64,000 bases of DNA, from positions 2,527,001-2,591,000 of the forward strand of contig NZ_CP032152.1 of assembly GCF_003555505.1 (NCBI RefSeq). The letters are read 5' to 3'. Positions 1 through 64,000 of this stretch are shown here, one piece after another (position 1 is the first letter of the stretch; each line of letters opens with the position of its first letter). Under the pieces are notes generated by a model, which was not told the origin of the DNA, did no database searches, and saw only the letters and a program-made list of their open reading frames with translations. This DNA comes from Thermosynechococcus sichuanensis E542. GTDB lineage: Bacteria > Cyanobacteriota > Cyanobacteriia > Thermosynechococcales > Thermosynechococcaceae. Made by a program: the position numbers and the translations under genes.

Positions 1-18
1 CCTAGGTTGGCAATGGGT

Positions 19-971
19 TTAGCGGGCGGTTTCCGTTCTACCCCTACGGGTAAAGCGCACTTCGATGCGCCGTCGGGAAGGGTCGGGCTTACGACCGAGT
101 GGTGCCAATTCGCCATTGGGCAGATAGAGTTGACCCGCAGAATAGGCGCGAAATTGGAGGCCAGCCAATTTAGGCTGCTTTGCTTGTCAGACCAAGGAAT
201 TTGCTGCCGCAGCCAATGCACAGCAAACCACAACCCACCCCCGAGAACCACCACCCCTAAGACACTCACCAGCAGAATCTGCCACCCCAGTTGTCCCCGA
301 AGATAGGCGTCCACTAGACAGATGTCGCCACCGCCGGGTTTAGGGGTACAAAATTCCTGCACCGTGGCTGGGACATCGACAACGGTTAACTGAAATTTGC
401 CGGGCTGAATACTGCGCTGCTGCATTGGTAGCGCCACAAACCATTGGCTGCGCTCTTGGGCTTCTGGGGTATCGGCTAGGCCACAGACACTAGTGGGAAC
501 TTCTATCCACTGATCCGCTTGCCCTTGGGGCAAGTTGAGGGGCGCATCTGTAATCCAAATCACCGACTGGTTTTTGATGGGTTGCTGATTGTGGAGGCGG
601 TCTTGGTTGAGTTGCGCCAAATAGCGATAGACAAAGAGTTCGGCACACATAATATCGGTGCCCTGCTCGGTGCCGGCATTCATGGGCACTGCTTCTAAAA
701 TTTTGGGAATATCCGCCGGCCCTTGGTATTCAAAGACGACGGGCGATCGCACCGTCATGGCAAAGGGCAGAATATGAACGGTATCCCCTTTGGTTAAGGT
801 TTTTTCAATGATTTGCCGTAGGTGAAGCCGTCCCGGATCATTGAGGCCGACACTTTCCGTGAGGTCGATCGCCAGCACCACATCCCGACCACCCCAACGC
901 CCAACCCAGGCCAACCCGTCCTTTTGCTGGGGGGTGAGGGGACGATTGCCGGGAACCACAGGTGGATTCAT
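19..971 (-). CDS. VWA-domain membrane protein with an apparent frameshift near its C-terminus
   Basis: Reading from ATG at 971, a von Willebrand A-type domain starts with a MIDAS-like D36-L-T-E-S40. It is followed by one hydrophobic segment at about residues 225-247 and a short cytoplasmic or periplasmic tail. From about 190 down, the ATG frame gives low-quality sequence with no stop to the window edge. The frame entered at 180 instead reads a natural tail (AGLQFRAYSAGQLYLPNGE) and stops at 21-19. Both parts join cleanly if one A is added in the AA of GACAAGC near 184-186. A single-base deletion, real or a sequencing error, is therefore likely. If there is no frameshift, the gene runs past base 1. 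Partner and role are unknown; VWA proteins generally bind other proteins through a metal ion. Confidence 0.7.
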
Positions 972-1097
972 AGTCAGTGGCTTAAATTGTGAGATGTCTG
1001 GGGTTAAGCGGGTCGCCTCTGTTTATCATAGACCTAAGGAATAAATGCGTAGAGCCTCAATTTTAATGATCGGTTGTTACTGGGGATACGACTCACC

Positions 1098-1631
1098 ATG
1101 GAGAATGCTTTACCTGCGGTTTATTTAAGTGTCTTGATTATTCTACTCGGCGTCTCAGCTTGGTTTGTCGTCAAACAAATCCTTAAAACCCGCCGCATTG
1201 AGTCTAGCTTGGCACGCCTACAACGCAAACTCCAGCAGGAACCGGGCACGACCCAAGAATACTTTGAGTTAGGCAGCATTTACCTCACCAAGAAGCTCGC
1301 TAGTCAAGCGATTCCCCTGTTTCAAAAGGCTCTGAAGGCGGCTGAAAGCGAAGGCGAAACCTATGTTGCGCCGATCTACAATGCCCTTGGCTATGCCTAC
1401 TTCATGCAGGAGCAGTATGACTTGGCCATTCGCCAGTACAAAGAAGCCTTGAAAAATCAACCAGAGTATGTGACTGCCGCCAACAACCTTGGGCATGCTT
1501 ACGAGAAAAAGAATTTGGCTCAGCCAGCTCTCGAGGCCTATCAACACACCCTGAAGTACGACCCCAATAACGCGATCGCCCAACGGCGGGTGAATTCCCT
1601 GAAAAAACGGTTGAGTGGTGCAGCGGCTTAG
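1098..1631 (+). CDS. ycf37: Ycf37-type TPR protein, photosystem I assembly factor
   Basis: The 177-residue protein begins MENALPAVYLSV, with an N-terminal membrane anchor at about residues 6-27. A basic stretch follows, then three tetratricopeptide repeats (about 55-88, 100-133 and 134-167, e.g. YNALGYAYFMQEQYDLAIRQ). This matches the cyanobacterial and algal Ycf37 layout. Family knowledge: Ycf37 is a thylakoid protein that helps assemble or stabilise photosystem I. The ATG at 1098 fits the family start better than an upstream TTG at 1074. It converges on psaI-psaL, two photosystem I subunit genes, which fits a shared pathway, although co-regulation cannot be seen in the sequence. Confidence 0.88.
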   Translation: MENALPAVYLSVLIILLGVSAWFVVKQILKTRRIESSLARLQRKLQQEPGTTQEYFELGSIYLTKKLASQAIPLFQKALKAAESEGETYVAPIYNALGYAYFMQEQYDLAIRQYKEALKNQPEYVTAANNLGHAYEKKNLAQPALEAYQHTLKYDPNNAIAQRRVNSLKKRLSGAAA

Positions 1632-1644
1632 GATACCTCAGCAA

Positions 1645-1671
1645 CTAGCCATCAACAAAAAAACTGGCTAG
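1645..1671. terminator. Inverted repeat between convergent ycf37 and psaI
   Basis: CTAGCCA (1645-1651) and TGGCTAG (1665-1671) form a 7-bp stem around an A-rich 13-base loop, 13 bases after the ycf37 stop. The position between two converging genes suggests a bidirectional terminator. There is no clear T-run after the stem on either strand, so this is tentative. Confidence 0.35.
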
Positions 1672-1732
1672 GCCTATCCCCAACCAGTTCTCAATCACTA
1701 TTTGTATTTAGCTGGATAAGCTACCCCTCGGC

Positions 1733-1849
1733 TTAGGCGTCTCCTTCGATGTAAAGGAACAGCAGCCCCATTACCACCGTGGGCATCAGCCAGCACACCA
1801 CGGGAATAAAAATCCAAGGCAAAAAGGATGCAGCATAAGATCCCATCAT
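1733..1849 (-). CDS. psaI: Photosystem I reaction centre subunit VIII (PsaI)
   Basis: A 38-residue gene. It reads [19 protein letters not shown], then a continuous hydrophobic span, and ends YIEGDA. It is one transmembrane helix, and length and sequence agree with cyanobacterial PsaI. PsaI sits in thylakoid photosystem I next to PsaL and supports PsaL and trimer formation. AAGGAG lies 11-12 bases before the first of two adjacent ATG codons. It lies 51 bp downstream of psaL on the same strand, so psaL-psaI is very probably one transcript. Confidence 0.95.
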
Positions 1850-1900
1850 AATCAGCGGTTCTCCTTCTGGGTGTTCAAAATCTAAGGTGTGACCAAGGTG

Positions 1901-2368
1901 CTAGTTAAAAAAGCCGGTCATGATGCCATCGACAACAGAGAAATTCTCGAGGAGGAAGAAGGCGACAAAAGCGGCCCCCATGGCACCCACAAAAAAGCCA
2001 GCCGTAAACTGACTCCAACCTTCACCGGTTTTCAGGGGATCGCTGCTGCTGCCACCCTTTTGAAAACTGACTAGACCATAGGCCGCTAAGCAGGCGGTGG
2101 CAATCAAAATCAGAGCAATACCAGAAATCAAACCACCCAAGTTGGCCACATCAGAGTCCCGCAGCGGACCTAGCTTGACCCAAGGACCAATCACGAAATA
2201 ACCGTGAGCCATCCCCACTTCCAAGCCCCGCAGAATGGGGGAGAGGCCTTGACGATAGGCGGGGAGATTACCGATAAACGTCTTCACTAGGCCAGAGTCA
2301 GAAATGGGCGTTGACAAGTGCCCCACAAAGGGATCGCCATTGTATGGCTTAACCAGTTCTTCTGCCAT
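1901..2368 (-). CDS. psaL: Photosystem I reaction centre subunit XI (PsaL)
   Basis: The 155-residue protein begins [20 protein letters not shown] and includes the family stretch [23 protein letters not shown]. Hydrophobic helices lie at about residues 45-65, 82-103 and 122-142. This is the usual cyanobacterial PsaL length. PsaL is an integral thylakoid subunit that forms the contact domain of photosystem I trimers and binds chlorophyll and carotenoid. It is first in the psaL-psaI transcript. A TAGAAT hexamer on the minus strand (2432-2427) is a possible -10 element, giving a leader of about 50 bases; no clear -35 is visible. Confidence 0.97.
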
Positions 2369-2530
2369 GATTTTTATTTCCCTAGCATTCCGTCATGTCC
2401 GCGCACAGGCACAGACCTAAGTGGTTATTCTAGGCAAGGGCGGGCGATCGCGCGAGAGAGAGCGTTCATCTCTTCAAGAAAGTTCATGTATCGCAACATC
2501 CCCTTACGCAGCCCCGCCCTCAAGCTGAGG

Positions 2531-3703
2531 TTAGTAGGTGGGTACGCTGGGATCGACTTCCTGACTCCAGGCGTTGATGCCCCCTTTGATATTGATCCCC
2601 TCAATGCCAGCCTGTTTGAGGATGCCCAAGGCTTTGGCAGAGCGCCCCCCCATCTTGCAGTGCACCAAGAGGCGATGGCCATTCACCAGATTGCGGATTT
2701 TCTCCACGCCGGGGCCATTTTCAATTTCCGATAGGGGAACGAGTACAGCACCGGGAATCTTGGCAATTTCGTACTCGTTGGGGTTGCGCACATCCACAAG
2801 GACGTAATCTTGAGCACCGCTGTCCATGAGGGCTTTGAGTTCCTGCACCGTCATTTCGGGAATTTCTGCCATTTGGGCGGCCTCCTGTGCTTTGGCCTGG
2901 CGAATACCACAGAATTCTTCGTAGTCAATAAGCTTATCAATGACTGGCCGTTCGGGGTTCGGGCGCAGCTTGAGTTCACGGAATTTCATCTCTAGGGCAT
3001 TGAAGAGCAAGAGGCGGCCACTGAGGGTTGTGCCTTTGCCAAGAATAATTTTAATCGTCTCCGTGGCTTGGATGACGCCAATAATACCCGGTAAAATCCC
3101 CAGAACGCCCCCTTCCGCACAGGAGGGCACTAAACCCGGTGGCGGCGGTTCGGGATAGAGATCCCGATAGTTGGGGCCGCCTTCATAGTTAAAGACCGTC
3201 GCTTGGCCCTCAAAGCGAAAGATAGAACCATAGACATTGGGCTTATTGAGAAGCACACAGGCATCGTTTACCAAGTAGCGGGTGGGGAAGTTATCGGTGC
3301 CATCCACCACAATGTCGTAGTCCGCCATAATCTCGAGGGCATTGGCGGCGCTCAAGCGAGTTTCGTAGAGATCCACTTGGCAGTAGGGATTGATCTCAAG
3401 GATGCGGTGCTTGGCAGATTGAATTTTCGGCTTGCCCACCCAAGAGGTGCCGTGGATCACCTGCCGTTGCAAATTGGAGCTATCCACCACATCAAAATCG
3501 ACAATGCCAAGGCGGCCAATACCGGCAGCGGCAAGATAGAGCAGCAGAGGTGATCCCAATCCACCCGTGCCAATGCACAGCACACTGGCAGCTTTGAGGC
3601 GTTTCTGACCCTCAACACCCACCTCCGGCAAAATTAAATGGCGGGAATAGCGTTCATAGTCGTCTTTCGTGAGTTCAATCGTAGAAAGATCTGGATTTAG
3701 CAT
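2531..3703 (-). CDS. moeB: MoeB/ThiF-type adenylyltransferase with C-terminal rhodanese domain
   Basis: The 390-residue protein has a ThiF/MoeB/E1 domain (about 14-260) with the nucleotide loop GTGGLGSP at 45-52 and DFDVVDSSNLQRQ after it. A candidate active Cys lies in LVPSCAEGG (C195). A rhodanese domain follows (about 283-388) with the loop CKMGGRS (C349). Such proteins activate the C-terminal Gly-Gly of sulphur carriers and pass sulphur to them. The MoaD encoded at 32.5-32.7 kb is a likely partner, and ThiS is also possible. The paired zinc-binding CxxC motifs of E. coli MoeB are not seen, so this belongs to a zinc-free branch or has lost them. It lies downstream of a terminator and appears to be separately transcribed. 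Confidence 0.85.
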   Translation of the reverse strand: MLNPDLSTIELTKDDYERYSRHLILPEVGVEGQKRLKAASVLCIGTGGLGSPLLLYLAAAGIGRLGIVDFDVVDSSNLQRQVIHGTSWVGKPKIQSAKHRILEINPYCQVDLYETRLSAANALEIMADYDIVVDGTDNFPTRYLVNDACVLLNKPNVYGSIFRFEGQATVFNYEGGPNYRDLYPEPPPPGLVPSCAEGGVLGILPGIIGVIQATETIKIILGKGTTLSGRLLLFNALEMKFRELKLRPNPERPVIDKLIDYEEFCGIRQAKAQEAAQMAEIPEMTVQELKALMDSGAQDYVLVDVRNPNEYEIAKIPGAVLVPLSEIENGPGVEKIRNLVNGHRLLVHCKMGGRSAKALGILKQAGIEGINIKGGINAWSQEVDPSVPTY

Positions 3704-3716
3704 GGTAGCCCTTCAT

Positions 3717-3746
3717 AAAAAATGCGGCTGATCTAACCCGATCAGC
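3717..3746 (-). terminator. Intrinsic terminator of the pyk-SIMPL-DUF3370 operon
   Basis: On the minus strand GCTGATC (3746-3740) pairs with GATCAGC (3733-3727), a 7-bp stem with a 6-base loop. A run of six T follows (3722-3717) after CGCA. It starts 28 bases after the DUF3370 stop codon and before the moeB start. Confidence 0.65.
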
Positions 3747-3774
3747 AAGGGTGAGGGGATGCTTTTTATTTTAC

Positions 3775-5127
3775 TCAGGGGCGCGACAGCGGATCTGCCA
3801 AGGTTTCAATTGTCAACACTTGGGGGGGGGTCGCATCCGGCGGATAGAGCAGGGTGAACTGTACCCAGCGGGTTTCTTGGGGTTGTAGTGTTAGCCGTAC
3901 GAGATCCTCCCCCTGCTGGCCTTGGCGTTGGACAAGGTGAATGATCCGACTTTGGGGGGTGCCTTGATCATCGCGGAAACGCAGTCGGACACTGCCTCGG
4001 AAAAAGATGCGGTTGGGTGGTTCAGCAAAGAAGCGTAAGCCACTGGCGGGGGCGTCGAACTTGATGGGGGTTTGGAGGGCAAGCCGCACGGTCTGGGGGC
4101 GATCGCTGGTGTTTTGTAGGGGTAGCACTAGATCATATTCAACGGCATAGTTACCATGGGCAGCATAGGCGGTATCTGGATAGCGCACCACGAGGGGAGC
4201 CGTTTGCACTTGTCCTGTGCCCAAGCGCCCCGCCACTAACGAACTAATGGGATAGGAAAAGGCGGTGCCAGCAGTAGGAATTGGAATGGGCTGTTGTTGA
4301 GGATTATGCCAGCGGGAACCCATAGCGACACCCGCCACTCGGCCATAGATAATGCTGCCCCCTTGATTGGGGGGGGTGGGAGCGCGATCGCGGGGGGTAA
4401 CCAATGTCCCTTCCATCAGCGTCTGCTGCCATTGCTCTAGGGTCGGCGGTTCATTGCCAAAGCGGGCTAAACTGGCGAGGTAGATGTTGCCGCTACTGCG
4501 AGCGCGAATCAGTAGCGAACGACCATTGAGGGGTGGGTCGAGTCCCTTGACAGGAATCGGTAAATTGGCGATCAGGGCATAACTGCGGGGGGGAATAACC
4601 ATTTGTGCGGGCCAGCCCGCCTGCCGCCGTTGTCGCAAAATATCCAGCATGACGCGATCGCCCGGACCAGCAAAAACTTGACCGAGATCATTCGCCTGCT
4701 GATTCGGCAAGGGACGAAAGGGGGCATCCGGCTGACTCAAGTAACTGGCGGCATGGATCAAATTCACCGTTACCGGTTCAGAACTGGGGTTGTAGGCGAG
4801 AATCCCTAGGTAGAGGGTCGTGAGATCCTGCGGGTCGAGGGGTTTGGCAATATGGTGAGCAAAAATATCAAAGCGATCGCGAAAGGCAAAGTTCAGGTGG
4901 GCATTGGGGGTTGCTTTGCCCGCTGGCGGAAAGGTGGACAGGAGAATGCCCGGTCGCTGCACTACCTCTGGGCTGTTGCTATTAAACACCGGCACCTGAT
5001 CAAGGGCACCCGGTAAAGGCAGCACTTTTTGCGGTTTTTCAATCGTTGCCGGCGCCTGAGCCAGCACTGGGGAAATGACAACCAAGGCCGCACAGCTCGC
5101 CAACCACCGACGGAAATTAACAGACAT
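3775..5127 (-). CDS. DUF3370 family secreted protein
   Basis: The 450-residue protein has an N-terminal signal peptide (hydrophobic core at about 8-22, cleavage near LAQAPA). The rest is a Pro/Gln-rich soluble region, including LYLGILAYNPSSEPVTVNLI and repeated aromatic beta-strand patterns. I recognise it as the DUF3370 family, found mainly in cyanobacteria. No catalytic motif is visible and function is unknown; a periplasmic or outer-membrane structural role is possible. Its start lies 9 bp after the SIMPL-domain gene, and a terminator follows, so it is the last gene of the pyk operon. Confidence 0.75.
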   Translation of the reverse strand: MSVNFRRWLASCAALVVISPVLAQAPATIEKPQKVLPLPGALDQVPVFNSNSPEVVQRPGILLSTFPPAGKATPNAHLNFAFRDRFDIFAHHIAKPLDPQDLTTLYLGILAYNPSSEPVTVNLIHAASYLSQPDAPFRPLPNQQANDLGQVFAGPGDRVMLDILRQRRQAGWPAQMVIPPRSYALIANLPIPVKGLDPPLNGRSLLIRARSSGNIYLASLARFGNEPPTLEQWQQTLMEGTLVTPRDRAPTPPNQGGSIIYGRVAGVAMGSRWHNPQQQPIPIPTAGTAFSYPISSLVAGRLGTGQVQTAPLVVRYPDTAYAAHGNYAVEYDLVLPLQNTSDRPQTVRLALQTPIKFDAPASGLRFFAEPPNRIFFRGSVRLRFRDDQGTPQSRIIHLVQRQGQQGEDLVRLTLQPQETRWVQFTLLYPPDATPPQVLTIETLADPLSRP

Positions 5128-5136
5128 TACCCAGAC

Positions 5137-5934
5137 CTAGTAGCTAATTTGCAATGTGACACTCGCCTCTACCTGTAATTCCCCGGACACCACAGGGGTG
5201 CTATCGGCCATGGTTGCTGCGCGAACGGCAAGGGGTCTTGGCGGGGGTGCCGCCTGATGAATTTGAATGCTCACCACTTGGCGCGGTTGCAGATTGAGGG
5301 CACTGAGCACCGCTTGAGCTTGACTTTGGGCATCTTGGGTGGCTCGCTGCAGGGCAGTGCGTTGGGCAGCGGCAATCGTCGCCTCTGGTGCCGTAAAGCT
5401 AATATTATCGATCGTGGTTGCGCCAGCTTGGACAGCCGCATCAAGGAGGGGACCCACGCGATCGCTAGCAATGCGAAAACTCACCGTGTTGCGGCCGATA
5501 TAGCCCACCAGTATCCGTTGATTGTTGGTGTATTGATAATTTGGGCTAAGGCCAAGTCCTGTTGTTTGCAGTTGACTGACCTCCCGTGCCCGCAGAACTG
5601 CTAAGACGGCATTGGCTCGTCGCGCCACCTCTTGCTGCACCTCTTGAGCTGTACGACCTTGCACCTCAACCCCAAGGCTGACTTGGGCAAGGGTTGCTGA
5701 AATGGCTTCTGTCCCCCGACCGGTGACCGTCAGGGTACGCTGGGCTTCTTGACTCATCGCAGGTCGCTCAGGAAGTACCACAGTTCCACCAACAAGCAGC
5801 GCGGCAAGACCGAGGGTATAAAAAGGCGTCAAGGGATGTTTCACAGCAGTAGTCACCACAGCCAACCAAAAAACTGATGAACTTTGTTTCTCTCCAGACC
5901 GCCCTTGGTTGGAGATCGGTTCCCGTTTGGGCAC
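5137..5934 (-). CDS. SIMPL-domain (DUF541) exported protein
   Basis: The 265-residue protein has a basic N-terminus, one hydrophobic segment at about residues 36-57 that could act as a signal or anchor, and a SIMPL/DUF541 domain from about 68. The domain opens RTLTVTGRGTEAISATLAQV and contains LSPNYQYTNNQRILVGYIGRN. SIMPL proteins are periplasmic and of unclear role; some relatives affect stress resistance or bind cations. The gene starts 4 bp after pyk and ends 9 bp before DUF3370, implying one transcript. A later start is possible because the first 35 residues are weakly conserved in type. Confidence 0.82.
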   Translation of the reverse strand: MPKREPISNQGRSGEKQSSSVFWLAVVTTAVKHPLTPFYTLGLAALLVGGTVVLPERPAMSQEAQRTLTVTGRGTEAISATLAQVSLGVEVQGRTAQEVQQEVARRANAVLAVLRAREVSQLQTTGLGLSPNYQYTNNQRILVGYIGRNTVSFRIASDRVGPLLDAAVQAGATTIDNISFTAPEATIAAAQRTALQRATQDAQSQAQAVLSALNLQPRQVVSIQIHQAAPPPRPLAVRAATMADSTPVVSGELQVEASVTLQISY

Positions 5935-5938
5935 TCAT

Positions 5939-7372
5939 TTAGGCGCTAATCGTGTGAATTTTAATAAAATTCGTTCCTTGGGGAGTTTGAGCCGGAATGC
6001 CACCCAGAATCAAAATTTTATCGCCCTCGGTGGCCATCTGGCGCTCCTTGAGTTGGTTTTCGGCCACGGCAATCATCCCTTCAAAGGTCAGGGGCAGAGT
6101 TTCTAAAAGAATTGGCTTCACGCCCCAGAGCAAATTCATCCAGTGATAAACGCGGGGGCGATCGGTAAAGGCGACAATCATGGGTTTTACCCGTTCCCCA
6201 GAGGCAATGGTTGCGGTGTAGCCCGTTTCCGTAAAGCAGGCGATCGCCCGCAAGTCGAGGATTTGGGTAATTGTTGTCAAGGCTTCCCCCAAGGCATGGG
6301 TCTCATCATTGCGGTAGGCGGGCATATTGTCAAACTCAAGGTGCGGCTCCACATCCGCTGCAATCCGCGCTAGCATTTTCACCGCCTGCACAGGAAAAGC
6401 CCCCACGGCAGACTCACCCGACAACATCACCGCATCCGTGCCATCGAGAATGGCGTTAGCAACATCACTGGCCTCTGCCCGCGTCGGCCGCGGATTGTGG
6501 ATCATGCTCTCCAGCATTTGGGTTGCTGTGATCACGGGAATACTGCGGTAGTTGCACTCGCGAATAATTTGCTTTTGCAGCAGCGGTACCTTCTCCACCC
6601 GCATCTCCACACCGAGATCGCCTCGGGCAACCATAATCGCATCGGCCACGCCCAAAATGGCGGAAAGATTTTCCACTGCTTGGGGTTTCTCAATTTTGGC
6701 TAGCACCGGCATATCACTGGCACCGTGGGCAGCGAGGTACTCCCGCAACTCCCAGAGATCCTCAGCACGGCGCACAAAACTTAGGGAGATAATATCCACC
6801 CCCTGCTCAATGCCAAATTGAATATCCTGCTTGTCTTTGTCGGTGAGGGAAGGCAGCCGCAGATTCAGATCCGGCAAGTTTACCCCCTTACGACTTTTGA
6901 GTGTGCCCCCCTGCACCACCCGGCAGGTGACCCGATTTCCCTCAACGGCCTCGACCACCAATTCCAAAAGGCCATCATCCAAGAGCACTTGCATCCCCGG
7001 CTGCGCCTCTTCGGCAAGATAAGGATAATCAATGCCAATGCCTTGCGTTTCTTCCTCGGTGAGGGGTACGAGGTGGACTTGCTCCCCTTCCACTAATTCA
7101 ATGCTCCCTTGGGGCAGTTGGCCAACGCGAATCTTGGGACCTTGCAAATCTTGCAGTAGCGTCAGGGGCGTTGCTTCTGCATTGGCCACTTGTCGCAGCA
7201 GGGCAATGGTTTCGGCATGATCTTTATAGTCACCGTGGGAGAAATTTAACCGTGCCACATTCATGCCAGCGGCCAGCATCTGCTGAATCACTTCCCGCGA
7301 TCGACTGGCAGGGCCAATGGTGGCGACAATTTTGGTGCGACGAAAAAGCATAGGAGAGGGGGATAACTTCAT
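5939..7372 (-). CDS. pyk: Pyruvate kinase
   Basis: Pyruvate kinase converts phosphoenolpyruvate and ADP to pyruvate and ATP in the cytosol. The 477-residue protein has the N-terminal [15 protein letters not shown], the catalytic [17 protein letters not shown] region, [10 protein letters not shown], and [20 protein letters not shown] with [20 protein letters not shown]. The C-terminal regulatory domain is present at about 355-477. An internal Met at residue 8 could also start translation. It heads a minus-strand operon with the SIMPL and DUF3370 genes, with no obvious metabolic link to them. Confidence 0.96.
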
Positions 7373-7440
7373 GCTCTCCTAAATCTTAGGCATAGGTCAG
7401 GGCAGCCGGTGGTGTTCTGGCTTGCATTCGCTATTAAGTT

Positions 7441-7467
7441 TTGTGGCTCCAAGGATGTGGCTATAAT
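7441..7467 (+). promoter_or_regulatory. Candidate sigma-70-type promoter of the permease-anmK-nnr operon
   Basis: A perfect TATAAT at 7462-7467 is preceded by TTGTGG at 7441-7446, a 15-base spacer that is slightly short. It lies 32 bases before the ATG of the double permease at 7500. Confidence 0.45.
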
Positions 7468-7499
7468 TTGCCTCGTGGAGACTACTGCTGGAGGCCGCG

Positions 7500-9224
7500 A
7501 TGGCACGCCCCCTTACCCCCGACAATCAAACGCTAAATCGTGCTTGGACTTGGCAAGATGGCCTGATCATTTTGGCCTTGATTGCCCTGATCTTTTGGAT
7601 TGTCAACACGGCTGCTCAGTTTACAGGACGGTATGACCCCACGATCACCATTGAGCTGAGTCCAGCAGTCTTGCCAAGTTATACGGCTCAAACGCTGCTG
7701 CGGATGCTCATTGCCTACATTATCTCCTTGGTGTTTAGCATCCTCTATTCCTATATTGCCTACTACAACCGCACTGCCGAAAAAATTCTGTTGCCTCTAC
7801 TGGATATTCTGCAATCCATTCCTGTGCTGTCGTTTTTGCCGGGGGTGGTGCTAGCACTGATTACCCTCTTTCCGGGGAGCCGTATTGGTGTAGAACTGGC
7901 GGCCATTATCCTTATCTACACGGGGATGGCGTGGAATATGACGTTTAGCTTTTATCAGTCTTTGATTAGCGTGCCTCGGGAACTGCGGGAGGTGGCAAAA
8001 ATTTATCGGCTGGGGTGGTGGCAGCAGGTGTGGACACTAGATTTGCCGGCAGGTGCGATCGGTCTCATTTGGAATAGTGTGATGTCAGTGGCGGGGGGCT
8101 GGTTTTTCTTGATGGCGATCGAGTCCTTTACCATTGGCGAGAAAACCTTTACGTTGCCGGGGTTAGGTTCCTATCTGGCGGAAGCAGCTAACCAACAGGA
8201 CTATGCCGCCCTGATCTACGGCTTGGCGGTGCTGATTGGCGTCATCATCATCATTGATATTCTGGTGTGGCGCCCTCTGATTGCTTGGGGTGAAAAATTC
8301 AAGATAGAAATGGTCGAGGCGGAGAATGTTCCTAAATCCTTCGTTCTTGATTTCCTGCGGCGATCGCCCACGTTGCGAGCCTTCCACCAAAATATTTTTG
8401 CCCCCGTCTGGGAACGACTAGATGAGCAGTTGCGCCCCAAACACCCACGTCAATCCCTCGCCCCCCAGAATGGCCAAGGCAACTGGCCGATAACCCCTAT
8501 CATTTTGGTAATTTTTACCGTCTTTGTGGGTTGGGGAGCGATCGCCTTTTTGCGGCAAATGCTTGGTGTCAGTTGGCAAGATTGGCAGCAAATTGGTCTA
8601 GGGGCGGTTCTGACGACAGTGCGGGTAGTGGTGGCTCTGATTTTATCGCTCCTGTGGACAGTTCCAGTGGGGGTGGCGATCGGGCGCAATCCCCGTGCCG
8701 CTCAAGTGTTGCAACCCATTGTTCAAATTGCGGCATCGGTACCGGCCACAGCTCTCTTTCCGGTGCTGCTGTTGGCGCTCGCCAATGTGGGCGGGGGCTT
8801 AGAGATTGGCTCTGTGGCGCTGATGATGCTGGGAACGATGTGGTACATCCTCTTTAACGTCATTGCCGGTGCCCAAGCGATTCCCACGGAGTTATTTGAA
8901 GCAGCGGTGGTCTATCAGCTCTCTTGGTGGCAGCGGTGGCGCACCCTGATTTTGCCGGGGATTTTCCCTTATCTGATTACAGGCATCATTACGGCGGTGG
9001 GCGGCGCTTGGAACTCCAGCATTGTCAGTGAATATGTGGAATTTCAGAATCAAACGGAGCAGACCCTTGGCCTGGGAGCCACCATTTCCGAGGCTAGCGT
9101 GCGGGGAGACTTTCCTCTGCTGATGGCAGCCACCGCAGTGATGTCGTTACTGGTGGTTTTGACCAACCGTTTGGTTTGGCGCCCCCTCTACCGCTTGGCG
9201 GAAACGAAATATCAACTGTTGTAG
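7500..9224 (+). CDS. Fused double ABC transporter permease (NitT/TauT-type)
   Basis: The 574-residue protein is two binding-protein-dependent permease domains in tandem (about 60-265 and 350-565). Each has several membrane helices and an EAA-type loop (SVPRELREVAKIYRLGWW and AIPTELFEAAVVYQLSWWQ). Sequence style is that of the nitrate/sulphonate/taurine permease group. A polar linker near 270-330 joins the halves. No ATPase or binding protein is encoded beside it, so its partners must lie elsewhere and the substrate cannot be stated. It is followed 9 bp later by anmK. Distinct from nrtB in this window, which is a single-domain permease. Confidence 0.8.
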   Translation: MARPLTPDNQTLNRAWTWQDGLIILALIALIFWIVNTAAQFTGRYDPTITIELSPAVLPSYTAQTLLRMLIAYIISLVFSILYSYIAYYNRTAEKILLPLLDILQSIPVLSFLPGVVLALITLFPGSRIGVELAAIILIYTGMAWNMTFSFYQSLISVPRELREVAKIYRLGWWQQVWTLDLPAGAIGLIWNSVMSVAGGWFFLMAIESFTIGEKTFTLPGLGSYLAEAANQQDYAALIYGLAVLIGVIIIIDILVWRPLIAWGEKFKIEMVEAENVPKSFVLDFLRRSPTLRAFHQNIFAPVWERLDEQLRPKHPRQSLAPQNGQGNWPITPIILVIFTVFVGWGAIAFLRQMLGVSWQDWQQIGLGAVLTTVRVVVALILSLLWTVPVGVAIGRNPRAAQVLQPIVQIAASVPATALFPVLLLALANVGGGLEIGSVALMMLGTMWYILFNVIAGAQAIPTELFEAAVVYQLSWWQRWRTLILPGIFPYLITGIITAVGGAWNSSIVSEYVEFQNQTEQTLGLGATISEASVRGDFPLLMAATAVMSLLVVLTNRLVWRPLYRLAETKYQLL

Positions 9225-9233
9225 GCATGGCTC

Positions 9234-10370
9234 ATGCGTGTCGTTGGCCTGATGAGCGGTACCTCGGTGGATGGGATTGATGCGGCCTTAGTTGCCCTAG
9301 GGGGGGGCGATCGCGACCTTGAGGTAGAGGTGCTGAACTTTTGTACAGTGCCCTATCCCGCCGCCCTACGGCAGCAAATTCTGGAAATTTGTGGCGGAAC
9401 CCCCTTGACCCTTGCCGAACTCGCAGACTTAGATGAAGCGATCGCCGAGGCCTTTGCTCTTGCGGCAGAAATGGTTCAACAGGGTTACCCACGGGCAGAT
9501 CTCATTGGCTCCCACGGTCAAACGGTCTTTCATCGTCCCCCCACGGGCGATCGCCTCGGCTACAGCCTGCAACTGGGACGGGGAGATTGGATTGCTGGGT
9601 GCACAGGCATTACCACCATTGCTAACTTTCGTGCTCAGGATATTGCCTTGGGGGGTCAAGGAGCGCCCCTCGTGCCTCGGATCGATTGGTGTCTGCTGAG
9701 CCATCCCACGGAAGTCCGCTGTGTGCAAAATATTGGGGGGATTGGCAATGTCACCTACTTACCGCCCCAACGCGAGGATCCCGAGGGCAAAGGGGTCATG
9801 GGTTGGGATACAGGTCCCGGCAATGTGCTGCTTGATCTGGCCGTAACCGAGTTATCGGGGGGTAAATTCACCTACGATGCCGATGGGGCATGGGCACGGC
9901 AGGGCAAAATTATTGATCCGCTGGTGGAGCACTGGCTGCAAGACCCCTTCTTTCAACAGCCGCCGCCAAAGTCCACAGGGCGCGAATACTTTGGTTTGCC
10001 CTTTTGGCAGCGATGCCGTACTGAGGCTGCCGGTTTAGCGCCTGCGGATCTTCTGGCCACACTGACCGAATTTACGGCCCGCAGTATGGTTGAGAGCTAT
10101 CGCCAATTTTTGCCCCAAAAACCGCAGCGGGTCTTCCTCTGTGGCGGCGGTGCCCATAATGGTTTTCTCAAGGAGCGCCTTCAGGTGCATTTAGGCGAAA
10201 TTCCCGTAGCAACCACTGCGACGGCTGGCATACCGGTGGATGCGAAAGAGGCGATCGCCTTTGCGATTCTCGCCTACTGGCATGAATTGGGCGTGGCGGG
10301 GAATCTGCCCCAAGTTACGGGTGCACGTCAAGCGGTTCCCCTAGGTCAGCGATGGATTGGACAGCGATGA
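9234..10370 (+). CDS. anmK: Anhydro-N-acetylmuramic acid kinase
   Basis: AnmK phosphorylates and opens 1,6-anhydro-MurNAc released from peptidoglycan turnover, giving MurNAc-6-phosphate. The 378-residue protein starts [20 protein letters not shown], the family's ATP-binding signature. It contains [38 protein letters not shown] and [11 protein letters not shown], all typical ASKHA-fold positions. It is translated just after the double permease and its stop overlaps the nnr start, so the three genes form an operon. No murQ or other recycling gene is visible here. Confidence 0.93.
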
Positions 10371-11884
10371 AAAGAACCTTTCCAGCCATTGTCACCACTG
10401 CCGAAATGCAGGCCATTGAGGGGGCAATGTTCAATGCCGGCTTCCCGGTGCCTGCCCTAATGGAAAAGGTGGGACAGCGCCTCAGCGATTTTCTCCAGAG
10501 GGAGTTTCCAAGGGCACGGTATCCCCATGTGGGCGTTTTAGCCGGTCCGGGGCACAATGGCGGTGATGCTTTGGTGGTGGCACGGGAGCTATGGCACCGG
10601 GGCTATGGGGTGAAAGTCTGGCAGCCCTTTGAACGTTTGAAGCCCCTGACGGCGGATCATGCCCGCTATGCTCGCTTTCTTGGTCTGCCCTTTGTGGCGG
10701 CGGTGGACAGCTTGCAAGCGGTTGACCTGATCGTGGATGGTCTTTTTGGCTTTGGCCTAGAGCGGGAACTGACGGGCGACCTTGCCGATGCCATTGCTCA
10801 GATCACCACTTGGCGGCAACCACGGGTGAGTATTGATGTGCCTTCGGGGCTACACAGTGACACGGGGGCAGTTTTGGGCACTGCTATTCAGGCCGATCGC
10901 ACCCTCTGCTTAGGACTGTGGAAGCGCGGGCTATTGGTGGAAGAGGCCCAGCCTTGGGTGGGGCAGGGGCTGTTAATCCCCTTTGATATTCCCGCCGCGG
11001 TGATTGAAGCGGCGTTGGCCACTGCGCCTCGGCGATATTGCTTGGATGCTTCCTGTTGGCAGCAATTGCCCTTGGCGCGATCGCCCATTACCCACAAGTA
11101 TCAGCAGGGACAGCTTTTACTCATTGGCGGCTCGGCTCAGTTTGGCGGCAGTATTGTCCTCAGTGCCCTCGCCGCCCGCTGTACGGGTGTGGGAATGCTG
11201 GTGGTGGCGGTGCCCCAGTCCCTGAAGTCCCTTGTGCTCTCACGAGTCCCCGATGCCATTGTTGTTGGTTGTCCCGAAACAGCTAGGGGGGCGATCGCCC
11301 GCTTACCGGAGAGCCTAGACTTAGGGAAATTTTCCGCCATTGCCTGTGGGCCGGGGCTGACCCCTGAGGCAGTACCCGTTGTGGAAACCCTTTTAAGGAC
11401 AGGGCGATCGCTGGTCTTGGATGCCGATGCCCTAAATATCCTAGCCACCCTCTCGCCGTGGCCACTGCTGAGTCCTGTCATTTTGACCCCCCACTATGGC
11501 GAATTTCGGCGCTTATTTCCCGACCTTGTCACCACCGGGGGCGATCGCCTTGCTCAAGTCACTGCCGCCGCGAGCCGCAGCAACGCCATTGTGCTTCTCA
11601 AGGGCGCCCGAACAGCCATTGCCTCGCCGCGGGGTGACCTCTGGATCAACCCCCACAGTACCCCTGCCCTTGCCCGAGGCGGTAGTGGCGATGTCCTCAC
11701 TGGTCTCATTGGCGGCCTTGTGGCACAGCAGGAAGCCCTTAGCGCCACTTATTGTGGGGTTTGGTGGCACGCCCAAGCCGGCATTCAGGCAGAACGCGAG
11801 GCCACTTCCCTAGGGGTCTATCCGGAACAACTGATTGCCCATCTGTTACCAACCCTTCAGGCTGCTCTAACTGCTAGGGTTTAG
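10367..11884 (+). CDS. nnr: Bifunctional NAD(P)H-hydrate epimerase/dehydratase
   Basis: This enzyme repairs hydrated NADH and NADPH. The N-terminal epimerase half (about 1-215) has [20 protein letters not shown] and [13 protein letters not shown]. The C-terminal ADP-dependent dehydratase half (about 225-505) has [30 protein letters not shown] and [18 protein letters not shown]. The chosen ATG (10367) overlaps the anmK stop as ATGA, which implies translational coupling. An in-frame ATG at 10352 would add five residues. Its last 18 bases overlap the convergent gatB 3' end. Confidence 0.93.
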
Positions 11885-13462
11885 CTTCTTGGCCAAGAGT
11901 TGATTCGTCAGCTTGGGATCGGCACGTCCGCCGGTTTTTTTCATCATTTGGCCGACAAAGAAGCCCTGAAGTTTCGTTTTACCGGCGCGGTATTGCGCCA
12001 GTTCATTGGGGTGCGCTGCTAGCACTTCGTCAATCATTGCCTCTAGGGTAGCCACATCGGAGATTTGGCTGAGGCCTTTTTTCTCCACGAGGGCTTTGGG
12101 GGAACCGCCTTGGGCCAATAATTCCGGCAGCAGATCCTTGGCCATTTTGCTACTGATGGTGCCCGCCTCAATCAGTTGGATCAGTTCTGCCAATTCAGCG
12201 GGTTTCAGCGGCAGTGCCTCGATCGCCAGTTTTTGTTCCTTGAGATAGGCGGTAATATCCCCCATGATCCAGTTGGCCGCTAATTTCGGGGGTGCCCCTG
12301 CGGCAACGGTAGCCTCAAAGTATTCGGCAACAGCTCGCTCATCGGTGAGAACGCGGGCATCCTGGGGGGGCAAGCCCCACTCGGTCTCGTAGCGGTGACG
12401 CTTTTGCGCTGGCAGTTCCGGCAAATCCGCACGCCATGCCGCCAGTTGCTCAGCACTGACTTCAATCGGCCCGAGATCGGGTTCAGGAAAGTAGCGGTAA
12501 TCACTGGAGCCTTCCTTGACCCGCATGGTGCGCGTTTGCTGCGTGGCCTCATCCCAGAGGCGGGTTTCTTGCACGATGGCTTCGCCGGCTTTAATGGCAG
12601 CCACTTGCCGCTCAATTTCATAGTCAATGGCGCGTTGAATGGCACTAAAGGAGTTCATGTTCTTAATTTCCACCTTCGTGCCAAAGGTGTTGCTGCCCAC
12701 GGGACGCACGGAGATATTGACATCGCAGCGCAATGACCCCTCCTGCATATTGCCATCGCAAACCCCCAAGTAACGGAGAATGCGCCGCAGTTCTTGGGCA
12801 TATTCGGCAGCTTCTTGACCCGTGCGCAGATCTGGCTCAGAGACAATTTCCACAAGGGGTACTCCCGCCCGATTCAAGTCCACCAAGGAGTAGGTGGAAC
12901 CCGACAGGCGATCGCTTCCTGCGTGAACCAGTTTGCCGGCATCTTCCTCCATGTGCAGGCGAGTAATACCAATTTTTTTACGGCGGGCTGTGCCATTGTC
13001 GTCCACCAGTTCAATCTCGAGGTAGCCATGCTGGGCAATGGGCAGGTCGTATTGCGAGATTTGATAGTTTTTCGGCAAGTCGGGATAAAAATACTGCTTG
13101 CGATCGAATTTGCTGTAGGGGGCAATCTGACAGTTGAGGGCTAAGCCCGCCTTCACCGCATACTCGAGCACCTTTTCGTTCAACACCGGGAGTGTCCCTG
13201 GCAAGCCCAAACACACTGGATCAATGTTGGTATTCGGGGGTGCCCCAAACTGGGTCGAGCTAGACGAGAAAATTTTGGTTTGTGTACTCAGTTGGCAGTG
13301 AATCTCTAGGCCAATCACCGCCTCGTAGGTGAGACTGGCGGGATCCACAGGGGTAGGTTCAGGCGCAACGGTTGCTGCCTGCTGTGTCGAGGTTGATGGG
13401 GTGGATTTCGCCGTTTTTGACGTTTTTGATGCTTGCCGTTTGCTGGATTTTGCCTTTGCCAT
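11867..13462 (-). CDS. gatB: Aspartyl/glutamyl-tRNA amidotransferase subunit B
   Basis: GatB is the kinase/transamidase subunit of GatCAB, which converts Glu-tRNA(Gln) to Gln-tRNA(Gln) in organisms lacking glutaminyl-tRNA synthetase. Conserved parts include [50 protein letters not shown] and the C-terminal YqeY-like helical domain. The chosen start ([10 protein letters not shown]) gives 531 residues with a Lys/Ser/Thr/Pro-rich tail of about 40 residues before the catalytic core, longer than most GatB proteins. An ATA-rich upstream extension to 13525 is less likely. Downstream of gltA on the same strand. Confidence 0.94.
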
Positions 13463-13528
13463 CAGAAACTCCACAAGGGTACCGCCACTATAAAGCAGCT
13501 TAGACAGGGGGGAATTGAGGATCAAGAG

Positions 13529-14677
13529 TTAGGGGCGATGATTGCGTTCCTCCATGGGCACATAGGGCTGATTGTGGGCGCCAGTATAGATTTGGGTGGG
13601 GCGATAGATGCGATTGGCCTCCAGTTGTTCTTTCCAGTGGGCTAGCCAACCGGCCACGCGGGCGATCGCAAACACGGGTGTAAACAAGTCACTGGGAATT
13701 CCCAACCGCCGATAGACAAGGCCAGAGTAAAAGTCCACATTGGGATAAATCCCCTTGTAGCTGAGGTATTCACCCACCACCTCTTCCAGTTTTAGGGCAA
13801 TGTCATAGTAGCGATCGCCCCCAAACTTATCAAACAACTGCTCCGCCAACTTTTGCAAAATTGTGGCGCGGGGATCTTTGACCTTATAGACGCGGTGGCC
13901 GAACCCAGCAATTTTTGTCTTGTTCTGAATACATTTTTCCACGTAGGGACGGACATTCTCCACACTGCCAATTTCTGCGAGCATATTGATCACATCTTCA
14001 TTAGCGCCCCCGTGCAGTGGCCCTGCCAGTGTCCCCACCGCTGAAGCAACGACGGCATAGGGATCCGTCAAGGTTGAGGCTGTCACCCGCGCCGAGAAGG
14101 TAGAGGCATTCATCGTGTGCTCGGCATGGAGAATCAAGCAAATATCAAACACTCGCGCTGCAAAGGGATCGGGACGCCGCTCATTCAGCATGTAAAGAAA
14201 ATTGGCCGCATAGTCCAGTTCATCACAGGGCATCACGGGATCATTCCCCTTGCGGATCAGTTGAAAGGCCGCCACCATTGTCGGAATTTTGGCCAAAAGA
14301 CGGATGACGGCTGCCCGAATGTACTCTGGATCGTCCAGTGCCCGCCGCGAATAGAACAGTCCCAAGGCTCCCGCCGAGGCTTGCAGGGCATCCATGGGGT
14401 GGCCACTGTCGGGGAAGCATTTCATCATGTCGCGAATACGATATTTGACGCGGCGATGGTAGGTAATATCGTGCTCAAAGGCTGCCAACTCCTCCTTGCT
14501 CGGCCAGTAGCCCCAAATCAACAAAAAGGCAGTTTCCAAAAATGTGCTTTTTTCCGCTAGTTCCTGAATGGGGACACCGCGATACTCAAGAATGCCGGCT
14601 TGGCCATCCACGTAACTGATGGCCGACTGAGCAACGGGAATACCGTCAAGACCGGGGCTAAATTCGCAAGCAACCAT
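13529..14677 (-). CDS. gltA: Citrate synthase
   Basis: Citrate synthase condenses acetyl-CoA and oxaloacetate at the entry of the (modified) cyanobacterial TCA cycle. The 382-residue protein is the shorter two-domain type. Catalytic His regions are visible in ILHAEHTMNASTF and GPLHGGANEDV, followed by GFGHRVYKVKDPRA and the C-terminal PNVDFYSGLVYRRLGIP with the catalytic Asp. It precedes gatB on the same strand with a 66-bp gap. 2-Methylcitrate synthase is an alternative in this family but is unlikely here. Confidence 0.93.
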   Translation of the reverse strand: MVACEFSPGLDGIPVAQSAISYVDGQAGILEYRGVPIQELAEKSTFLETAFLLIWGYWPSKEELAAFEHDITYHRRVKYRIRDMMKCFPDSGHPMDALQASAGALGLFYSRRALDDPEYIRAAVIRLLAKIPTMVAAFQLIRKGNDPVMPCDELDYAANFLYMLNERRPDPFAARVFDICLILHAEHTMNASTFSARVTASTLTDPYAVVASAVGTLAGPLHGGANEDVINMLAEIGSVENVRPYVEKCIQNKTKIAGFGHRVYKVKDPRATILQKLAEQLFDKFGGDRYYDIALKLEEVVGEYLSYKGIYPNVDFYSGLVYRRLGIPSDLFTPVFAIARVAGWLAHWKEQLEANRIYRPTQIYTGAHNQPYVPMEERNHRP

Positions 14678-14909
14678 GCGTGGGTGTCCTTAAAGGGGCA
14701 AACTGAACTGGAATTGCAGCATCTATCAATTTTAGGGGAGAGGGGAGAGATGTTGGTATGGTCGGATAGACGGGTAGGAAATTTCCTGAGGTGTGTTAAG
14801 GGACATTCCCACTTCATTCAAGTTTTGTAACGTTTTGGCAGGTGAGGGAAATGGCCTCGCTACGATCGCGATCGGACATCAGAGTGCCTTTGCCCAAGGA
14901 GTTAACGCC

Positions 14910-16436
14910 ATGAAACTTGCCTACTGGATGTATGCAGGCCCTGCCCACATTGGTACCCTGCGCATTGCCAGTTCCTTCAAAAATGTTCATGGCATTATGC
15001 ACGCGCCCCTTGGGGATGATTACTTCAACGTCATGCGATCAATGCTCGAGCGAGAGCGGGACTTTACGCCGGTCACCGCCAGTATTGTGGATCGCCATGT
15101 CTTGGCACGCGGCTCCCAAGAAAAAGTTGTGGACAACATCACCCGCAAAGACGCTGAAGAACACCCCGATTTAATCGTCCTCACCCCCACCTGCACTTCC
15201 AGCATTCTCCAAGAAGACCTACAAAACTTTGTCCAGCGGGCTAGTCTCAGCACCACTGCCGATGTCCTCTTGGCGGATGTCAATCACTATCGTGTCAATG
15301 AATTGCAAGCCGCCGATCGCACCCTTGAGCAAATTGTGCAGTTTTATATTGACAAAGCTCGCCGCCAAGGCACCCTCGTTACCAGCAAAACCCCTACCCC
15401 TAGCGTCAACATCCTTGGCATCACCACCCTTGGCTTCCACAACCAGCACGACTGCCGCGAGCTTAAAAAACTCATGGCCGACCTTGGTATTCAGGTAAAT
15501 CTTGTCATTCCTGCAGGTGCCAGTGTCCATGACCTTGCCCGACTCCCCCAAGCATGGTTTAACCTTGTCCCCTATCGGGAAATTGGTGGCCTCGCCGCAC
15601 AGTACTTAGAAAGTGAATTTGGCCAGCCAAGGGTGGGGATTACGCCGATGGGCGTGGTGGAAACGGCCCGCTGTATTCGTGCCATTCAAGGGGTGCTCAA
15701 TGCTCAGGGGGCAAATGTGGACTACGAAGCCTTTATTGAGCAGCAAACACGAGACGTGTCCCAAGCCGCTTGGTTCTCCCGCTCCATTGACTGCCAAAAC
15801 CTCACCGGTAAAAAAGCAGTTGTCTTTGGCGACAATACCCATGCAGCAGCGATGACGAAAATTCTCAGTCGGGAAATGGGCATCCACGTTGTTTGGGCAG
15901 GAACCTACTGTAAATACGATGCCGACTGGTTCCGGGGGGAGGTGGCAGGCTTTTGCGACGAGGTCTTGATTACTGATGACCATACGGTGGTGGGGGACGC
16001 GATCGCCCGCGTTGAACCTGCTGCTATCTTTGGTACGCAAATGGAACGCCATGTGGGCAAACGCCTCAACATCCCCTGTGGTGTCATTGCCGCCCCCATC
16101 CATATCCAAGACTTTCCCGTGGGCTATCGGCCTTTCTTGGGCTATGAGGGCACGAATCAACTGGTGGATTTAATCTACAACTCCTTCACCTTGGGCATGG
16201 AAGATCACCTGCTGGAGATTTTTGGTGGCCATGACACTAAGGAAGTGATTCACAAGGGACTTTCCGCCGACTCGGATTTGACATGGACTGCCGATGGGCT
16301 AGCGGAATTAAATAAGATTCCCGGTTTTGTGCGCGGCAAGGTAAAGCGCAATACTGAAAAATTTGCCCGCGAACAGGGAATTAGCGAGATCACCGTGGAA
16401 GTACTCTATGCTGCCAAAGAAGCCGTGGGGGCTTGA
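14910..16436 (+). CDS. chlB: Light-independent protochlorophyllide reductase subunit B
   Basis: ChlB forms the NB component (with ChlN) of dark-operative protochlorophyllide reductase, a nitrogenase-like complex that makes chlorophyllide without light. The 508-residue protein begins [20 protein letters not shown] and has [14 protein letters not shown] (cluster-region Cys), [18 protein letters not shown] and ETFG-type C-terminal features. An in-frame extension to 14793 exists, but the ATG at 14910 is the standard family start. chlL and chlN are not in the window. Divergent from gltA across about 230 bp. Confidence 0.97.
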
Positions 16437-16508
16437 GTCTCACCTCTAGAACCTGCATGAACCTAACCGTGGCAGCGTATAGCCACTGGCATCTAATCAG
16501 CAATTGCT

Positions 16509-16889
16509 ATGGTGTGGCTGAAACGCTTGGTTGCTCTCAGCTTAATTGCCGCAGGGGTCGGGTTTGCGCCGGGTGTCCTTGCCCAGCGGGTTCCCCGTTT
16601 ACGCCAAGGCATGAGCTATGCCGATGCCCGTCAACGTCTGATTGATCGCGGTTGGCAACCTGTCGTCAATCCAGCAATGCTGAATCCCATCAACCCAACG
16701 CCGACAGTCGTTTATCTTCTGAGTCAAGGCTATAGCGAACTGATGGGCTGCCAACTGGTGGCAGTAGATGTCTGTGCTTTTCAGTTTCGCAATCGCAAAG
16801 GTCATCTATTGGAGATCGCCACTGTTCACCTACCCGTTATTCCGACTGGGACAGTCACCAGTTGGGCACTGCGGAAAAATTCCCCCTAG
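16509..16889 (+). CDS. Small secreted protein of unknown function
   Basis: The 126-residue protein has a signal peptide (MVWLKRLVALSLIAAGVG, probable cleavage after VLAQ). The mature domain contains RLRQGMSYADARQRLIDRGWQPVV, a pattern shared by small cyanobacterial periplasmic proteins, and two Cys (in MGCQLVAVDVCAF) that could form a disulphide. I do not recognise a characterised family. It lies 72 bp after chlB on the same strand and could share its transcript. Confidence 0.65.
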   Translation: MVWLKRLVALSLIAAGVGFAPGVLAQRVPRLRQGMSYADARQRLIDRGWQPVVNPAMLNPINPTPTVVYLLSQGYSELMGCQLVAVDVCAFQFRNRKGHLLEIATVHLPVIPTGTVTSWALRKNSP

Positions 16890-16902
16890 GTCATTACTTG
16901 CG

Positions 16903-16908
16903 TATAAT
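16903..16908 (+). promoter_or_regulatory. -10 element upstream of ahcY
   Basis: A perfect TATAAT lies 33 bases before the ahcY ATG at 16942, just after the stop of the small secreted protein. No convincing -35 hexamer is visible at the expected distance. Confidence 0.45.
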
Positions 16909-16920
16909 GGGGAGCCGTAA

Positions 16921-18231
<1,311 letters not shown>

Positions 18232-18279
18232 TCCTTCTATCAAATCGTCTTCAACGCTGAATCAGTTACCCTTCTTGAG

Positions 18280-18410
18280 CAAGGTCAGTGAAGCTGCGAA
18301 CCCTGACCCCATTTTTAACGGTTGGGATCACGAGGGGGATCCACCTGATTCGGCGGGTTGAAGCGAGAGGGAGCGTGCGGCTGACCTTGGGGGTGCGGTT
18401 CAAAACCGCG
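18280..18410 (+). ncRNA. Candidate structured RNA between ahcY and nirA
   Basis: CAAGGTCAG (18280-18288) is exactly complementary to CTGACCTTG (18381-18389), a 9-bp stem closing a 92-base interior. GGTCAG (18283-18288) can alternatively pair with nearby CTGACC (18303-18308), so two mutually exclusive folds exist. Inside, GGTTGGGATC can pair with GATCCACC with small bulges. After the closing stem, GCGGTT-CAA-AACCGC (18395-18409) forms a hairpin without a T-run. The RNA lies upstream of the nirA promoter, so it would be an ahcY 3' UTR or an independent small RNA, not a nirA leader. A 6S-like RNA is possible but not recognised. Confidence 0.35.
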
Positions 18411-18496
18411 ATTGCCTAACAACTCTTTATTGGATTCGCAATAGATGCAGCTTCAGCATAGACTTAATACGAAAATTGTATGGCAACAAGAAAAAT

Positions 18497-18538
18497 GTAG
18501 CAAAATTTACAAATATTCATAGTTGACCTGTCTAAATT
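18497..18538 (+). promoter_or_regulatory. NtcA-activated promoter of nirA
   Basis: GTA-N8-TAC at 18497-18510 is an exact NtcA consensus. It is followed after 22 bases by TAAATT (18533-18538), matching the TAN3T -10 element. This spacing is the canonical class II NtcA arrangement, so the nirA-nrt-nar operon is expected to be induced under nitrogen limitation and off with ammonium. Transcription would start near 18545. Confidence 0.88.
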
Positions 18539-18577
18539 GGGTGTTCAAGTAACCCGTTGAAGACAAGGGCAACAACC

Positions 18578-20137
18578 GTGAGCAACAAAATTGAAGCCAT
18601 TAAAAAAGAAAAAGATGGCTTAGCGGTTAAACAAGAGCTAGAGAAGTTTGCAGCTATGGGCTGGGAAAACATCCCAGAAGCCGATCGCGACGTGCGTCTG
18701 AAGTGGTTAGGGATTTTCTTTCGGCCTGTCACCCCCGGCCGGTTCATGATGCGGCTGCGGGTACCGAATGGCATTCTCACTAGTCAACAACTGCGAACTC
18801 TTGGCGAAATTGTCGATCGCTATGGCGAGAATGGCAACGGGGACATCACTACCCGTCAAAACATTCAGATTCGTGGTTTACCCATCGAAGATATTCCCGA
18901 AATCATAGAGCGGCTCCAAGCCTGTGGCCTCACCTCGGTTCAATCGGGAATGGATAACGTACGCAACCTCACTGGCTCCCCAGTGGCAGGGATTGATGCG
19001 GCTGAACTCATTGACACCCGCCCCCTGATTATGAAGTTGCAGGCCATGATCACCAACAATGGTCAGGGGAATCCCGAATTTAGCAATCTACCCCGCAAAT
19101 TCAACATTGCTATTGAGGGGGGGCGAGATAACTCTGTCCATGCGGAAATTAACGATGTCGCCTTTGTACCTGCCTATCGAGAAGGGCGTTTAGGCTTCAA
19201 TGTCCTAGTCGGTGGCTTCTTTTCTGCTCGGCGTTGTGCTGCGGCTATTCCCTTAGATGCGTGGGTGCCCCCCGATGATGCTGTGGTGCAGCTCTCACGC
19301 GCCATCCTTGAAATTTTCCGTGACCATGGCCTGCGGGGCAATCGCCAAAAAGCGCGGCTGATGTGGCTTATTGATGAGTGGGGTATTGAGAAATTTCGGG
19401 CTGCGGTTGCGGCTAAACTCCCCTTTGAACTGTTGAGTGCTGCCCCAAAAGACGAAATTGACTGGGACAAGCGAGATCATTTGGGGGTACACCGCCAGAA
19501 ACAACCGCGCCTTAACTACGTAGGACTGCATGTACCTGTCGGGCGACTCTATGCCCCCGACTTCTATGAATTGGCACGGCTTGCCCAAGTGTATGGCCAG
19601 TCAGAGGTGCGGCTCACCGTAGAGCAAAACGTGATCATTCCCCATGTACCCGATGCCGTTTTACCCAGTCTGCTGCGGGAACCTCTCCTGAGCAGGTTTC
19701 GCCCTGAACCCCCGCCCTTGGAGCGTGCCCTTGTGTCCTGTACGGGTGCACAATTTTGCAACTTTGCCCTCATTGAGACCAAGAATCGTGCCCTTGCCCT
19801 TGCCCGCTGGCTCGATCAACAATTGGTGCTGCCACAACCGGTGCGGATTCACTGGACGGGCTGCCCCAACTCCTGTGGCCAACCGCAGGTGGCCGATATT
19901 GGCCTCATGGGCACGAAAACTCGCCGCAATGGCGAAACTGTGGATGCGGTGGATTTGTACATGGGTGGCAAAGTGGGCAAGGATGCCAAGCTGGGTACCT
20001 GTGTGAAAAAAGCCATTCCCTGTGACGAACTACCTGAGGTGCTACGGCAACTGCTCATTGAGCATTTTGGTGCTCAGCCCATCAGTTTAGATACGCCCCC
20101 CGCGGCTACTCCTGCTGTAGCAATGGTGATCTCTTGA
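18578..20137 (+). CDS. nirA: Ferredoxin-nitrite reductase
   Basis: NirA reduces nitrite to ammonium with six electrons from ferredoxin, using sirohaem and a 4Fe-4S cluster. The cluster ligands are Cys388, Cys394, Cys429 and Cys433 (in CTGAQFCNF and CPNSCGQ). Two ferredoxin-like half-domains and the sirohaem-binding TTRQNIQIRG are also present. A GTG at 18578, preceded by AAGGGC, is chosen as the start, giving 519 residues. An in-frame TTG at 18557 would lie only about 12 bases from the predicted transcription start. First gene of the nitrate operon. Confidence 0.96.
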   Translation: MSNKIEAIKKEKDGLAVKQELEKFAAMGWENIPEADRDVRLKWLGIFFRPVTPGRFMMRLRVPNGILTSQQLRTLGEIVDRYGENGNGDITTRQNIQIRGLPIEDIPEIIERLQACGLTSVQSGMDNVRNLTGSPVAGIDAAELIDTRPLIMKLQAMITNNGQGNPEFSNLPRKFNIAIEGGRDNSVHAEINDVAFVPAYREGRLGFNVLVGGFFSARRCAAAIPLDAWVPPDDAVVQLSRAILEIFRDHGLRGNRQKARLMWLIDEWGIEKFRAAVAAKLPFELLSAAPKDEIDWDKRDHLGVHRQKQPRLNYVGLHVPVGRLYAPDFYELARLAQVYGQSEVRLTVEQNVIIPHVPDAVLPSLLREPLLSRFRPEPPPLERALVSCTGAQFCNFALIETKNRALALARWLDQQLVLPQPVRIHWTGCPNSCGQPQVADIGLMGTKTRRNGETVDAVDLYMGGKVGKDAKLGTCVKKAIPCDELPEVLRQLLIEHFGAQPISLDTPPAATPAVAMVIS

Positions 20138-20191
20138 TACACGCTGAATCACCCTTTTCGATTGTCTAGGAATTAGAGGATTTCTCAACCT

Positions 20192-21508
20192 ATGGTGAAT
20201 TTTTCTCGTCGGCGCTTTCTCATGACGGCTGCGGCCACGACGGCTGTGACATTAATCGCCCACGGTTGTCGCAATAGTCAGCAAAGCAGTGACGTTGCCC
20301 AACCCACTACTGTGGCGGAAACGCCGGAGGTCACAAGCGTCAAACTCGGCTTTATTGCCCTCACGGATGCAGCCCCCCTGATTATCGCTAAGGAAAAGGG
20401 CCTCTTTGCCAAGTACGGAATGCCTGATGTGGAGGTAATTAAGCAAGCCTCCTGGGGCGTGACCCGCGACAATTTGGTATTGGGTTCGGCAGGCGGTGGC
20501 ATTGATGGTGCCCACATTCTCTCGCCAATGCCCTACCTGATGACAGCGGGCACCATTACAGGTGGCAAAAAGGTACCAATGTACATCTTGGCACGCTTAA
20601 ACACAAATGGTCAGGGGATTGTCTTGGCAAGTGCCTACAAAGACCTGAATATCACCACCGACAGTCGTCCCCTGAAGGATGCCTTTGCGAAAACCCGTGC
20701 GGAACGGCGTGCCCGCAATCAAGAGGAGGATATCAAGGTTGCGGTGACCTTTCCGGGGGGTACTCACGACCTCTGGATGCGCTATTGGTTAGCTGCTGGT
20801 GGCATTGATCCGGAAAAGGATGTTTCCGTGATTGTTGTGCCGCCTCCTCAGATGGTGGCCAATATGAAGACCGGTACCATGGAAGTGTTTTGTGTCGGCG
20901 AACCTTGGCCGCAACAGGCCGTGAATCAGCAGATTAGTGCGGGTGGAATTACCACTGGTGAGTTTTGGCAGGATCATCCCGAAAAGTCCCTTGCCCTACG
21001 TGCCGACTGGGTTGATAAACATCCGAAGGCCGCCAAGGCGCTCCTCATGGCAGTGATGGAAGCCCAACAATGGTGCGATCGCCCCGAAAACAAGCCAGAA
21101 ATGGCAAAAATCATTGCCCAGCGCCAATGGTTAAAGGTACCTGTTGAAGATATTTTAGACCGCTCCCTTGGCAAGTTTGATTTTGGCACACGCACGCTGG
21201 AAAATGATAACCTTGCCATGAAGTTTTGGCGAGATAATGCCTCCTATCCGTACCAAAGTCATGATCTGTGGTTCCTAACGGAGGACATTCGCTGGGGGTA
21301 TTTACCGGCGGATACGGACACCAAAGCGCTCATCCAAGAAGTGAACCGCGAGGATCTGTGGCGAGAAGCCGCTAAAGCAATGGGGGTGCCGGCAGCAGAA
21401 ATTCCCACTACCACTTCTCGGGGAGTGGAAACCTTTTTTGATGGCGTGGCCTTTGATCCGCAAAATCCTCAAGCCTATTTGAACAGTTTGGATTTGAAAA
21501 AAGTTTAG
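20192..21508 (+). CDS. nrtA: Nitrate/nitrite-binding lipoprotein
   Basis: The 438-residue protein is the substrate-binding component of the NrtABCD transporter. The N-terminus has a twin-arginine motif (SRRRFLM, residues 5-11) and a candidate lipobox ending at C26 (LIAHGC), so folded export and membrane anchoring are likely. The binding domain starts VKLGFIALTDAAPLIIAKEKGLF, a signature shared with the C-terminal half of nrtC in this window. Urea or bicarbonate (CmpA) homologues are related, but the operon context fixes the nitrate role. Confidence 0.94.
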   Translation: MVNFSRRRFLMTAAATTAVTLIAHGCRNSQQSSDVAQPTTVAETPEVTSVKLGFIALTDAAPLIIAKEKGLFAKYGMPDVEVIKQASWGVTRDNLVLGSAGGGIDGAHILSPMPYLMTAGTITGGKKVPMYILARLNTNGQGIVLASAYKDLNITTDSRPLKDAFAKTRAERRARNQEEDIKVAVTFPGGTHDLWMRYWLAAGGIDPEKDVSVIVVPPPQMVANMKTGTMEVFCVGEPWPQQAVNQQISAGGITTGEFWQDHPEKSLALRADWVDKHPKAAKALLMAVMEAQQWCDRPENKPEMAKIIAQRQWLKVPVEDILDRSLGKFDFGTRTLENDNLAMKFWRDNASYPYQSHDLWFLTEDIRWGYLPADTDTKALIQEVNREDLWREAAKAMGVPAAEIPTTTSRGVETFFDGVAFDPQNPQAYLNSLDLKKV

Positions 21509-21520
21509 AGGTAAGAAATC

Positions 21521-22363
21521 ATGGCAAGTTCTTCGATGAGTTTTACGCAATCTCGGCGGCGTTGGTTAAGGCACCTCAAGAAGTCAGCGGTGTTTCGCAA
21601 GGTGGTACTGGGCAGTGTGGGGGTGCTGTGTTTCCTTGTTATTTGGCAGTTTGTTTGCATGGCGGGGCTACTGCGGCTACCGACGCCCCTGAAGGTAATT
21701 GCAGAAACGTGGGATTTGATCATCGATCCCTTTTATCAAGGGAGTGGCACTGATGTCGGGTTGGGGTGGCAAATCCTCACCAGTCTGCGGCGGGTAGCTA
21801 TTGGCTTTTCCTTGGCAGCCATCATAGGTGTCGGTCTGGGAATGCTGATTGGCTCTAGTCGGCTGCTCTACGATGCTGTGGATCCGATTTTGCAGGTGTT
21901 GCGACCGGTGCCGCCCCTTGCGTGGTTGCCTATTTCCTTGGCGGCTCTGCGGGACAATGAACCAGCAGCGATTTTCGTGATTTTCATTACCGCCATTTGG
22001 CCAATTATTATCAACACCATTGTTGGTGTGCAGCAAATTCCCAAGGACTACAAGAATGTGGCACGGGTGTTGCGGCTCTCTCGCAAGGATTATTTCTTGA
22101 ATATTCTGGTGCCCGCAACAGTGCCCTATGTCTTTACGGGACTGCGGATTGGTATTGGGCTGTCTTGGTTAGCAATTGTGGCGGCGGAGATGCTCATTGG
22201 CGGTGTCGGCATTGGCTTCTTTATCTGGGATGCTTGGAACAGTTCCCTGATTAGTGAAATTATCGTTGCGGTGATCTATGTCGGCATTGTCGGCTTGGTC
22301 TTGGATCGGTCGGTGGCGTTTGTCGGTCGCTTGCTGAGCCACGGCGAAGAGGTGCATTCCTAG
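21521..22363 (+). CDS. nrtB: Nitrate transporter permease
   Basis: The 280-residue inner-membrane permease has about six hydrophobic helices and the EAA loop VQQIPKDYKNVARVLRLSRK, where it would contact the ATPases. It begins with a basic cytoplasmic N-terminus (SRRRWLRHLKK). GAGGTAAG precedes the ATG, and the gene starts 12 bp after nrtA. The NrtB dimer would form the nitrate/nitrite channel driven by NrtC and NrtD. Confidence 0.95.
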   Translation: MASSSMSFTQSRRRWLRHLKKSAVFRKVVLGSVGVLCFLVIWQFVCMAGLLRLPTPLKVIAETWDLIIDPFYQGSGTDVGLGWQILTSLRRVAIGFSLAAIIGVGLGMLIGSSRLLYDAVDPILQVLRPVPPLAWLPISLAALRDNEPAAIFVIFITAIWPIIINTIVGVQQIPKDYKNVARVLRLSRKDYFLNILVPATVPYVFTGLRIGIGLSWLAIVAAEMLIGGVGIGFFIWDAWNSSLISEIIVAVIYVGIVGLVLDRSVAFVGRLLSHGEEVHS

Positions 22364-22415
22364 CTTGCTCGCTATGCCAAAGATTTTCCAGATTGTCTGA
22401 AAACATGAGTTTCCT

Positions 22416-24410
22416 ATGGCCAAGTCTTTACCATTAATTGAAATCGATCATGTGGATCAGGTCTTTGACCTGCCGGGGGGCGATCGCTACATTGCGCTGA
22501 AGAATATCCACTTGGAAATTGAAAAAGGGGAGTTTATCTCCTTGGTCGGTCACTCCGGCTGTGGCAAATCCACGCTCTTGAATATCATTGCTGGGTTTCA
22601 GCGGCCTAGCAGCGGTGGTGTAGTGATGGCAGGGCGGCAGGTGACAGAACCGGGACCGGATCGCATGGTGGTGTTCCAAAACTATTCGCTGTTGCCTTGG
22701 AAAACGGTGTACCAGAATGTAGCCTTAGCCGTGGCGGCGGTGCTGGGACATTTGAGCAAGGCAGAGCAACGGCAGCGGGTAGAAGCAGCACTGCAACAGG
22801 TGCACCTCAGTCAAGCTCGCGATAAATTTCCTGCTCAATTGTCGGGGGGAATGAAGCAACGGGTGGCGATCGCCCGCGCCTTGGCGATTCAACCGCAGGT
22901 TCTCCTGCTGGATGAACCCTTTGGTGCCCTTGATGCTCTGACCCGAGGCTCTTTGCAGGACGAGTTAATGCAAGTGTGCCAAGGGAGTGAAACCACCTGC
23001 GTGATGGTCACCCACGATGTGGATGAGGCACTGTTGCTCTCGGATCGCGTGGTGCTGCTCACCAATGGCCCTGAAGCCCACATTGGCCAAATTTTGAAAA
23101 TTCCCTTTGCCCGTCCCCGCAATCGCCATGATGTGCTGAATCATCCCAGCTACTATGGTCTGCGCAATGAGATGATTGCCTTTCTCAACCAGCAAAAACG
23201 CCGCCGCCCACCTTTGCGGGTACCCACCAGTGCGCCCACAGCTTCAGTGGCCCTCAGCCTTGGCTTTATTCCCCTCATAGACAGTGCCCCCCTGATTGTC
23301 GCTAAGGAAATGGGCTTTTTTGCCAAGTACGGCCTTGAGGATGTGACACTGCACCGCGAAGAAAGCTGGCAAGACTTAGTGATGGGGGTGCTCACCGGTC
23401 GCTTGACGGGGGGACAACTGCTGGCAGCCATGCCCCTAGCAATGACCTTGGGACTCAATGGTCAACCTTCACAGCCGCTGATGACTTCGTTGGTTCTCAG
23501 CCGCAATGGCAATGCCATCACCTTTAGTCGAGATCTCTGGGCACAGGGAGTGAAAAGCGCTGAGGATCTGCGAGCCTACATTCAGCGCAGCAGCGATCGC
23601 CCTCGCTTTGGTGTGGTGCATCCTGCCTCAATGCACAATCTGCTGTTGCGCTACTGGCTGGCCGCCGCAGGGATTGACCCGGATTATGATGTCGAGTTGC
23701 TGGTGATTCCGCCACCACAAATGGTCTATCACCTTAAGGCGGGACACATCAGTGGCTTTTGTGTCGGTCAGCCCTGGAACTCCCATGCGGTGCGCGAGGG
23801 TGTTGGCGTTATTGTTGCTACGGATTTGGACATTTGGCCGGGGCACCCCGAAAAAGTCTTGGGTATACGTCCTGAGTGGGTAGAAGCTCACCCGCAGGAA
23901 CACCAAGCCCTAGTCAAGGCACTGATTGAAGCCTGTGAATACTGCGACATCATCAAGCATCGCCCCGAAATTGCGCAACTGCTTTGTCGGCCAGAATATG
24001 TGGGCTGTCAGGCAGCAGATGCCTATGCGGGCTTTGTCGATCCTTTGGATTGGGGAGATGGCATTGCCAGTGCCTTTCAACCTCGATTTCACCAGTTCTA
24101 TGTGGATCGCTCCCCCTGCCCTGGACGGGTGGAGGGACTGTGGATTATCACTCAGTTGGCGCGTTGGCAACTGACGCCTTTTCCCAAGAACTGGCTGGAA
24201 ATTGTTGAGCAGGTGCGGCGGGTCGATCTCTTTGGAGCGGCGGCGCGGGAGCTGAAGGTTGTGGATAATGAGCCGGATCGCTCTGCCTTTTCCCTCTTCG
24301 ACGGCCTGCCCTTTGATCCCGATAATCCCCTTGGCTACATTGAGGCGGCTGCGATTCGTCGTGGCCTTGATATTCGCACCATTAACCCCCAAGCAGTTGT
24401 TGCTGTCTAG
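22416..24410 (+). CDS. nrtC: Nitrate transporter ATPase with fused NrtA-like regulatory domain
   Basis: The 664-residue protein has an ABC ATPase (about 1-255) with Walker A GHSGCGKS (45-52), signature LSGGMKQR and Walker B LLLDEP. A short linker leads to an NrtA-like solute-binding domain (about 283-650, starting LSLGFIPLIDSAPLIVAKE). In Synechococcus this C-terminal domain mediates ammonium-promoted inhibition of transport, and the same is inferred here. Both halves look intact. It starts 52 bp after nrtB. Confidence 0.95.
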   Translation: MAKSLPLIEIDHVDQVFDLPGGDRYIALKNIHLEIEKGEFISLVGHSGCGKSTLLNIIAGFQRPSSGGVVMAGRQVTEPGPDRMVVFQNYSLLPWKTVYQNVALAVAAVLGHLSKAEQRQRVEAALQQVHLSQARDKFPAQLSGGMKQRVAIARALAIQPQVLLLDEPFGALDALTRGSLQDELMQVCQGSETTCVMVTHDVDEALLLSDRVVLLTNGPEAHIGQILKIPFARPRNRHDVLNHPSYYGLRNEMIAFLNQQKRRRPPLRVPTSAPTASVALSLGFIPLIDSAPLIVAKEMGFFAKYGLEDVTLHREESWQDLVMGVLTGRLTGGQLLAAMPLAMTLGLNGQPSQPLMTSLVLSRNGNAITFSRDLWAQGVKSAEDLRAYIQRSSDRPRFGVVHPASMHNLLLRYWLAAAGIDPDYDVELLVIPPPQMVYHLKAGHISGFCVGQPWNSHAVREGVGVIVATDLDIWPGHPEKVLGIRPEWVEAHPQEHQALVKALIEACEYCDIIKHRPEIAQLLCRPEYVGCQAADAYAGFVDPLDWGDGIASAFQPRFHQFYVDRSPCPGRVEGLWIITQLARWQLTPFPKNWLEIVEQVRRVDLFGAAARELKVVDNEPDRSAFSLFDGLPFDPDNPLGYIEAAAIRRGLDIRTINPQAVVAV

Positions 24411-24429
24411 GTATTGTTGAGAGAAGTCT

Positions 24430-25245
24430 ATGGAAACCCTCTATCGTCTTGACCCTCGTTTAACGGCCACCCAGCATCTGCGCATTGATGGCGTGAGCAA
24501 GGCCTACCCTACGACTAATGGCAGCCATGTGGTTCTCGAGGATATTCACCTTGAGGTAAGCAGTGGTGAATTTGTTTGTTTCATTGGCCATTCTGGCTGC
24601 GGCAAAACGACGCTTTTGAATATGGTTGCGGGTTTTACAGCGCCGACACGAGGAGAAATCACCCTTAATGGCGTGCCGGTACGACGGCCGGGACCAGATC
24701 GCATGATGGTGTTTCAAAACTATGCGCTGCTGCCTTGGTTGACCGCCTACCAGAATATTGAGCTGGCGGTGAAGTCGGTCTATCCCCAGAAAACTCGCCA
24801 ACGCCGCCGCCAAATTGTTGAGGAGCACTTGGAACTGGTGGGTTTGACGGCGGCGGCCCACAAACGCCCCGCCCAACTGTCGGGGGGGATGAAACAACGG
24901 GTGGCGATCGCCCGCGCCCTTGCCATTCGGCCAGAGGTATTGATTTTAGATGAACCCTTTGGCGCCCTTGATGCCATCACCAAGGAGGAGTTGCAGGATG
25001 AACTCCTAAAGATTTGGCACAGCCACCGGCTGACGGTACTGATGATTACCCACGACATTGATGAGGCACTCTATCTTGCGGATCGGGTGGTGATGATGAC
25101 CAATGGTCCTGCTGCCCATATTGGTGACATTCTAGAAGTTCCCTTTCCTCGCCCCCGCCGGCGATCGCAACTCCTCGAAGATCCGCAGTATTACGATCTG
25201 CGTAACCAAGTGGTTGACTTTTTGTACACCCGCTTTGGGCACTAA
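24430..25245 (+). CDS. nrtD: Nitrate transporter ATPase
   Basis: The 271-residue ABC ATPase has Walker A GHSGCGKT (53-60), signature LSGGMKQRVAIARALA, Walker B LILDEPFGALD and the switch His in MITHD. It lacks the C-terminal binding domain of NrtC, with which it would form a heterodimer on NrtB. The start is 19 bp after nrtC, preceded by GAGAGAAG. Its stop is 3 bp before the narB start. Confidence 0.95.
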   Translation: METLYRLDPRLTATQHLRIDGVSKAYPTTNGSHVVLEDIHLEVSSGEFVCFIGHSGCGKTTLLNMVAGFTAPTRGEITLNGVPVRRPGPDRMMVFQNYALLPWLTAYQNIELAVKSVYPQKTRQRRRQIVEEHLELVGLTAAAHKRPAQLSGGMKQRVAIARALAIRPEVLILDEPFGALDAITKEELQDELLKIWHSHRLTVLMITHDIDEALYLADRVVMMTNGPAAHIGDILEVPFPRPRRRSQLLEDPQYYDLRNQVVDFLYTRFGH

Positions 25246-25248
25246 TGT

Positions 25249-27672
25249 ATGGCTACGCCGCAGGTTGGCTCACTGGCAGTTCAGTCCAGTCGTTACCTCT
25301 GCTACTACCGTAATACCAGTGAGAGTGTTCAGCAAATTAGCCTCTCAAATCAGCCGACTTGGCAACGGGTGGTGTTTCCGGGGCAGCAGCTTTTGTTCCA
25401 TGGCGATGCCACAGCAGATCTGATCATTACTTCCGAGGAAGGGGTGAGCCGCTGTTCCTGTGAGTCACTGCGGGTAGAGGAAAAAAGCCGTTCGATCCCT
25501 GAACCCACCACCCCCGTGTCGTCCCTGTGTCCCTACTGTGGCGTGGGCTGTGGCCTAGAAGCCGTGCCCCAAGGTAAGGGCACCTATAAAGTTCGCGGCG
25601 ATCGCCAGCATCCCTCATCCCAGGGCATGGTCTGTGTGAAGGGAGCAACCATTTTGGAGTCCCTCGATCGCGATCGCTTGGCCTATCCCCTTTGGCGGGA
25701 ACAACTGGATCAACCCTTTACGGTGATTTCTTGGGATGAAGCCCTGACTCGTCTTGTGGAACGCCTGCAATGGGTGCGGCGTGAGCAGGGAGCCGATGCT
25801 ATTTGTATGTACGGTTCGGGGCAATTTCAAACCGAGGACTACTACGTGGCACAAAAGCTCATGAAAGGTTGCCTCGGTACCAATAACTTTGATGCCAATT
25901 CCCGGCTGTGTATGTCCTCGGCGGTGTCAGCCTACATGGCCAGCTTCGGTGCTGATGGCCCCCCCTGCTGCTACGACGACTTGGAAGCCACTGACTGTGC
26001 TTTCCTTATCGGCACCAATACCGCTGAGTGCCATCCTATTGTCTTTAATCGCCTGCGCAATCACCACAAGCGCGATCGCCGCGTCAAGCTAATTGTTGTC
26101 GATCCGCGGCGCACGCCGACAGCGGAAGTGGCGGATCTGCACCTTGCCATTCGTCCCGGCACAGATATTGACCTGCTCCACGGCATTGGCCATCTGCTGT
26201 TGGAATGGGGACACATAGACGCTGAGTTTATTGAGGAGTGTACTGAAGGCTTTGCTGAGTATGTGAAGCTGCTGGCGGCCCACACGCCAGAATGGGTGGC
26301 GCAACGTTGTGGCATTGCTCAAAGCGATCTAGAGCAGGCGGCTCGCTACTGGGGTCATGCCCAAGCAGTACTCTCCCTCTGGTCTATGGGCATCAATCAG
26401 TCCGCTGAAGGAACTGCCAAAGCCCGCTGTCTCATTAACCTGCACTTGCTCACGGGGCAGATTGGCCGTCCGGGGAGTGGTCCTTTTTCACTGACAGGAC
26501 AACCCAACGCTATGGGAGGTCGCGAAGCTGGGGGTCTAAGCCATCTGTTGCCGGGCTATCGCCAAGTCACGAATCCCCAGCACCGCCAAGAGGTGGAAGA
26601 CTTTTGGGGACTGCCGCGCGGTCAGATTAGCGATCGCCCGGGTCGCACGGCGTGGCAAATTGTCGAGGGCTTAGAAAAGGGAGAAGTAGGTTTGCTGTGG
26701 ATTGCCGCCACCAATCCTGCGGTCAGTTTTCCCCATTTAGAGCGTGCCAAGGCGGCCTTTCTCAAGTCTCCCTTTACCGTCTATCAGGATGCCTACTTCC
26801 CGACTGAAACGGCGGCCTATGCCCATCTGATTTTGCCGGCGGCGCAATGGAGTGAAAAAACAGGTGTCATGACCAACTCTGAACGCCGTGTGACTCTTGC
26901 CCCTGCTTTTCGCTCGCCCCCCGGTGTTGCCCGTCCTGACTGGGAAATTTTTGCCGAAGTGGGTCGCCGCTTGGGATATGGGCACCTCTTCCAGTTTGCC
27001 GATGCTGCTGCTGTCTATGCCGAATTTGTCCAGCTTACGGCTGGTCGCCCCTGCGATCAATCGGGTCTCAGCCATGAACGCCTTGCTCGTTTAGGTGCTT
27101 TGCAGTGGCCCTGTCCAGCAGGGATGAGTGATGAAGAAGCCCGCCAACCGAAGCGCCTTTACACTGACTGGCGATTTCACACCCCCAATCAACGGGCACA
27201 TTTTTGCCTTGCCCACAGTCAGGGTGTGGCCGAACCTACCGATCACATCTATAGCTTTATCCTGACGACGGGTCGTCTCTACGGTCACTGGCACACCCAA
27301 AGCCGTACCGGTCGCATTGCCAAAATCCAAAAAATGCACCCCGAGCCCTTTGTGGAAATGCACCCCGAGGATGCTGCAAACTTGCATGTCAAAGAGGGGG
27401 ATTGGGTAGAGGTGCGATCGCGCCGAGGTCAAGTGTGCCTGCCTGTCATTCTCACCAAAGCCATTCGACCCGGGACGCTCTTTGTGCCCATGCACTGGGG
27501 TTTCCTTTTTGCCGATAGCGGTGAAGCCAATCAGCTCACCCATCCTATTGCCTGTCCAGTCTCAAAGCAGCCAGAACTCAAAGCCTGTGCAGTGCAAGTG
27601 TTGCCCCTGAAGTTGCGGCAGACGCCCTATACGCCCACGGTACAGGAAAGCGGCATTGCCCTCAGGCCATAA
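25249..27672 (+). CDS. narB: Assimilatory nitrate reductase with N-terminal DUF1830-like domain
   Basis: NarB reduces nitrate to nitrite with ferredoxin electrons, using bis-MGD molybdenum and one 4Fe-4S cluster. Cluster ligands are C94, C97, C101 and C129 ([11 protein letters not shown] onward). The likely Mo-ligand is C221 (SRLCMSS), and the C-terminal MGD-binding domain is present. The 807 residues exceed the usual 710-730 for cyanobacterial NarB. The extra N-terminus contains a stretch (about 15-78: [34 protein letters not shown]) that I recognise as DUF1830, normally a small separate cyanobacterial protein. No stop separates them. ATG at 25249 is 3 bp after nrtD. A GTG just before CPYC could give a standard NarB. 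Confidence 0.93.
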
Positions 27673-27702
27673 TAAAATCAGCGGGGAGAGTTGTTGCGAT
27701 CT

Positions 27703-28158
27703 ATGTCCCACTTCTTTGAGTTTGAAGCTGAGTTCACGGCTTCATTGCGCTGCATTCCAATGATTGTCCGCTACAAGCTGGATCTGTGTGGAGTAAAGCT
27801 GAAACTGCTCCACTGGCACCAACTCTCGCAAGAACAACGGCAATGGCTGGTGGTGACTCCCTGTGACACCCCAGAAGCTCAGGCTATCTATCGCCAGCAA
27901 CTGCGGGATTGGGTGACCCACAACCATGGAACGCCGCCAAGTGATCTGGAGCTGCCCCAATCCTATCCTTGGGAGATCACCACAGAAGTACCAGAGACCG
28001 TGCAGCAACAACTGACAAAGGTACCCCACCACAGCCTGACAGTGGAAAAATGGGCGGCTCTGACGCCTCTACAACGCTTTGCCCTTGTCAAGCTTAGCCA
28101 ACCCGGTCACGAGAATCGCAATTTTTGGCCAGCATTGCAGGAATTTGGCCTAGCGTGA
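27703..28158 (+). CDS. narM: NarM, nitrate reductase-associated protein
   Basis: The 151-residue protein begins MSHFFEFEAEFTASLRCIPM and continues RYKLDLCGVKLKLLHWHQLS, the pattern of the nitrate reductase-associated family (NarM). Family knowledge: NarM is needed for active NarB in Synechococcus, probably in maturation. The ATG at 27703 fits better than an in-frame TTG at 27691. It lies 30 bp after narB and ends the nirA operon. Its stop is 4 bp from the stop of the convergent molybdate transporter gene. Confidence 0.87.
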   Translation: MSHFFEFEAEFTASLRCIPMIVRYKLDLCGVKLKLLHWHQLSQEQRQWLVVTPCDTPEAQAIYRQQLRDWVTHNHGTPPSDLELPQSYPWEITTEVPETVQQQLTKVPHHSLTVEKWAALTPLQRFALVKLSQPGHENRNFWPALQEFGLA

Positions 28159-28162
28159 ACGG

Positions 28163-29302
28163 CTAAGACAGTTGCAGTGGCATTTTTCTGCCGATGTAGT
28201 ACAGGGTTGTACCAACAAGGGTGCCCACTAAGAAACCTTGGGGCACACTGAGGGCGATCGCCCCGACGAGGAGGGTAATCATCCAATTTTCGGCAATGGG
28301 GGCTTGGTCTTTGATAAAGCTCATCAATACCCACGCTTCAAACAACAGAATCACCCCCAAAATCGAGAGGGGAAAAATTTCCAGCAGTTTATCAACACTG
28401 GAGCCAAAGAAGAGACCCAACACAAGGTAGAGGCTGCCATAGATCACCACTGCCCCACCCGTGCGGGCACCGAGGGCATAATGCCCAGCCAAGCCACTAC
28501 AACCATGGCAGAGGGGCACGCCACCAAAGAAGGGTAGGATCAGGTTGGTGAGGCTATACGTAAGGCCAATTTGGCGAATCGAGAGGGGGCGATCGGGAAA
28601 GAGATCTTGGGCAGTTTGCTGGGTTGCAATCACTGCATTGGCGATCGACAGCGGCAACTGCGGCAGTGCCAACATCAGGAGTCCAGGAAGCAAGGTCTGA
28701 AGTTCTAAAGGCTGCATGTGGGGAAGCTGCCAAGCAACAGTTAAGTGCAATTCTGGATCAGCCAAGACACGGCTAATGGCCACGCCCACGCCCAGCAACA
28801 CCACCAGTAGTCCTGCGGGTACTCCCCGTTCCTTCGGCAGTAGCAGCAAGATTAAAAAGCCGATAGCACCGAGGAGATAACCAAAGGCATCACCCCTGGG
28901 TAGATAGGTCTTGAGGGCAACGGAGGCCAAAGACAGTCCCAAACCCAATTGACAGCCGCGCACCACCGGTTGGGGAATCCAACGAGCCAGTTGCGTCAGA
29001 ATGCCCGTAAGCGTCAAGACCAGCATCATCGTGCCCACCATCCACCCCCCCGCCCAAAGGATGGGGCCACTGAGTTTTTGCGTTATCACAATGACAGCCA
29101 TGGCCTTGAGGGGTTGCATCGGCATGGGCAGGCCATAGATCACCCCGGTGAGAATTTGCGCTATGCCAAACACCGTGAAGACGCTAGCACTATCCAACTG
29201 GGCGGCCATGATGATCCCCACCAATAGGGGCAAGTCCGTACCCAAATCCCCAAAACTACCACTGAGTTCTTGCCAATTAAAGCGCAGCCAGTTCCTCAAC
29301 AC
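28163..29302 (-). CDS. MOT1-type molybdate (sulphate-family) transporter
   Basis: The 379-residue protein has about ten membrane segments and the two MOT1/SulP-like signatures: ELSGSFGDLGTDLPLLVGI near the N-terminus and PLCHGCSGLAGHYALGARTG near 260. MOT1 proteins import molybdate, and location beside nitrate reductase and cofactor genes supports that substrate over sulphate. The GTG start directly abuts the stop of the upstream TrpD-like gene with no gap, so coupling is likely. Third gene of the ntcB transcript. Confidence 0.82.
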   Translation of the reverse strand: MLRNWLRFNWQELSGSFGDLGTDLPLLVGIIMAAQLDSASVFTVFGIAQILTGVIYGLPMPMQPLKAMAVIVITQKLSGPILWAGGWMVGTMMLVLTLTGILTQLARWIPQPVVRGCQLGLGLSLASVALKTYLPRGDAFGYLLGAIGFLILLLLPKERGVPAGLLVVLLGVGVAISRVLADPELHLTVAWQLPHMQPLELQTLLPGLLMLALPQLPLSIANAVIATQQTAQDLFPDRPLSIRQIGLTYSLTNLILPFFGGVPLCHGCSGLAGHYALGARTGGAVVIYGSLYLVLGLFFGSSVDKLLEIFPLSILGVILLFEAWVLMSFIKDQAPIAENWMITLLVGAIALSVPQGFLVGTLVGTTLYYIGRKMPLQLS

Positions 29303-30355
29303 CTAGACCTTCTCCAGTATGGTTTGCAATTTCTGTAGGTGTTGGTTTACCTTACCACTGCGGAGAAGTTCGCTACTCAGTGCGAGTCCAGAATTGAGGC
29401 TATCGGCTTTGCCTCCCTGCCATAGATAAAATCCACTATTCCAGATCACGGAGGCAGTGAGGGGCTGCTCCTCTGCGGCTAAAACGGCAGCCATCATTTT
29501 TGTAGCGGTCGTTGTGTCCTCTGGCCAAGGCACATTGCTGCTGCCCATGCCATAATCTTGGGGATGCAGGCGCAGGCGTTGCCAAGGCAGATCTTGATTA
29601 CGGGCGAGGCCAATAATGGCGGTGCGTTCGCGGGGCAAGTCACAACTCCCTTCAAGACCTTTGACGGTGGTAAATTCCTGAATACCGTGGAGATAGAGGG
29701 CATCACGGATGATGGTTTCCGTCGGCGGATGGACAAACCCCGCAACTATATGACTGCGCCCTTGATAGGGATTCCAGATTAACTCCAAGGTGGCAATGGG
29801 GGGACGTTTGCCAATTTGCTCACGGTAGGGCACTAACCCTTGGGCTGCGGGAAAATGACGCGGCAGATAGACAAAGCCTAGTCCAGTTTGCGCTAGGCAG
29901 TGGGCAGTTTGTTCTAGGGTCAGGGTTGACCAATCCACTCCTAAGCACCGCCACAGATTAATGAGGGGTACACCTTCCTTGGTGGGCATGCGATCGCCCC
30001 CATGTTGAAGCACAGGCACTCCAGCAGTCGCTAAAACCAATGCCGTTAGAGGACTGAGGGGAAATGTGCGATCGCGACCATCATAGGGCTGACTGAGGAT
30101 CATTACTGGGTCACTCATCTCGACCGCTGGAATTTTCGGCCCCAACTCGTTGTAGGTATCGAGCATACCCGCCATCTCTTCTGGGGTGGGTCGCTTAATC
30201 CGATGGGCAATGAGAAACGCGCCAATTTGCGCCGGCGTTGCCACCTGTTCCAGCATTAGTTGCAACGCTAGGGCTGCCTCAGCACGGGTCAAATCTTTAT
30301 GGGTGTGGGCACCACTGCCAACTTTTTTGAGCAGATCACGAAAGAGAGGACTCAT
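29303..30355 (-). CDS. TrpD-like (anthranilate phosphoribosyltransferase family) protein
   Basis: The 350-residue protein has the glycosyltransferase family 3 fold: an N-terminal helical domain (LTRAEAALALQLMLEQVATPAQIGAF) and the larger domain starting after 75. The phosphoribosyl-pyrophosphate loop is altered (LSQPYDGRDRTFPLSP, then LQHGGDRMPTKEGVP). The canonical TrpD motif GTGGD is not seen, so it is unlikely to be the biosynthetic TrpD. Proteins of this type often stand near ntcB in cyanobacteria, but role is unknown. It overlaps the ntcB end by 20 bp and abuts the transporter gene. Confidence 0.75.
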   Translation of the reverse strand: MSPLFRDLLKKVGSGAHTHKDLTRAEAALALQLMLEQVATPAQIGAFLIAHRIKRPTPEEMAGMLDTYNELGPKIPAVEMSDPVMILSQPYDGRDRTFPLSPLTALVLATAGVPVLQHGGDRMPTKEGVPLINLWRCLGVDWSTLTLEQTAHCLAQTGLGFVYLPRHFPAAQGLVPYREQIGKRPPIATLELIWNPYQGRSHIVAGFVHPPTETIIRDALYLHGIQEFTTVKGLEGSCDLPRERTAIIGLARNQDLPWQRLRLHPQDYGMGSSNVPWPEDTTTATKMMAAVLAAEEQPLTASVIWNSGFYLWQGGKADSLNSGLALSSELLRSGKVNQHLQKLQTILEKV

Positions 30356-31244
30356 GGGCAGCCTGCTGGCGAATCAAGGTGAGCAATTGGGCAATGGGGG
30401 GTAAGGTCAGGCGATCGCGGGTAGTAATGGCCAATACTTGACGCGGGGGCGGCGGTGTCGTTAAATTGCGGATCACTAGGGTGGGATCGTGGAGTGCGTC
30501 TTTCAGCGCCGAGCGGGGAAGCAAAGCCAGCATCTCACTTTCGCGGATCACAGCAACAAAGGCATCGGGGGTGTTGAGTTCAAGGGCTGGTTGCCAATGT
30601 AAACCCCGACGGCTAAATTCTTCGGCCACTAAGCGGCGCATGCCATAGCCATCCTTAAACACCACATGGGGAAAGCGGGCTAATTCTTGCCAAGTCACGG
30701 TTTCACTGGCTGCGAGGGGGTGCTCAGCCGCCATCAGGACTTGCACCGCTTCACTGTAGAGGGGTTCAATCACCCATTCCGACTGTTTGAAGAGATGGCG
30801 ATCGCCCATGACAATCGCTAGATCTACCAAACCATCCTGTAACACTTTGAGGGCGCGATCGCTCCCTAGAGCTGTCACCCGCAACTGCATCTGGGGAAAG
30901 GCCTGACAAAACCTTGGCAACAGCGTGGGCAAAAAGTAGCGGCAGATGGAGTGAATCGCAGCAATACAGAGTTCCTGCTGCTGGCCATTTTGCATCGCTT
31001 TGAGTTCAGCACTAGCGGCCTGCCATTCCTGACAGATGCGATGGGCACGGCGCAAAAAGAGATCTCCGGCCACTGTCAACTTGGCACGATTGGAACGATG
31101 CAAGAGTTGAATTCCCAAACTTTCTTCTAGGGCTTGGATTTGCCGACTAATCGTGGGCTGCGTCACCCCGCACCGCCGTGCTGCTGCTTGGAAACTCCCT
31201 GTCTCAGCAACAGCCAAAAAGGATTGCAACTGATCAAGCCGCAT
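30336..31244 (-). CDS. ntcB: LysR-type nitrate assimilation activator NtcB
   Basis: The 302-residue protein has an N-terminal winged helix (MRLDQLQSFLAVAETGSFQ, TQPTISRQIQALEESLG) and a LysR effector domain (about 90-295). NtcB enhances nirA operon expression in response to nitrite, together with NtcA. The ATG at 31244 is the family-like start; an upstream extension to 31313 would enter the promoter. Position in the nitrate cluster supports the name. The cbbR/cmpR-type regulator is the main alternative. First gene of a transcript with the TrpD-like and molybdate transporter genes. Confidence 0.88.
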   Translation of the reverse strand: MRLDQLQSFLAVAETGSFQAAARRCGVTQPTISRQIQALEESLGIQLLHRSNRAKLTVAGDLFLRRAHRICQEWQAASAELKAMQNGQQQELCIAAIHSICRYFLPTLLPRFCQAFPQMQLRVTALGSDRALKVLQDGLVDLAIVMGDRHLFKQSEWVIEPLYSEAVQVLMAAEHPLAASETVTWQELARFPHVVFKDGYGMRRLVAEEFSRRGLHWQPALELNTPDAFVAVIRESEMLALLPRSALKDALHDPTLVIRNLTTPPPPRQVLAITTRDRLTLPPIAQLLTLIRQQAAHESSLS

Positions 31245-31302
31245 AATGCTTGCTGTGTTCTCCTCTCTGCGTCTATAGCCATTGATTGGATTGTGGCCTT
31301 CA

Positions 31303-31344
31303 ATTCTATGCACTTTCTACATAACAAAGGGTGCTCATTGATAC
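31303..31344 (-). promoter_or_regulatory. NtcA-type promoter of ntcB
   Basis: On the minus strand, GTATCAATGAGCAC (31344-31331) fits the relaxed NtcA site GT-N10-AC. It is followed after exactly 22 bases by TAGAAT (31308-31303), a TAN3T -10 element. This is the same geometry as the nirA promoter, so ntcB would be activated by NtcA. Confidence 0.7.
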
Positions 31345-31409
31345 AATTTTTGAGAATTTCCCATACTCCATCCTCTTGACTTCAGCATTGATCTCAAGGC
31401 TTGAATATT

Positions 31410-31423
31410 GTTATCAAGGATAC
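31410..31423 (+). promoter_or_regulatory. Possible NtcA site upstream of cynS
   Basis: GTTATCAAGGATAC fits GT-N10-AC. TAAAGA at 31445-31450, 21 bases downstream, is a weak -10 candidate. cynS is an NtcA target in other cyanobacteria, which is the main support. Confidence 0.35.
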
Positions 31424-31488
31424 AGAAGTACAATCACTTTTTCCTAAAGACTTAAAAATGTTGTTTTTGCAAGCTGCGTGTCCCAAAC

Positions 31489-31926
31489 ATGATTCCAGAG
31501 ATCACTGTCAAGCTACTAAAAGCCAAGCGGGAGAAGGGGCTGACTTTTGCTGAATTAGGTCAACTGATTGGTCAAAGTGAAGTATTCACAGCAGCAGTTT
31601 TTTATCGTCAAGCGACTGCTACAGCCGACCAAGTCCAACAATTATCAAAAGCCCTAGAACTTCCAGAATCAGAATTGGTTGAACTAATGATTTATCCCGT
31701 TAAGGGCTTAGGTTCTACAGTGCCCACCGATCCCTTGATATACCGCTTTTACGAAATCATACAAGTCTATGGCCTACCCCTCAAGGACGTTATTCAAGAG
31801 AAATTTGGTGATGGAATCATGAGTGCGATTGATTTCACACTAGATGTTGAAAAGATAGAGGATCCCGCGGGTGCAAGGGTTAAAGTGATCATGAATGGTA
31901 AGTTCCTACCTTATAAAAAGTGGTAG
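31489..31926 (+). CDS. cynS: Cyanate hydratase (cyanase)
   Basis: Cyanase converts cyanate and bicarbonate to carbamate and CO2, releasing ammonium. The 145-residue protein has the catalytic triad R86, E89 and S112, offset by ten from E. coli R96, E99 and S122, in [11 protein letters not shown] and [13 protein letters not shown]. The N-terminal helix-turn-helix-like domain is also present ([16 protein letters not shown]). It is transcribed alone, divergently from ntcB. Confidence 0.96.
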
Positions 31927-32005
31927 CCATTGCAGTGTTCTGGGAGCAGCAACCTAGAATGAAAGTTTTTGGCACATTTTAATTCAGTTGTAATTCCTAT
32001 AGGAA

Positions 32006-32464
32006 TCACTTTGCCTCCTCAAACAGACCGTAATGGTGATGCTCACGGCAATAGACCCAAGTGGCTGGCTCATCTAGGTAGTATTCCTTTTTCCAAATGG
32101 GTAAGCGGTGTTTAATCTCGTCAATGATATAGGCGGCACCAGCAAAGGCTTGTTTGCGATGAGGGGCAGTAACCCCCACCCACACGGCAATCTCTCCAAG
32201 GGTCAGTTTTCCGTAGCGATGGCTAGCGATCGCCCCCAGTAGGTCAAATTTTTCAATGGCTTCTGTTAGAATTTGCTCCCCTTCTTTGAGAGCCAAGGCG
32301 GGATAAACCTCATATTCCAAGGCAGTGACGATCTTGCCGTGGTTATGATTGCGCACCCAGCCCTCAAAACTGACAAAGGCACCAGCGCTCAAATTGGCAA
32401 GGGGCTGCCATAACTGGGCTGGCTCTAGGGGAGCATTGGCTAGGGAAAACTGCTTGATCACCAT
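32006..32464 (-). CDS. moaE: Molybdopterin synthase catalytic subunit
   Basis: MoaE with thiocarboxylated MoaD inserts dithiolene sulphur into precursor Z to make molybdopterin. The 152-residue protein has FVGWVRNHN-like residues (FEGWVRNHNHGK), HRYGKLTLGEIAVWVGV, RKQAFAGAAYIIDEIKHRLP and IWKKE containing catalytic lysines. It is the last gene of the moeA-moaA-moaC/mobA-moaD-moaE transcript, 7 bp after moaD. Confidence 0.93.
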   Translation of the reverse strand: MVIKQFSLANAPLEPAQLWQPLANLSAGAFVSFEGWVRNHNHGKIVTALEYEVYPALALKEGEQILTEAIEKFDLLGAIASHRYGKLTLGEIAVWVGVTAPHRKQAFAGAAYIIDEIKHRLPIWKKEYYLDEPATWVYCREHHHYGLFEEAK

Positions 32465-32471
32465 TACTCAG

Positions 32472-32726
32472 CTAGCCCCCGGCAACAGGGGGAATAAAGA
32501 CGACTTTATCTCCAGCTCGTAGGGGGTGATCCAGTCCCATAAACGTATCATTCGCCGCCACCTTAACATGAGCTAGATCAAGAGTAAACCCATACTGCGC
32601 CTTCAGTTCTTGGTATAGCTCGCCATAGGTTTGGGCAGTGGTCACTCGCTCCTCCTCTTCGCACTGGCTCTGCTCCCGCAACTGAGCAAAATAGCGTAGA
32701 TAGACTGTTTTAGGCACGTCGGACAT
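32472..32726 (-). CDS. moaD: Molybdopterin synthase sulphur carrier subunit
   Basis: An 84-residue ubiquitin-like protein ending in the essential Gly-Gly (FIPPVAGG). MoeB would adenylate this terminus before sulphur transfer. It overlaps the end of the moaC-mobA fusion gene by 17 bp and lies 7 bp before moaE, consistent with coupled synthesis of the synthase subunits. Confidence 0.92.
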   Translation of the reverse strand: MSDVPKTVYLRYFAQLREQSQCEEEERVTTAQTYGELYQELKAQYGFTLDLAHVKVAANDTFMGLDHPLRAGDKVVFIPPVAGG

Positions 32727-33768
32727 GGTGTAGGGCTTCCAGATAATCTTCAGGGGTGTTGATGTTGGCAGTAATGGTGGGCTGGGGGGGGGTGATCCGC
32801 TGGCAGGGCGATCGCTGGAGAATTTTCACAGGGCAGTAGATTCCTTCGGCATAGGCAGCTTCAAACACTGGTAGAGCTTGGGGGGTATAAATGGCACACA
32901 GCGGCTCTGGAAACCCCTCTTGAGGATGGTGATAACAGGTGGCCACCACATCTTCGCGGTAGTGGTGCAGTAGGGGAGCCAAGGTTTCCAGCGTCAAATA
33001 GGGTAAGTCACAGGCCACGACCAGCCAGTTCACTTGGGGATAGGCACGCAAAGCCGTTAGGATGCCTGCAATGGGGCCAATCTGGGGAAGGGTATCTGTC
33101 AGCGTTGGCAAATCCGCAAGGGGGGTTCCCTGCCATTGGTTGGGTTGTGCCGAGAGAAAGACCTGTTCACAGGATTGAGCTAGTAAATTGTAGAGGTACT
33201 GGGCATGGGGTTCGCCGTAGTAGTCTAGAAGGGCTTTGGCCTGACCCATTCGCTGACTTTGGCCACCCGTGAGCACAAGCCCATAGAGGGGATATTGGCT
33301 GAGGGTTTTCTTGCCGCCACTTTTGGCTAGCAGGCGCACATCGCGAATCACAATGTGGGGGCTGAGGGCTTTGGCCATGTCGTAGATTGTCAGGGCTGCG
33401 ATCGCCACCCCATGGAGGCTTTCCATTTCCACCCCGGTGCGATCGCGGGTTTTCACCTCACAGCGCAGACGAATGTGTAGGCCACTCTCTCGGGACTCAA
33501 TATCCGTCTCAAAGTGACAACTGGTAATCGACAGTGCATGGCAAAAGGGAATCGCTTCAGCGGTGCGTTTTACCGCCATTGTGCCGGCAATAATCGCCGT
33601 TTGCACCACAGGTCCTTTCTTGAGAAAGAGATCTCCTCCTTGCACATAGGCCTGAAAGACCGGTGGCAATTCAATGAGGGCTTCTGCAACGGCGCGGCGA
33701 TCGCTCACGGCCTTCTCGCTAATGTCCACCATTTGGGGTTGTTGGTTTTCATTAATGTGGGAGAGCAT
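32710..33768 (-). CDS. MoaC-MobA fusion protein
   Basis: Residues about 1-155 are MoaC (LSHINENQQPQMVDIS, PFCHALSITSCHFETDI, TGVEMESLHGVAIAALTIYDM), the cyclic pyranopterin monophosphate synthase. Residues about 162-352 are MobA (GLVLTGGQSQRMGQAKALL, VACDLPYLTLE, FPEPLCAIYTP), which attaches GMP to molybdopterin. Thus an early and a late cofactor step share one polypeptide. The MobA product is the dinucleotide form NarB needs. The start at 33768 is typical for MoaC and follows GGAGG. A longer form from 33798 would overlap moaA. Confidence 0.93.
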   Translation of the reverse strand: MLSHINENQQPQMVDISEKAVSDRRAVAEALIELPPVFQAYVQGGDLFLKKGPVVQTAIIAGTMAVKRTAEAIPFCHALSITSCHFETDIESRESGLHIRLRCEVKTRDRTGVEMESLHGVAIAALTIYDMAKALSPHIVIRDVRLLAKSGGKKTLSQYPLYGLVLTGGQSQRMGQAKALLDYYGEPHAQYLYNLLAQSCEQVFLSAQPNQWQGTPLADLPTLTDTLPQIGPIAGILTALRAYPQVNWLVVACDLPYLTLETLAPLLHHYREDVVATCYHHPQEGFPEPLCAIYTPQALPVFEAAYAEGIYCPVKILQRSPCQRITPPQPTITANINTPEDYLEALHHVRRA

Positions 33769-33772
33769 CCTC

Positions 33773-34738
33773 CTAGCCTCCAATCTGGTGCATGGCATGG
33801 TGTACTTCTGCTCCGCGCAGACTGGGTTTCATGCCCAACATTTGCTCATAGGCGGCATACCGTTCCCTTTGACTGAGTCCCCGCAGCGACACTCCCGCCT
33901 CCTTAAATAGACACGCCCGTAGGATACCGTCCGCAGATAATCGCCAGCGAGAGCAGTGGCCACAGAAGGGTTGGGATTCTGAGGCAATAAAGCCAATCTG
34001 CCCACCACAGGCCGTCTCAAAGTTAAAGGAGGTGGAATCCAAGGGACGCGGCACAGGGCGCAGATCATAGTGTTGACGTAAGCGCTCAATCATTGCCGCC
34101 GCACTAATAAAGCGATCGCTCCCCAAATGACAAGCATAGCCAATGCGCATCAGTTCCAAAAAGCGCACCTCAATTCCCAACCCCTTGGCGTACTCCACCA
34201 TCGGCACCAGTTCATGGTCATTCACCCCCCCCATCACCACCATGTTTAGCTTCACTTGAAATCCTTGTTGCACCGCAGTGGCCACCGCCGCCTTCACCGT
34301 GTCCAAATAGTGGCCATGACTAATCGCCGCAAAGGTTTGGGGGTCGAGGCTATCCAGACTAATATTCAAACGGCGTACCCCATAGTGTGCCAAGAGGGGC
34401 AAAAAGGGCACAAGACGAATCCCATTCGTGGTTAGGCTCAGTTCTGGCACACCCACTGCCGCCAAGGCGGCCACAATCTCCGCAAACTCAACCCGCAGGA
34501 GCGGTTCACCCCCCGTGAGGCGCACAGACTCAATCCCCAATTCCACCAATTCAGCCACAATCGTGGCATACTCTGCCGGGGTTAGATAGGTCTGGGGGGA
34601 CATAAAAGCAGCATCCACTGGCATACAGTAGGTACAGCGCAAATTACAGCGATCGGTAACCGACAGGCGTAACTTGCGAATTTGTCGCCCCTGAGCATCC
34701 CTCAGGCGTTGGCTGGGGGCAGTAGTGGCCACAACCAT
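33773..34738 (-). CDS. moaA: GTP 3',8-cyclase MoaA
   Basis: MoaA is the radical SAM enzyme that begins molybdenum cofactor synthesis from GTP. It has the SAM cluster motif CNLRCTYC, the second cluster Cys in CGHCSRWRLSADGILRAC, ESVRLTGGEPLLR, and the conserved C-terminal Gly-Gly (HQIGG). The start MVVATTAPSQ at 34738 gives 321 residues. An in-frame start at 34771 would overlap moeA by 28 bases. It follows moeA and precedes the moaC-mobA gene by about 4 bp. Confidence 0.95.
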   Translation of the reverse strand: MVVATTAPSQRLRDAQGRQIRKLRLSVTDRCNLRCTYCMPVDAAFMSPQTYLTPAEYATIVAELVELGIESVRLTGGEPLLRVEFAEIVAALAAVGVPELSLTTNGIRLVPFLPLLAHYGVRRLNISLDSLDPQTFAAISHGHYLDTVKAAVATAVQQGFQVKLNMVVMGGVNDHELVPMVEYAKGLGIEVRFLELMRIGYACHLGSDRFISAAAMIERLRQHYDLRPVPRPLDSTSFNFETACGGQIGFIASESQPFCGHCSRWRLSADGILRACLFKEAGVSLRGLSQRERYAAYEQMLGMKPSLRGAEVHHAMHQIGG

Positions 34739-34743
34739 CAGTC

Positions 34744-35919
34744 CTAACTCCACGGAAAATAGCGATAGCATTCCCCGGCGGCAAAGACAGCTTGAGAGGC
34801 CGGCAGTTCTAGAAATCCATCACTATCAGCCAAGGCCAAAAAATCACCAGAGTTGTGCATCGGACGGGGGTGGGCAATCAGTTCAGCGGTTTTCGTGGTT
34901 TCTAGTTTAACGGGTAAAAAGTAGGTTAAGGGCTGCTCAAAAGCAAAGGGAGTGGCTAAGCGGGCATAGAGGGGCGGCATGTCCAAGACATAGCGGTGTA
35001 GGCACACCAAACTGGAGACAGGGTTCCCCGGTAAGCCAAAGACCGCCGTTTGCTGACGGTGATCCACCCCAAACCAGAGGGGTTTTCCGGGGCACTGGGC
35101 AACCCCGTGAATATATTGCTCCACCCCCTGATCACGCCACAGTTGGGGTAAATAGTCAAACTTGCCCTTAGAAACGCCGCCGCAGTAAATCAGCAGATCA
35201 TACTCTTGGCTTGCTTGGCGATAGTGGGTTGCCAGTTGCACCGGATCATCGGGCAAATGGATGATGCTGACTTGGGCATACCCTTGGCGCTTCAGGGCAG
35301 CCATTAGAGCGTAGGCATTGGAGAGGCGCAGTTGATGGGGTTGCGGCACGTGGTCTGGGGGAAGCAGTTCATTACCTGTGGCAACAATTTGCGTGCGTGG
35401 CCTGCGCTGCACACGAACTTCGGTCTGTCCCACAGAGGCGAGGATGCCCCAAGCCGGACTGTGTAGCGGGGTACCTGCCGCAAGCACCTGTTGACCCGCC
35501 GGCGCGTCACTGCCACAGCGGTGGACAAATTGATAGGGCGACCAGGGTTCGGGGTGGCGGATATAGGCCATGCCGTCTCGAATCTCTAGGACTTCATAGG
35601 GAATAACCAGATCGCAGCCTTGGGGCAATGCGGCACCAGTCATCACTTCAAAGCAGGCCTGTGGATCCGTCAACATGGGGGGAACCTCACCAGCAGGGAC
35701 AACTCCCAAAATTGGAAAGGCGCGCTGACCAGATTCATAGGCTGCCCATCGCAGTGCAATGCCGTCCATCATGATGCGGTCAATGGGCGGGTAGGGGCGA
35801 TCGCTGCTAATGGCTTCCGCCAGTCGGCTGTACCGAGGCTCAGTCAAAGGGACGGTCTCTGTACCCCAATCGGGCAAATGTTGCTGAATCAGGTGAACGG
35901 CTGTTTCAACGGAAATCAT
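34744..35919 (-). CDS. moeA: Molybdopterin molybdenumtransferase MoeA
   Basis: MoeA inserts molybdate into adenylated molybdopterin. The 391-residue protein has MMDGIALRW, EVMTGAALPQGCDLVIPYE, VATGNELL, the substrate loop YCGGVSKGKFDYLPQL and VFGLPGNPVSSLVC. First gene of the five-gene cofactor operon. Its stop lies 5 bp before the moaA start. MogA/MobB genes are not seen here. Confidence 0.95.
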   Translation of the reverse strand: MISVETAVHLIQQHLPDWGTETVPLTEPRYSRLAEAISSDRPYPPIDRIMMDGIALRWAAYESGQRAFPILGVVPAGEVPPMLTDPQACFEVMTGAALPQGCDLVIPYEVLEIRDGMAYIRHPEPWSPYQFVHRCGSDAPAGQQVLAAGTPLHSPAWGILASVGQTEVRVQRRPRTQIVATGNELLPPDHVPQPHQLRLSNAYALMAALKRQGYAQVSIIHLPDDPVQLATHYRQASQEYDLLIYCGGVSKGKFDYLPQLWRDQGVEQYIHGVAQCPGKPLWFGVDHRQQTAVFGLPGNPVSSLVCLHRYVLDMPPLYARLATPFAFEQPLTYFLPVKLETTKTAELIAHPRPMHNSGDFLALADSDGFLELPASQAVFAAGECYRYFPWS

Positions 35920-35931
35920 TTGCTAGACAAG

Positions 35932-36609
35932 TTAACTCCGAAATAGGCGACAGTAGAGGGTTTCGTGCTGCATACTGGCGAGGGCTAAGCCCAAGGTAGA
36001 GCTTTCTAAGTTATCGTCAGTCACCTTCAAGCTCTGCTGCACCGTCTGCTGGATGTGGGGCTGAAGTTGACGCAGGAGAACTTGACCCGCCCTTTGGCCA
36101 AGGGGAATGAGTTTCACCGCTGCATTGATGAGGGTGGTGCCCCAACTGTGGAGATAGCCTAGAAGGGCTGTTTCTAGGGGAATATCGGCAAGGGCAGTGG
36201 CAATGCAAAAGGCGACACTGACATTCCAAGGGTAGGGCTGACCCGTCTGAAGGTCTGGGGGGAGGCGATCAAGGGCAGCGACGAGGCTAATCAACGCCGT
36301 TCCCATTTGCCAATTTTGGGCACGCAGTTCAGCACTTTCGCGGGCAGCCGAGAGCCACGCATTCCAGCGGTGAACAGCGTCAAAATCACCCTTGGCGATC
36401 GCCCGATAAACCCGCACCATCACGGCCGTCTCCAACTGGGCACTGCCAAAGGCCAATTCAAAGGCCAACCAGTCCTGTACCGCTGCTGCTGAAGTAATTT
36501 TGCCTTGGGCAATCAAGGTTTCCAAGCCCTCGGAGTAGTTAAAGCCACCAATGGGCAAAGCAGGACTCACCCACTGGAGTAGGGTTAATAGGGCGGCATC
36601 AGTGAGCAT
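35932..36609 (-). CDS. ureF: Urease accessory protein UreF
   Basis: UreF works with UreD and UreG to deliver nickel to apo-urease. The protein has LLQWVSPALPIGGFNYSEGLE, RLPPDL, AFCIATALADIPLETALLGYLHSW and the C-terminal family pattern LALASMQHETLYCRLFRS. The ATG at 36609 gives 225 residues and overlaps the ureE end by about 11 bases; an ATG at 36648 would overlap it further. Last gene of the kinase-ureE-ureF transcript. Urease structural genes are not in the window. Confidence 0.9.
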   Translation of the reverse strand: MLTDAALLTLLQWVSPALPIGGFNYSEGLETLIAQGKITSAAAVQDWLAFELAFGSAQLETAVMVRVYRAIAKGDFDAVHRWNAWLSAARESAELRAQNWQMGTALISLVAALDRLPPDLQTGQPYPWNVSVAFCIATALADIPLETALLGYLHSWGTTLINAAVKLIPLGQRAGQVLLRQLQPHIQQTVQQSLKVTDDNLESSTLGLALASMQHETLYCRLFRS

Positions 36610-37033
36610 GGTAGGCACCGCGTTCGGGACAAAAGGGAGCCACTTCAAAGGTCACCGTCAAGCCGCGCTGTTCCAGCATGGTTTGCAATACCGCATCCGC
36701 ACCCAAGCGGAGATAATCGGTGTGAATTTCCAAGGGAACATGGCGATTTCCGAGATGGTAAGCTGCCTGTAGAAGGCCAAGGGGAGTGGCGGCCATCACC
36801 TTTAGCGTCGGTTCGGCTTTAGCCTGAACCATGACTATCACGGTGCCTTCCTCGTTCTGAAGGCGATCGCCCGGCTGTAGGGTGATGCCACGGGGCAACT
36901 TCAAATAGAGGGATTCTCCCTCATCACTGTGGCAATGGAGACGACTGCGGCAGCGTTCCTCTGCAGTCAATGAGAGGTGCAACTGACGGGCATTTTCCAA
37001 AATTGTGGGGCAAAGTTGCGTCAGTGTGAACAT
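36599..37033 (-). CDS. ureE: Urease accessory protein UreE (nickel chaperone)
   Basis: UreE binds nickel and donates it to the UreDFG complex. The 144-residue protein has CHSDEGESLYLKLPRGITLQPGD at its N-domain and LLQAAYHLGNRHVPLEI, the family metal-binding region. It has no long His-rich tail; only GAYHAH remains at the end. Its ATG overlaps the upstream kinase stop as TAATG, so it is translationally coupled to the kinase. Confidence 0.9.
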   Translation of the reverse strand: MFTLTQLCPTILENARQLHLSLTAEERCRSRLHCHSDEGESLYLKLPRGITLQPGDRLQNEEGTVIVMVQAKAEPTLKVMAATPLGLLQAAYHLGNRHVPLEIHTDYLRLGADAVLQTMLEQRGLTVTFEVAPFCPERGAYHAH

Positions 37034-40000
37034 TAGACAAGCGTTAATTCAACAATTTTATCAAAGCGGAACGTTTTCACCAGTTGCTGAAGCCCCTCAA
37101 TCAAGGCCGCTTCCTCAGGGGGGATTTCAGCAATCAGTTCGCGAATGCGCTTAGCATTGAGCTTTTTGGCGGCCTCTTGAAGTTCAGCAATCCAAGGGCG
37201 CGGCATCACCATTAGGGCGGCTGGATCCAGCACCTGCGGACGAGGGGAAACTGGGGAGGGCGGAGCATCCTCGTAGGCATACTCTAGGTTTAACTGGGCG
37301 GCCAGTCGTTCAAAAATCGTTTGCGGACGGAAGGGCTTGGCAATGTAGTCATCACAACCAAGGTTGAGGAGTTCTAGCTTGTCCTGCTCAAAGCTACTGG
37401 CGGTCACCGCAAGAATTTTGGGGGGGCAAACCGCTTCGCCGCGTCGCAGGCGATCGCCCACTTCTTTTTTGATCTGTCGCGTTGCCGTTTTGCCATCCAT
37501 CACGGGCATGCGAATATCCATCAGAATGGCATGGGGCTGCCATTCTCGCCAGATCTCCACCGCCTCTTGACCATTGCCCGCTTCTCGACAGCGAAAGCCC
37601 ACGGGTTCTAGGAGTTGAGTCAGGAGTTGGCGGTTTTCGGGAATATCATCCACCACCAGAATGCGGACTTCTGAGGTGGGCGATCGCAGGCCAACCACGG
37701 TTTGTGTCCTTTCCTCCTGTAGTGCTTGGGGATCGCCAAGGCCAATGTTGATCTCGAAGTAAAAGCGACTTCCCTGCCCCTTGATGCTCTGTACCTGAAT
37801 ATCGCCCCCCATTAATTGCACAAACTGGCGACTAATGGCCAACCCCAGACCGGTGCCTTCGCTGACTTTTTTACTGCTATCGGTTTGAACAAAGGGCTGA
37901 AAGAGCATTTTCAACTCCTGTGGCGTCATGCCAATACCCGTATCGCTGACTTCAAAGGCCAGTCGCGGCGGTTCTTGGGCTTTATAGCTGACCTTAAGGG
38001 AGACGCCCCCCTTTTGCGTGAATTTAATGCCATTGCCCAAGAGGTTCACCAATACTTGGCGGAGCTTCATTTCATCGGTGGTGACGGCCACCGGCAGATT
38101 GGCGGGCAAATCAAAGACGAGACGTAACCCTTTAGCTTCAGCTCGCACCTTGAGCATTTCTTCGAGGGTTTGCAGCATGCGCCGTAGATCAAAGGTGGTT
38201 TCCTGTAGCGTGATGCGCCCAGCTTCAATTTTGGCCATGTCAAGAACATCGTTAATCAAACCCAAAAGGTGTTCACCGCTGCGGTTAATCTTTTCAAGGG
38301 TTTGCCGATGCTGCGGGGCAAGGGTGCGATCGCTGAGCAAAATTTGACTAAAGCCAAGAATGGCATTGAGGGGGGTGCGCAGTTCATGGCTCATATTGGC
38401 AAGGAAAATACTTTTGGCTTTGTTAGCGGCTTCTGCGGCTTCCTTGGCCTTGAGTAGCTCCCGCTCTGCTTGATGGCGTTGATGGGCCGCAAGGGCAATT
38501 GTGACGATATCCGCAACATTGGAGACAAAACTGCGTTCCTCCACCAGCCAAGCCCGATGCTCGCCAATACTCTCAACACAGATTACCCCCAATAATTGGC
38601 CGTTGAAGATGATCGGCGCATCAATGCGGGAATACACCCGCTGGAGTTTGGCATACTCCCGCAGTTCGTGGGTGCGGGGATCCGTGAGTAAATCATTGAC
38701 CACAAGGGGTTCCCCTGTGCGCAGTCGTTTCAGGTACTCCGGATAAGGGGGTTGGGTGAGGTACGTGGGTTGGGCATGGTTATTGGCAGCAGGGTCATAC
38801 TGCACAACGCACTTGAGGCGATCGCCTTGGAGTTCCCACGCTGAAGCCCGCTGCACACGTAGGGTTGTTGCTGTTACTTGAATAATCTCCTGCAACGCCA
38901 TGCGAAAGTGCCCCTGCTGCACATGGGGAGATTGGCTTAGTTGCACCAAGGCTACATTGTGGTCATGGAGTACCCGTTCTTTTTCGAGCAGTTGTTGATT
39001 GGCAGCCTCAAGGGCCGCAGTACGGTGCGTCACTTCCTCTTCGAGGCGTTGATTAAAGCGATGGAGTTCAGCAAAACTCTCTTGGAGTTGCCCCGCCATA
39101 TCGAGAAAGGTTCGTCCCAAGTTCCCCACTTCATCTTGGCTGTGGATGTCCACATCCCCTTCAATGGCTAGGTCACCCGCTGCAATTTTGTGGGCTGCCG
39201 CATCCAACTTTTGAATTGGGCGCACCATGTAGCCTGTGACCCCCCAAGTCACCAGACTAATCAGACAGAAAGAGACCACGAGAACGAGCAGTCCCGCCCG
39301 CGTTTCTTCGTGGATAAAGGCCAAAAGGGTAGCTTCATTCAGGCGAATCGCCAGACTCCAGCCGGTTTGGGAAATCGGGGTGTAAAAGACCCATTGCCGC
39401 TCATTGGAAGTCCAATCCGTCATCCAGAGATGGCCACTTTGGCCCCTAACCATTGCTTTGCCCAAGGCCTCAAGATCACTGCGATTTTCTTCCTTGGCAA
39501 TGTAGAAAATGGACTGGCCAATAAACTGAGGATCGCCATGAAAGATAATCCGTCCCTTGCGATCCAAAACAAAAAATTGCTCCTCCTTCAGGCCTTGGAT
39601 ATTGATTTGTCTTTGTAGCGTCTCCAGCGCCACATCCACGGTGGCCACCCCCCGCACTTTCCCCTGACGACGAAAAGGAACGGAATACGTAACCATCCAG
39701 ACATCCCCTGCCCCCTCATCAAAGTAGGGGTCACTCCAGCGGGGTTGGCCAGTGCGGATCGTCTCACTATACCAGTCCCATTTGGGTTGCGTGTAGTCGT
39801 AGATGCGACCCGTGTCTTTTTGTACCAGTGTGCCGTTGTTTTTATAAACGTAGGGGGCAAAGAGCCGTTTGCGGGGGGAAAAGCTGTAGGGGGTAAAGGC
39901 GATCGCCACCCCATAGGCCAGATTATTCATTTCCACATTGCGGCGCAGAAAGGAATACAGTTGCTGCTCACTGGCCATCGGGAAAGCCTCTAGGGCATGG

Positions 40001-40215
40001 GCACTGGCGGTTGCCAGCTCTGCCATCTGCTCTAGGTTGTCATCAAATTGAGTTGCATAGAGGGACACCATGGCCTGCTGCCACTCTTTATAGTCAGCGG
40101 TACTGCGGCGAATCACCCGCCCGCGAATGTAGAAAAACAGGCCTGTGTAGATGACAACAATTGGTAGGAGCGTCCCCAGCAAGAGCTTATGGCGAAAGGA
40201 TAGCTTGCTCAGCAT
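37033..40215 (-). CDS. Hybrid sensor histidine kinase coupled to urease accessory genes
   Basis: The 1060-residue protein has a first membrane helix (about 11-30), a periplasmic dCache/CHASE-like sensor (35-300), a second helix (307-330), HAMP (331-385) and a coiled coil. A GAF domain follows (about 430-580), then HisKA with phosphoacceptor H610 in [16 protein letters not shown]. The HATPase domain (710-830) carries DTGIGM and GTGLGL, and the receiver (850-970) has D900 in [13 protein letters not shown] helical tail (about 1000-1060) may be another phosphotransfer or output element. The stimulus is unknown. Overlap with ureE (TAATG) suggests a link to nitrogen, urea or nickel, but this is inference. 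Confidence 0.9.
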
Positions 40216-40266
40216 GGCGATCGCCCTCCGTAGGCTTTAGGCGGCCTAAAAAGGCCAATCTTCCCT

Positions 40267-43200
40267 CTAGGAAAGGGGACTCAATACTTTGCTGTCGCTG
40301 TCAGTGGCCACTTCACCCACCACTTCCGGCGTATTGGCTTCCGAAGGCGGCACCACCTGCCAGAAGAGGGGTAAATAGCGCTCCCACTGCTCCAGAATCA
40401 TTGCGGCCTTGGCACTCCCTGTGCGCTCGTGGTGGGCAGTAATGAGTTGCTTGAGTTGAGCGGCACCAATGGCAGAGGTGACCCGCTGGAGCTTGACAAT
40501 TTCAGGATTCACCTTGGCGGGGAAGTGACCCGATTCGTCCAAGATGTAGGCCAAGCCACCGGTCATACCGGCACCCACATTGCGACCCGTGGTGCCCAAG
40601 ACCACGACCACTCCACCCGTCATGTATTCGCAGCAGTGATCCCCTGTGCCTTCAACAACGGCAAAAGCCTTGGAGTTGCGGACGGCAAATCGCTCACCCG
40701 CTCGGCCATTGGCAAAGAGGAACCCGCCCGTGGCGCCATAGAGACAGGTGTTGCCGATAATCACATTGTCCGCCGCTGCATAGGGGGCATTGGCAGGGGG
40801 TTTGATAATGATTTCACCACCGTGCATGCCTTTGCCAACATAGTCATTGGCTTCGCCTGTAAGGTTGAGGATCATCCCCGGCAGGTTGAAGGCGCCAAAG
40901 CTCTGGCCAGCACTGCCTCGGAAGTTGAGGGTGATCTGACCTTCAAAACCGGTGTTGCCATACTTTTTGGCAATGGCACCGGCAATGCGTGCCCCGACGG
41001 TGCGATCGGTGTTGACAATGGGCAGCTCTAGTTCAACGGTTTGCTGCTTCGCAATGGCGGCTTGCACCTCTGGGCGTGCCAAAATTTCATCATCGAGAAC
41101 GGCACCGTTACTGTGCACTGTTTCGTGCTGCAACCACTGGCGATCGCTGCGCGTATCCGGCAGCTTGGTCAGGCAATCCAGATTCAGGGGCGCAGTTTTT
41201 GTCAGGGTGACATCCTGCCGAGGCACCAGCAGATCGGCACGGCCAATGATCTCATTGAGGGTACGGTAGCCCAGCTTGGCGAGAATCGAGCGTACCTCTT
41301 CGGCAATAAAGAGGAAGAAGTTCACCACATGCTCCGGGATGCCGGGGAAACGCTTGCGCAGTTCCTCTTTTTGGGTGGCCACGCCCACGGGGCAGTTGTT
41401 GGTGTGGCAGATCCGCGCCATGATGCAACCCTCGGCAATCATTGCCACTGAGCCAAAGCCAAATTCCTCGGCACCCATCAGTGCCGCCATGACCACATCC
41501 CAGCCACACTTGAGGCCACCATCCACCCGCAGAATGACGCGATCGCGCAGTTGATTTTCCAGAAGAACGCGGTGAACCTCCGTCAAGCCCAATTCCCACG
41601 GACTGCCGGCATGCTTAATGGAACTGAGGGGCGAAGCACCAGTACCGCCATCGTGACCGGAAATTTGAATCACATCAGCGTTGGCTTTTGCTACCCCAGC
41701 GGCAATCGTCCCAATGCCAATTTCCGCCACCAGTTTTACGGAGACTTGCGCTTCGGGATTGATCTGGTGCAGGTCAAAGATCAGTTGCGCCAAATCCTCA
41801 ATGGAATAAATGTCATGGTGGGGCGGCGGTGAAATGAGGGATACCCCCGGCTTGGATCGCCGTAGCATGGCAATGTAGGGGCTGACTTTGCTGCCCGGCA
41901 GTTGCCCGCCTTCCCCGGGTTTCGCGCCCTGGGCAATCTTGATTTCAATTTGCTGGGCATTGATCAAGTACTCGGGAGTGACGCCAAAGCGACCAGAGGC
42001 CACTTGTTTAATGGCTGAACTGGCGGTATCGCCATTGCGCAAGCCCCGCAGGTGGGGAAATTGGGGAGAGTGCCCCTGGGCATCCACATCCGTCAGCACT
42101 TGGAAGCGAATTGGATCTTCACCGCCCTCACCGGAGTTGGATTTACCCCCAAGGCGGTTCATGGCGATCGCTAGCACTTCGTGGGCTTCCCGCGAAAGGG
42201 CACCCAAGGACATTCCCCCTGTACAAAAGCGTTTGACAATTTCACTGGCGGGTTCCACCTCCGCAAGGGGAATACTGGGGCGATCGCTCCTAAACTCCAA
42301 TAAATCCCGTAACGCAGTGGGAACGCGCTCCGTGAGCTGGCGGCGATAGACCTCGTAATGGTCATAGCTATTACTGCTCACGGCCTTGTGGAGTGCCTTG
42401 GCCATCTCCGGATTATTCATGTGGTACTCGCCACCCGGCCGGAATTGGACAAAGCCAAAGTTCTCCAGTTTCTTGGCGGTGAGTTCAGGGAAGGCCTTGT
42501 GGTGAAAGGCAATTGTTTCTTGAGCTAAGTCTTGAAGAGTGAGACCCCCCACCCGCGACGTGGTGCCGATGAAGGCCTTGTTGAGCAGGTCATCGCCAAT
42601 GCCAATGGCCTCAAAAATTTGGGCACCGCGATAGCTGGCAATCAGAGAAATCCCCATCTTGGAGAGGATTTTTAGGAGTCCTTCTTCCACTGCCTTGCGG
42701 TAGTTGGCCTGCACCTGTTGCAGCGTCAGTTGTGGGAGTTTGCCCTTGGCCATGAGGCTTTGGGTGCGATCGCTATACCACCACTGGCGAATTGTTTCCC
42801 ATGTCAAGTAGGGACACACTGCTCCGGCGCCATAGCCAATGAGGCAGGCAAAGTGATGGGTACTCCAGCATTGGGCGGTTTCCACCACAAGGGAGACACG
42901 ACGGCGAATGCCCTGGGCAATCAAATGGTGGTGCACTGCGCCCACGGCCAATAGGGGCGGGATATAGGACGTGTCAGCGTCAAGGAGATGGGGTTCCCCC
43001 GCAAGGTTGTGGCGATCGCTGAGGACGAGAATTTCGGCGCCTCCCTTGACGGCGGCGGCAGCCTGTTCACAGAGCCGATTGACGGCAGCCTCCAGCCCCG
43101 CAGGCCCTTGGGCGATCGCAAACTGGGTTGACAGGCGAGTGGTGCCAAAGGGTGCTCTGAGAATCTCCTCTAGCTCCGCCTCGTTGATGAGGGGGGAATT

Positions 43201-44910
43201 GAGTTGCAGTAGGCGCGCATCTTCAGGACGCTCAATCAGCAAATTGCCCCGCTTACCCAAGCGAGTCACCAGGGACATCACCAGTTTCTCCCGCAGCGGA
43301 TCAATGGCGGGATTAGTGACTTGGGCAAAGCGCTGCTTGAAGTAGTCGTAGAGCAGGTGGGGTTGCTGCGACAGCACCGCCAAGGGAATGTCATCCCCCA
43401 TGCAGAAGGTGGGTTCCTTGCCATCCTTGGCCATGGCCTCAATGATCATTTCCACGTCTTCAGCACTAAAGCCAAAGGCCATTTGTTGTTGTAGGCAGGT
43501 TTGGCTGTCGAGGGTGGGGGTTTCGCCGTAGGGTTGAGGCGCAAGTTCTTGGCGATAGGTTTTCAGCCATTCGCCGTAGGGCTGCTGCTGTGCCACCCGC
43601 TGTTTAATTTCCCAGTTGGTGAGGAGTTCTTGGTGCTCCAAGTCAACGGCAATCATCTGCCCAGGGCCAAGGCGGCCTTTTTCAATCACCGTTGCTTCAT
43701 CAATTTGAATGCTACCCGCCTCGGAAGAGACAATCACTAGATCGTCATTGGTGAGGGTGTAGCGGGCGGGGCGTAGGCCATTGCGATCGAGGGTGGCGCC
43801 GACAATTTTGCCATCGGAAAAGGCCACCAGTGCAGGGCCATCCCACGCCTCCTGAAGACCGCTGTAGTACTCGTAAAAGTCCACCACCTCTGGGTGATCC
43901 GCCAAGTCGGGCTGATTTTGATAGGCCTCGGGAATCAGCATCATCATGGCCTGCAAGGGCTGTCGTCCCGATTGCACCAGCAGTTCAAGGACGTTGTCGA
44001 GGTTGGCGGAGTCGCTGTTTTCGGCATTGACAATGGGCATGAGATCCGCAAAGGCTTCGCCCCAATGGGGATGACTCAGTTGCGCTGCCCGTGCTCGCAT
44101 CCAGTTGATATTCCCCAAGAGGGTATTGATTTCGCCGTTGTGCCCCAGCATCCGCATCGGTTGAGCCAAGGGCCACTTGGGCATGGTGTTGGTACTAAAG
44201 CGACGGTGGTAAAGGGCAAAGGGGGTAATGTAGTTGGGGTTGCGCAGATCGTCGTAAAACTGAGCTAACACCACCGAGCGCACCATGCCCTTATAGACAA
44301 TCGTGCGGGTGGAGAAAGAACAAATATAAAAGTCCTGTCGCCAGTCCGCTTTGGTTTGGGCGATCGCCCGCTCAATGCGCTTGCGGGTCAGATAGAGCTG
44401 CCGCTCCAGTTCATCGCCACTGGCTTTGCTTGAAGCCACAAAAAGCTGCTCAATCTGGGGCTGATTTTGTTTGGCTTGCACCCCCAACACACTGGGGTTT
44501 ACGGGTACTGGTCGCCAGCCCAACAGGCGCAATTCATTTTCACTGAGGACTTTTTCCACAATGGCCTTGGCCGCTGCTGTTGCCGCCCCTTGGGGCAAAA
44601 AGATCATCGCCACCCCAATCCGCTGCCGAGGAATGCCAAACTCCGGCAACAACTCCCACGGAATGGCCGTCATGATGCCAGCTCCATCCCCAGAGTCGCG
44701 ATCGGCACTACAGCCCCCCCGGTGTTCAAGGCAGGTCAATCCCTCAAGGGCTTGGGTCAAGATGCGGTGACTAGCCACCCCCTTGCGATGGGCAACAAAA
44801 CCCACACCGCAGGCATCTCGCTCGGCCACAAGCCAAGGTTGTCCATGATAACCAACTTGATGCACGGGGGAAGAAAAGGTGGATTGTTGCATGGGTCTGA
44901 AAGCGTTCAA
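40267..44910 (-). CDS. glsF: Ferredoxin-dependent glutamate synthase
   Basis: The enzyme makes two glutamates from glutamine and 2-oxoglutarate with reduced ferredoxin. The 1547-residue protein has a propeptide ending before the nucleophile C34 (CGVGFVAH), a central domain, the FMN domain and the C-terminal beta-helix. The 3Fe-4S ligands are in [19 protein letters not shown]. The stretch [16 protein letters not shown] followed by [11 protein letters not shown] is the ferredoxin loop, which separates it from NADPH-type GltB. An ATG six codons later (44892) could also start it. It assimilates ammonium produced by NirA. Confidence 0.96.
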
Positions 44911-45245
44911 TCGACTAAGGGGTCAAAACGTTGTCTTGGCAACAGCAACCTGCTCCAGTGACTGAAAAACGCCGCGACTCTGAGCTAGGAGCCAAGGCGA
45001 CAGTATAGAGATTTGGAAGTGCTGGCAGTGGATCAACGTATAGGGTCTTTCGCTATTATAGGGGGTCTGCCTCGCATCCAGAAATGCCAACCCCAGAGAT
45101 TGTTAAGGTTTACTCATTCTTGGCAGAGGGGAGGCGCCTAAGCACAATCTCAGCTTGATGAGACTGCATGCGAGGACATTGCTTAATACTCTTCTGGCCG
45201 TAGCACTGTGTCGTAAAGACCAACGCTTTCACCTTCATGTGTGTC
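44911..45245. other. 335-bp gap between glsF and the restriction island
   Basis: No gene recognised. It holds the glsF upstream region, including a TATAAT on the minus strand at 45060-45055. The boundary with foreign DNA is near 45240, where the truncated helicase fragment ends. No attachment-site repeat or tRNA is evident. Confidence 0.5.
45055..45060 (-). promoter_or_regulatory. -10 element upstream of glsF
   Basis: A perfect TATAAT on the minus strand lies about 145 bases before the glsF start. No well-spaced -35 or NtcA site was found beside it. Confidence 0.4.
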
Positions 45246-45889
45246 CTAGGTGAGGGAGCCGCCGGGCTTGATGAATTGCCAGCCTTGAAAGTCCACATGC
45301 GTGCGCAGGTCTTCTTCGCAGGCGCTTTGCACGGCGGGCTTGAAGGTCAGCACGAGCACTTTCTTCCAACCCATGCGCTTGGCGAGTTGATAGGCGGCAA
45401 AGGTCTTGCCGAAGCGCATCTTGCAGTTCCAGAGGAAGTGCGGCGGCTTGCCGTTTTCCCGGCGATAACTCTGAAAGTAAGCCATCGTCTTTTGGATGGC
45501 GGCTTTCTGTTCGGGGCGCAGGCCGAAGGAAAGGCTGCGCTGTTCCTCCAGCAGTTGCCCGGCGCGCACGGCGTTGATGGTCGCTTTGACCTGCTCTACC
45601 GTGCAGCGGAACCGTTCCCCTTCCTCTCGCTGGATGCCCATCTCGCGCAGCATGCGGTGCATCTCGCGGGCGGTGAAGGTCGTACTATCATTGGGGATGG
45701 CGTCTTCTTCCAGCAGGATGCGGTAGGGCAGCGGGTCAGGGGGCGCCGTAGGATATTGCTGCGCCACGCGCTCCTGCGCGCCCCGGGTGGTGTAGCCTAC
45801 CTTGAGCAGCCTGCATGCTGCGGATGGAGATTCTCGTAGGCGTAAATTTTAGGTGCTACCTTGGGGCGGTGTGGGGAGAAGTCCCTCAT
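45246..45889 (-). pseudogene. Broken GIY-YIG/DEAD-helicase restriction gene (copy 1)
   Basis: From ATG at 45889 the frame reads MRDFSPHRPKVAPKIYAYEN to HAGCSR and a stop. One frame over it resumes VGYTTRGAQERVAQQYPT, so a single base is missing near 45815. The resumed frame continues through LPYRILLEEDAI and helicase motif I (CKMRFGKT, then VLVLTFKPAVQSACEEDL). It ends abruptly at KPGGSLT, far short of a full helicase. The GIY-YIG-like part closely matches copy 2 at 49233-49513. Frameshift plus truncation make it non-functional. Confidence 0.75.
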
Positions 45890-46085
45890 TGGCAGTTTTT
45901 TCAGCTAATATATCCCATATATCGCTCGGAGACCGTGCCACCGCCCAATCCCAACGGCCAAAGCCGCCGTGCTCATTGACGGCCTGTATCCATTCCTTCA
46001 GATAGCTATGTTTAGCTTTATGCGGAGGGACGTGTTTCGCGTTCTGGTATTCTCTAGAATCTCTCACAATGAAAGCAGCCATCTG
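45849..46085 (-). pseudogene. C-terminal remnant of a Type III-like restriction subunit
   Basis: The frame entering from the 3' end of the adjacent restriction gene gives about 70 residues: YLKEWIQAVNEHGGFGRWDWAVARSPSDIWDIL. This is the usual C-terminus of Res-type restriction helicases. Everything upstream of it, including the helicase motifs, is absent. The remnant overlaps the start of copy 1 of the GIY-YIG helicase, as in an intact operon. The missing part would be expected where the AvaI-type pair now sits. Confidence 0.65.
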
Positions 46086-47020
46086 CAAAAGGACGCGATC
46101 TGAGTGTCATTGGTCAGATTGGCAGCATTGGCAAGCAATCCCTTTTCCAGTTGATCCCAGATCTCGGCCGCCATTTTCTTCTCAACGGCTGCACCTATAA
46201 AGAAAATATGCGGGGAATGCTGGGCTTTAGAAAATGCTTCACGGATACGATCAAGGGCTGTTCGCGCGGTTTTCCAGTGTTCGTCTGCACCTGCAGGGTC
46301 TATTCCCCCTTTGAGTTCGCCGAGTGCAATATAAGATGTGGCTGATGTATTCCCTGTGGCCTGCAACTTGTCAGGATTAAGGTTGAATAAACACATATCC
46401 ACATTGTTTTTCACCAAAGGAACCTTCAAGTTGTAAATCAAGGTGCGCGGTTTGCCATTGTTTTCCCAACTCAATCCACGCAAAGACAACTCAATTTCAG
46501 AGTCATCGTCTGTCATGTCAACCCACTGCCTCGTCTTCGAATGCTGCCATCTGTAACCAATACCAGCTATCACCAGCGTTGAAATGATAGCGCGGGTAAG
46601 TTTTCTCTGCGCTAAAACGCCGCCAATGTTTCGCATTGAACCGCCAAGCGCGTCGCCACGTGTCAGCAGAAACCGAAACACCAGTTCTTCAACAAACTTT
46701 TCTCCTGCTGGCTCAAGGAAATGCTTGATGAGACCATTAATCGCTTCCGTCTTGTCTTTTGGTTGTAGATGAACCAGAGCCTTGTCAGATAATCCTGCCG
46801 CCGTGAGAAGACCTGCTTCTATGCCTTTGATATCCAGCAAATCAGCAGGCGTTTTAGCCCTTGATGCAGCTTCTTGCAATGCTCTTGCTTCGGCGACATA
46901 AGGCGTAGAGCGACGGTTCTTTTCAAGCGCAAGAGCAACAAAGCCTGCACGTGTGGCTTCATAACTCGTGACGAGATCATCACTAGACCGAAGATGGTTT
47001 TGGTAGGGTCGTGAGGTCAT
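46064..47020 (-). CDS. AvaI/BsoBI-family restriction endonuclease
   Basis: The 318-residue protein is full length for the family, whose members cut CYCGRG. Key positions match BsoBI spacing: D208, E235 and K237 (GELKGG), and H248 (DEHW). [31 protein letters not shown] and [16 protein letters not shown] are typical family blocks. The ATG overlaps the methyltransferase stop (TGATG) and follows GGAG by ten bases. Coupled translation with the methyltransferase is likely. Base composition is more AT-rich than the flanks, indicating transfer. Specificity is inferred, not shown. Confidence 0.88.
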
Positions 47021-48450
47021 CACAATTTTCTCCAGACGTAAATGCATTTGCGTAGGGGTTCACGTCCATGCTCTCCCATTTGCTGGCTACTATTCCCCTT
47101 GCCGTTTGGCAAAACGAGGATATGTTCAACTTGAAAGCCTAATTTCTCTGCAATATCAGAGAGGATCATATCTACCGAAATGCTTGCTCCTGCATAACGG
47201 ACATTATCATTGACCATAAACAAGGGGGCGTTCGGTTTTAGAACACGCGCACATTCTGCAATGACGCAGGCCATTTCATAAAAATAGCCCCTGACCATCC
47301 TGGGAATCCCATTGTTGTTCAAGGCTTTGCGCACTTTTTGGTCTTCCAAGTATTTCAGGATGGCTTGTAGCAGTTCCTGCTCATCAGCGGCAGCCAGCGC
47401 TGTTGTCCATCGCGGATTGATACTTAACAGGTCTTTTGCACGGTTTTCTACCGTGCAACTAAGCATATCCTGGCGGAGTCTTGACAGTCCTTGTTCATCT
47501 GTACCCAATAATGCCAGTTCCAGCGCATACGTACGCGTATAATCATAACGGTTGCAGTACGGGGGAGACGTCATAATCGCATCGTAGCGGCTGTCAGGCA
47601 GTTGGGGCGCCACGTGAAGGCAGGAGCCGTCATGCAAACGGATTTGTCCTTGGAGTTTCTCAGGAGAGAACAGCGTTGTTTTGTGAACGGGCGATACATC
47701 TTCTAAAATCTCGTTTATCTTTTCACAGATGGCTTGCCCGAACTCTGGAATTTCGCCCTTGTCAAAAATCTTTTTTCCGTGTGTGCGCCCGGAACGATAG
47801 TCCCAACGAAGGTATTGACCGTCCTTGCGAGTGAAACTGATGGATTCTAATACGCACAGTAACGCAAAACGCAAGATAGCTTGGACTCTGCGGTTCTCCT
47901 GTTGGGACGCGCTTACATATTTCTCAATGGCTTCTTTTGTCTTTTCTGGATAAGCTCCTTGTGTGATTCGAAGTTCCGGCAAAGGGACGCGCGCTTCTGA
48001 TTGCTCCCAAATTCTCTGCTCCGACCATTGGCGCAATCTCTCGAAATCTGCGGGCGTGAACTCTGAATCCAGAATTTGTTTGGCCGTAATGATTTCTTGA
48101 CCGATGGGCAATAGTTCGATGCCGTCCGCATCTATGCCCATTGCGCTTGCGGCAAACAAGGCCGTTCCACTGCCCGCGAAAGGATCCAGAATTCTGCCTG
48201 CGGTAATACCATACTTGTAAAATAGATGCTCAACCAATGAAGCCGAGAATGCTTCTTTGAACTTGTACCAGCGATAAACGGGCCTTGTTTTGTTCGCTTG
48301 AAAGCTGACTAAAAGACGAGAGAGAGACGGCTGAACGGCAAATTTGTCTGCGAATCGTTGAAATAGATGTTTATCTAGGTAGTTTAGTTCGTCCAAACTT
48401 GTGTTCTGAGGGCGCATTTTCGTTTTTTCGAAAAGTCTTGAGCAGAGCAT
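47020..48450 (-). CDS. DNA methyltransferase of the AvaI/BsoBI-type system
   Basis: The 476-residue protein has SAM motif [16 protein letters not shown] (around residue 90) and catalytic motif [13 protein letters not shown] (around 293), the S-P-P-Y form typical of N4-cytosine methyltransferases. It is about the length of M.AvaI. The start at 48450 is preferred because AAGGA stands eight bases upstream; the next ATG at 48417 has no such site. It precedes and overlaps the endonuclease gene, so both genes form one transcript. It would protect CYCGRG sites. Confidence 0.85.
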
Positions 48451-48462
48451 GGATTTATTCCT

Positions 48463-49185
48463 TCATAAAAGACTTTCTTGATACAAAGCATAATTCCAAA
48501 CTGTTGTCATGTTGTGCCGATTTACATTGCGCGCCAAAAGCAGCCGGTCGCGCAGGTAGGTGAGGTAGGAGTGGATGCCCAGCTCCCAGGTGTCGCGGAA
48601 GGCTTTGATCTGCTCTGGCTCGGCGGTGAGGTCTTCGTCCTTGCCGTCCTTCACATCGCGCTTGTTGACGAAGGGCTGGAAGTTGGAGCTGTACTTGATG
48701 CCGTAGGGGGGGTCCATGTAGATCATCTGCACCTTGCCGGCCATGCCCTCTTTTTCCAGCAGCGAGTTCATCACCAGGAGCGAATCGCCGGCGATGAGGC
48801 GGTTGCTCCAGCCGTGCTTGTGCTTGTAGAACTCCACCGCTTCGCGCAAGGGTTCGGTGCGCTCTTCCTCAAAGAGGCTAGGCTGCACCGGCTGGCCATT
48901 GCCATTCTTCTTGCGCACAGCCTCGATAATGGTTTTGGGGTCAATGCGCTCGTGAACATGCAGCGAGACCGTCGGCACCTCAAACGAGGTGTGCTCAGCC
49001 TTGCCGGCCCAGACCAGTTGCGGGTCAAGGTGCGGGTCGTAGGCGTAGGTCTTTTTTTTCTGCCCGGCGTCGGGGTCGGTCTCTGGCGTGACGAGGCCGG
49101 CGGGCGGGTTGTTGACGCGCGTTTTGTCGCGGTGCTCGTAGGATTCGATCGGACGTTTGGCATCTTTCCTGCCTTTGGGTGCCAT
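48463..49185 (-). pseudogene. N-terminal fragment of an adenine-specific (Type III Mod-like) methyltransferase
   Basis: The 240-residue reading frame holds the N-terminal basic region, LIAGDSLLVMNSLLEKEG and motif IV DPPYGIKYSSNFQPF, then LTYLRDRLLLAR. At that point family-like sequence stops and an unrelated tail (NVNRHNMTTVWNYALYQESL) leads to the end, near 48530. Full proteins of this type usually run several hundred residues further. The break lies immediately beside the AvaI-type methyltransferase gene. The target-recognition and C-terminal parts are missing, so it is probably inactive. Confidence 0.75.
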
Positions 49186-49232
49186 TTCTATTGCTCCTCT
49201 TTACTTCTGCGGTTTTTCGCTGTATTGCAAAA

Positions 49233-50135
49233 CTATCCCCTGATGATCTCTTGCTTGATGTCGCTCTCGCGCAGCATGCGGTGCACGTCGCGGTCGGTAA
49301 AGGTCGTGCCATCATTGCGGATGGCGTCTTCTTCCAGCACGATGCGGTAGGGCAGCGGACCGGGTCGCACGGTGGGATATTGCTGCGCCACCCGCTCCTG
49401 CACGCTCTTGGTGGTGTAGCCGACCTTCAGCAGACCGGCGTACTGTGGGTTGGTATCCGCATAGGCGTAGATTTTGGGCGTGACCTGCGGACGGCGGGGG
49501 AAAAAGTTACTCATGGGACGACTGTTCCGTCCTCGATCGGATACCAGCATCTTAGATGCATCAAAGAGCGTATCCGGCGATTCTTCGCTGTACAGTAGCT
49601 TCCGAAAAGTAAAATCACGTCGCTTGAGCAGGCTGCCGTTCACCAGCGACCATTCGGAAAAGATGATCGGCTGCGGGTTTTCACCAACGGCTTTTAGCGA
49701 GAGCGCATCGCCGTGTACGATGTTGCGTTGGAGGATATAGCGCACCGCCCTGCGGCAGGCAGCTTTGGCTTGGTCGCCAAACAGCGCAGTGTATGGGGCG
49801 TCGAAAGTCTGGTAAAGTCGCCGACGGCATTCCTCAGCGTTATCGGCGAGAATATCAATGCCATAGAGCGAAGAGACAGCCAACACGGCATAGCGCTCAT
49901 AGTCCAGTTGGCGTTTGGCGTAGCGCTTCTTCACCACCTCTAACTTGCGCCGCAAAACTTCGATGAGAAAATTCCCCGTGCCGCAGGCGGGTTCGAGGAA
50001 ACGGGAGTCAATCCGCTCGGTTTCCTGTTTCACCAAATCGAGCATGGCATTCACGATATGCGGCGGCGTCAGCACCTCGCCGTAGTCGGCCACGCGCTGT
50101 TTGGATTTGATGTGGCGGTTCAAGTGCATTGCCAA
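49233..50135 (-). pseudogene. Chimeric frame: N-6 DNA methylase joined to a GIY-YIG-type N-terminus (copy 2)
   Basis: Residues 1 to about 200 are an N-6 adenine methylase: TPPHIVNAMLDLV, motif I FLEPACGTGNFLIEV, and IIFSEWSLVNGSLLKRRDF. At M208 (MSNFFPRRPQVTPKIYAY) the frame continues into the start of a GIY-YIG-type restriction helicase: KVGYTTKSVQERVAQQYPT to HRMLRESDI. It then stops at 49233 without the helicase. The catalytic NPPF-type motif of the methylase is not seen, and the second half is truncated. Whether the fused product is stable is unknown. It is the promoter-proximal end of the island. Confidence 0.65.
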
Positions 50136-50318
50136 GGGTAATTCTCTACACGTTACGTTGTTGTTTCTAGTTTGCCGAATACCGTCATACTAGCAAAAGC
50201 GGTTGTCTAATTCTGTGTTGGCCGAGAGCACTTTTAAGGTCAGGCGTTGGAATTGGTGGGCAAACGGGCATGGTATCATAAAAACTTCTAAAGTTATAGT
50301 GACAAAACTACCCCGCCC

Positions 50319-52880
50319 ATGAGCTTTGCTGCTGATTCTTCTCGGATCATTCCCACTGAGTTGCGGGACGAAATTTCGCGCTCATACCTTGAATATGCCA
50401 TGAGCGTCATTGTTGGGCGTGCCCTTCCCGATGCCCGCGATGGTCTCAAACCCGTACACCGCCGCATTCTCTACGCCATGCACGAGTTGGGGCTGACTAG
50501 CGATCGCCCCTTTCGCAAATGTGCCCGTGTGGTGGGGGAAGTGCTAGGGAAATATCACCCCCACGGTGATTCAGCAGTCTATGACGCCCTTGTGCGGATG
50601 GCGCAGGACTTTTCCATGCGTCACCCCCTGATTGATGGCCATGGCAACTTTGGCTCCATTGACAACGATCCGCCGGCGGCGATGCGCTACACCGAGTGTC
50701 GGCTGCAAGCTCTGGCCACAGAAGCCCTGTTGCAGGACATTGAGCAGGAAACCGTTGACTTTGTTGACAACTTTGATGGCTCACAGCAGGAACCACTGGT
50801 TTTACCGGCGCGGATTCCGCAGTTGCTGCTCAATGGCACCTCTGGTATTGCCGTGGGCATGGCGACAAATATCCCGCCCCATAACTTGGGAGAACTGGTG
50901 GATGGGTTGGTGGCTCTCATCCATAACCCTCAGATCAGCGATCGCGAGCTAATGCGCTACATTCCGGGGCCTGACTTTCCCACCGGCGGGCATATCCTTG
51001 GCCAAGGGGGCATTGAAGAGGCCTACACCACCGGTCGCGGGTCGATTACGCTGCGGGCAGTGGCTACGATTGAAACCTTGGAAGCACCGGGTCGCCAACC
51101 CCGCGAGGCGATTATCGTTACGGAGCTGCCCTACCAAACCAACAAGGCAGCACTAATGGAAAAAATTGCCGAGTTGGTCAACGAGAAAAAAATTGAGGGT
51201 ATTGCCGATCTGCGGGACGAAAGCGATCGCGATGGCATTCGGGTAGTGATTGAGCTAAAGCGGGATGCCTACCCACGGGTGGTGCTCAACAATCTCTACA
51301 AGCAAACGCCCCTACAGGTGAATTTTGGCGCCAATATGCTGGCGATCGTCAACGGCGAGCCGCAACTGCTAACCCTCAAACGCAGTTTAGAGGTCTTCCT
51401 GAGTTTCCGCGAGGAGGCGATCGCCCGCCGTACCCGCTATGCCCTGCGCAAAGCCGAAGAACGGGATCACCTGCTCCAAGGCTTACTGGTAGCCTTGGCC
51501 AATCTTGATGCGGTGATTCAACTCATTCGCAGTGCCAGTGACACCCCCCTTGCCCGCCAGCAATTGATGCAAACCTATGCCCTCAGTGAAGCTCAAGCCG
51601 ATGCCATTTTACAGATGCAACTGCGGCGCCTCACCGCCTTAGAGGCGGAAAAAATTGAGCGGGAGCACGCGGATCTCCAGCGGCAAATTGCTGATTACCG
51701 CGATATTTTGGCCAATCGGCAGCGGGTACTGGAAATTATTGAAAAAGAAGTCACAGAACTCAAGGCCAAGTTTGCCACGCCGCGGCGATCGCTGATTGTG
51801 CAGGCGGATGGGGAGATTAACGACACCGATTTAATTGCTAACGATAAATCCGTTATTCTCGTTACCCAGCAGGGCTACATCAAGCGGATGCCCGTGGATA
51901 CCTTTGAAGCCCAAAGTCGCGATGGGCGAGGACGCAAAGGAGCAGAAATTAAGGAGGATGATGCCGTTGAGCACTTCTTTAGCTGTAATGATCACGATCG
52001 CATTCTTTTCTTTAGCGATCGCGGTTTAGTCTATGCCTTGCCCGCCTACCAAATTCCCAGTGGCTCACGTCAAGCGCGGGGCACCCCTATTGTCCAACTG
52101 CTGCCCATTCCCCGTGAAGAAAAAATTACCTCCGTCATTGCCGTCCAAGAGTTTAGTGAAGATGAGTATCTGGTGATGCTCACCCGCAAGGGCTTTATTA
52201 AGAAAACGGCGCTGGCAGCCTTTAGCAATATCCGCACCAATGGCCTGATTGCCATTTCCCTTGAAGAGGGAGATCAACTGCGGTGGGTGCGCCGTACCCG
52301 CGAAGAGGACACCATTATCATCGGCTCGCGGCAGGGCATGGCCATTCATTTTCGCGCCAGTCACGATCAATTGCGCCCCCTTGGTCGCGCCACGCGGGGA
52401 GTCAAATCCATGAGCCTGCGGCCAGGGGATGAACTGGTGGGGATGGATATTTTGCCGGCGGCGATCGCCAACCGCTTTGCCACCACCCCTGAGGAGGACA
52501 GTGCCGAGATTGAAGACCCTGAGGAGACAGTGGCTCACAGTGAAGGCCCTTGGGTACTGGTCATTACGACCAATGGCTACGGCAAGCGGGTACCTGTGCA
52601 ACAGTTTCGGCTGCAAAACCGCGCCGGCATGGGCATTACCGCCACCAAATTCAAAGCCAAAACTAACGAAGATCAACTGGCTACCCTGCGGATTGTCAAT
52701 GCTGAGGATGAACTGATGATTGTTACCAGTCGCGGCATTATTATTCGCCAAAAGGTAATGGATATTTCCTCGCAGTCGCGATCGGCCACGGGCGTCCGCC
52801 TGCAACGCCTAGACGAGGATGATGCAATTGTCACAGCAGCCGTCTTGCCCCCCGGTAGCATGGAAACGGAGGAAGATTGA
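50319..52880 (+). CDS. gyrA: DNA gyrase subunit A
   Basis: The 853-residue protein has the breakage-reunion domain with catalytic Y124 ([10 protein letters not shown]), quinolone-region [19 protein letters not shown], and the C-terminal DNA-wrapping beta-pinwheel from about 510. A degenerate GyrA box is present ([10 protein letters not shown]). An acidic insert near 745 ([14 protein letters not shown]) is notable. It would supercoil DNA with GyrB. A TATAGT (50295-50300) could be its -10. Its TGA overlaps the hpnA TTG start. Confidence 0.93.
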
Positions 52881-53866
52881 GCACCACCGCCTTTCTCACG
52901 GGTGCCAGTGGCTTTGTTGGTACCCATGTGGCTCAAGTCTTGGCAGAAAGGGGGTATCGCGTCCGTGCCCTCGTGCGGCAATCGGCACAGGCAGCCCACC
53001 TCAAAGCCTGGGGTGTGGAGTTGGTGCAAGGGGATCTCCGCACCAGTGACTTAGTCTCCCTCCTGCAGGGGTGTCAAGTACTGTTCCATGTTGCGGCTCA
53101 CTACAGTCTGTGGCGGCGCGATCGCCCCCTCCTTTATGCCGTGAATGTGGAGGGCACCCGGCGCATCTTGGCTGCTGCCCGTGAGGCAGGTATTGAGCGC
53201 ACCGTTTACACCAGTTCCGTGGCCGCCATTGGTGTGGATCCCAGTGGTCAACCCACCACCGAAGCCTACCAAAGCCCCCCCGAAAAGCTAATTAGCGAGT
53301 ACAAGCGATCCAAGTACTGGGCAGAGCAGGTGGCCCATGAGGCCGCTCGTCAAGGGCAAGATATTGTGATTGTCAATCCCAGTACCCCGATTGGTGCTTG
53401 GGATGCGAAGCCCACTCCCACTGGCGAGATCATCCTGCGCTTTTTACGGCGACAGATGCCCTTCTACGTGAATACAGGGTTGAACCTGATCCATGTGCGG
53501 GACGTGGCGATCGGTCATCTCTTGGCCTTAGAAAAAGGTAAAACCGGTGAACGCTACATCCTCGGTCACCAAAACCTAACCTTGGCAGAAATTCTAGAGC
53601 GCTTAGCCAAGATAACTGGCTTGCCCCGCCCCTTGGGTGAAATTCCCGTGGTGATTCCCCTCGTAGTGGCTTGGTTCGATGAAGTGGTGCTAGGGGCGTT
53701 GGGCAAACCACCCGCGATTCCCTTTGATGGGGTGCGCATGGCACAGCAAAAAATGTTTTACGACGCCCGCAAAGCGGTGGCCGAATTGGGGTTGCCCCAG
53801 ACGCCGGTTGATGAGGCGCTCCGTGACGCCGTGACTTGGTACCGCGAACGGGGGTACTGCCCCTAG
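52877..53866 (+). CDS. hpnA: Hopanoid-associated sugar epimerase HpnA
   Basis: The 329-residue short-chain epimerase/dehydratase has the Rossmann motif [26 protein letters not shown], the [11 protein letters not shown] catalytic Tyr-Lys and [18 protein letters not shown], all typical of HpnA. HpnA links to hopanoid side-chain synthesis, although the reaction is not fully defined. A TTG start overlaps the gyrA stop (TTGA) and follows GGAGGAAG. No other hopanoid genes are nearby. Confidence 0.85.
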
Positions 53867-53915
53867 GCTTTGCGATATAGTGAGGAATGGAAATTATGAA
53901 GTTTAGTTAAGAGCT

Positions 53916-54998
53916 ATGTTGGTTGCGCCCTTTGCCTCTCAGTTACCCTTTGTGGAAGAGACGCTGCACAGTGGTTATCAAGTCTTGCAATGGGGCAAAA
54001 ACATCTTTGCGATCGCCCACAAAACTCTGAGTGCGCGTCTTTTGAATACCCTCTTTCCCACCGAAGAGCGGACGCAACCCCTTAGTCCTGAGTTGCAAGC
54101 ATGGCTCAAGGAACGTTATGAAGCCCTACTCCAGCAGGATTGGCAGGATGCGGCGGCTGGCTTGTACCCCCCCACACTCCTCTTTGATGCCCCTTGGGAA
54201 GAGTTTTTGCGCTTTTATCCAGTACTCTGGCTAGATTTACCGCAGATGTGGCAGCGGGCGCGATCGCGCCGCTTTCAGGACTTTTCCAAGGACGTGCGCC
54301 TTGAGGACTATCCACAGTATTATCGCCAAAACTTCCACTACCAAACCGATGGCTACCTTAGTGAAACCTCCGCTAACCTCTACGATGTCCAAGTGGAACT
54401 GCTCTTTGGCGGTACGGCAGATGCAATGCGGCGGCGTGTCATTGCCCCCATTGCCCAACATTTTGTCACCCATCCTCCTACGCCACCCGTACGCATTCTC
54501 GATGTTGCCTGTGGCACCGGTCGCACCCTGAAACAACTGCGCTATGGCTTCCCAGAAGCGCCACTCTTTGGCATTGATCTGTCGCCCACCTATTTGCGTA
54601 AGGCCAACTCGCTTCTCGCCACCCAAACCGGTGATTTGCCACAACTGATTCAAGGGAATGCCGAGACCCTGCCCTACGTGGACAACTACTTTAGTGCCAT
54701 CACCTGTGTCTTTCTCTTCCATGAACTGCCCGCCCCCGTGCGCCAAAACGTGATCAATGAATGCGCCCGCGTTCTTCAGCCGGGGGGTGTCTTTGTTATC
54801 TGCGACTCGATTCAAGCCTTGGATTCCCCAGAGCAGCGCCCGATGATGGAAAACTTTGCCAACCTTTTCCATGAACCCTTTTACCGCAACTACATCGAAG
54901 ATGATCTCAACATCCGCTTAGAAAAGGCGGGTCTAGTAGTCAAAGAGGTGCAGCACCACTTTATGAGTAAGTATTGGGTGGCGGTTAAGCCGTCTTAG
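53916..54998 (+). CDS. Class I SAM-dependent methyltransferase
   Basis: The 360-residue protein has an N-terminal domain of about 185 residues with no recognised motif (contains DYPQYYRQNFHYQTDGYLSE). A Rossmann-like methyltransferase fold follows with motif I ILDVACGTGRTLKQL, acidic FGIDLSPTYL, and VFLFHELPAPVRQNVI and RVLQPGGVFVICD. Such proteins are widespread in cyanobacteria, but the substrate is unknown. It stands 50 bp after hpnA on the same strand. Confidence 0.82.
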   Translation: MLVAPFASQLPFVEETLHSGYQVLQWGKNIFAIAHKTLSARLLNTLFPTEERTQPLSPELQAWLKERYEALLQQDWQDAAAGLYPPTLLFDAPWEEFLRFYPVLWLDLPQMWQRARSRRFQDFSKDVRLEDYPQYYRQNFHYQTDGYLSETSANLYDVQVELLFGGTADAMRRRVIAPIAQHFVTHPPTPPVRILDVACGTGRTLKQLRYGFPEAPLFGIDLSPTYLRKANSLLATQTGDLPQLIQGNAETLPYVDNYFSAITCVFLFHELPAPVRQNVINECARVLQPGGVFVICDSIQALDSPEQRPMMENFANLFHEPFYRNYIEDDLNIRLEKAGLVVKEVQHHFMSKYWVAVKPS

Positions 54999-55119
54999 CC
55001 AAACGGCGCCAGTCCACTACGGTTTGTAACAGTTCCTGTCTGCTGTGATGGGAGGCTGCTAGGCTGAAGACAGTATGTCAAAGTGTCTTTATCCCTGTGG
55101 CAGTCTAGAGGGTTGATTG

Positions 55120-55569
55120 ATGGATGGGCTGGCATGGCAAGCGGCGTTTGTTTCTGGCTTAGCAGAAATTGATCAGGAGCATCAGGCACTGCTGGCGATG
55201 TTGCAGCAGTTACGCTCGGCGATCGCCGCCGGGGCAACCTTTTCGCAGGTAAAGTCACAGTTACTCGCGTGCGCCAGCGAAACGCAACGCCACTTCCAGC
55301 ACGAAGAAACTCTGATGGCTGCTGCCAACCATCCCCTTTATCTCTCCCACCGCGCCGCCCACCAAAATCTGCTACGGGATTTGAGTGGGGTACTTGAGGA
55401 GGTGCAAGAACATCCCACAAAGCTGACACCAGAAACCATTGAGGCCATCGGGAATCTGGTCTTGCGCCATATTCGCGAAGAAGATTTGCCAATGCTCTAC
55501 CTGCTCACCCATCCCGAGGAGCTAGCGCGGCAACAGGCGGCTGAATTAACCGCTGAAAATGTCTTCTAG
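55120..55569 (+). CDS. Bacteriohemerythrin
   Basis: The 149-residue single-domain protein carries all seven di-iron ligands: H21, H58, E62, H77, H81, H117 and D122 (DQEHQ, RHFQHEE, LSHRAAH, LRHIREED). It would bind oxygen, or store or sense O2, iron or NO. There is no membrane segment. A TTG directly before the ATG could also start it. It converges on flv1 with only 3 bp between stops, an interesting pairing of two O2-related iron proteins, though no shared control is visible. Confidence 0.9.
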   Translation: MDGLAWQAAFVSGLAEIDQEHQALLAMLQQLRSAIAAGATFSQVKSQLLACASETQRHFQHEETLMAAANHPLYLSHRAAHQNLLRDLSGVLEEVQEHPTKLTPETIEAIGNLVLRHIREEDLPMLYLLTHPEELARQQAAELTAENVF

Positions 55570-55572
55570 GTG

Positions 55573-57309
55573 CTAACTGCTGGTTTTGCGATGTTGGATG
55601 GCTGTGAGGCCACTGGTTTGTAGCAACTCACCACTCTCGACTACGGCGTAGATGAGCCAGTGGTTGCCACAGTTCATGCGGGACTCCACGGTGCACTCCA
55701 AATAGGCCAAGGCATCGAGCAAAATGGGGGCACCACACTCGGCACTTTTGAGACCAAGGGTGGCTAATTGTTGCTCACCAAGGCGTTGCGCCTGTTGAAA
55801 TTGGCGAACCAAGGGACTGCCCTCTTTAAGGATATTCAAGACAAAGCGATCGCCCACTAGGCAGAGGCTTTCTGCCCATTCCTGCGGCAAGGACACCGTG
55901 ATACCGGGGGGATTAAAGGAGGCTTGGGAGACGGACGACACCAAAATCGCCGCCGCTTGGGTGAGGTGAAAACAACCTTCCGGTAGGGTAGTCAAAACAC
56001 ACAGAGAACCCACCACTCGGTTCACGGCTTGTTCGGTGCGATCCACCTGTGCTTCCACCAGACTAGGCGGGCGGACGGTACGGCTCTTGCGCAGTTTCTT
56101 CAGGGCTTGGGCAAACTCGTTGGCAGCAATTTGACATTTTTCAAGATCGCTCGCCGTGGGGGTAAACTTCACCCGCAGCGTTTCAAAACCAAGGGTATAA
56201 CCCGCATCCAGCAGCTTTTGCTCAATGTTATCAATCGCCTCGCCACTCCAGCCGTAGGAACCAAAGACCCCCGCCAGCTTCGTTTTACTGCCCTCCGCCA
56301 AGATAAACCCCAAGGCAGTCTGCACCTGCGTTGGCATGTGTCCCCCTAGGGTGGGTGAGCCAATGATAAAGCCATCGCTGTTGTGAATGAGGGCTTGCAT
56401 TTCTGCTGGGGGTGTGGTTTCACAGTTAACGGCCTCCACTTGGACGCCGGCGGCGGTTAATCCTTGGGCGATCGCATTGGCGAGAATTGCCGTATTGCCA
56501 TAGGCAGAGGCATAGAAAAGCACCACCTTTGTCTCCTGTTCCGTTTGGGCTTGGCACCAGTCGCGATAGTCCTGAAAGAGGCGGCTACGGCTAAACTTGA
56601 CCATCGGGCCGTGGGCAGGGGCATAGAGGCGGGGTGGCGGTGTCAGTTCGGCCAAGCGATCCAAAATTGATTCCACTTGGCGGGTTTGCGCTGCATGCAA
56701 ACATTCAAAGTAGTAGGCGCGATCCTCATCGAGTTTTTTCCACTGCTCATCGTAGAGGCTATCGCCACAGACATGGGCACCAAAGAGCTTATCTGTGAAC
56801 ACAATTTGATTTTGTCGATCGACGGTGATCAGGCCATCGGGCCAGCGGGGGGTAGCAGCGGCAATAAACGCCAGTTGGCGATCGCCCCCCAACTCTAGGG
56901 GTGTTTCTCCACGGGGAATCCAGAGATGCAACTGCTCGCCAAGGGTAGAGCGCAGTGTTACTGCCCCTGCCTTAGAGCAGACGATGATGATCTGGGGCGC
57001 TTTTTCTAGCAAAACCTTGACGGTCGCCAGACGGTTGGAGTTGACATGACTGAGAATCAGGTACCGCAGTTGACTTAGATCAATGTGCCGCTGGAGTTCT
57101 TGCAAATAAATCTGGGTAAAGGATTCCCCCGGCGGATCTAGAAGCGCGGGCTGGGGGGCTTGGATAAGGTAGGAATTGGAGGTGGTTCCCTGTTGGCGGC
57201 CGTACTCCACTTCAAACTTTAGCCGATCCCAAGTGCGCGATCGCAAGACCAAAACCCCAGGCGCAATTTCGGCCACTTGAACATCACGGGGACGGGTTTC
57301 CGTGAGCAT
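55573..57309 (-). CDS. flv1: Flavodiiron protein, Flv1-like
   Basis: The 578-residue protein has the three-domain cyanobacterial layout: beta-lactamase-like (about 1-250), flavodoxin-like (about 262-400, VVLFYASAYGNTAILANAI) and flavin reductase-like (about 430-575). The first iron-binding motif, normally HxExDH, is replaced by SHVNSNRLAT, so canonical di-iron ligands are missing. This is the Flv1/Flv2 type, which acts with a canonical Flv3/Flv4 partner to reduce O2 beyond photosystem I. Flv1 is preferred over Flv2 by inference; a partner is not in the window. Confidence 0.82.
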   Translation of the reverse strand: MLTETRPRDVQVAEIAPGVLVLRSRTWDRLKFEVEYGRQQGTTSNSYLIQAPQPALLDPPGESFTQIYLQELQRHIDLSQLRYLILSHVNSNRLATVKVLLEKAPQIIIVCSKAGAVTLRSTLGEQLHLWIPRGETPLELGGDRQLAFIAAATPRWPDGLITVDRQNQIVFTDKLFGAHVCGDSLYDEQWKKLDEDRAYYFECLHAAQTRQVESILDRLAELTPPPRLYAPAHGPMVKFSRSRLFQDYRDWCQAQTEQETKVVLFYASAYGNTAILANAIAQGLTAAGVQVEAVNCETTPPAEMQALIHNSDGFIIGSPTLGGHMPTQVQTALGFILAEGSKTKLAGVFGSYGWSGEAIDNIEQKLLDAGYTLGFETLRVKFTPTASDLEKCQIAANEFAQALKKLRKSRTVRPPSLVEAQVDRTEQAVNRVVGSLCVLTTLPEGCFHLTQAAAILVSSVSQASFNPPGITVSLPQEWAESLCLVGDRFVLNILKEGSPLVRQFQQAQRLGEQQLATLGLKSAECGAPILLDALAYLECTVESRMNCGNHWLIYAVVESGELLQTSGLTAIQHRKTSS

Positions 57310-57519
57310 TGGACACCTCCTAAATACCTACCGCGCTAATTTCCGACGGTCTTAGCACTGCCCCTCCAAGACTCGGAGTCGTCTTTTTGACACTATAACG
57401 TAGTTCCTTAGGGTGAAAAATTACCAAAAAAACTGGGTCTAAACTCCCGCCCTGCTACGCACCACCGAACGGTCTAAAGGGCAGCTTATGTTCTGCTCTA
57501 TGATATGATGAGCCTACTT
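57310..57519. other. Intergenic region upstream of flv1
   Basis: No gene recognised. It contains the flv1 upstream region. A TATAGT on the minus strand near 57390 could be its -10. A GACTCGGAGTC palindrome lies near 57370. Nothing else stands out before the IS-like hairpin at 57523. Confidence 0.4.
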
Positions 57520-57522
57520 TAG

Positions 57523-57791
57523 TCAGAAAACCCAAGTTTGTCTGAAGACTCAGCGCCAGCGTATAAACCAAGTAGTGCTTGGTGCGTGGTAACGTCTAAC
57601 GATGCTGTGGCGTGGAGGAAAAAACAAAACTAAAGTCAAAAACAGTACCCAAGGGCATTGAGAAACTGGGGAAAATGCTGAACGAATGGGGAGACAATCG
57701 CCTCTGCGGTGAAGGGGAAACCTAAAACCGTTACTGATGTCGCTGAACCAGTAACAAGAATCCTTTGCCTCTAGGCGGAGGAGTATGTCAA
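57523..57791 (+). mobile_element. IS200/IS605-type element relic with omega-RNA-like 3' end
   Basis: The right end has hairpin GTTACTG/CAGTAAC (57730-57736, 57749-57755) followed by TCCTTTGCC-TCTA-GGCGGAGGA (57761-57782). It then ends GTATGTCAA, the typical right end of IS200/IS605 elements in cyanobacteria. A left hairpin with one bulged base lies at 57523-57545 (TCAGAAAAC-CCAA-GTTTGTCTGA). About 270 bases lie between, with no tnpA or full tnpB. A frame ending TRILCL-stop inside the right hairpin may be the last codons of a TnpB. It may be a non-autonomous copy or a decayed element. Confidence 0.6.
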
Positions 57792-58420
57792 AGCAAGGCA
57801 TCGCGAAAGCAGACAAAGCTGGGCGACTTGCACCGGCTAGGGTTCAGATGTTGCCCCAAAGCTTGTGCGACCTCAATCTTCCGTAGCCCACTTTTGAAGT
57901 ACCCATACCTTTGCATCACGGATTCAAATGTTTCCCAAGTACCTCCAGCAATTGCATCCGAATTGCGATATTTAGTCTTTTGCATCACAGTTCGGGATAC
58001 TTTCGGATAGGCAGCTCGAACGGCATCCCAGTCGCCAAAGTACCAAGCCTCCAACTCTTCAATTACAATCCGATTGACAACTTGCCAGCATAAGGACGAA
58101 TTACTTCGCGTTTTAAGTCCTGCCTTAGTTGCGATGTTCTCCAATTCTTGCTTCAGCTTTTTGCAATCGTCATCGTCGCGGTCCACTAAAACAACAATGC
58201 GCCAGTTAGTAGGCAGCCATTCCGCATATGCACGCAGTCGGCTTTCCAGCTTTTTGAGCAAGTCTTGTTTCCCTTGAAATGGGTGTACCTTAAAGGTTTG
58301 GTCTTTTCGCAACAGCCGGGGCAGCAGTCCGTGTAAGAATTTTTCCATTGAAGGTTCTTCCACGAGAAACTCGAAGTGTTGTGTCACTGTTGTCTCGTTA
58401 CTGTGTTTTCTAGATGGCAT
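57788..58420 (-). CDS. DUF4276-like (Toprim-type) protein, partner of an AAA ATPase
   Basis: The 210-residue protein has FLVEEPSMEKFLHGLLPRLL, RIVVLVDRDDDDCKKLKQEL and IEELEAWYFGDWDAVRAAYP. The E near the start and the DxD-like stretch match the Toprim-like fold of DUF4276. It starts 16 bp after the ATPase gene end. DUF4276/ATPase pairs occur in defence islands; nuclease activity is inference. Its last codons run to the end of the IS605-type element, ending FRDALL, so the natural C-terminus seems nearly complete. Confidence 0.75.
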   Translation of the reverse strand: MPSRKHSNETTVTQHFEFLVEEPSMEKFLHGLLPRLLRKDQTFKVHPFQGKQDLLKKLESRLRAYAEWLPTNWRIVVLVDRDDDDCKKLKQELENIATKAGLKTRSNSSLCWQVVNRIVIEELEAWYFGDWDAVRAAYPKVSRTVMQKTKYRNSDAIAGGTWETFESVMQRYGYFKSGLRKIEVAQALGQHLNPSRCKSPSFVCFRDALL

Positions 58421-58436
58421 TCCTTCATTCCTTTAT

Positions 58437-59639
58437 TCACGAAACAAACGGGTCACCTACACCGAAATATCCTTCCATCCATAGATGACCAAGCAGTGCT
58501 CCATGCTTAACAAAGTCAGCCACACCCGGAATATCTGAAACTCGCTTCGATTGTGTGTAGCCTTGCTCGTCTCGCCACAGTACCCAAACCTCATCTGCAC
58601 GAAGTGCGTTCAAGAAAAAGGGTGAATGCGTCGTAGCAAGCAGTTGTGTGCGACTGGCTGCCTTGCGACATTCCTCAGCCAAATCAGATAATAGTCGTGG
58701 GTGTAAAAAGTTTTCTGGTTCCTCAATACCGATGAAAGGTGGGGGGGTAGGGTCGTATAAGAGCACTAAATAGGCCAACATTTTCAATGTGCCATCAGAA
58801 GCAAACCGAGCTAATATCGGATGGGAAAAGGGAGCATCCTTGATTTGTAGAAGTAATCTTCCATCTGGCATTGTTTCTGTGATCACTTTGTCAATTCGCG
58901 GCACGCGCTGACGCAACACCTTAAAAATTTCCTCAAGCCTCGATGGGTGTTGCTCCGCTAGGTATTGAATAACATTAGCGAGGTTGTCACCTGTGCGCGA
59001 TAAGCGTTCCTGTGGACCAGCCTCAGGTTGGCCGCGTGCTTGTTCCGCTGAAAGGTACGAGACATACCAACCCGTGATAAATTCTCGCAATGCTGCCACG
59101 CGTGGGTGCTCTTCAAATTGCCCCAATGCATTTACCGCGAGTAAATCTGCGCTTTTGAGGGGCATCTCCATACGTTGGTCTTGTTCATCCGGTAATTCGC
59201 CGCTGACGGCTCGACCCTTGCCTTCTCGATATTCCAAAAAACGAAAGGGCTTGCCACGACTACCTCGCCGCCATTGCAACCATTCCTCGACGACTGTTGG
59301 ACTACCAGCTATCTCGTCAACACTCAAATGATAGGTGATGATCGGATAATTCAATTCTTGGTATTTGATTTCAATAGTAATGGGGCCATTGGCATTGCGA
59401 GTTCTTAACTCCTTGGCGCGCCCGCGCTTATCCCACGCCCGCCTGAGTCCTAACTCAAAGCATTCTGACAGAAATGCAAACACATCAAAGACAGTGGATT
59501 TACCACTTCCATTCGGGCCAAGCAAAACGGTCAGCGCTCCTAAGTCATTAAACTCTACATCGCGCAATGCCCGGAAGTTTTTGACCTTTAAGTACTTAAT
59601 GCGTGGCTGACTAGTAGTTCGGTTCATTAGTCGACTCAT
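58437..59639 (-). CDS. AAA15/21-type ATPase (OLD/SMC-like)
   Basis: The 400-residue protein begins [21 protein letters not shown], then Walker A GPNGSGKS (about 40-47). The family insert and [15 protein letters not shown] signature region follow, then Walker [14 protein letters not shown] and the switch [12 protein letters not shown]. The Toprim nuclease part of OLD proteins is absent; the downstream DUF4276 protein may supply it. Start could also be M5. The pair stands alone between an IS605-type relic and dacB, and few HIP1-like sites are visible, suggesting acquisition. Confidence 0.82.
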
Positions 59640-59801
59640 TATCCTTTCTTCTCTTTTTCTCTAAAAACTTGTCTGTATCCTTTACTCCCAGCTTTCTGAG
59701 GAAACAGCTCGGCAGTACCACCATACAGTTCATTAGGATAGCTCCGATGATATTTCTATAAATCTTGCTTTTTCCTGACAATATACCTTAATTTTTTAGG
59801 G

Positions 59802-61196
59802 TTAAAAATTACTCTTAACCCGCAGGGTGATCTGATCGCAAGTCTCCGATTGCGCCAGCAAAACAACTATGCGATCCAAACCAGCACGGAGTTGAGTCGT
59901 GGCCTCCCCCCCTTGATTGACCACAAGGCTAAAGACGAGGGGACGATCCTGCACGGGTTCGACATAGCCGGCTAGGGCAACCACCCCCCGCAGTGTCCCG
60001 GTTTTAGCCCAGACGCGATCTTGAGCTGCTGTATTGCGAAACCGCTGGCGTAACGTTCCCGATCGCCCAGCAAGGGGGAGCGATCGCCGCCACAGTGAGG
60101 CATAACCTGTGCGCGCCATCTGTTGCAACAGTGTCACCAATCCATTGGGCGTTAGCCAATTTTGCCGTGAGAGTCCGGAACCATCCACCAGCACCGCCCC
60201 TTGTACTCCGATTTGCTGCAGGTAGCGTTGGCGATAGCCGGGTTGTGCTGCTTCCAGCGCCGCAAGGAGCATTTCCGCATAGAAGTTGTCACTCTCTTGA
60301 AGAATCGGTAAGATCAACGCCCCTAAGGGGGGTGAGGTATGGCGCACCAACACATCGGCTAACGGCTCTGCTGTCTCCACAAGGCGAATCTGCTGCACTT
60401 GAATACCCGCTTGGGCAAAGGCACGCTGCACCTGCTGTTGCAGATAGGGGATCGGCTCACTGAGGGGAATGCGCATTTCTGCTGGCTTACTGCCCCCATG
60501 GAGTTGACCCCGCACAATGATCTGCTGGCTGTGCACCTCACTTTCGAGAAACTCCGGTTCAGAGGGAGCCACGGTACGGGTCTCATTCACCACTCGAAAA
60601 TTAGCCGCTGGCTGACGTAGCGCCAAGGGTTGACCCAACTGCTGGGGCACCACCTCTAAGTTCAGGGCATTTTGATTGACACTAAAGCGCGTGACTACGG
60701 CGGCATACCCCATCGTCAGGTCCTCGATCGCCCACGTGGGTTCAATGGTGACCGGCGTCACACCGCCAATTTCTAAGACTGGAATCTGGCGAATCCCCTG
60801 TTGGGCAAGATTCGCGGCCATTTGTTGGAGGTCTTGACTGCTGAAACTGGGGTCAAAACTACCCTGAAGGCGCACTGTTGTTCGGTCGGGCGATCGCGCA
60901 CTGAGGGTGGTCACAAATGTATGATTCACTCCCCAATAGTCAAGGGCAGCAGCGACGGTTGTGAGCTTGACATTCGAGGCCACCAAAAAGAGCTTTTCCC
61001 CTTGGTAGTCGTAGAGAAGATCCCCCGTGGTTAAATCCCGCACTACGATGCCCCACTGACCGCGTTGCCATTGGGGACTTTGGATTTCCTGTTGCAGGGC
61101 ACGAGCCAAGTCTTGGCGGCAGAGACCAAAGGCGGCAGGTGAAACCAGCAGGACAATCAGACTAGCAGGGGGCAGAAGCCATCGAAGCCATGCCAT
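59802..61196 (-). CDS. dacB: D-alanyl-D-alanine carboxypeptidase/endopeptidase (PBP4/DacB type)
   Basis: It trims peptidoglycan stem peptides in the periplasm. The 464-residue protein has a signal peptide (about 1-26) and the penicillin-binding motifs S74-N-V-K77 (VASNVKLTT), SDN (ESDNFYAEML) and KTG (WAKTGTLRGV). The long insert between the first two motifs, typical of PBP4, is present. It overlaps the end of the upstream GNAT gene by 35 bp, implying one transcript. Confidence 0.92.
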   Translation of the reverse strand: MAWLRWLLPPASLIVLLVSPAAFGLCRQDLARALQQEIQSPQWQRGQWGIVVRDLTTGDLLYDYQGEKLFLVASNVKLTTVAAALDYWGVNHTFVTTLSARSPDRTTVRLQGSFDPSFSSQDLQQMAANLAQQGIRQIPVLEIGGVTPVTIEPTWAIEDLTMGYAAVVTRFSVNQNALNLEVVPQQLGQPLALRQPAANFRVVNETRTVAPSEPEFLESEVHSQQIIVRGQLHGGSKPAEMRIPLSEPIPYLQQQVQRAFAQAGIQVQQIRLVETAEPLADVLVRHTSPPLGALILPILQESDNFYAEMLLAALEAAQPGYRQRYLQQIGVQGAVLVDGSGLSRQNWLTPNGLVTLLQQMARTGYASLWRRSLPLAGRSGTLRQRFRNTAAQDRVWAKTGTLRGVVALAGYVEPVQDRPLVFSLVVNQGGEATTQLRAGLDRIVVLLAQSETCDQITLRVKSNF

Positions 61197-61689
61197 GGGG
61201 CACTAAATCCTTGACATAGACGCGATCGCAGCGCTGCGTTTCCACACCCGTGGCGGGTTGGTAGCCCGACTTCTCGTACAAATGCACTGCCGTCGTCATC
61301 ACGGAAGCGGTTTCTATCCAGATTTTGCGGTAGCCCGCCGCCTCAATAACTGCCTCCAGATGGTGCAGGAGAAAAGTCCCTAGGCCTTGGCCGCGCACGC
61401 GGGGATGAAGATACATTTTACGAATTTCCACAGCCGCTTCGCCCCGCTCAATGGGATAAAAGGCAATGGTGCCAACGACTTCAGAGGCTTGCTCCACCAC
61501 CCAAAACTGTCCACCGCGGCGGTGGTAATAGTCCTCAACATGCACGACATCGGCATCAGCGCCTTCGGGCTGCCAAGAAAGACCAAACTCACTGAGGACA
61601 CTAGCAATCAGGTGCATGACCGCTGCCCGATCGCGATCGCACCAATGGCGCACCCCACAATCCCCATAGTGAAGAAAAAATACACTCAA
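61162..61689 (-). CDS. GNAT-family N-acetyltransferase
   Basis: The 175-residue protein has a GNAT fold with VVGTIAFYPIE, the acetyl-CoA loop LHPRVRGQGLGTFLLHHLE and the terminal LYEKSGYQPATG. The substrate is unknown; similar single-domain proteins acetylate small amines or protein termini. The start at 61689 gives a plausible N-terminus. It precedes and overlaps dacB, so a cell-wall link is possible but unsupported. Confidence 0.85.
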   Translation of the reverse strand: MSVFFLHYGDCGVRHWCDRDRAAVMHLIASVLSEFGLSWQPEGADADVVHVEDYYHRRGGQFWVVEQASEVVGTIAFYPIERGEAAVEIRKMYLHPRVRGQGLGTFLLHHLEAVIEAAGYRKIWIETASVMTTAVHLYEKSGYQPATGVETQRCDRVYVKDLVPHGMASMASAPC

Positions 61690-61939
61690 GGACGGCTGCC
61701 TCCAGTAGAATGACAGTCCTTCTTACCTAAGAGAGAACCTACCGAAAAACTCAGAACCACCGTGCGCCAAGCGTAGGCGCTAGGGAAGGTTTTAGGTCAC
61801 TCTACTTATAAAAAGAACTGTACTGCCACTCTAACGATTCAGCAGGAGGCTCGCAAGATCATTTTGCTACTGTTTTTATCTTTGTTTCATCTTTGCTGCC
61901 GCCGCCGCTCTCCTAATCGCCAACCTAGTATAGGAAAAG

Positions 61940-63685
61940 ATGCTGGACAAACAGACGATGCAAGACTTTGCCGTTGTGATCGTGGGTGGTGGCCTAGCCG
62001 GCTGTCGTGCTGCTTTGGAAATTTGCCGCCTTGCCCCAGAAACCCCCATTGCCCTAGTGGCTAAAACCCATCCCATTCGTTCCCATTCCGTTGCCGCCCA
62101 AGGGGGCATTGCCGCTACGTTGAAAAATGTGGACAGCGAAGACTCTTGGGAAAGCCATGCCTTTGATACCGTCAAGGGGTCAGACTTTCTTGCGGATCAG
62201 GATGCCGTGGCTATTCTTGCCCAAGAAGCCCCCGATGTAGTGATTGACCTTGAGCACTTGGGGGTACTCTTTTCCCGCTTGCCCGATGGCCGCATTGCCC
62301 AACGTCCCTTTGGCGGTCACACTCACCAGCGCACCTGCTATGCAGCGGACAAAACCGGTCATGCCATTCTCCACGAACTCTACTGCAATCTCCTGAAGTA
62401 CAATGTCACCTTCTTGAGTGAGTGGTATGTGCTACGGCTGATTGTCGAGGATCAGCAGGCCAAGGGGGTTGTTGCCTACCACATTGAAACGGGTCAACTG
62501 GACATTCTGCGGGCACCTGCGATTCTTTTTGCCACAGGGGGCTATGGCCGTGTCTTTAATACCACCTCCAATGATTTTGCTTCTACAGGCGATGGCTTGG
62601 CGATGACGGCACGGGCAGGTTTGCCCCTCGAAGATATGGAATTTGTCCAATTTCACCCGACGGGGTTGTATCCAGCGGGGGTCTTGATTTCTGAGGCAGT
62701 GCGCGGCGAAGGGGCTTATCTAGTCAATGCCGAAGGAGAACGCTTTATGGCCCGCTATGCCCCTAGTCGCATGGAACTGGCACCCCGTGACATTACCTCG
62801 CGGGCGATCGCCATCGAAATTCGCGAAGGACGAGGGATTCACCATGACGGTTCGGCGGGCGGGCCTTTTGTCTATCTCGATGTCCGCCATCTGGGTCGCG
62901 AAAAAATTATGAGTCGCATTCCCTTCTGTTGGGAGGAAGCCCATCGCTTGGCCGGCGTGGATGCAGTGGTGCAGCCTATTCCTGTACGTCCCACCGTGCA
63001 CTACTCGATGGGGGGCATTCCCGTCAATGTCAATGGTCAAGTACGCGCCAATGCAACCGAGATGGTGACCGGGTTCTATGCTGCCGGTGAATGTGCCTGT
63101 GTCTCAGTGCATGGTGCCAATCGCTTGGGCAGTAATTCCCTCTTAGAATGTGTGGTCTATGGCCGCCGCACCGGTGCTGCGATCGCCAAGGATTTAGCGA
63201 GCCTACCCCGCCCTGAATTTGACCCCCAACCCTACCTCCAAGCGGCAGAGCAACAAATTCAACAGCTCTTGAGCCAAGCAGGAGATCTGCGCATTGCCCA
63301 ACTGCGGCAGCAGGTACAGGATTGCATAACCCAATACTGTGGTGTGTTTCGCACCGCTGACTTAATGCAGCGGGGGCTAGCGGAATTGCAACGGCTGAAG
63401 GCTGCCTACGCACGGATTCGCCTCGACGATCGCCAGCGCTATTGGAATACAGAACTGGTTGAAGCTCTGGAACTGGCCAACCTCCTGGTTGTTGCTGAAG
63501 TGATTTTAGCCAGTGCCCTTGCCCGCCAAGAGAGTCGCGGTGCCCACTTCCGCGAGGATTATCCGCAGCGGGATGATGTCAACTTCCTGCGCCACACCCT
63601 AGCTACCTACCACAACGACGGTATTAGGATTAACTATCTGCCCGTCACCATCACCATGTTTCCCCCCCAAGAGCGCAAGTATTAA
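61940..63685 (+). CDS. sdhA: Succinate dehydrogenase/fumarate reductase flavoprotein subunit
   Basis: The 581-residue protein oxidises succinate and feeds electrons to thylakoid or cytoplasmic-membrane quinone. The FAD site is VIVGGGLAGCRAALE. The covalent flavin His is in RSHSVAAQGGIAA. Substrate residues lie in FGGHTHQRTCYAADKTGH and RPTVHYSMGGIPV, and HGANRLGSNSLLE is also present. An internal Met at residue 7 could be the start. The related enzyme L-aspartate oxidase is an alternative but the sequence is SdhA-like. SdhB is not in the window. Confidence 0.88.
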   Translation: MLDKQTMQDFAVVIVGGGLAGCRAALEICRLAPETPIALVAKTHPIRSHSVAAQGGIAATLKNVDSEDSWESHAFDTVKGSDFLADQDAVAILAQEAPDVVIDLEHLGVLFSRLPDGRIAQRPFGGHTHQRTCYAADKTGHAILHELYCNLLKYNVTFLSEWYVLRLIVEDQQAKGVVAYHIETGQLDILRAPAILFATGGYGRVFNTTSNDFASTGDGLAMTARAGLPLEDMEFVQFHPTGLYPAGVLISEAVRGEGAYLVNAEGERFMARYAPSRMELAPRDITSRAIAIEIREGRGIHHDGSAGGPFVYLDVRHLGREKIMSRIPFCWEEAHRLAGVDAVVQPIPVRPTVHYSMGGIPVNVNGQVRANATEMVTGFYAAGECACVSVHGANRLGSNSLLECVVYGRRTGAAIAKDLASLPRPEFDPQPYLQAAEQQIQQLLSQAGDLRIAQLRQQVQDCITQYCGVFRTADLMQRGLAELQRLKAAYARIRLDDRQRYWNTELVEALELANLLVVAEVILASALARQESRGAHFREDYPQRDDVNFLRHTLATYHNDGIRINYLPVTITMFPPQERKY

Positions 63686-63691
63686 AGCCAT

Positions 63692-64000
63692 GCGACGGTT
63701 ACCTGCGACCCCTGCCCTCAACCGTTTTCTTATTGGCATCACCCTTTTTGTCCTGCTCACCTTAGTGGCAGTGGTGGGCTACACCAGCTTTGGCTGGAAC
63801 TGGCTTGATGCCCTCTACATGTACGTGATCACCGTCTTTGGCATTGGCTACAGTGAAGTGCGACCCCTCGTGACCCCCGCCCAACGCTTCTTCAACATGA
63901 TGATCATTGTGGCCGGCAGTGCGGCCACGGTTTATACCATCGGTGCTGTGGTGCAACTGTTTACCGAAGGGGAGATCAAGCGCCTACTGGATATTCAGCG
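63692..64000 (+). CDS. Potassium channel family protein (partial, 3' end beyond window)
   Basis: Only the first 103 residues are seen. They show one helix (about 12-31), a pore helix with filter region TVFGIGYSEVRP (about 52-63) and a second helix (about 73-92). This is a two-helix ion channel as in Kch/TrkA-linked channels, which continue into an RCK domain. The filter GIGYSE differs from the TVGYGD consensus. It starts 6 bp after the sdhA stop. Confidence 0.75.

Follow-up and report, generated by a model that had tools for sequence, protein, structure and literature searches.

In Thermosynechococcus sichuanensis E542 a newly described regulator is fused to its target enzyme: a DUF1830 domain resembling PirN is encoded in frame with the nitrate reductase NarB, and this fusion is here confirmed, conserved among related genomes and repeatedly lost. 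The gene lies within a stretch of 64,000 nucleotides of contig NZ_CP032152.1 (positions 2,527,001 to 2,591,000), referred to below as the window. Consistent with the original prediction, one uninterrupted frame leads from the DUF1830 domain through a short linker into a complete NarB, and its Pfam matches follow in that order. A profile search of residues 1-90, proposed earlier as a check, returned DUF1830 (PF08865) as the single Pfam match (residues 18-74, E = 7.8e-11), and its 42.2 bits exceed the family's gathering cut-off of 25 bits, which places the domain within DUF1830. Three further domains are matched in the full protein, namely Molybdop_Fe4S4 (90-139), Molybdopterin (143-573) and Molydop_binding (670-781); together with the CPYC-x3-C cluster, these Fe4S4 and molybdopterin domains identify the rest of the protein as NarB.

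18557..20137, + strand: nirA (nitrite reductase), first gene of the cluster, with NIR_SIR and NIR_SIR_ferr domains
20192..24410, + strand: nrtA, nrtB and nrtC (ORFs 20192-21508, 21521-22363 and 22416-24410)
24430..25245, + strand: nrtD (nitrate ABC transporter ATPase), directly upstream of the fusion (ABC_tran, E 1.1e-33)
25249..27672, + strand: pirN::narB fusion ORF, 807 aa from an ATG start, free of internal stops
25249..25296, + strand: start codon and N-terminal arm, residues 1-16, the ATG lying 3 nt after the nrtD stop
25300..25479, + strand: DUF1830 (PirN) domain, residues 18-77, from the PF08865 match, trees, profile search, C-to-FP spacing and domain model
25300..25302, + strand: Cys18, first of two DUF1830-wide cysteines, present in 77/77 rows compared
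25459..25461, + strand: Cys71, second DUF1830-wide cysteine (C-x-x-L), with C..L near the domain end in 77/77 rows
25480..25518, + strand: linker, residues 78-90, of varying length among fused proteins
25519..27672, + strand: NarB catalytic part, residues 91-807 plus stop (Molybdop_Fe4S4, Molybdopterin, Molydop_binding)
27691..28158, + strand: narM-type gene (Nitr_red_assoc), directly downstream of the fusion (PF09655, E 1.3e-58)

The genes are arranged in the order nirA-nrtA-nrtB-nrtC-nrtD-[pirN-narB]-narM. From gene order, we take four of the ORFs to be nrtA, nrtB, nrtC and nrtD; the first three encode NMT1_2, BPD_transp_1, and ABC_tran plus NMT1_2 domains, respectively. The CPYC motif of NarB begins at 25528, and the DUF1830 domain sits between it and the nrtD stop (25245). 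C94, C97, C101 and C129, which would hold the NarB cluster as in other members of the family, are invariant in the alignment of fused proteins, and the enzyme is predicted to be ferredoxin dependent from homology and from its nirA-nrtABCD-narM setting. The Fe4S4 and molybdopterin domains and the adjoining narM-type gene are those of an ordinary cyanobacterial NarB. Downstream of narM, the region from 28163 to 31926 encodes a molybdate transporter (MFS_MOT1), a TrpD-like glycosyl transferase family protein, a LysR regulator and a cyanase, bringing nitrate, molybdenum and cyanate genes together, and about 5 kb beyond narB a 362-aa ORF on the minus strand (32710-33798) combines MoaC with a MobA-like nucleotidyltransferase domain.

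The surveyed narB loci (177 distinct loci) form a nonrandom sample: NarB is present in 332 of 388 genomes, and loci were chosen from those that scored highest, with 80 named loci added; L090 and L091, which have no usable CPYC frame, were left uncounted. The open stretch before CPYC has a median length of 17 codons, and the farthest in-frame ATG, present at 170 of the 177 loci, lies a median of 8 codons before CPYC, compared with 93 residues in the window. Most loci thus bear out the earlier statement that the usual NarB start lies just before the first cysteines. At least 80 open codons precede the first CPYC at eight loci, seven of which are DUF1830 fusions; at the eighth (L239), the farthest ATG is 8 codons before CPYC. 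These counts indicate that the long open frame is not a product of chance. A scan for DUF1830 neighbors, covering ORFs of at least 40 codons on the same strand within the stretches fetched, found a free gene only at 12 of the 177 loci, a fusion only at 6, both at one (G287), and no DUF1830 gene at 158. Of the 12 free genes, 11 come after nrtD and the remaining one after an nrtP-type MFS gene; an MFS gene of this type also precedes the fusions in G287 and G462. In G287 (L112:7947-10757), the free gene and the fusion stand in tandem with domains that are 52% identical, an arrangement that could be a fusion intermediate or a later duplication.

Alignment with other Thermosynechococcus NarB proteins, also suggested in the original prediction, places the fusion in five (G000, G001, G003, G006 and G008) of the eight narB-bearing genomes of the genus. 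Eleven genus genomes were searched (E <= 1e-60), and the three with no narB match are each in at least 80 contigs; PMC9403480 describes the nir-nrtABCD-narB operon as conserved in all Thermosynechococcus genomes that it examined. One genome of the genus that is 99% complete (G004) has neither a narB match nor any DUF1830 match, PirC-type included. Two neighboring genera of the same family carry it as well, G287 with an open frame of 835 codons and G462 with one of 830, and their fused domains score 64.2 and 73.4 bits against the DUF1830 profile. The fusion is thus present in seven genomes of three genera, which excludes a sequencing or assembly error as its source. All seven fused proteins share the arm motif (S/T)LAV(Q/K).

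Three genomes of the genus (G002, G007 and G010) have lost the domain in frame. In G002 and G007, NarB has an M-L/P-T-P start and then runs straight into PVSSLCPYC, while G010 still has the arm at the N terminus and some nine residues from the start of the domain; the single TAG in the G010 gene lies at the far C terminus, so this NarB looks intact. A remnant of the arm is also found in G160, a MAG (contig JAUQQP010000044.1) whose NarB is 85% identical to that of the window and whose 41 N-terminal NarB residues gave no Pfam match. According to the NarB tree, the domain was deleted independently at least three times (G002/G007, G010 and G160), with NarB kept each time, and is therefore not needed for catalysis. 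G160 is placed in another family, and its nrtABCD-narB-narM genes are 77-85% identical to the window cluster (L114 / L172), while the window NarB and those of G287 and G462, which are sister genera, share only 76-77% identity; the likeness of G160 to the window could reflect horizontal transfer or a binning error.

The window domain groups with narB-linked DUF1830 sequences and apart from PirC. In a tree of all 54 DUF1830 rows, the seven fused domains and four free ones (G086, G090, G102 and the free G287 copy) form one group (100/97), and the other nine of the 13 narB-adjacent free rows fall on the PirC side; 15 PirC rows were included, and L270 (interrupted by TAA), a false minus-strand match (L253) and repeats of L001 were left out. 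In a reduced tree, from which five long narB-adjacent rows (L170, L134, L077, L150 and L157) were removed and in which every third PirC row was kept, the same 11 rows group again (99/96), and all 15 remaining narB-linked rows lie on one side, opposite 31 rows of PirC or other paralogues (98/88). Both trees have 66 columns and long branches, and neither the Ssl2814 sequence nor the wrong-strand rows L029 and L030 are among their rows. A clade of the fused rows alone is neither rejected (p-AU 0.30) nor established.

The spacing between the first cysteine and the F-P motif agrees with this placement, being 25 residues in the 11 rows of the group, 26 in the narB-adjacent L150, and 27 in 65 others. 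A profile built from nine of the 11 rows found exactly these 11 places at or above 89.5 bits in 388 genomes (89.5-109.3), with the next listed match at 71.4, a gap that partly reflects the nine rows used to build the profile. Pairwise identities hardly separate PirN from PirC (36-39% between the window domain and two PirC rows, 39-42% with three free genes of its own group, and 46% with the narB-adjacent G470 from outside it), and the placement is therefore based on tree topology, Cys-to-FP spacing and the position of the gene. The domain lies between the nitrate transporter genes and narB, a place that its free relatives also occupy. Because it shares a reading frame with NarB and is not a separate small protein, we describe the domain as PirN-like rather than as PirN proper, and the gene as a fusion. 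The PirC-type group scores 114-120 bits in the 10 of 11 genus genomes that have one. The window domain, at 42 bits, falls outside that group, and the one other DUF1830 gene of its genome is free and of the PirC type (L001, 116.8 bits).

In the NarB tree, the fused and domain-less NarBs and those of G086, G090 and G102 form one group (100/99), which also holds three NarBs with no DUF1830 neighbor (G024, G095 and G417). From gene order, we infer that G086, G090 and G102 belong to Synechocystis. The narB-adjacent DUF1830 genes of other families (L139, L157, L165, L166, L170, L200 and others) are diverged and, as far as they were kept, join PirN only if the longest rows are removed. Either they are ancient PirN genes, or PirC-type genes were recruited to narB more than once.

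In Synechocystis sp. PCC 6803, we take sll1453 to be nrtD and sll1454 to be narB. Between these two genes lies ssl2814, whose product, a DUF1830 protein, was named PirN in March 2026 (PMC13205821). Loss of PirN was reported to lower NarB protein and not narB mRNA, so that PirN is needed posttranscriptionally for NarB accumulation, and PirN was reported to bind PsbO and PII (PMC13205821). The authors favor control of narB translation together with a lumen pool; their in vitro degradation assay gave no obvious difference, and the available sections of that article report no direct PirN-NarB binding. Like PirN, the window domain is a DUF1830 domain between nrtD and narB and is tied to NarB. However, PirN is a free small protein in Synechocystis, whereas the window domain is a covalent part of NarB, and the PsbO and PII binding and the role in NarB accumulation were reported for the Synechocystis protein, whereas the window domain is known from sequence only.

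A second precedent is PirC/CfrA (Sll0944), which has the same two cysteines as the window domain and which binds PII and inhibits phosphoglycerate mutase (PMC7760959, PMC12077085). It shows how a DUF1830 protein can bind an enzyme directly and be held back by PII (PMC7760959, PMC12077085). With PirC inhibiting phosphoglycerate mutase and PirN acting on NarB, the earlier description of DUF1830 as a domain of unknown role is out of date. DUF1830 is also part of a larger protein in a second, unrelated fusion, a 422-aa protein (L267:2254-3519, G193) with a CHAT domain, a TRADD-like N domain (TRADD_N) and a C-terminal DUF1830. This last domain is of the PirC type (115.5 bits), is attached to a caspase-like protease module and, unlike that of the window, has no link to nitrate reductase. 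The main text of PMC13205821 does not contain the word “Thermosynechococcus,” and “fusion” and “fused” refer there to tags and an instrument. Among the matches listed for literature on DUF1830 and Thermosynechococcus nitrate reductase, no description of a pirN::narB fusion was found, and the available portions of PMC9403480 and PMC10957709 do not describe one; domain databases may already list the DUF1830-NarB architecture.

A full-length AlphaFold model (31 rows) has a mean pLDDT of 61, with values of 30-51 per 10-residue block over residues 1-80, and is too poor for contacts between the domain and NarB to be read from it. The model of the domain alone (4 rows) has six strands and a mean pLDDT of 76.7, with 10-residue blocks at 87-94 over residues 21-70 and at 73-74 over residues 11-20 and 71-80. 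Foldseek found nothing at E <= 0.001 for this model among PDB and viral models. The best VIA-align matches were to a de novo protein (Z 6.3), Caf1M (6.2), an SusC-type NTE domain (5.8) and pVHL (5.6), and as these values are within the common range of the tool, we claim no fold family. Sequence searches gave no PDB match at E <= 10 to residues 1-89 or to the genome's PirC-type protein, no match of PirC query patterns in viral contigs, and nothing significant in PHROGs (best E 0.17).

The fusion of pirN to narB suggests that PirN and NarB work by touching. We consider it probable that the gene is a natural pirN::narB fusion whose PirN module works in cis and within the cytosol, through contact with the NarB polypeptide. 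The module would bind folding or folded NarB next to its N-terminal Fe4S4 domain, and this contact would raise the yield, stability or readiness of NarB and may link the enzyme to nitrogen status through PII; the step affected could be folding, cofactor loading, protection or activity. Free PirN in Synechocystis would do the same in trans, with the fusion fixing a 1:1 ratio, and the translation control and the thylakoid-lumen PsbO branch would be secondary or lineage specific. Being built into the protein that it controls would bring a translation activator no obvious benefit, and a partner of PsbO in the lumen could not do its work while tied to an enzyme of the cytosol, from which we infer that NarB itself is what the module acts on. 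Direct contact, which PII might gate as it does for PirC, would explain why the fusion was tolerated and kept. Counting against this cis reading are the three domain losses, the 158 loci with no DUF1830 neighbor, the weaker constraint on the domain than on NarB (see below), the PirN and PirC identities that fail to separate, and the preference of the discoverers of PirN for translation. More tentatively, and with more doubt than confidence, DUF1830 proteins in general may be PII-linked enzyme-binding modules (PirC for phosphoglycerate mutase and PirN for NarB), with PirN acting on cytosolic NarB, the effects on translation and lumen PsbO being indirect, and the cysteine pair serving as a redox switch for an electron sink. 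The presence of both cysteines in all 77 DUF1830 rows compared (two wrong-strand rows, L029 and L030, having been left out) suggests redox sensitivity.

The module could instead be a docking site for a brake, where PII binds the fused NarB at low 2-oxoglutarate, lowers its activity and releases it at high 2-oxoglutarate, abundance control being beside the point. Such a brake would fit the copurification of PirN with PII (PMC13205821), the 2-oxoglutarate dependence of PirC-PII binding (PMC7760959), and the control of the nitrate transporter by PII through NrtC and NrtD (PMC7344720). However, loss of PirN lowers NarB in Synechocystis, which is the opposite of losing a brake, and we regard this alternative as unlikely.

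The upstream part of the gene was compared with NarB in six pairs of fused genus genomes, the wider of which have dS values of 1.2-1.6, near saturation. The dN/dS ratio is 0.10-0.38 for residues 17-78 (0.38 in one pair) and 0-0.14 for residues 2-16, a stretch of only 15 codons; that of the NarB part is 0.03-0.05. These values indicate that the DUF1830 domain is under purifying selection and is less constrained than NarB. In all nine aligned genomes (that of the window, seven others of the genus, and G160), four of which have no domain, an ATG follows the nrtD stop at a distance of 3-7 nt. Together, these dN/dS values and the kept ATG make it very likely that the upstream part is translated and selected as a protein. 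The higher dN/dS of the domain, the shortening of its C-terminal part within the genus, and the independent in-frame deletions, one of which left G010 with the arm and a domain stub, would also fit a decaying passenger, joined to narB by loss of the pirN stop codon, having no role and now being removed lineage by lineage. Against this stand the dN/dS values, which are below 0.4 in all six pairs, the 15 positions of residues 17-78, both cysteines (including the C71 column) among them, that are invariant in the seven fused proteins, and the spread of the fusion over three genera, and we judge such decay quite unlikely.

The linker evolves fast, with the dN of residues 79-90 being the highest of four regions in five of the six pairs. 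This and its variable length could point to a polyprotein that is cut after synthesis into equal amounts of free PirN and NarB, in which case PirN could reach the lumen and the published PsbO interaction would stay possible. However, the linker alignment of the seven fused proteins contains no conserved motif, and there is no signal-peptide-like stretch before the domain in the seven N termini tried (five fused and two free), whose best 10-residue Kyte-Doolittle means range from -1.3 to 0.9; cleavage is thus highly improbable. Least probable is a separate NarB product from the internal GTG at codon 90 (25516-25518), the last linker codon, with the upstream frame separate or unused. This GTG is four codons before CPYC and near the usual NarB start, but no stop separates the two parts in any of the seven genomes, purifying selection acts on both the domain and residues 2-16, and even domain-less genomes retain the ATG next to the end of nrtD. 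The last two observations disfavor the start that the original prediction had named as its refutation.

Among the three roles that had been put forward for the domain, regulation of NarB is the best supported, given the likeness of the domain to PirN, a protein reported to control how much NarB is present. No evidence emerged for ferredoxin docking or for a role with NarM in maturation. A narM-type gene adjoins narB, but it does so too in all four genomes that lost the domain; it is absent from the 1.5 kb examined in G001, one of the five fused genus genomes. Ferredoxin docking was set aside, as only DUF1830 was matched in Pfam and a domain-less NarB is the norm in the loci seen.

Translation, stability and a lumen signal were all candidate routes in 2026 for the control of NarB by PirN. 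That three genera retain the gene fusion is independent evidence that PirN and NarB are physically coupled, and the fusion offers a single-chain system for testing the PirN question, with domain-less sister species as natural controls. If the proposed contact is real, the PirC precedent would extend to a second enzyme, and DUF1830 would gain a common mode of action.
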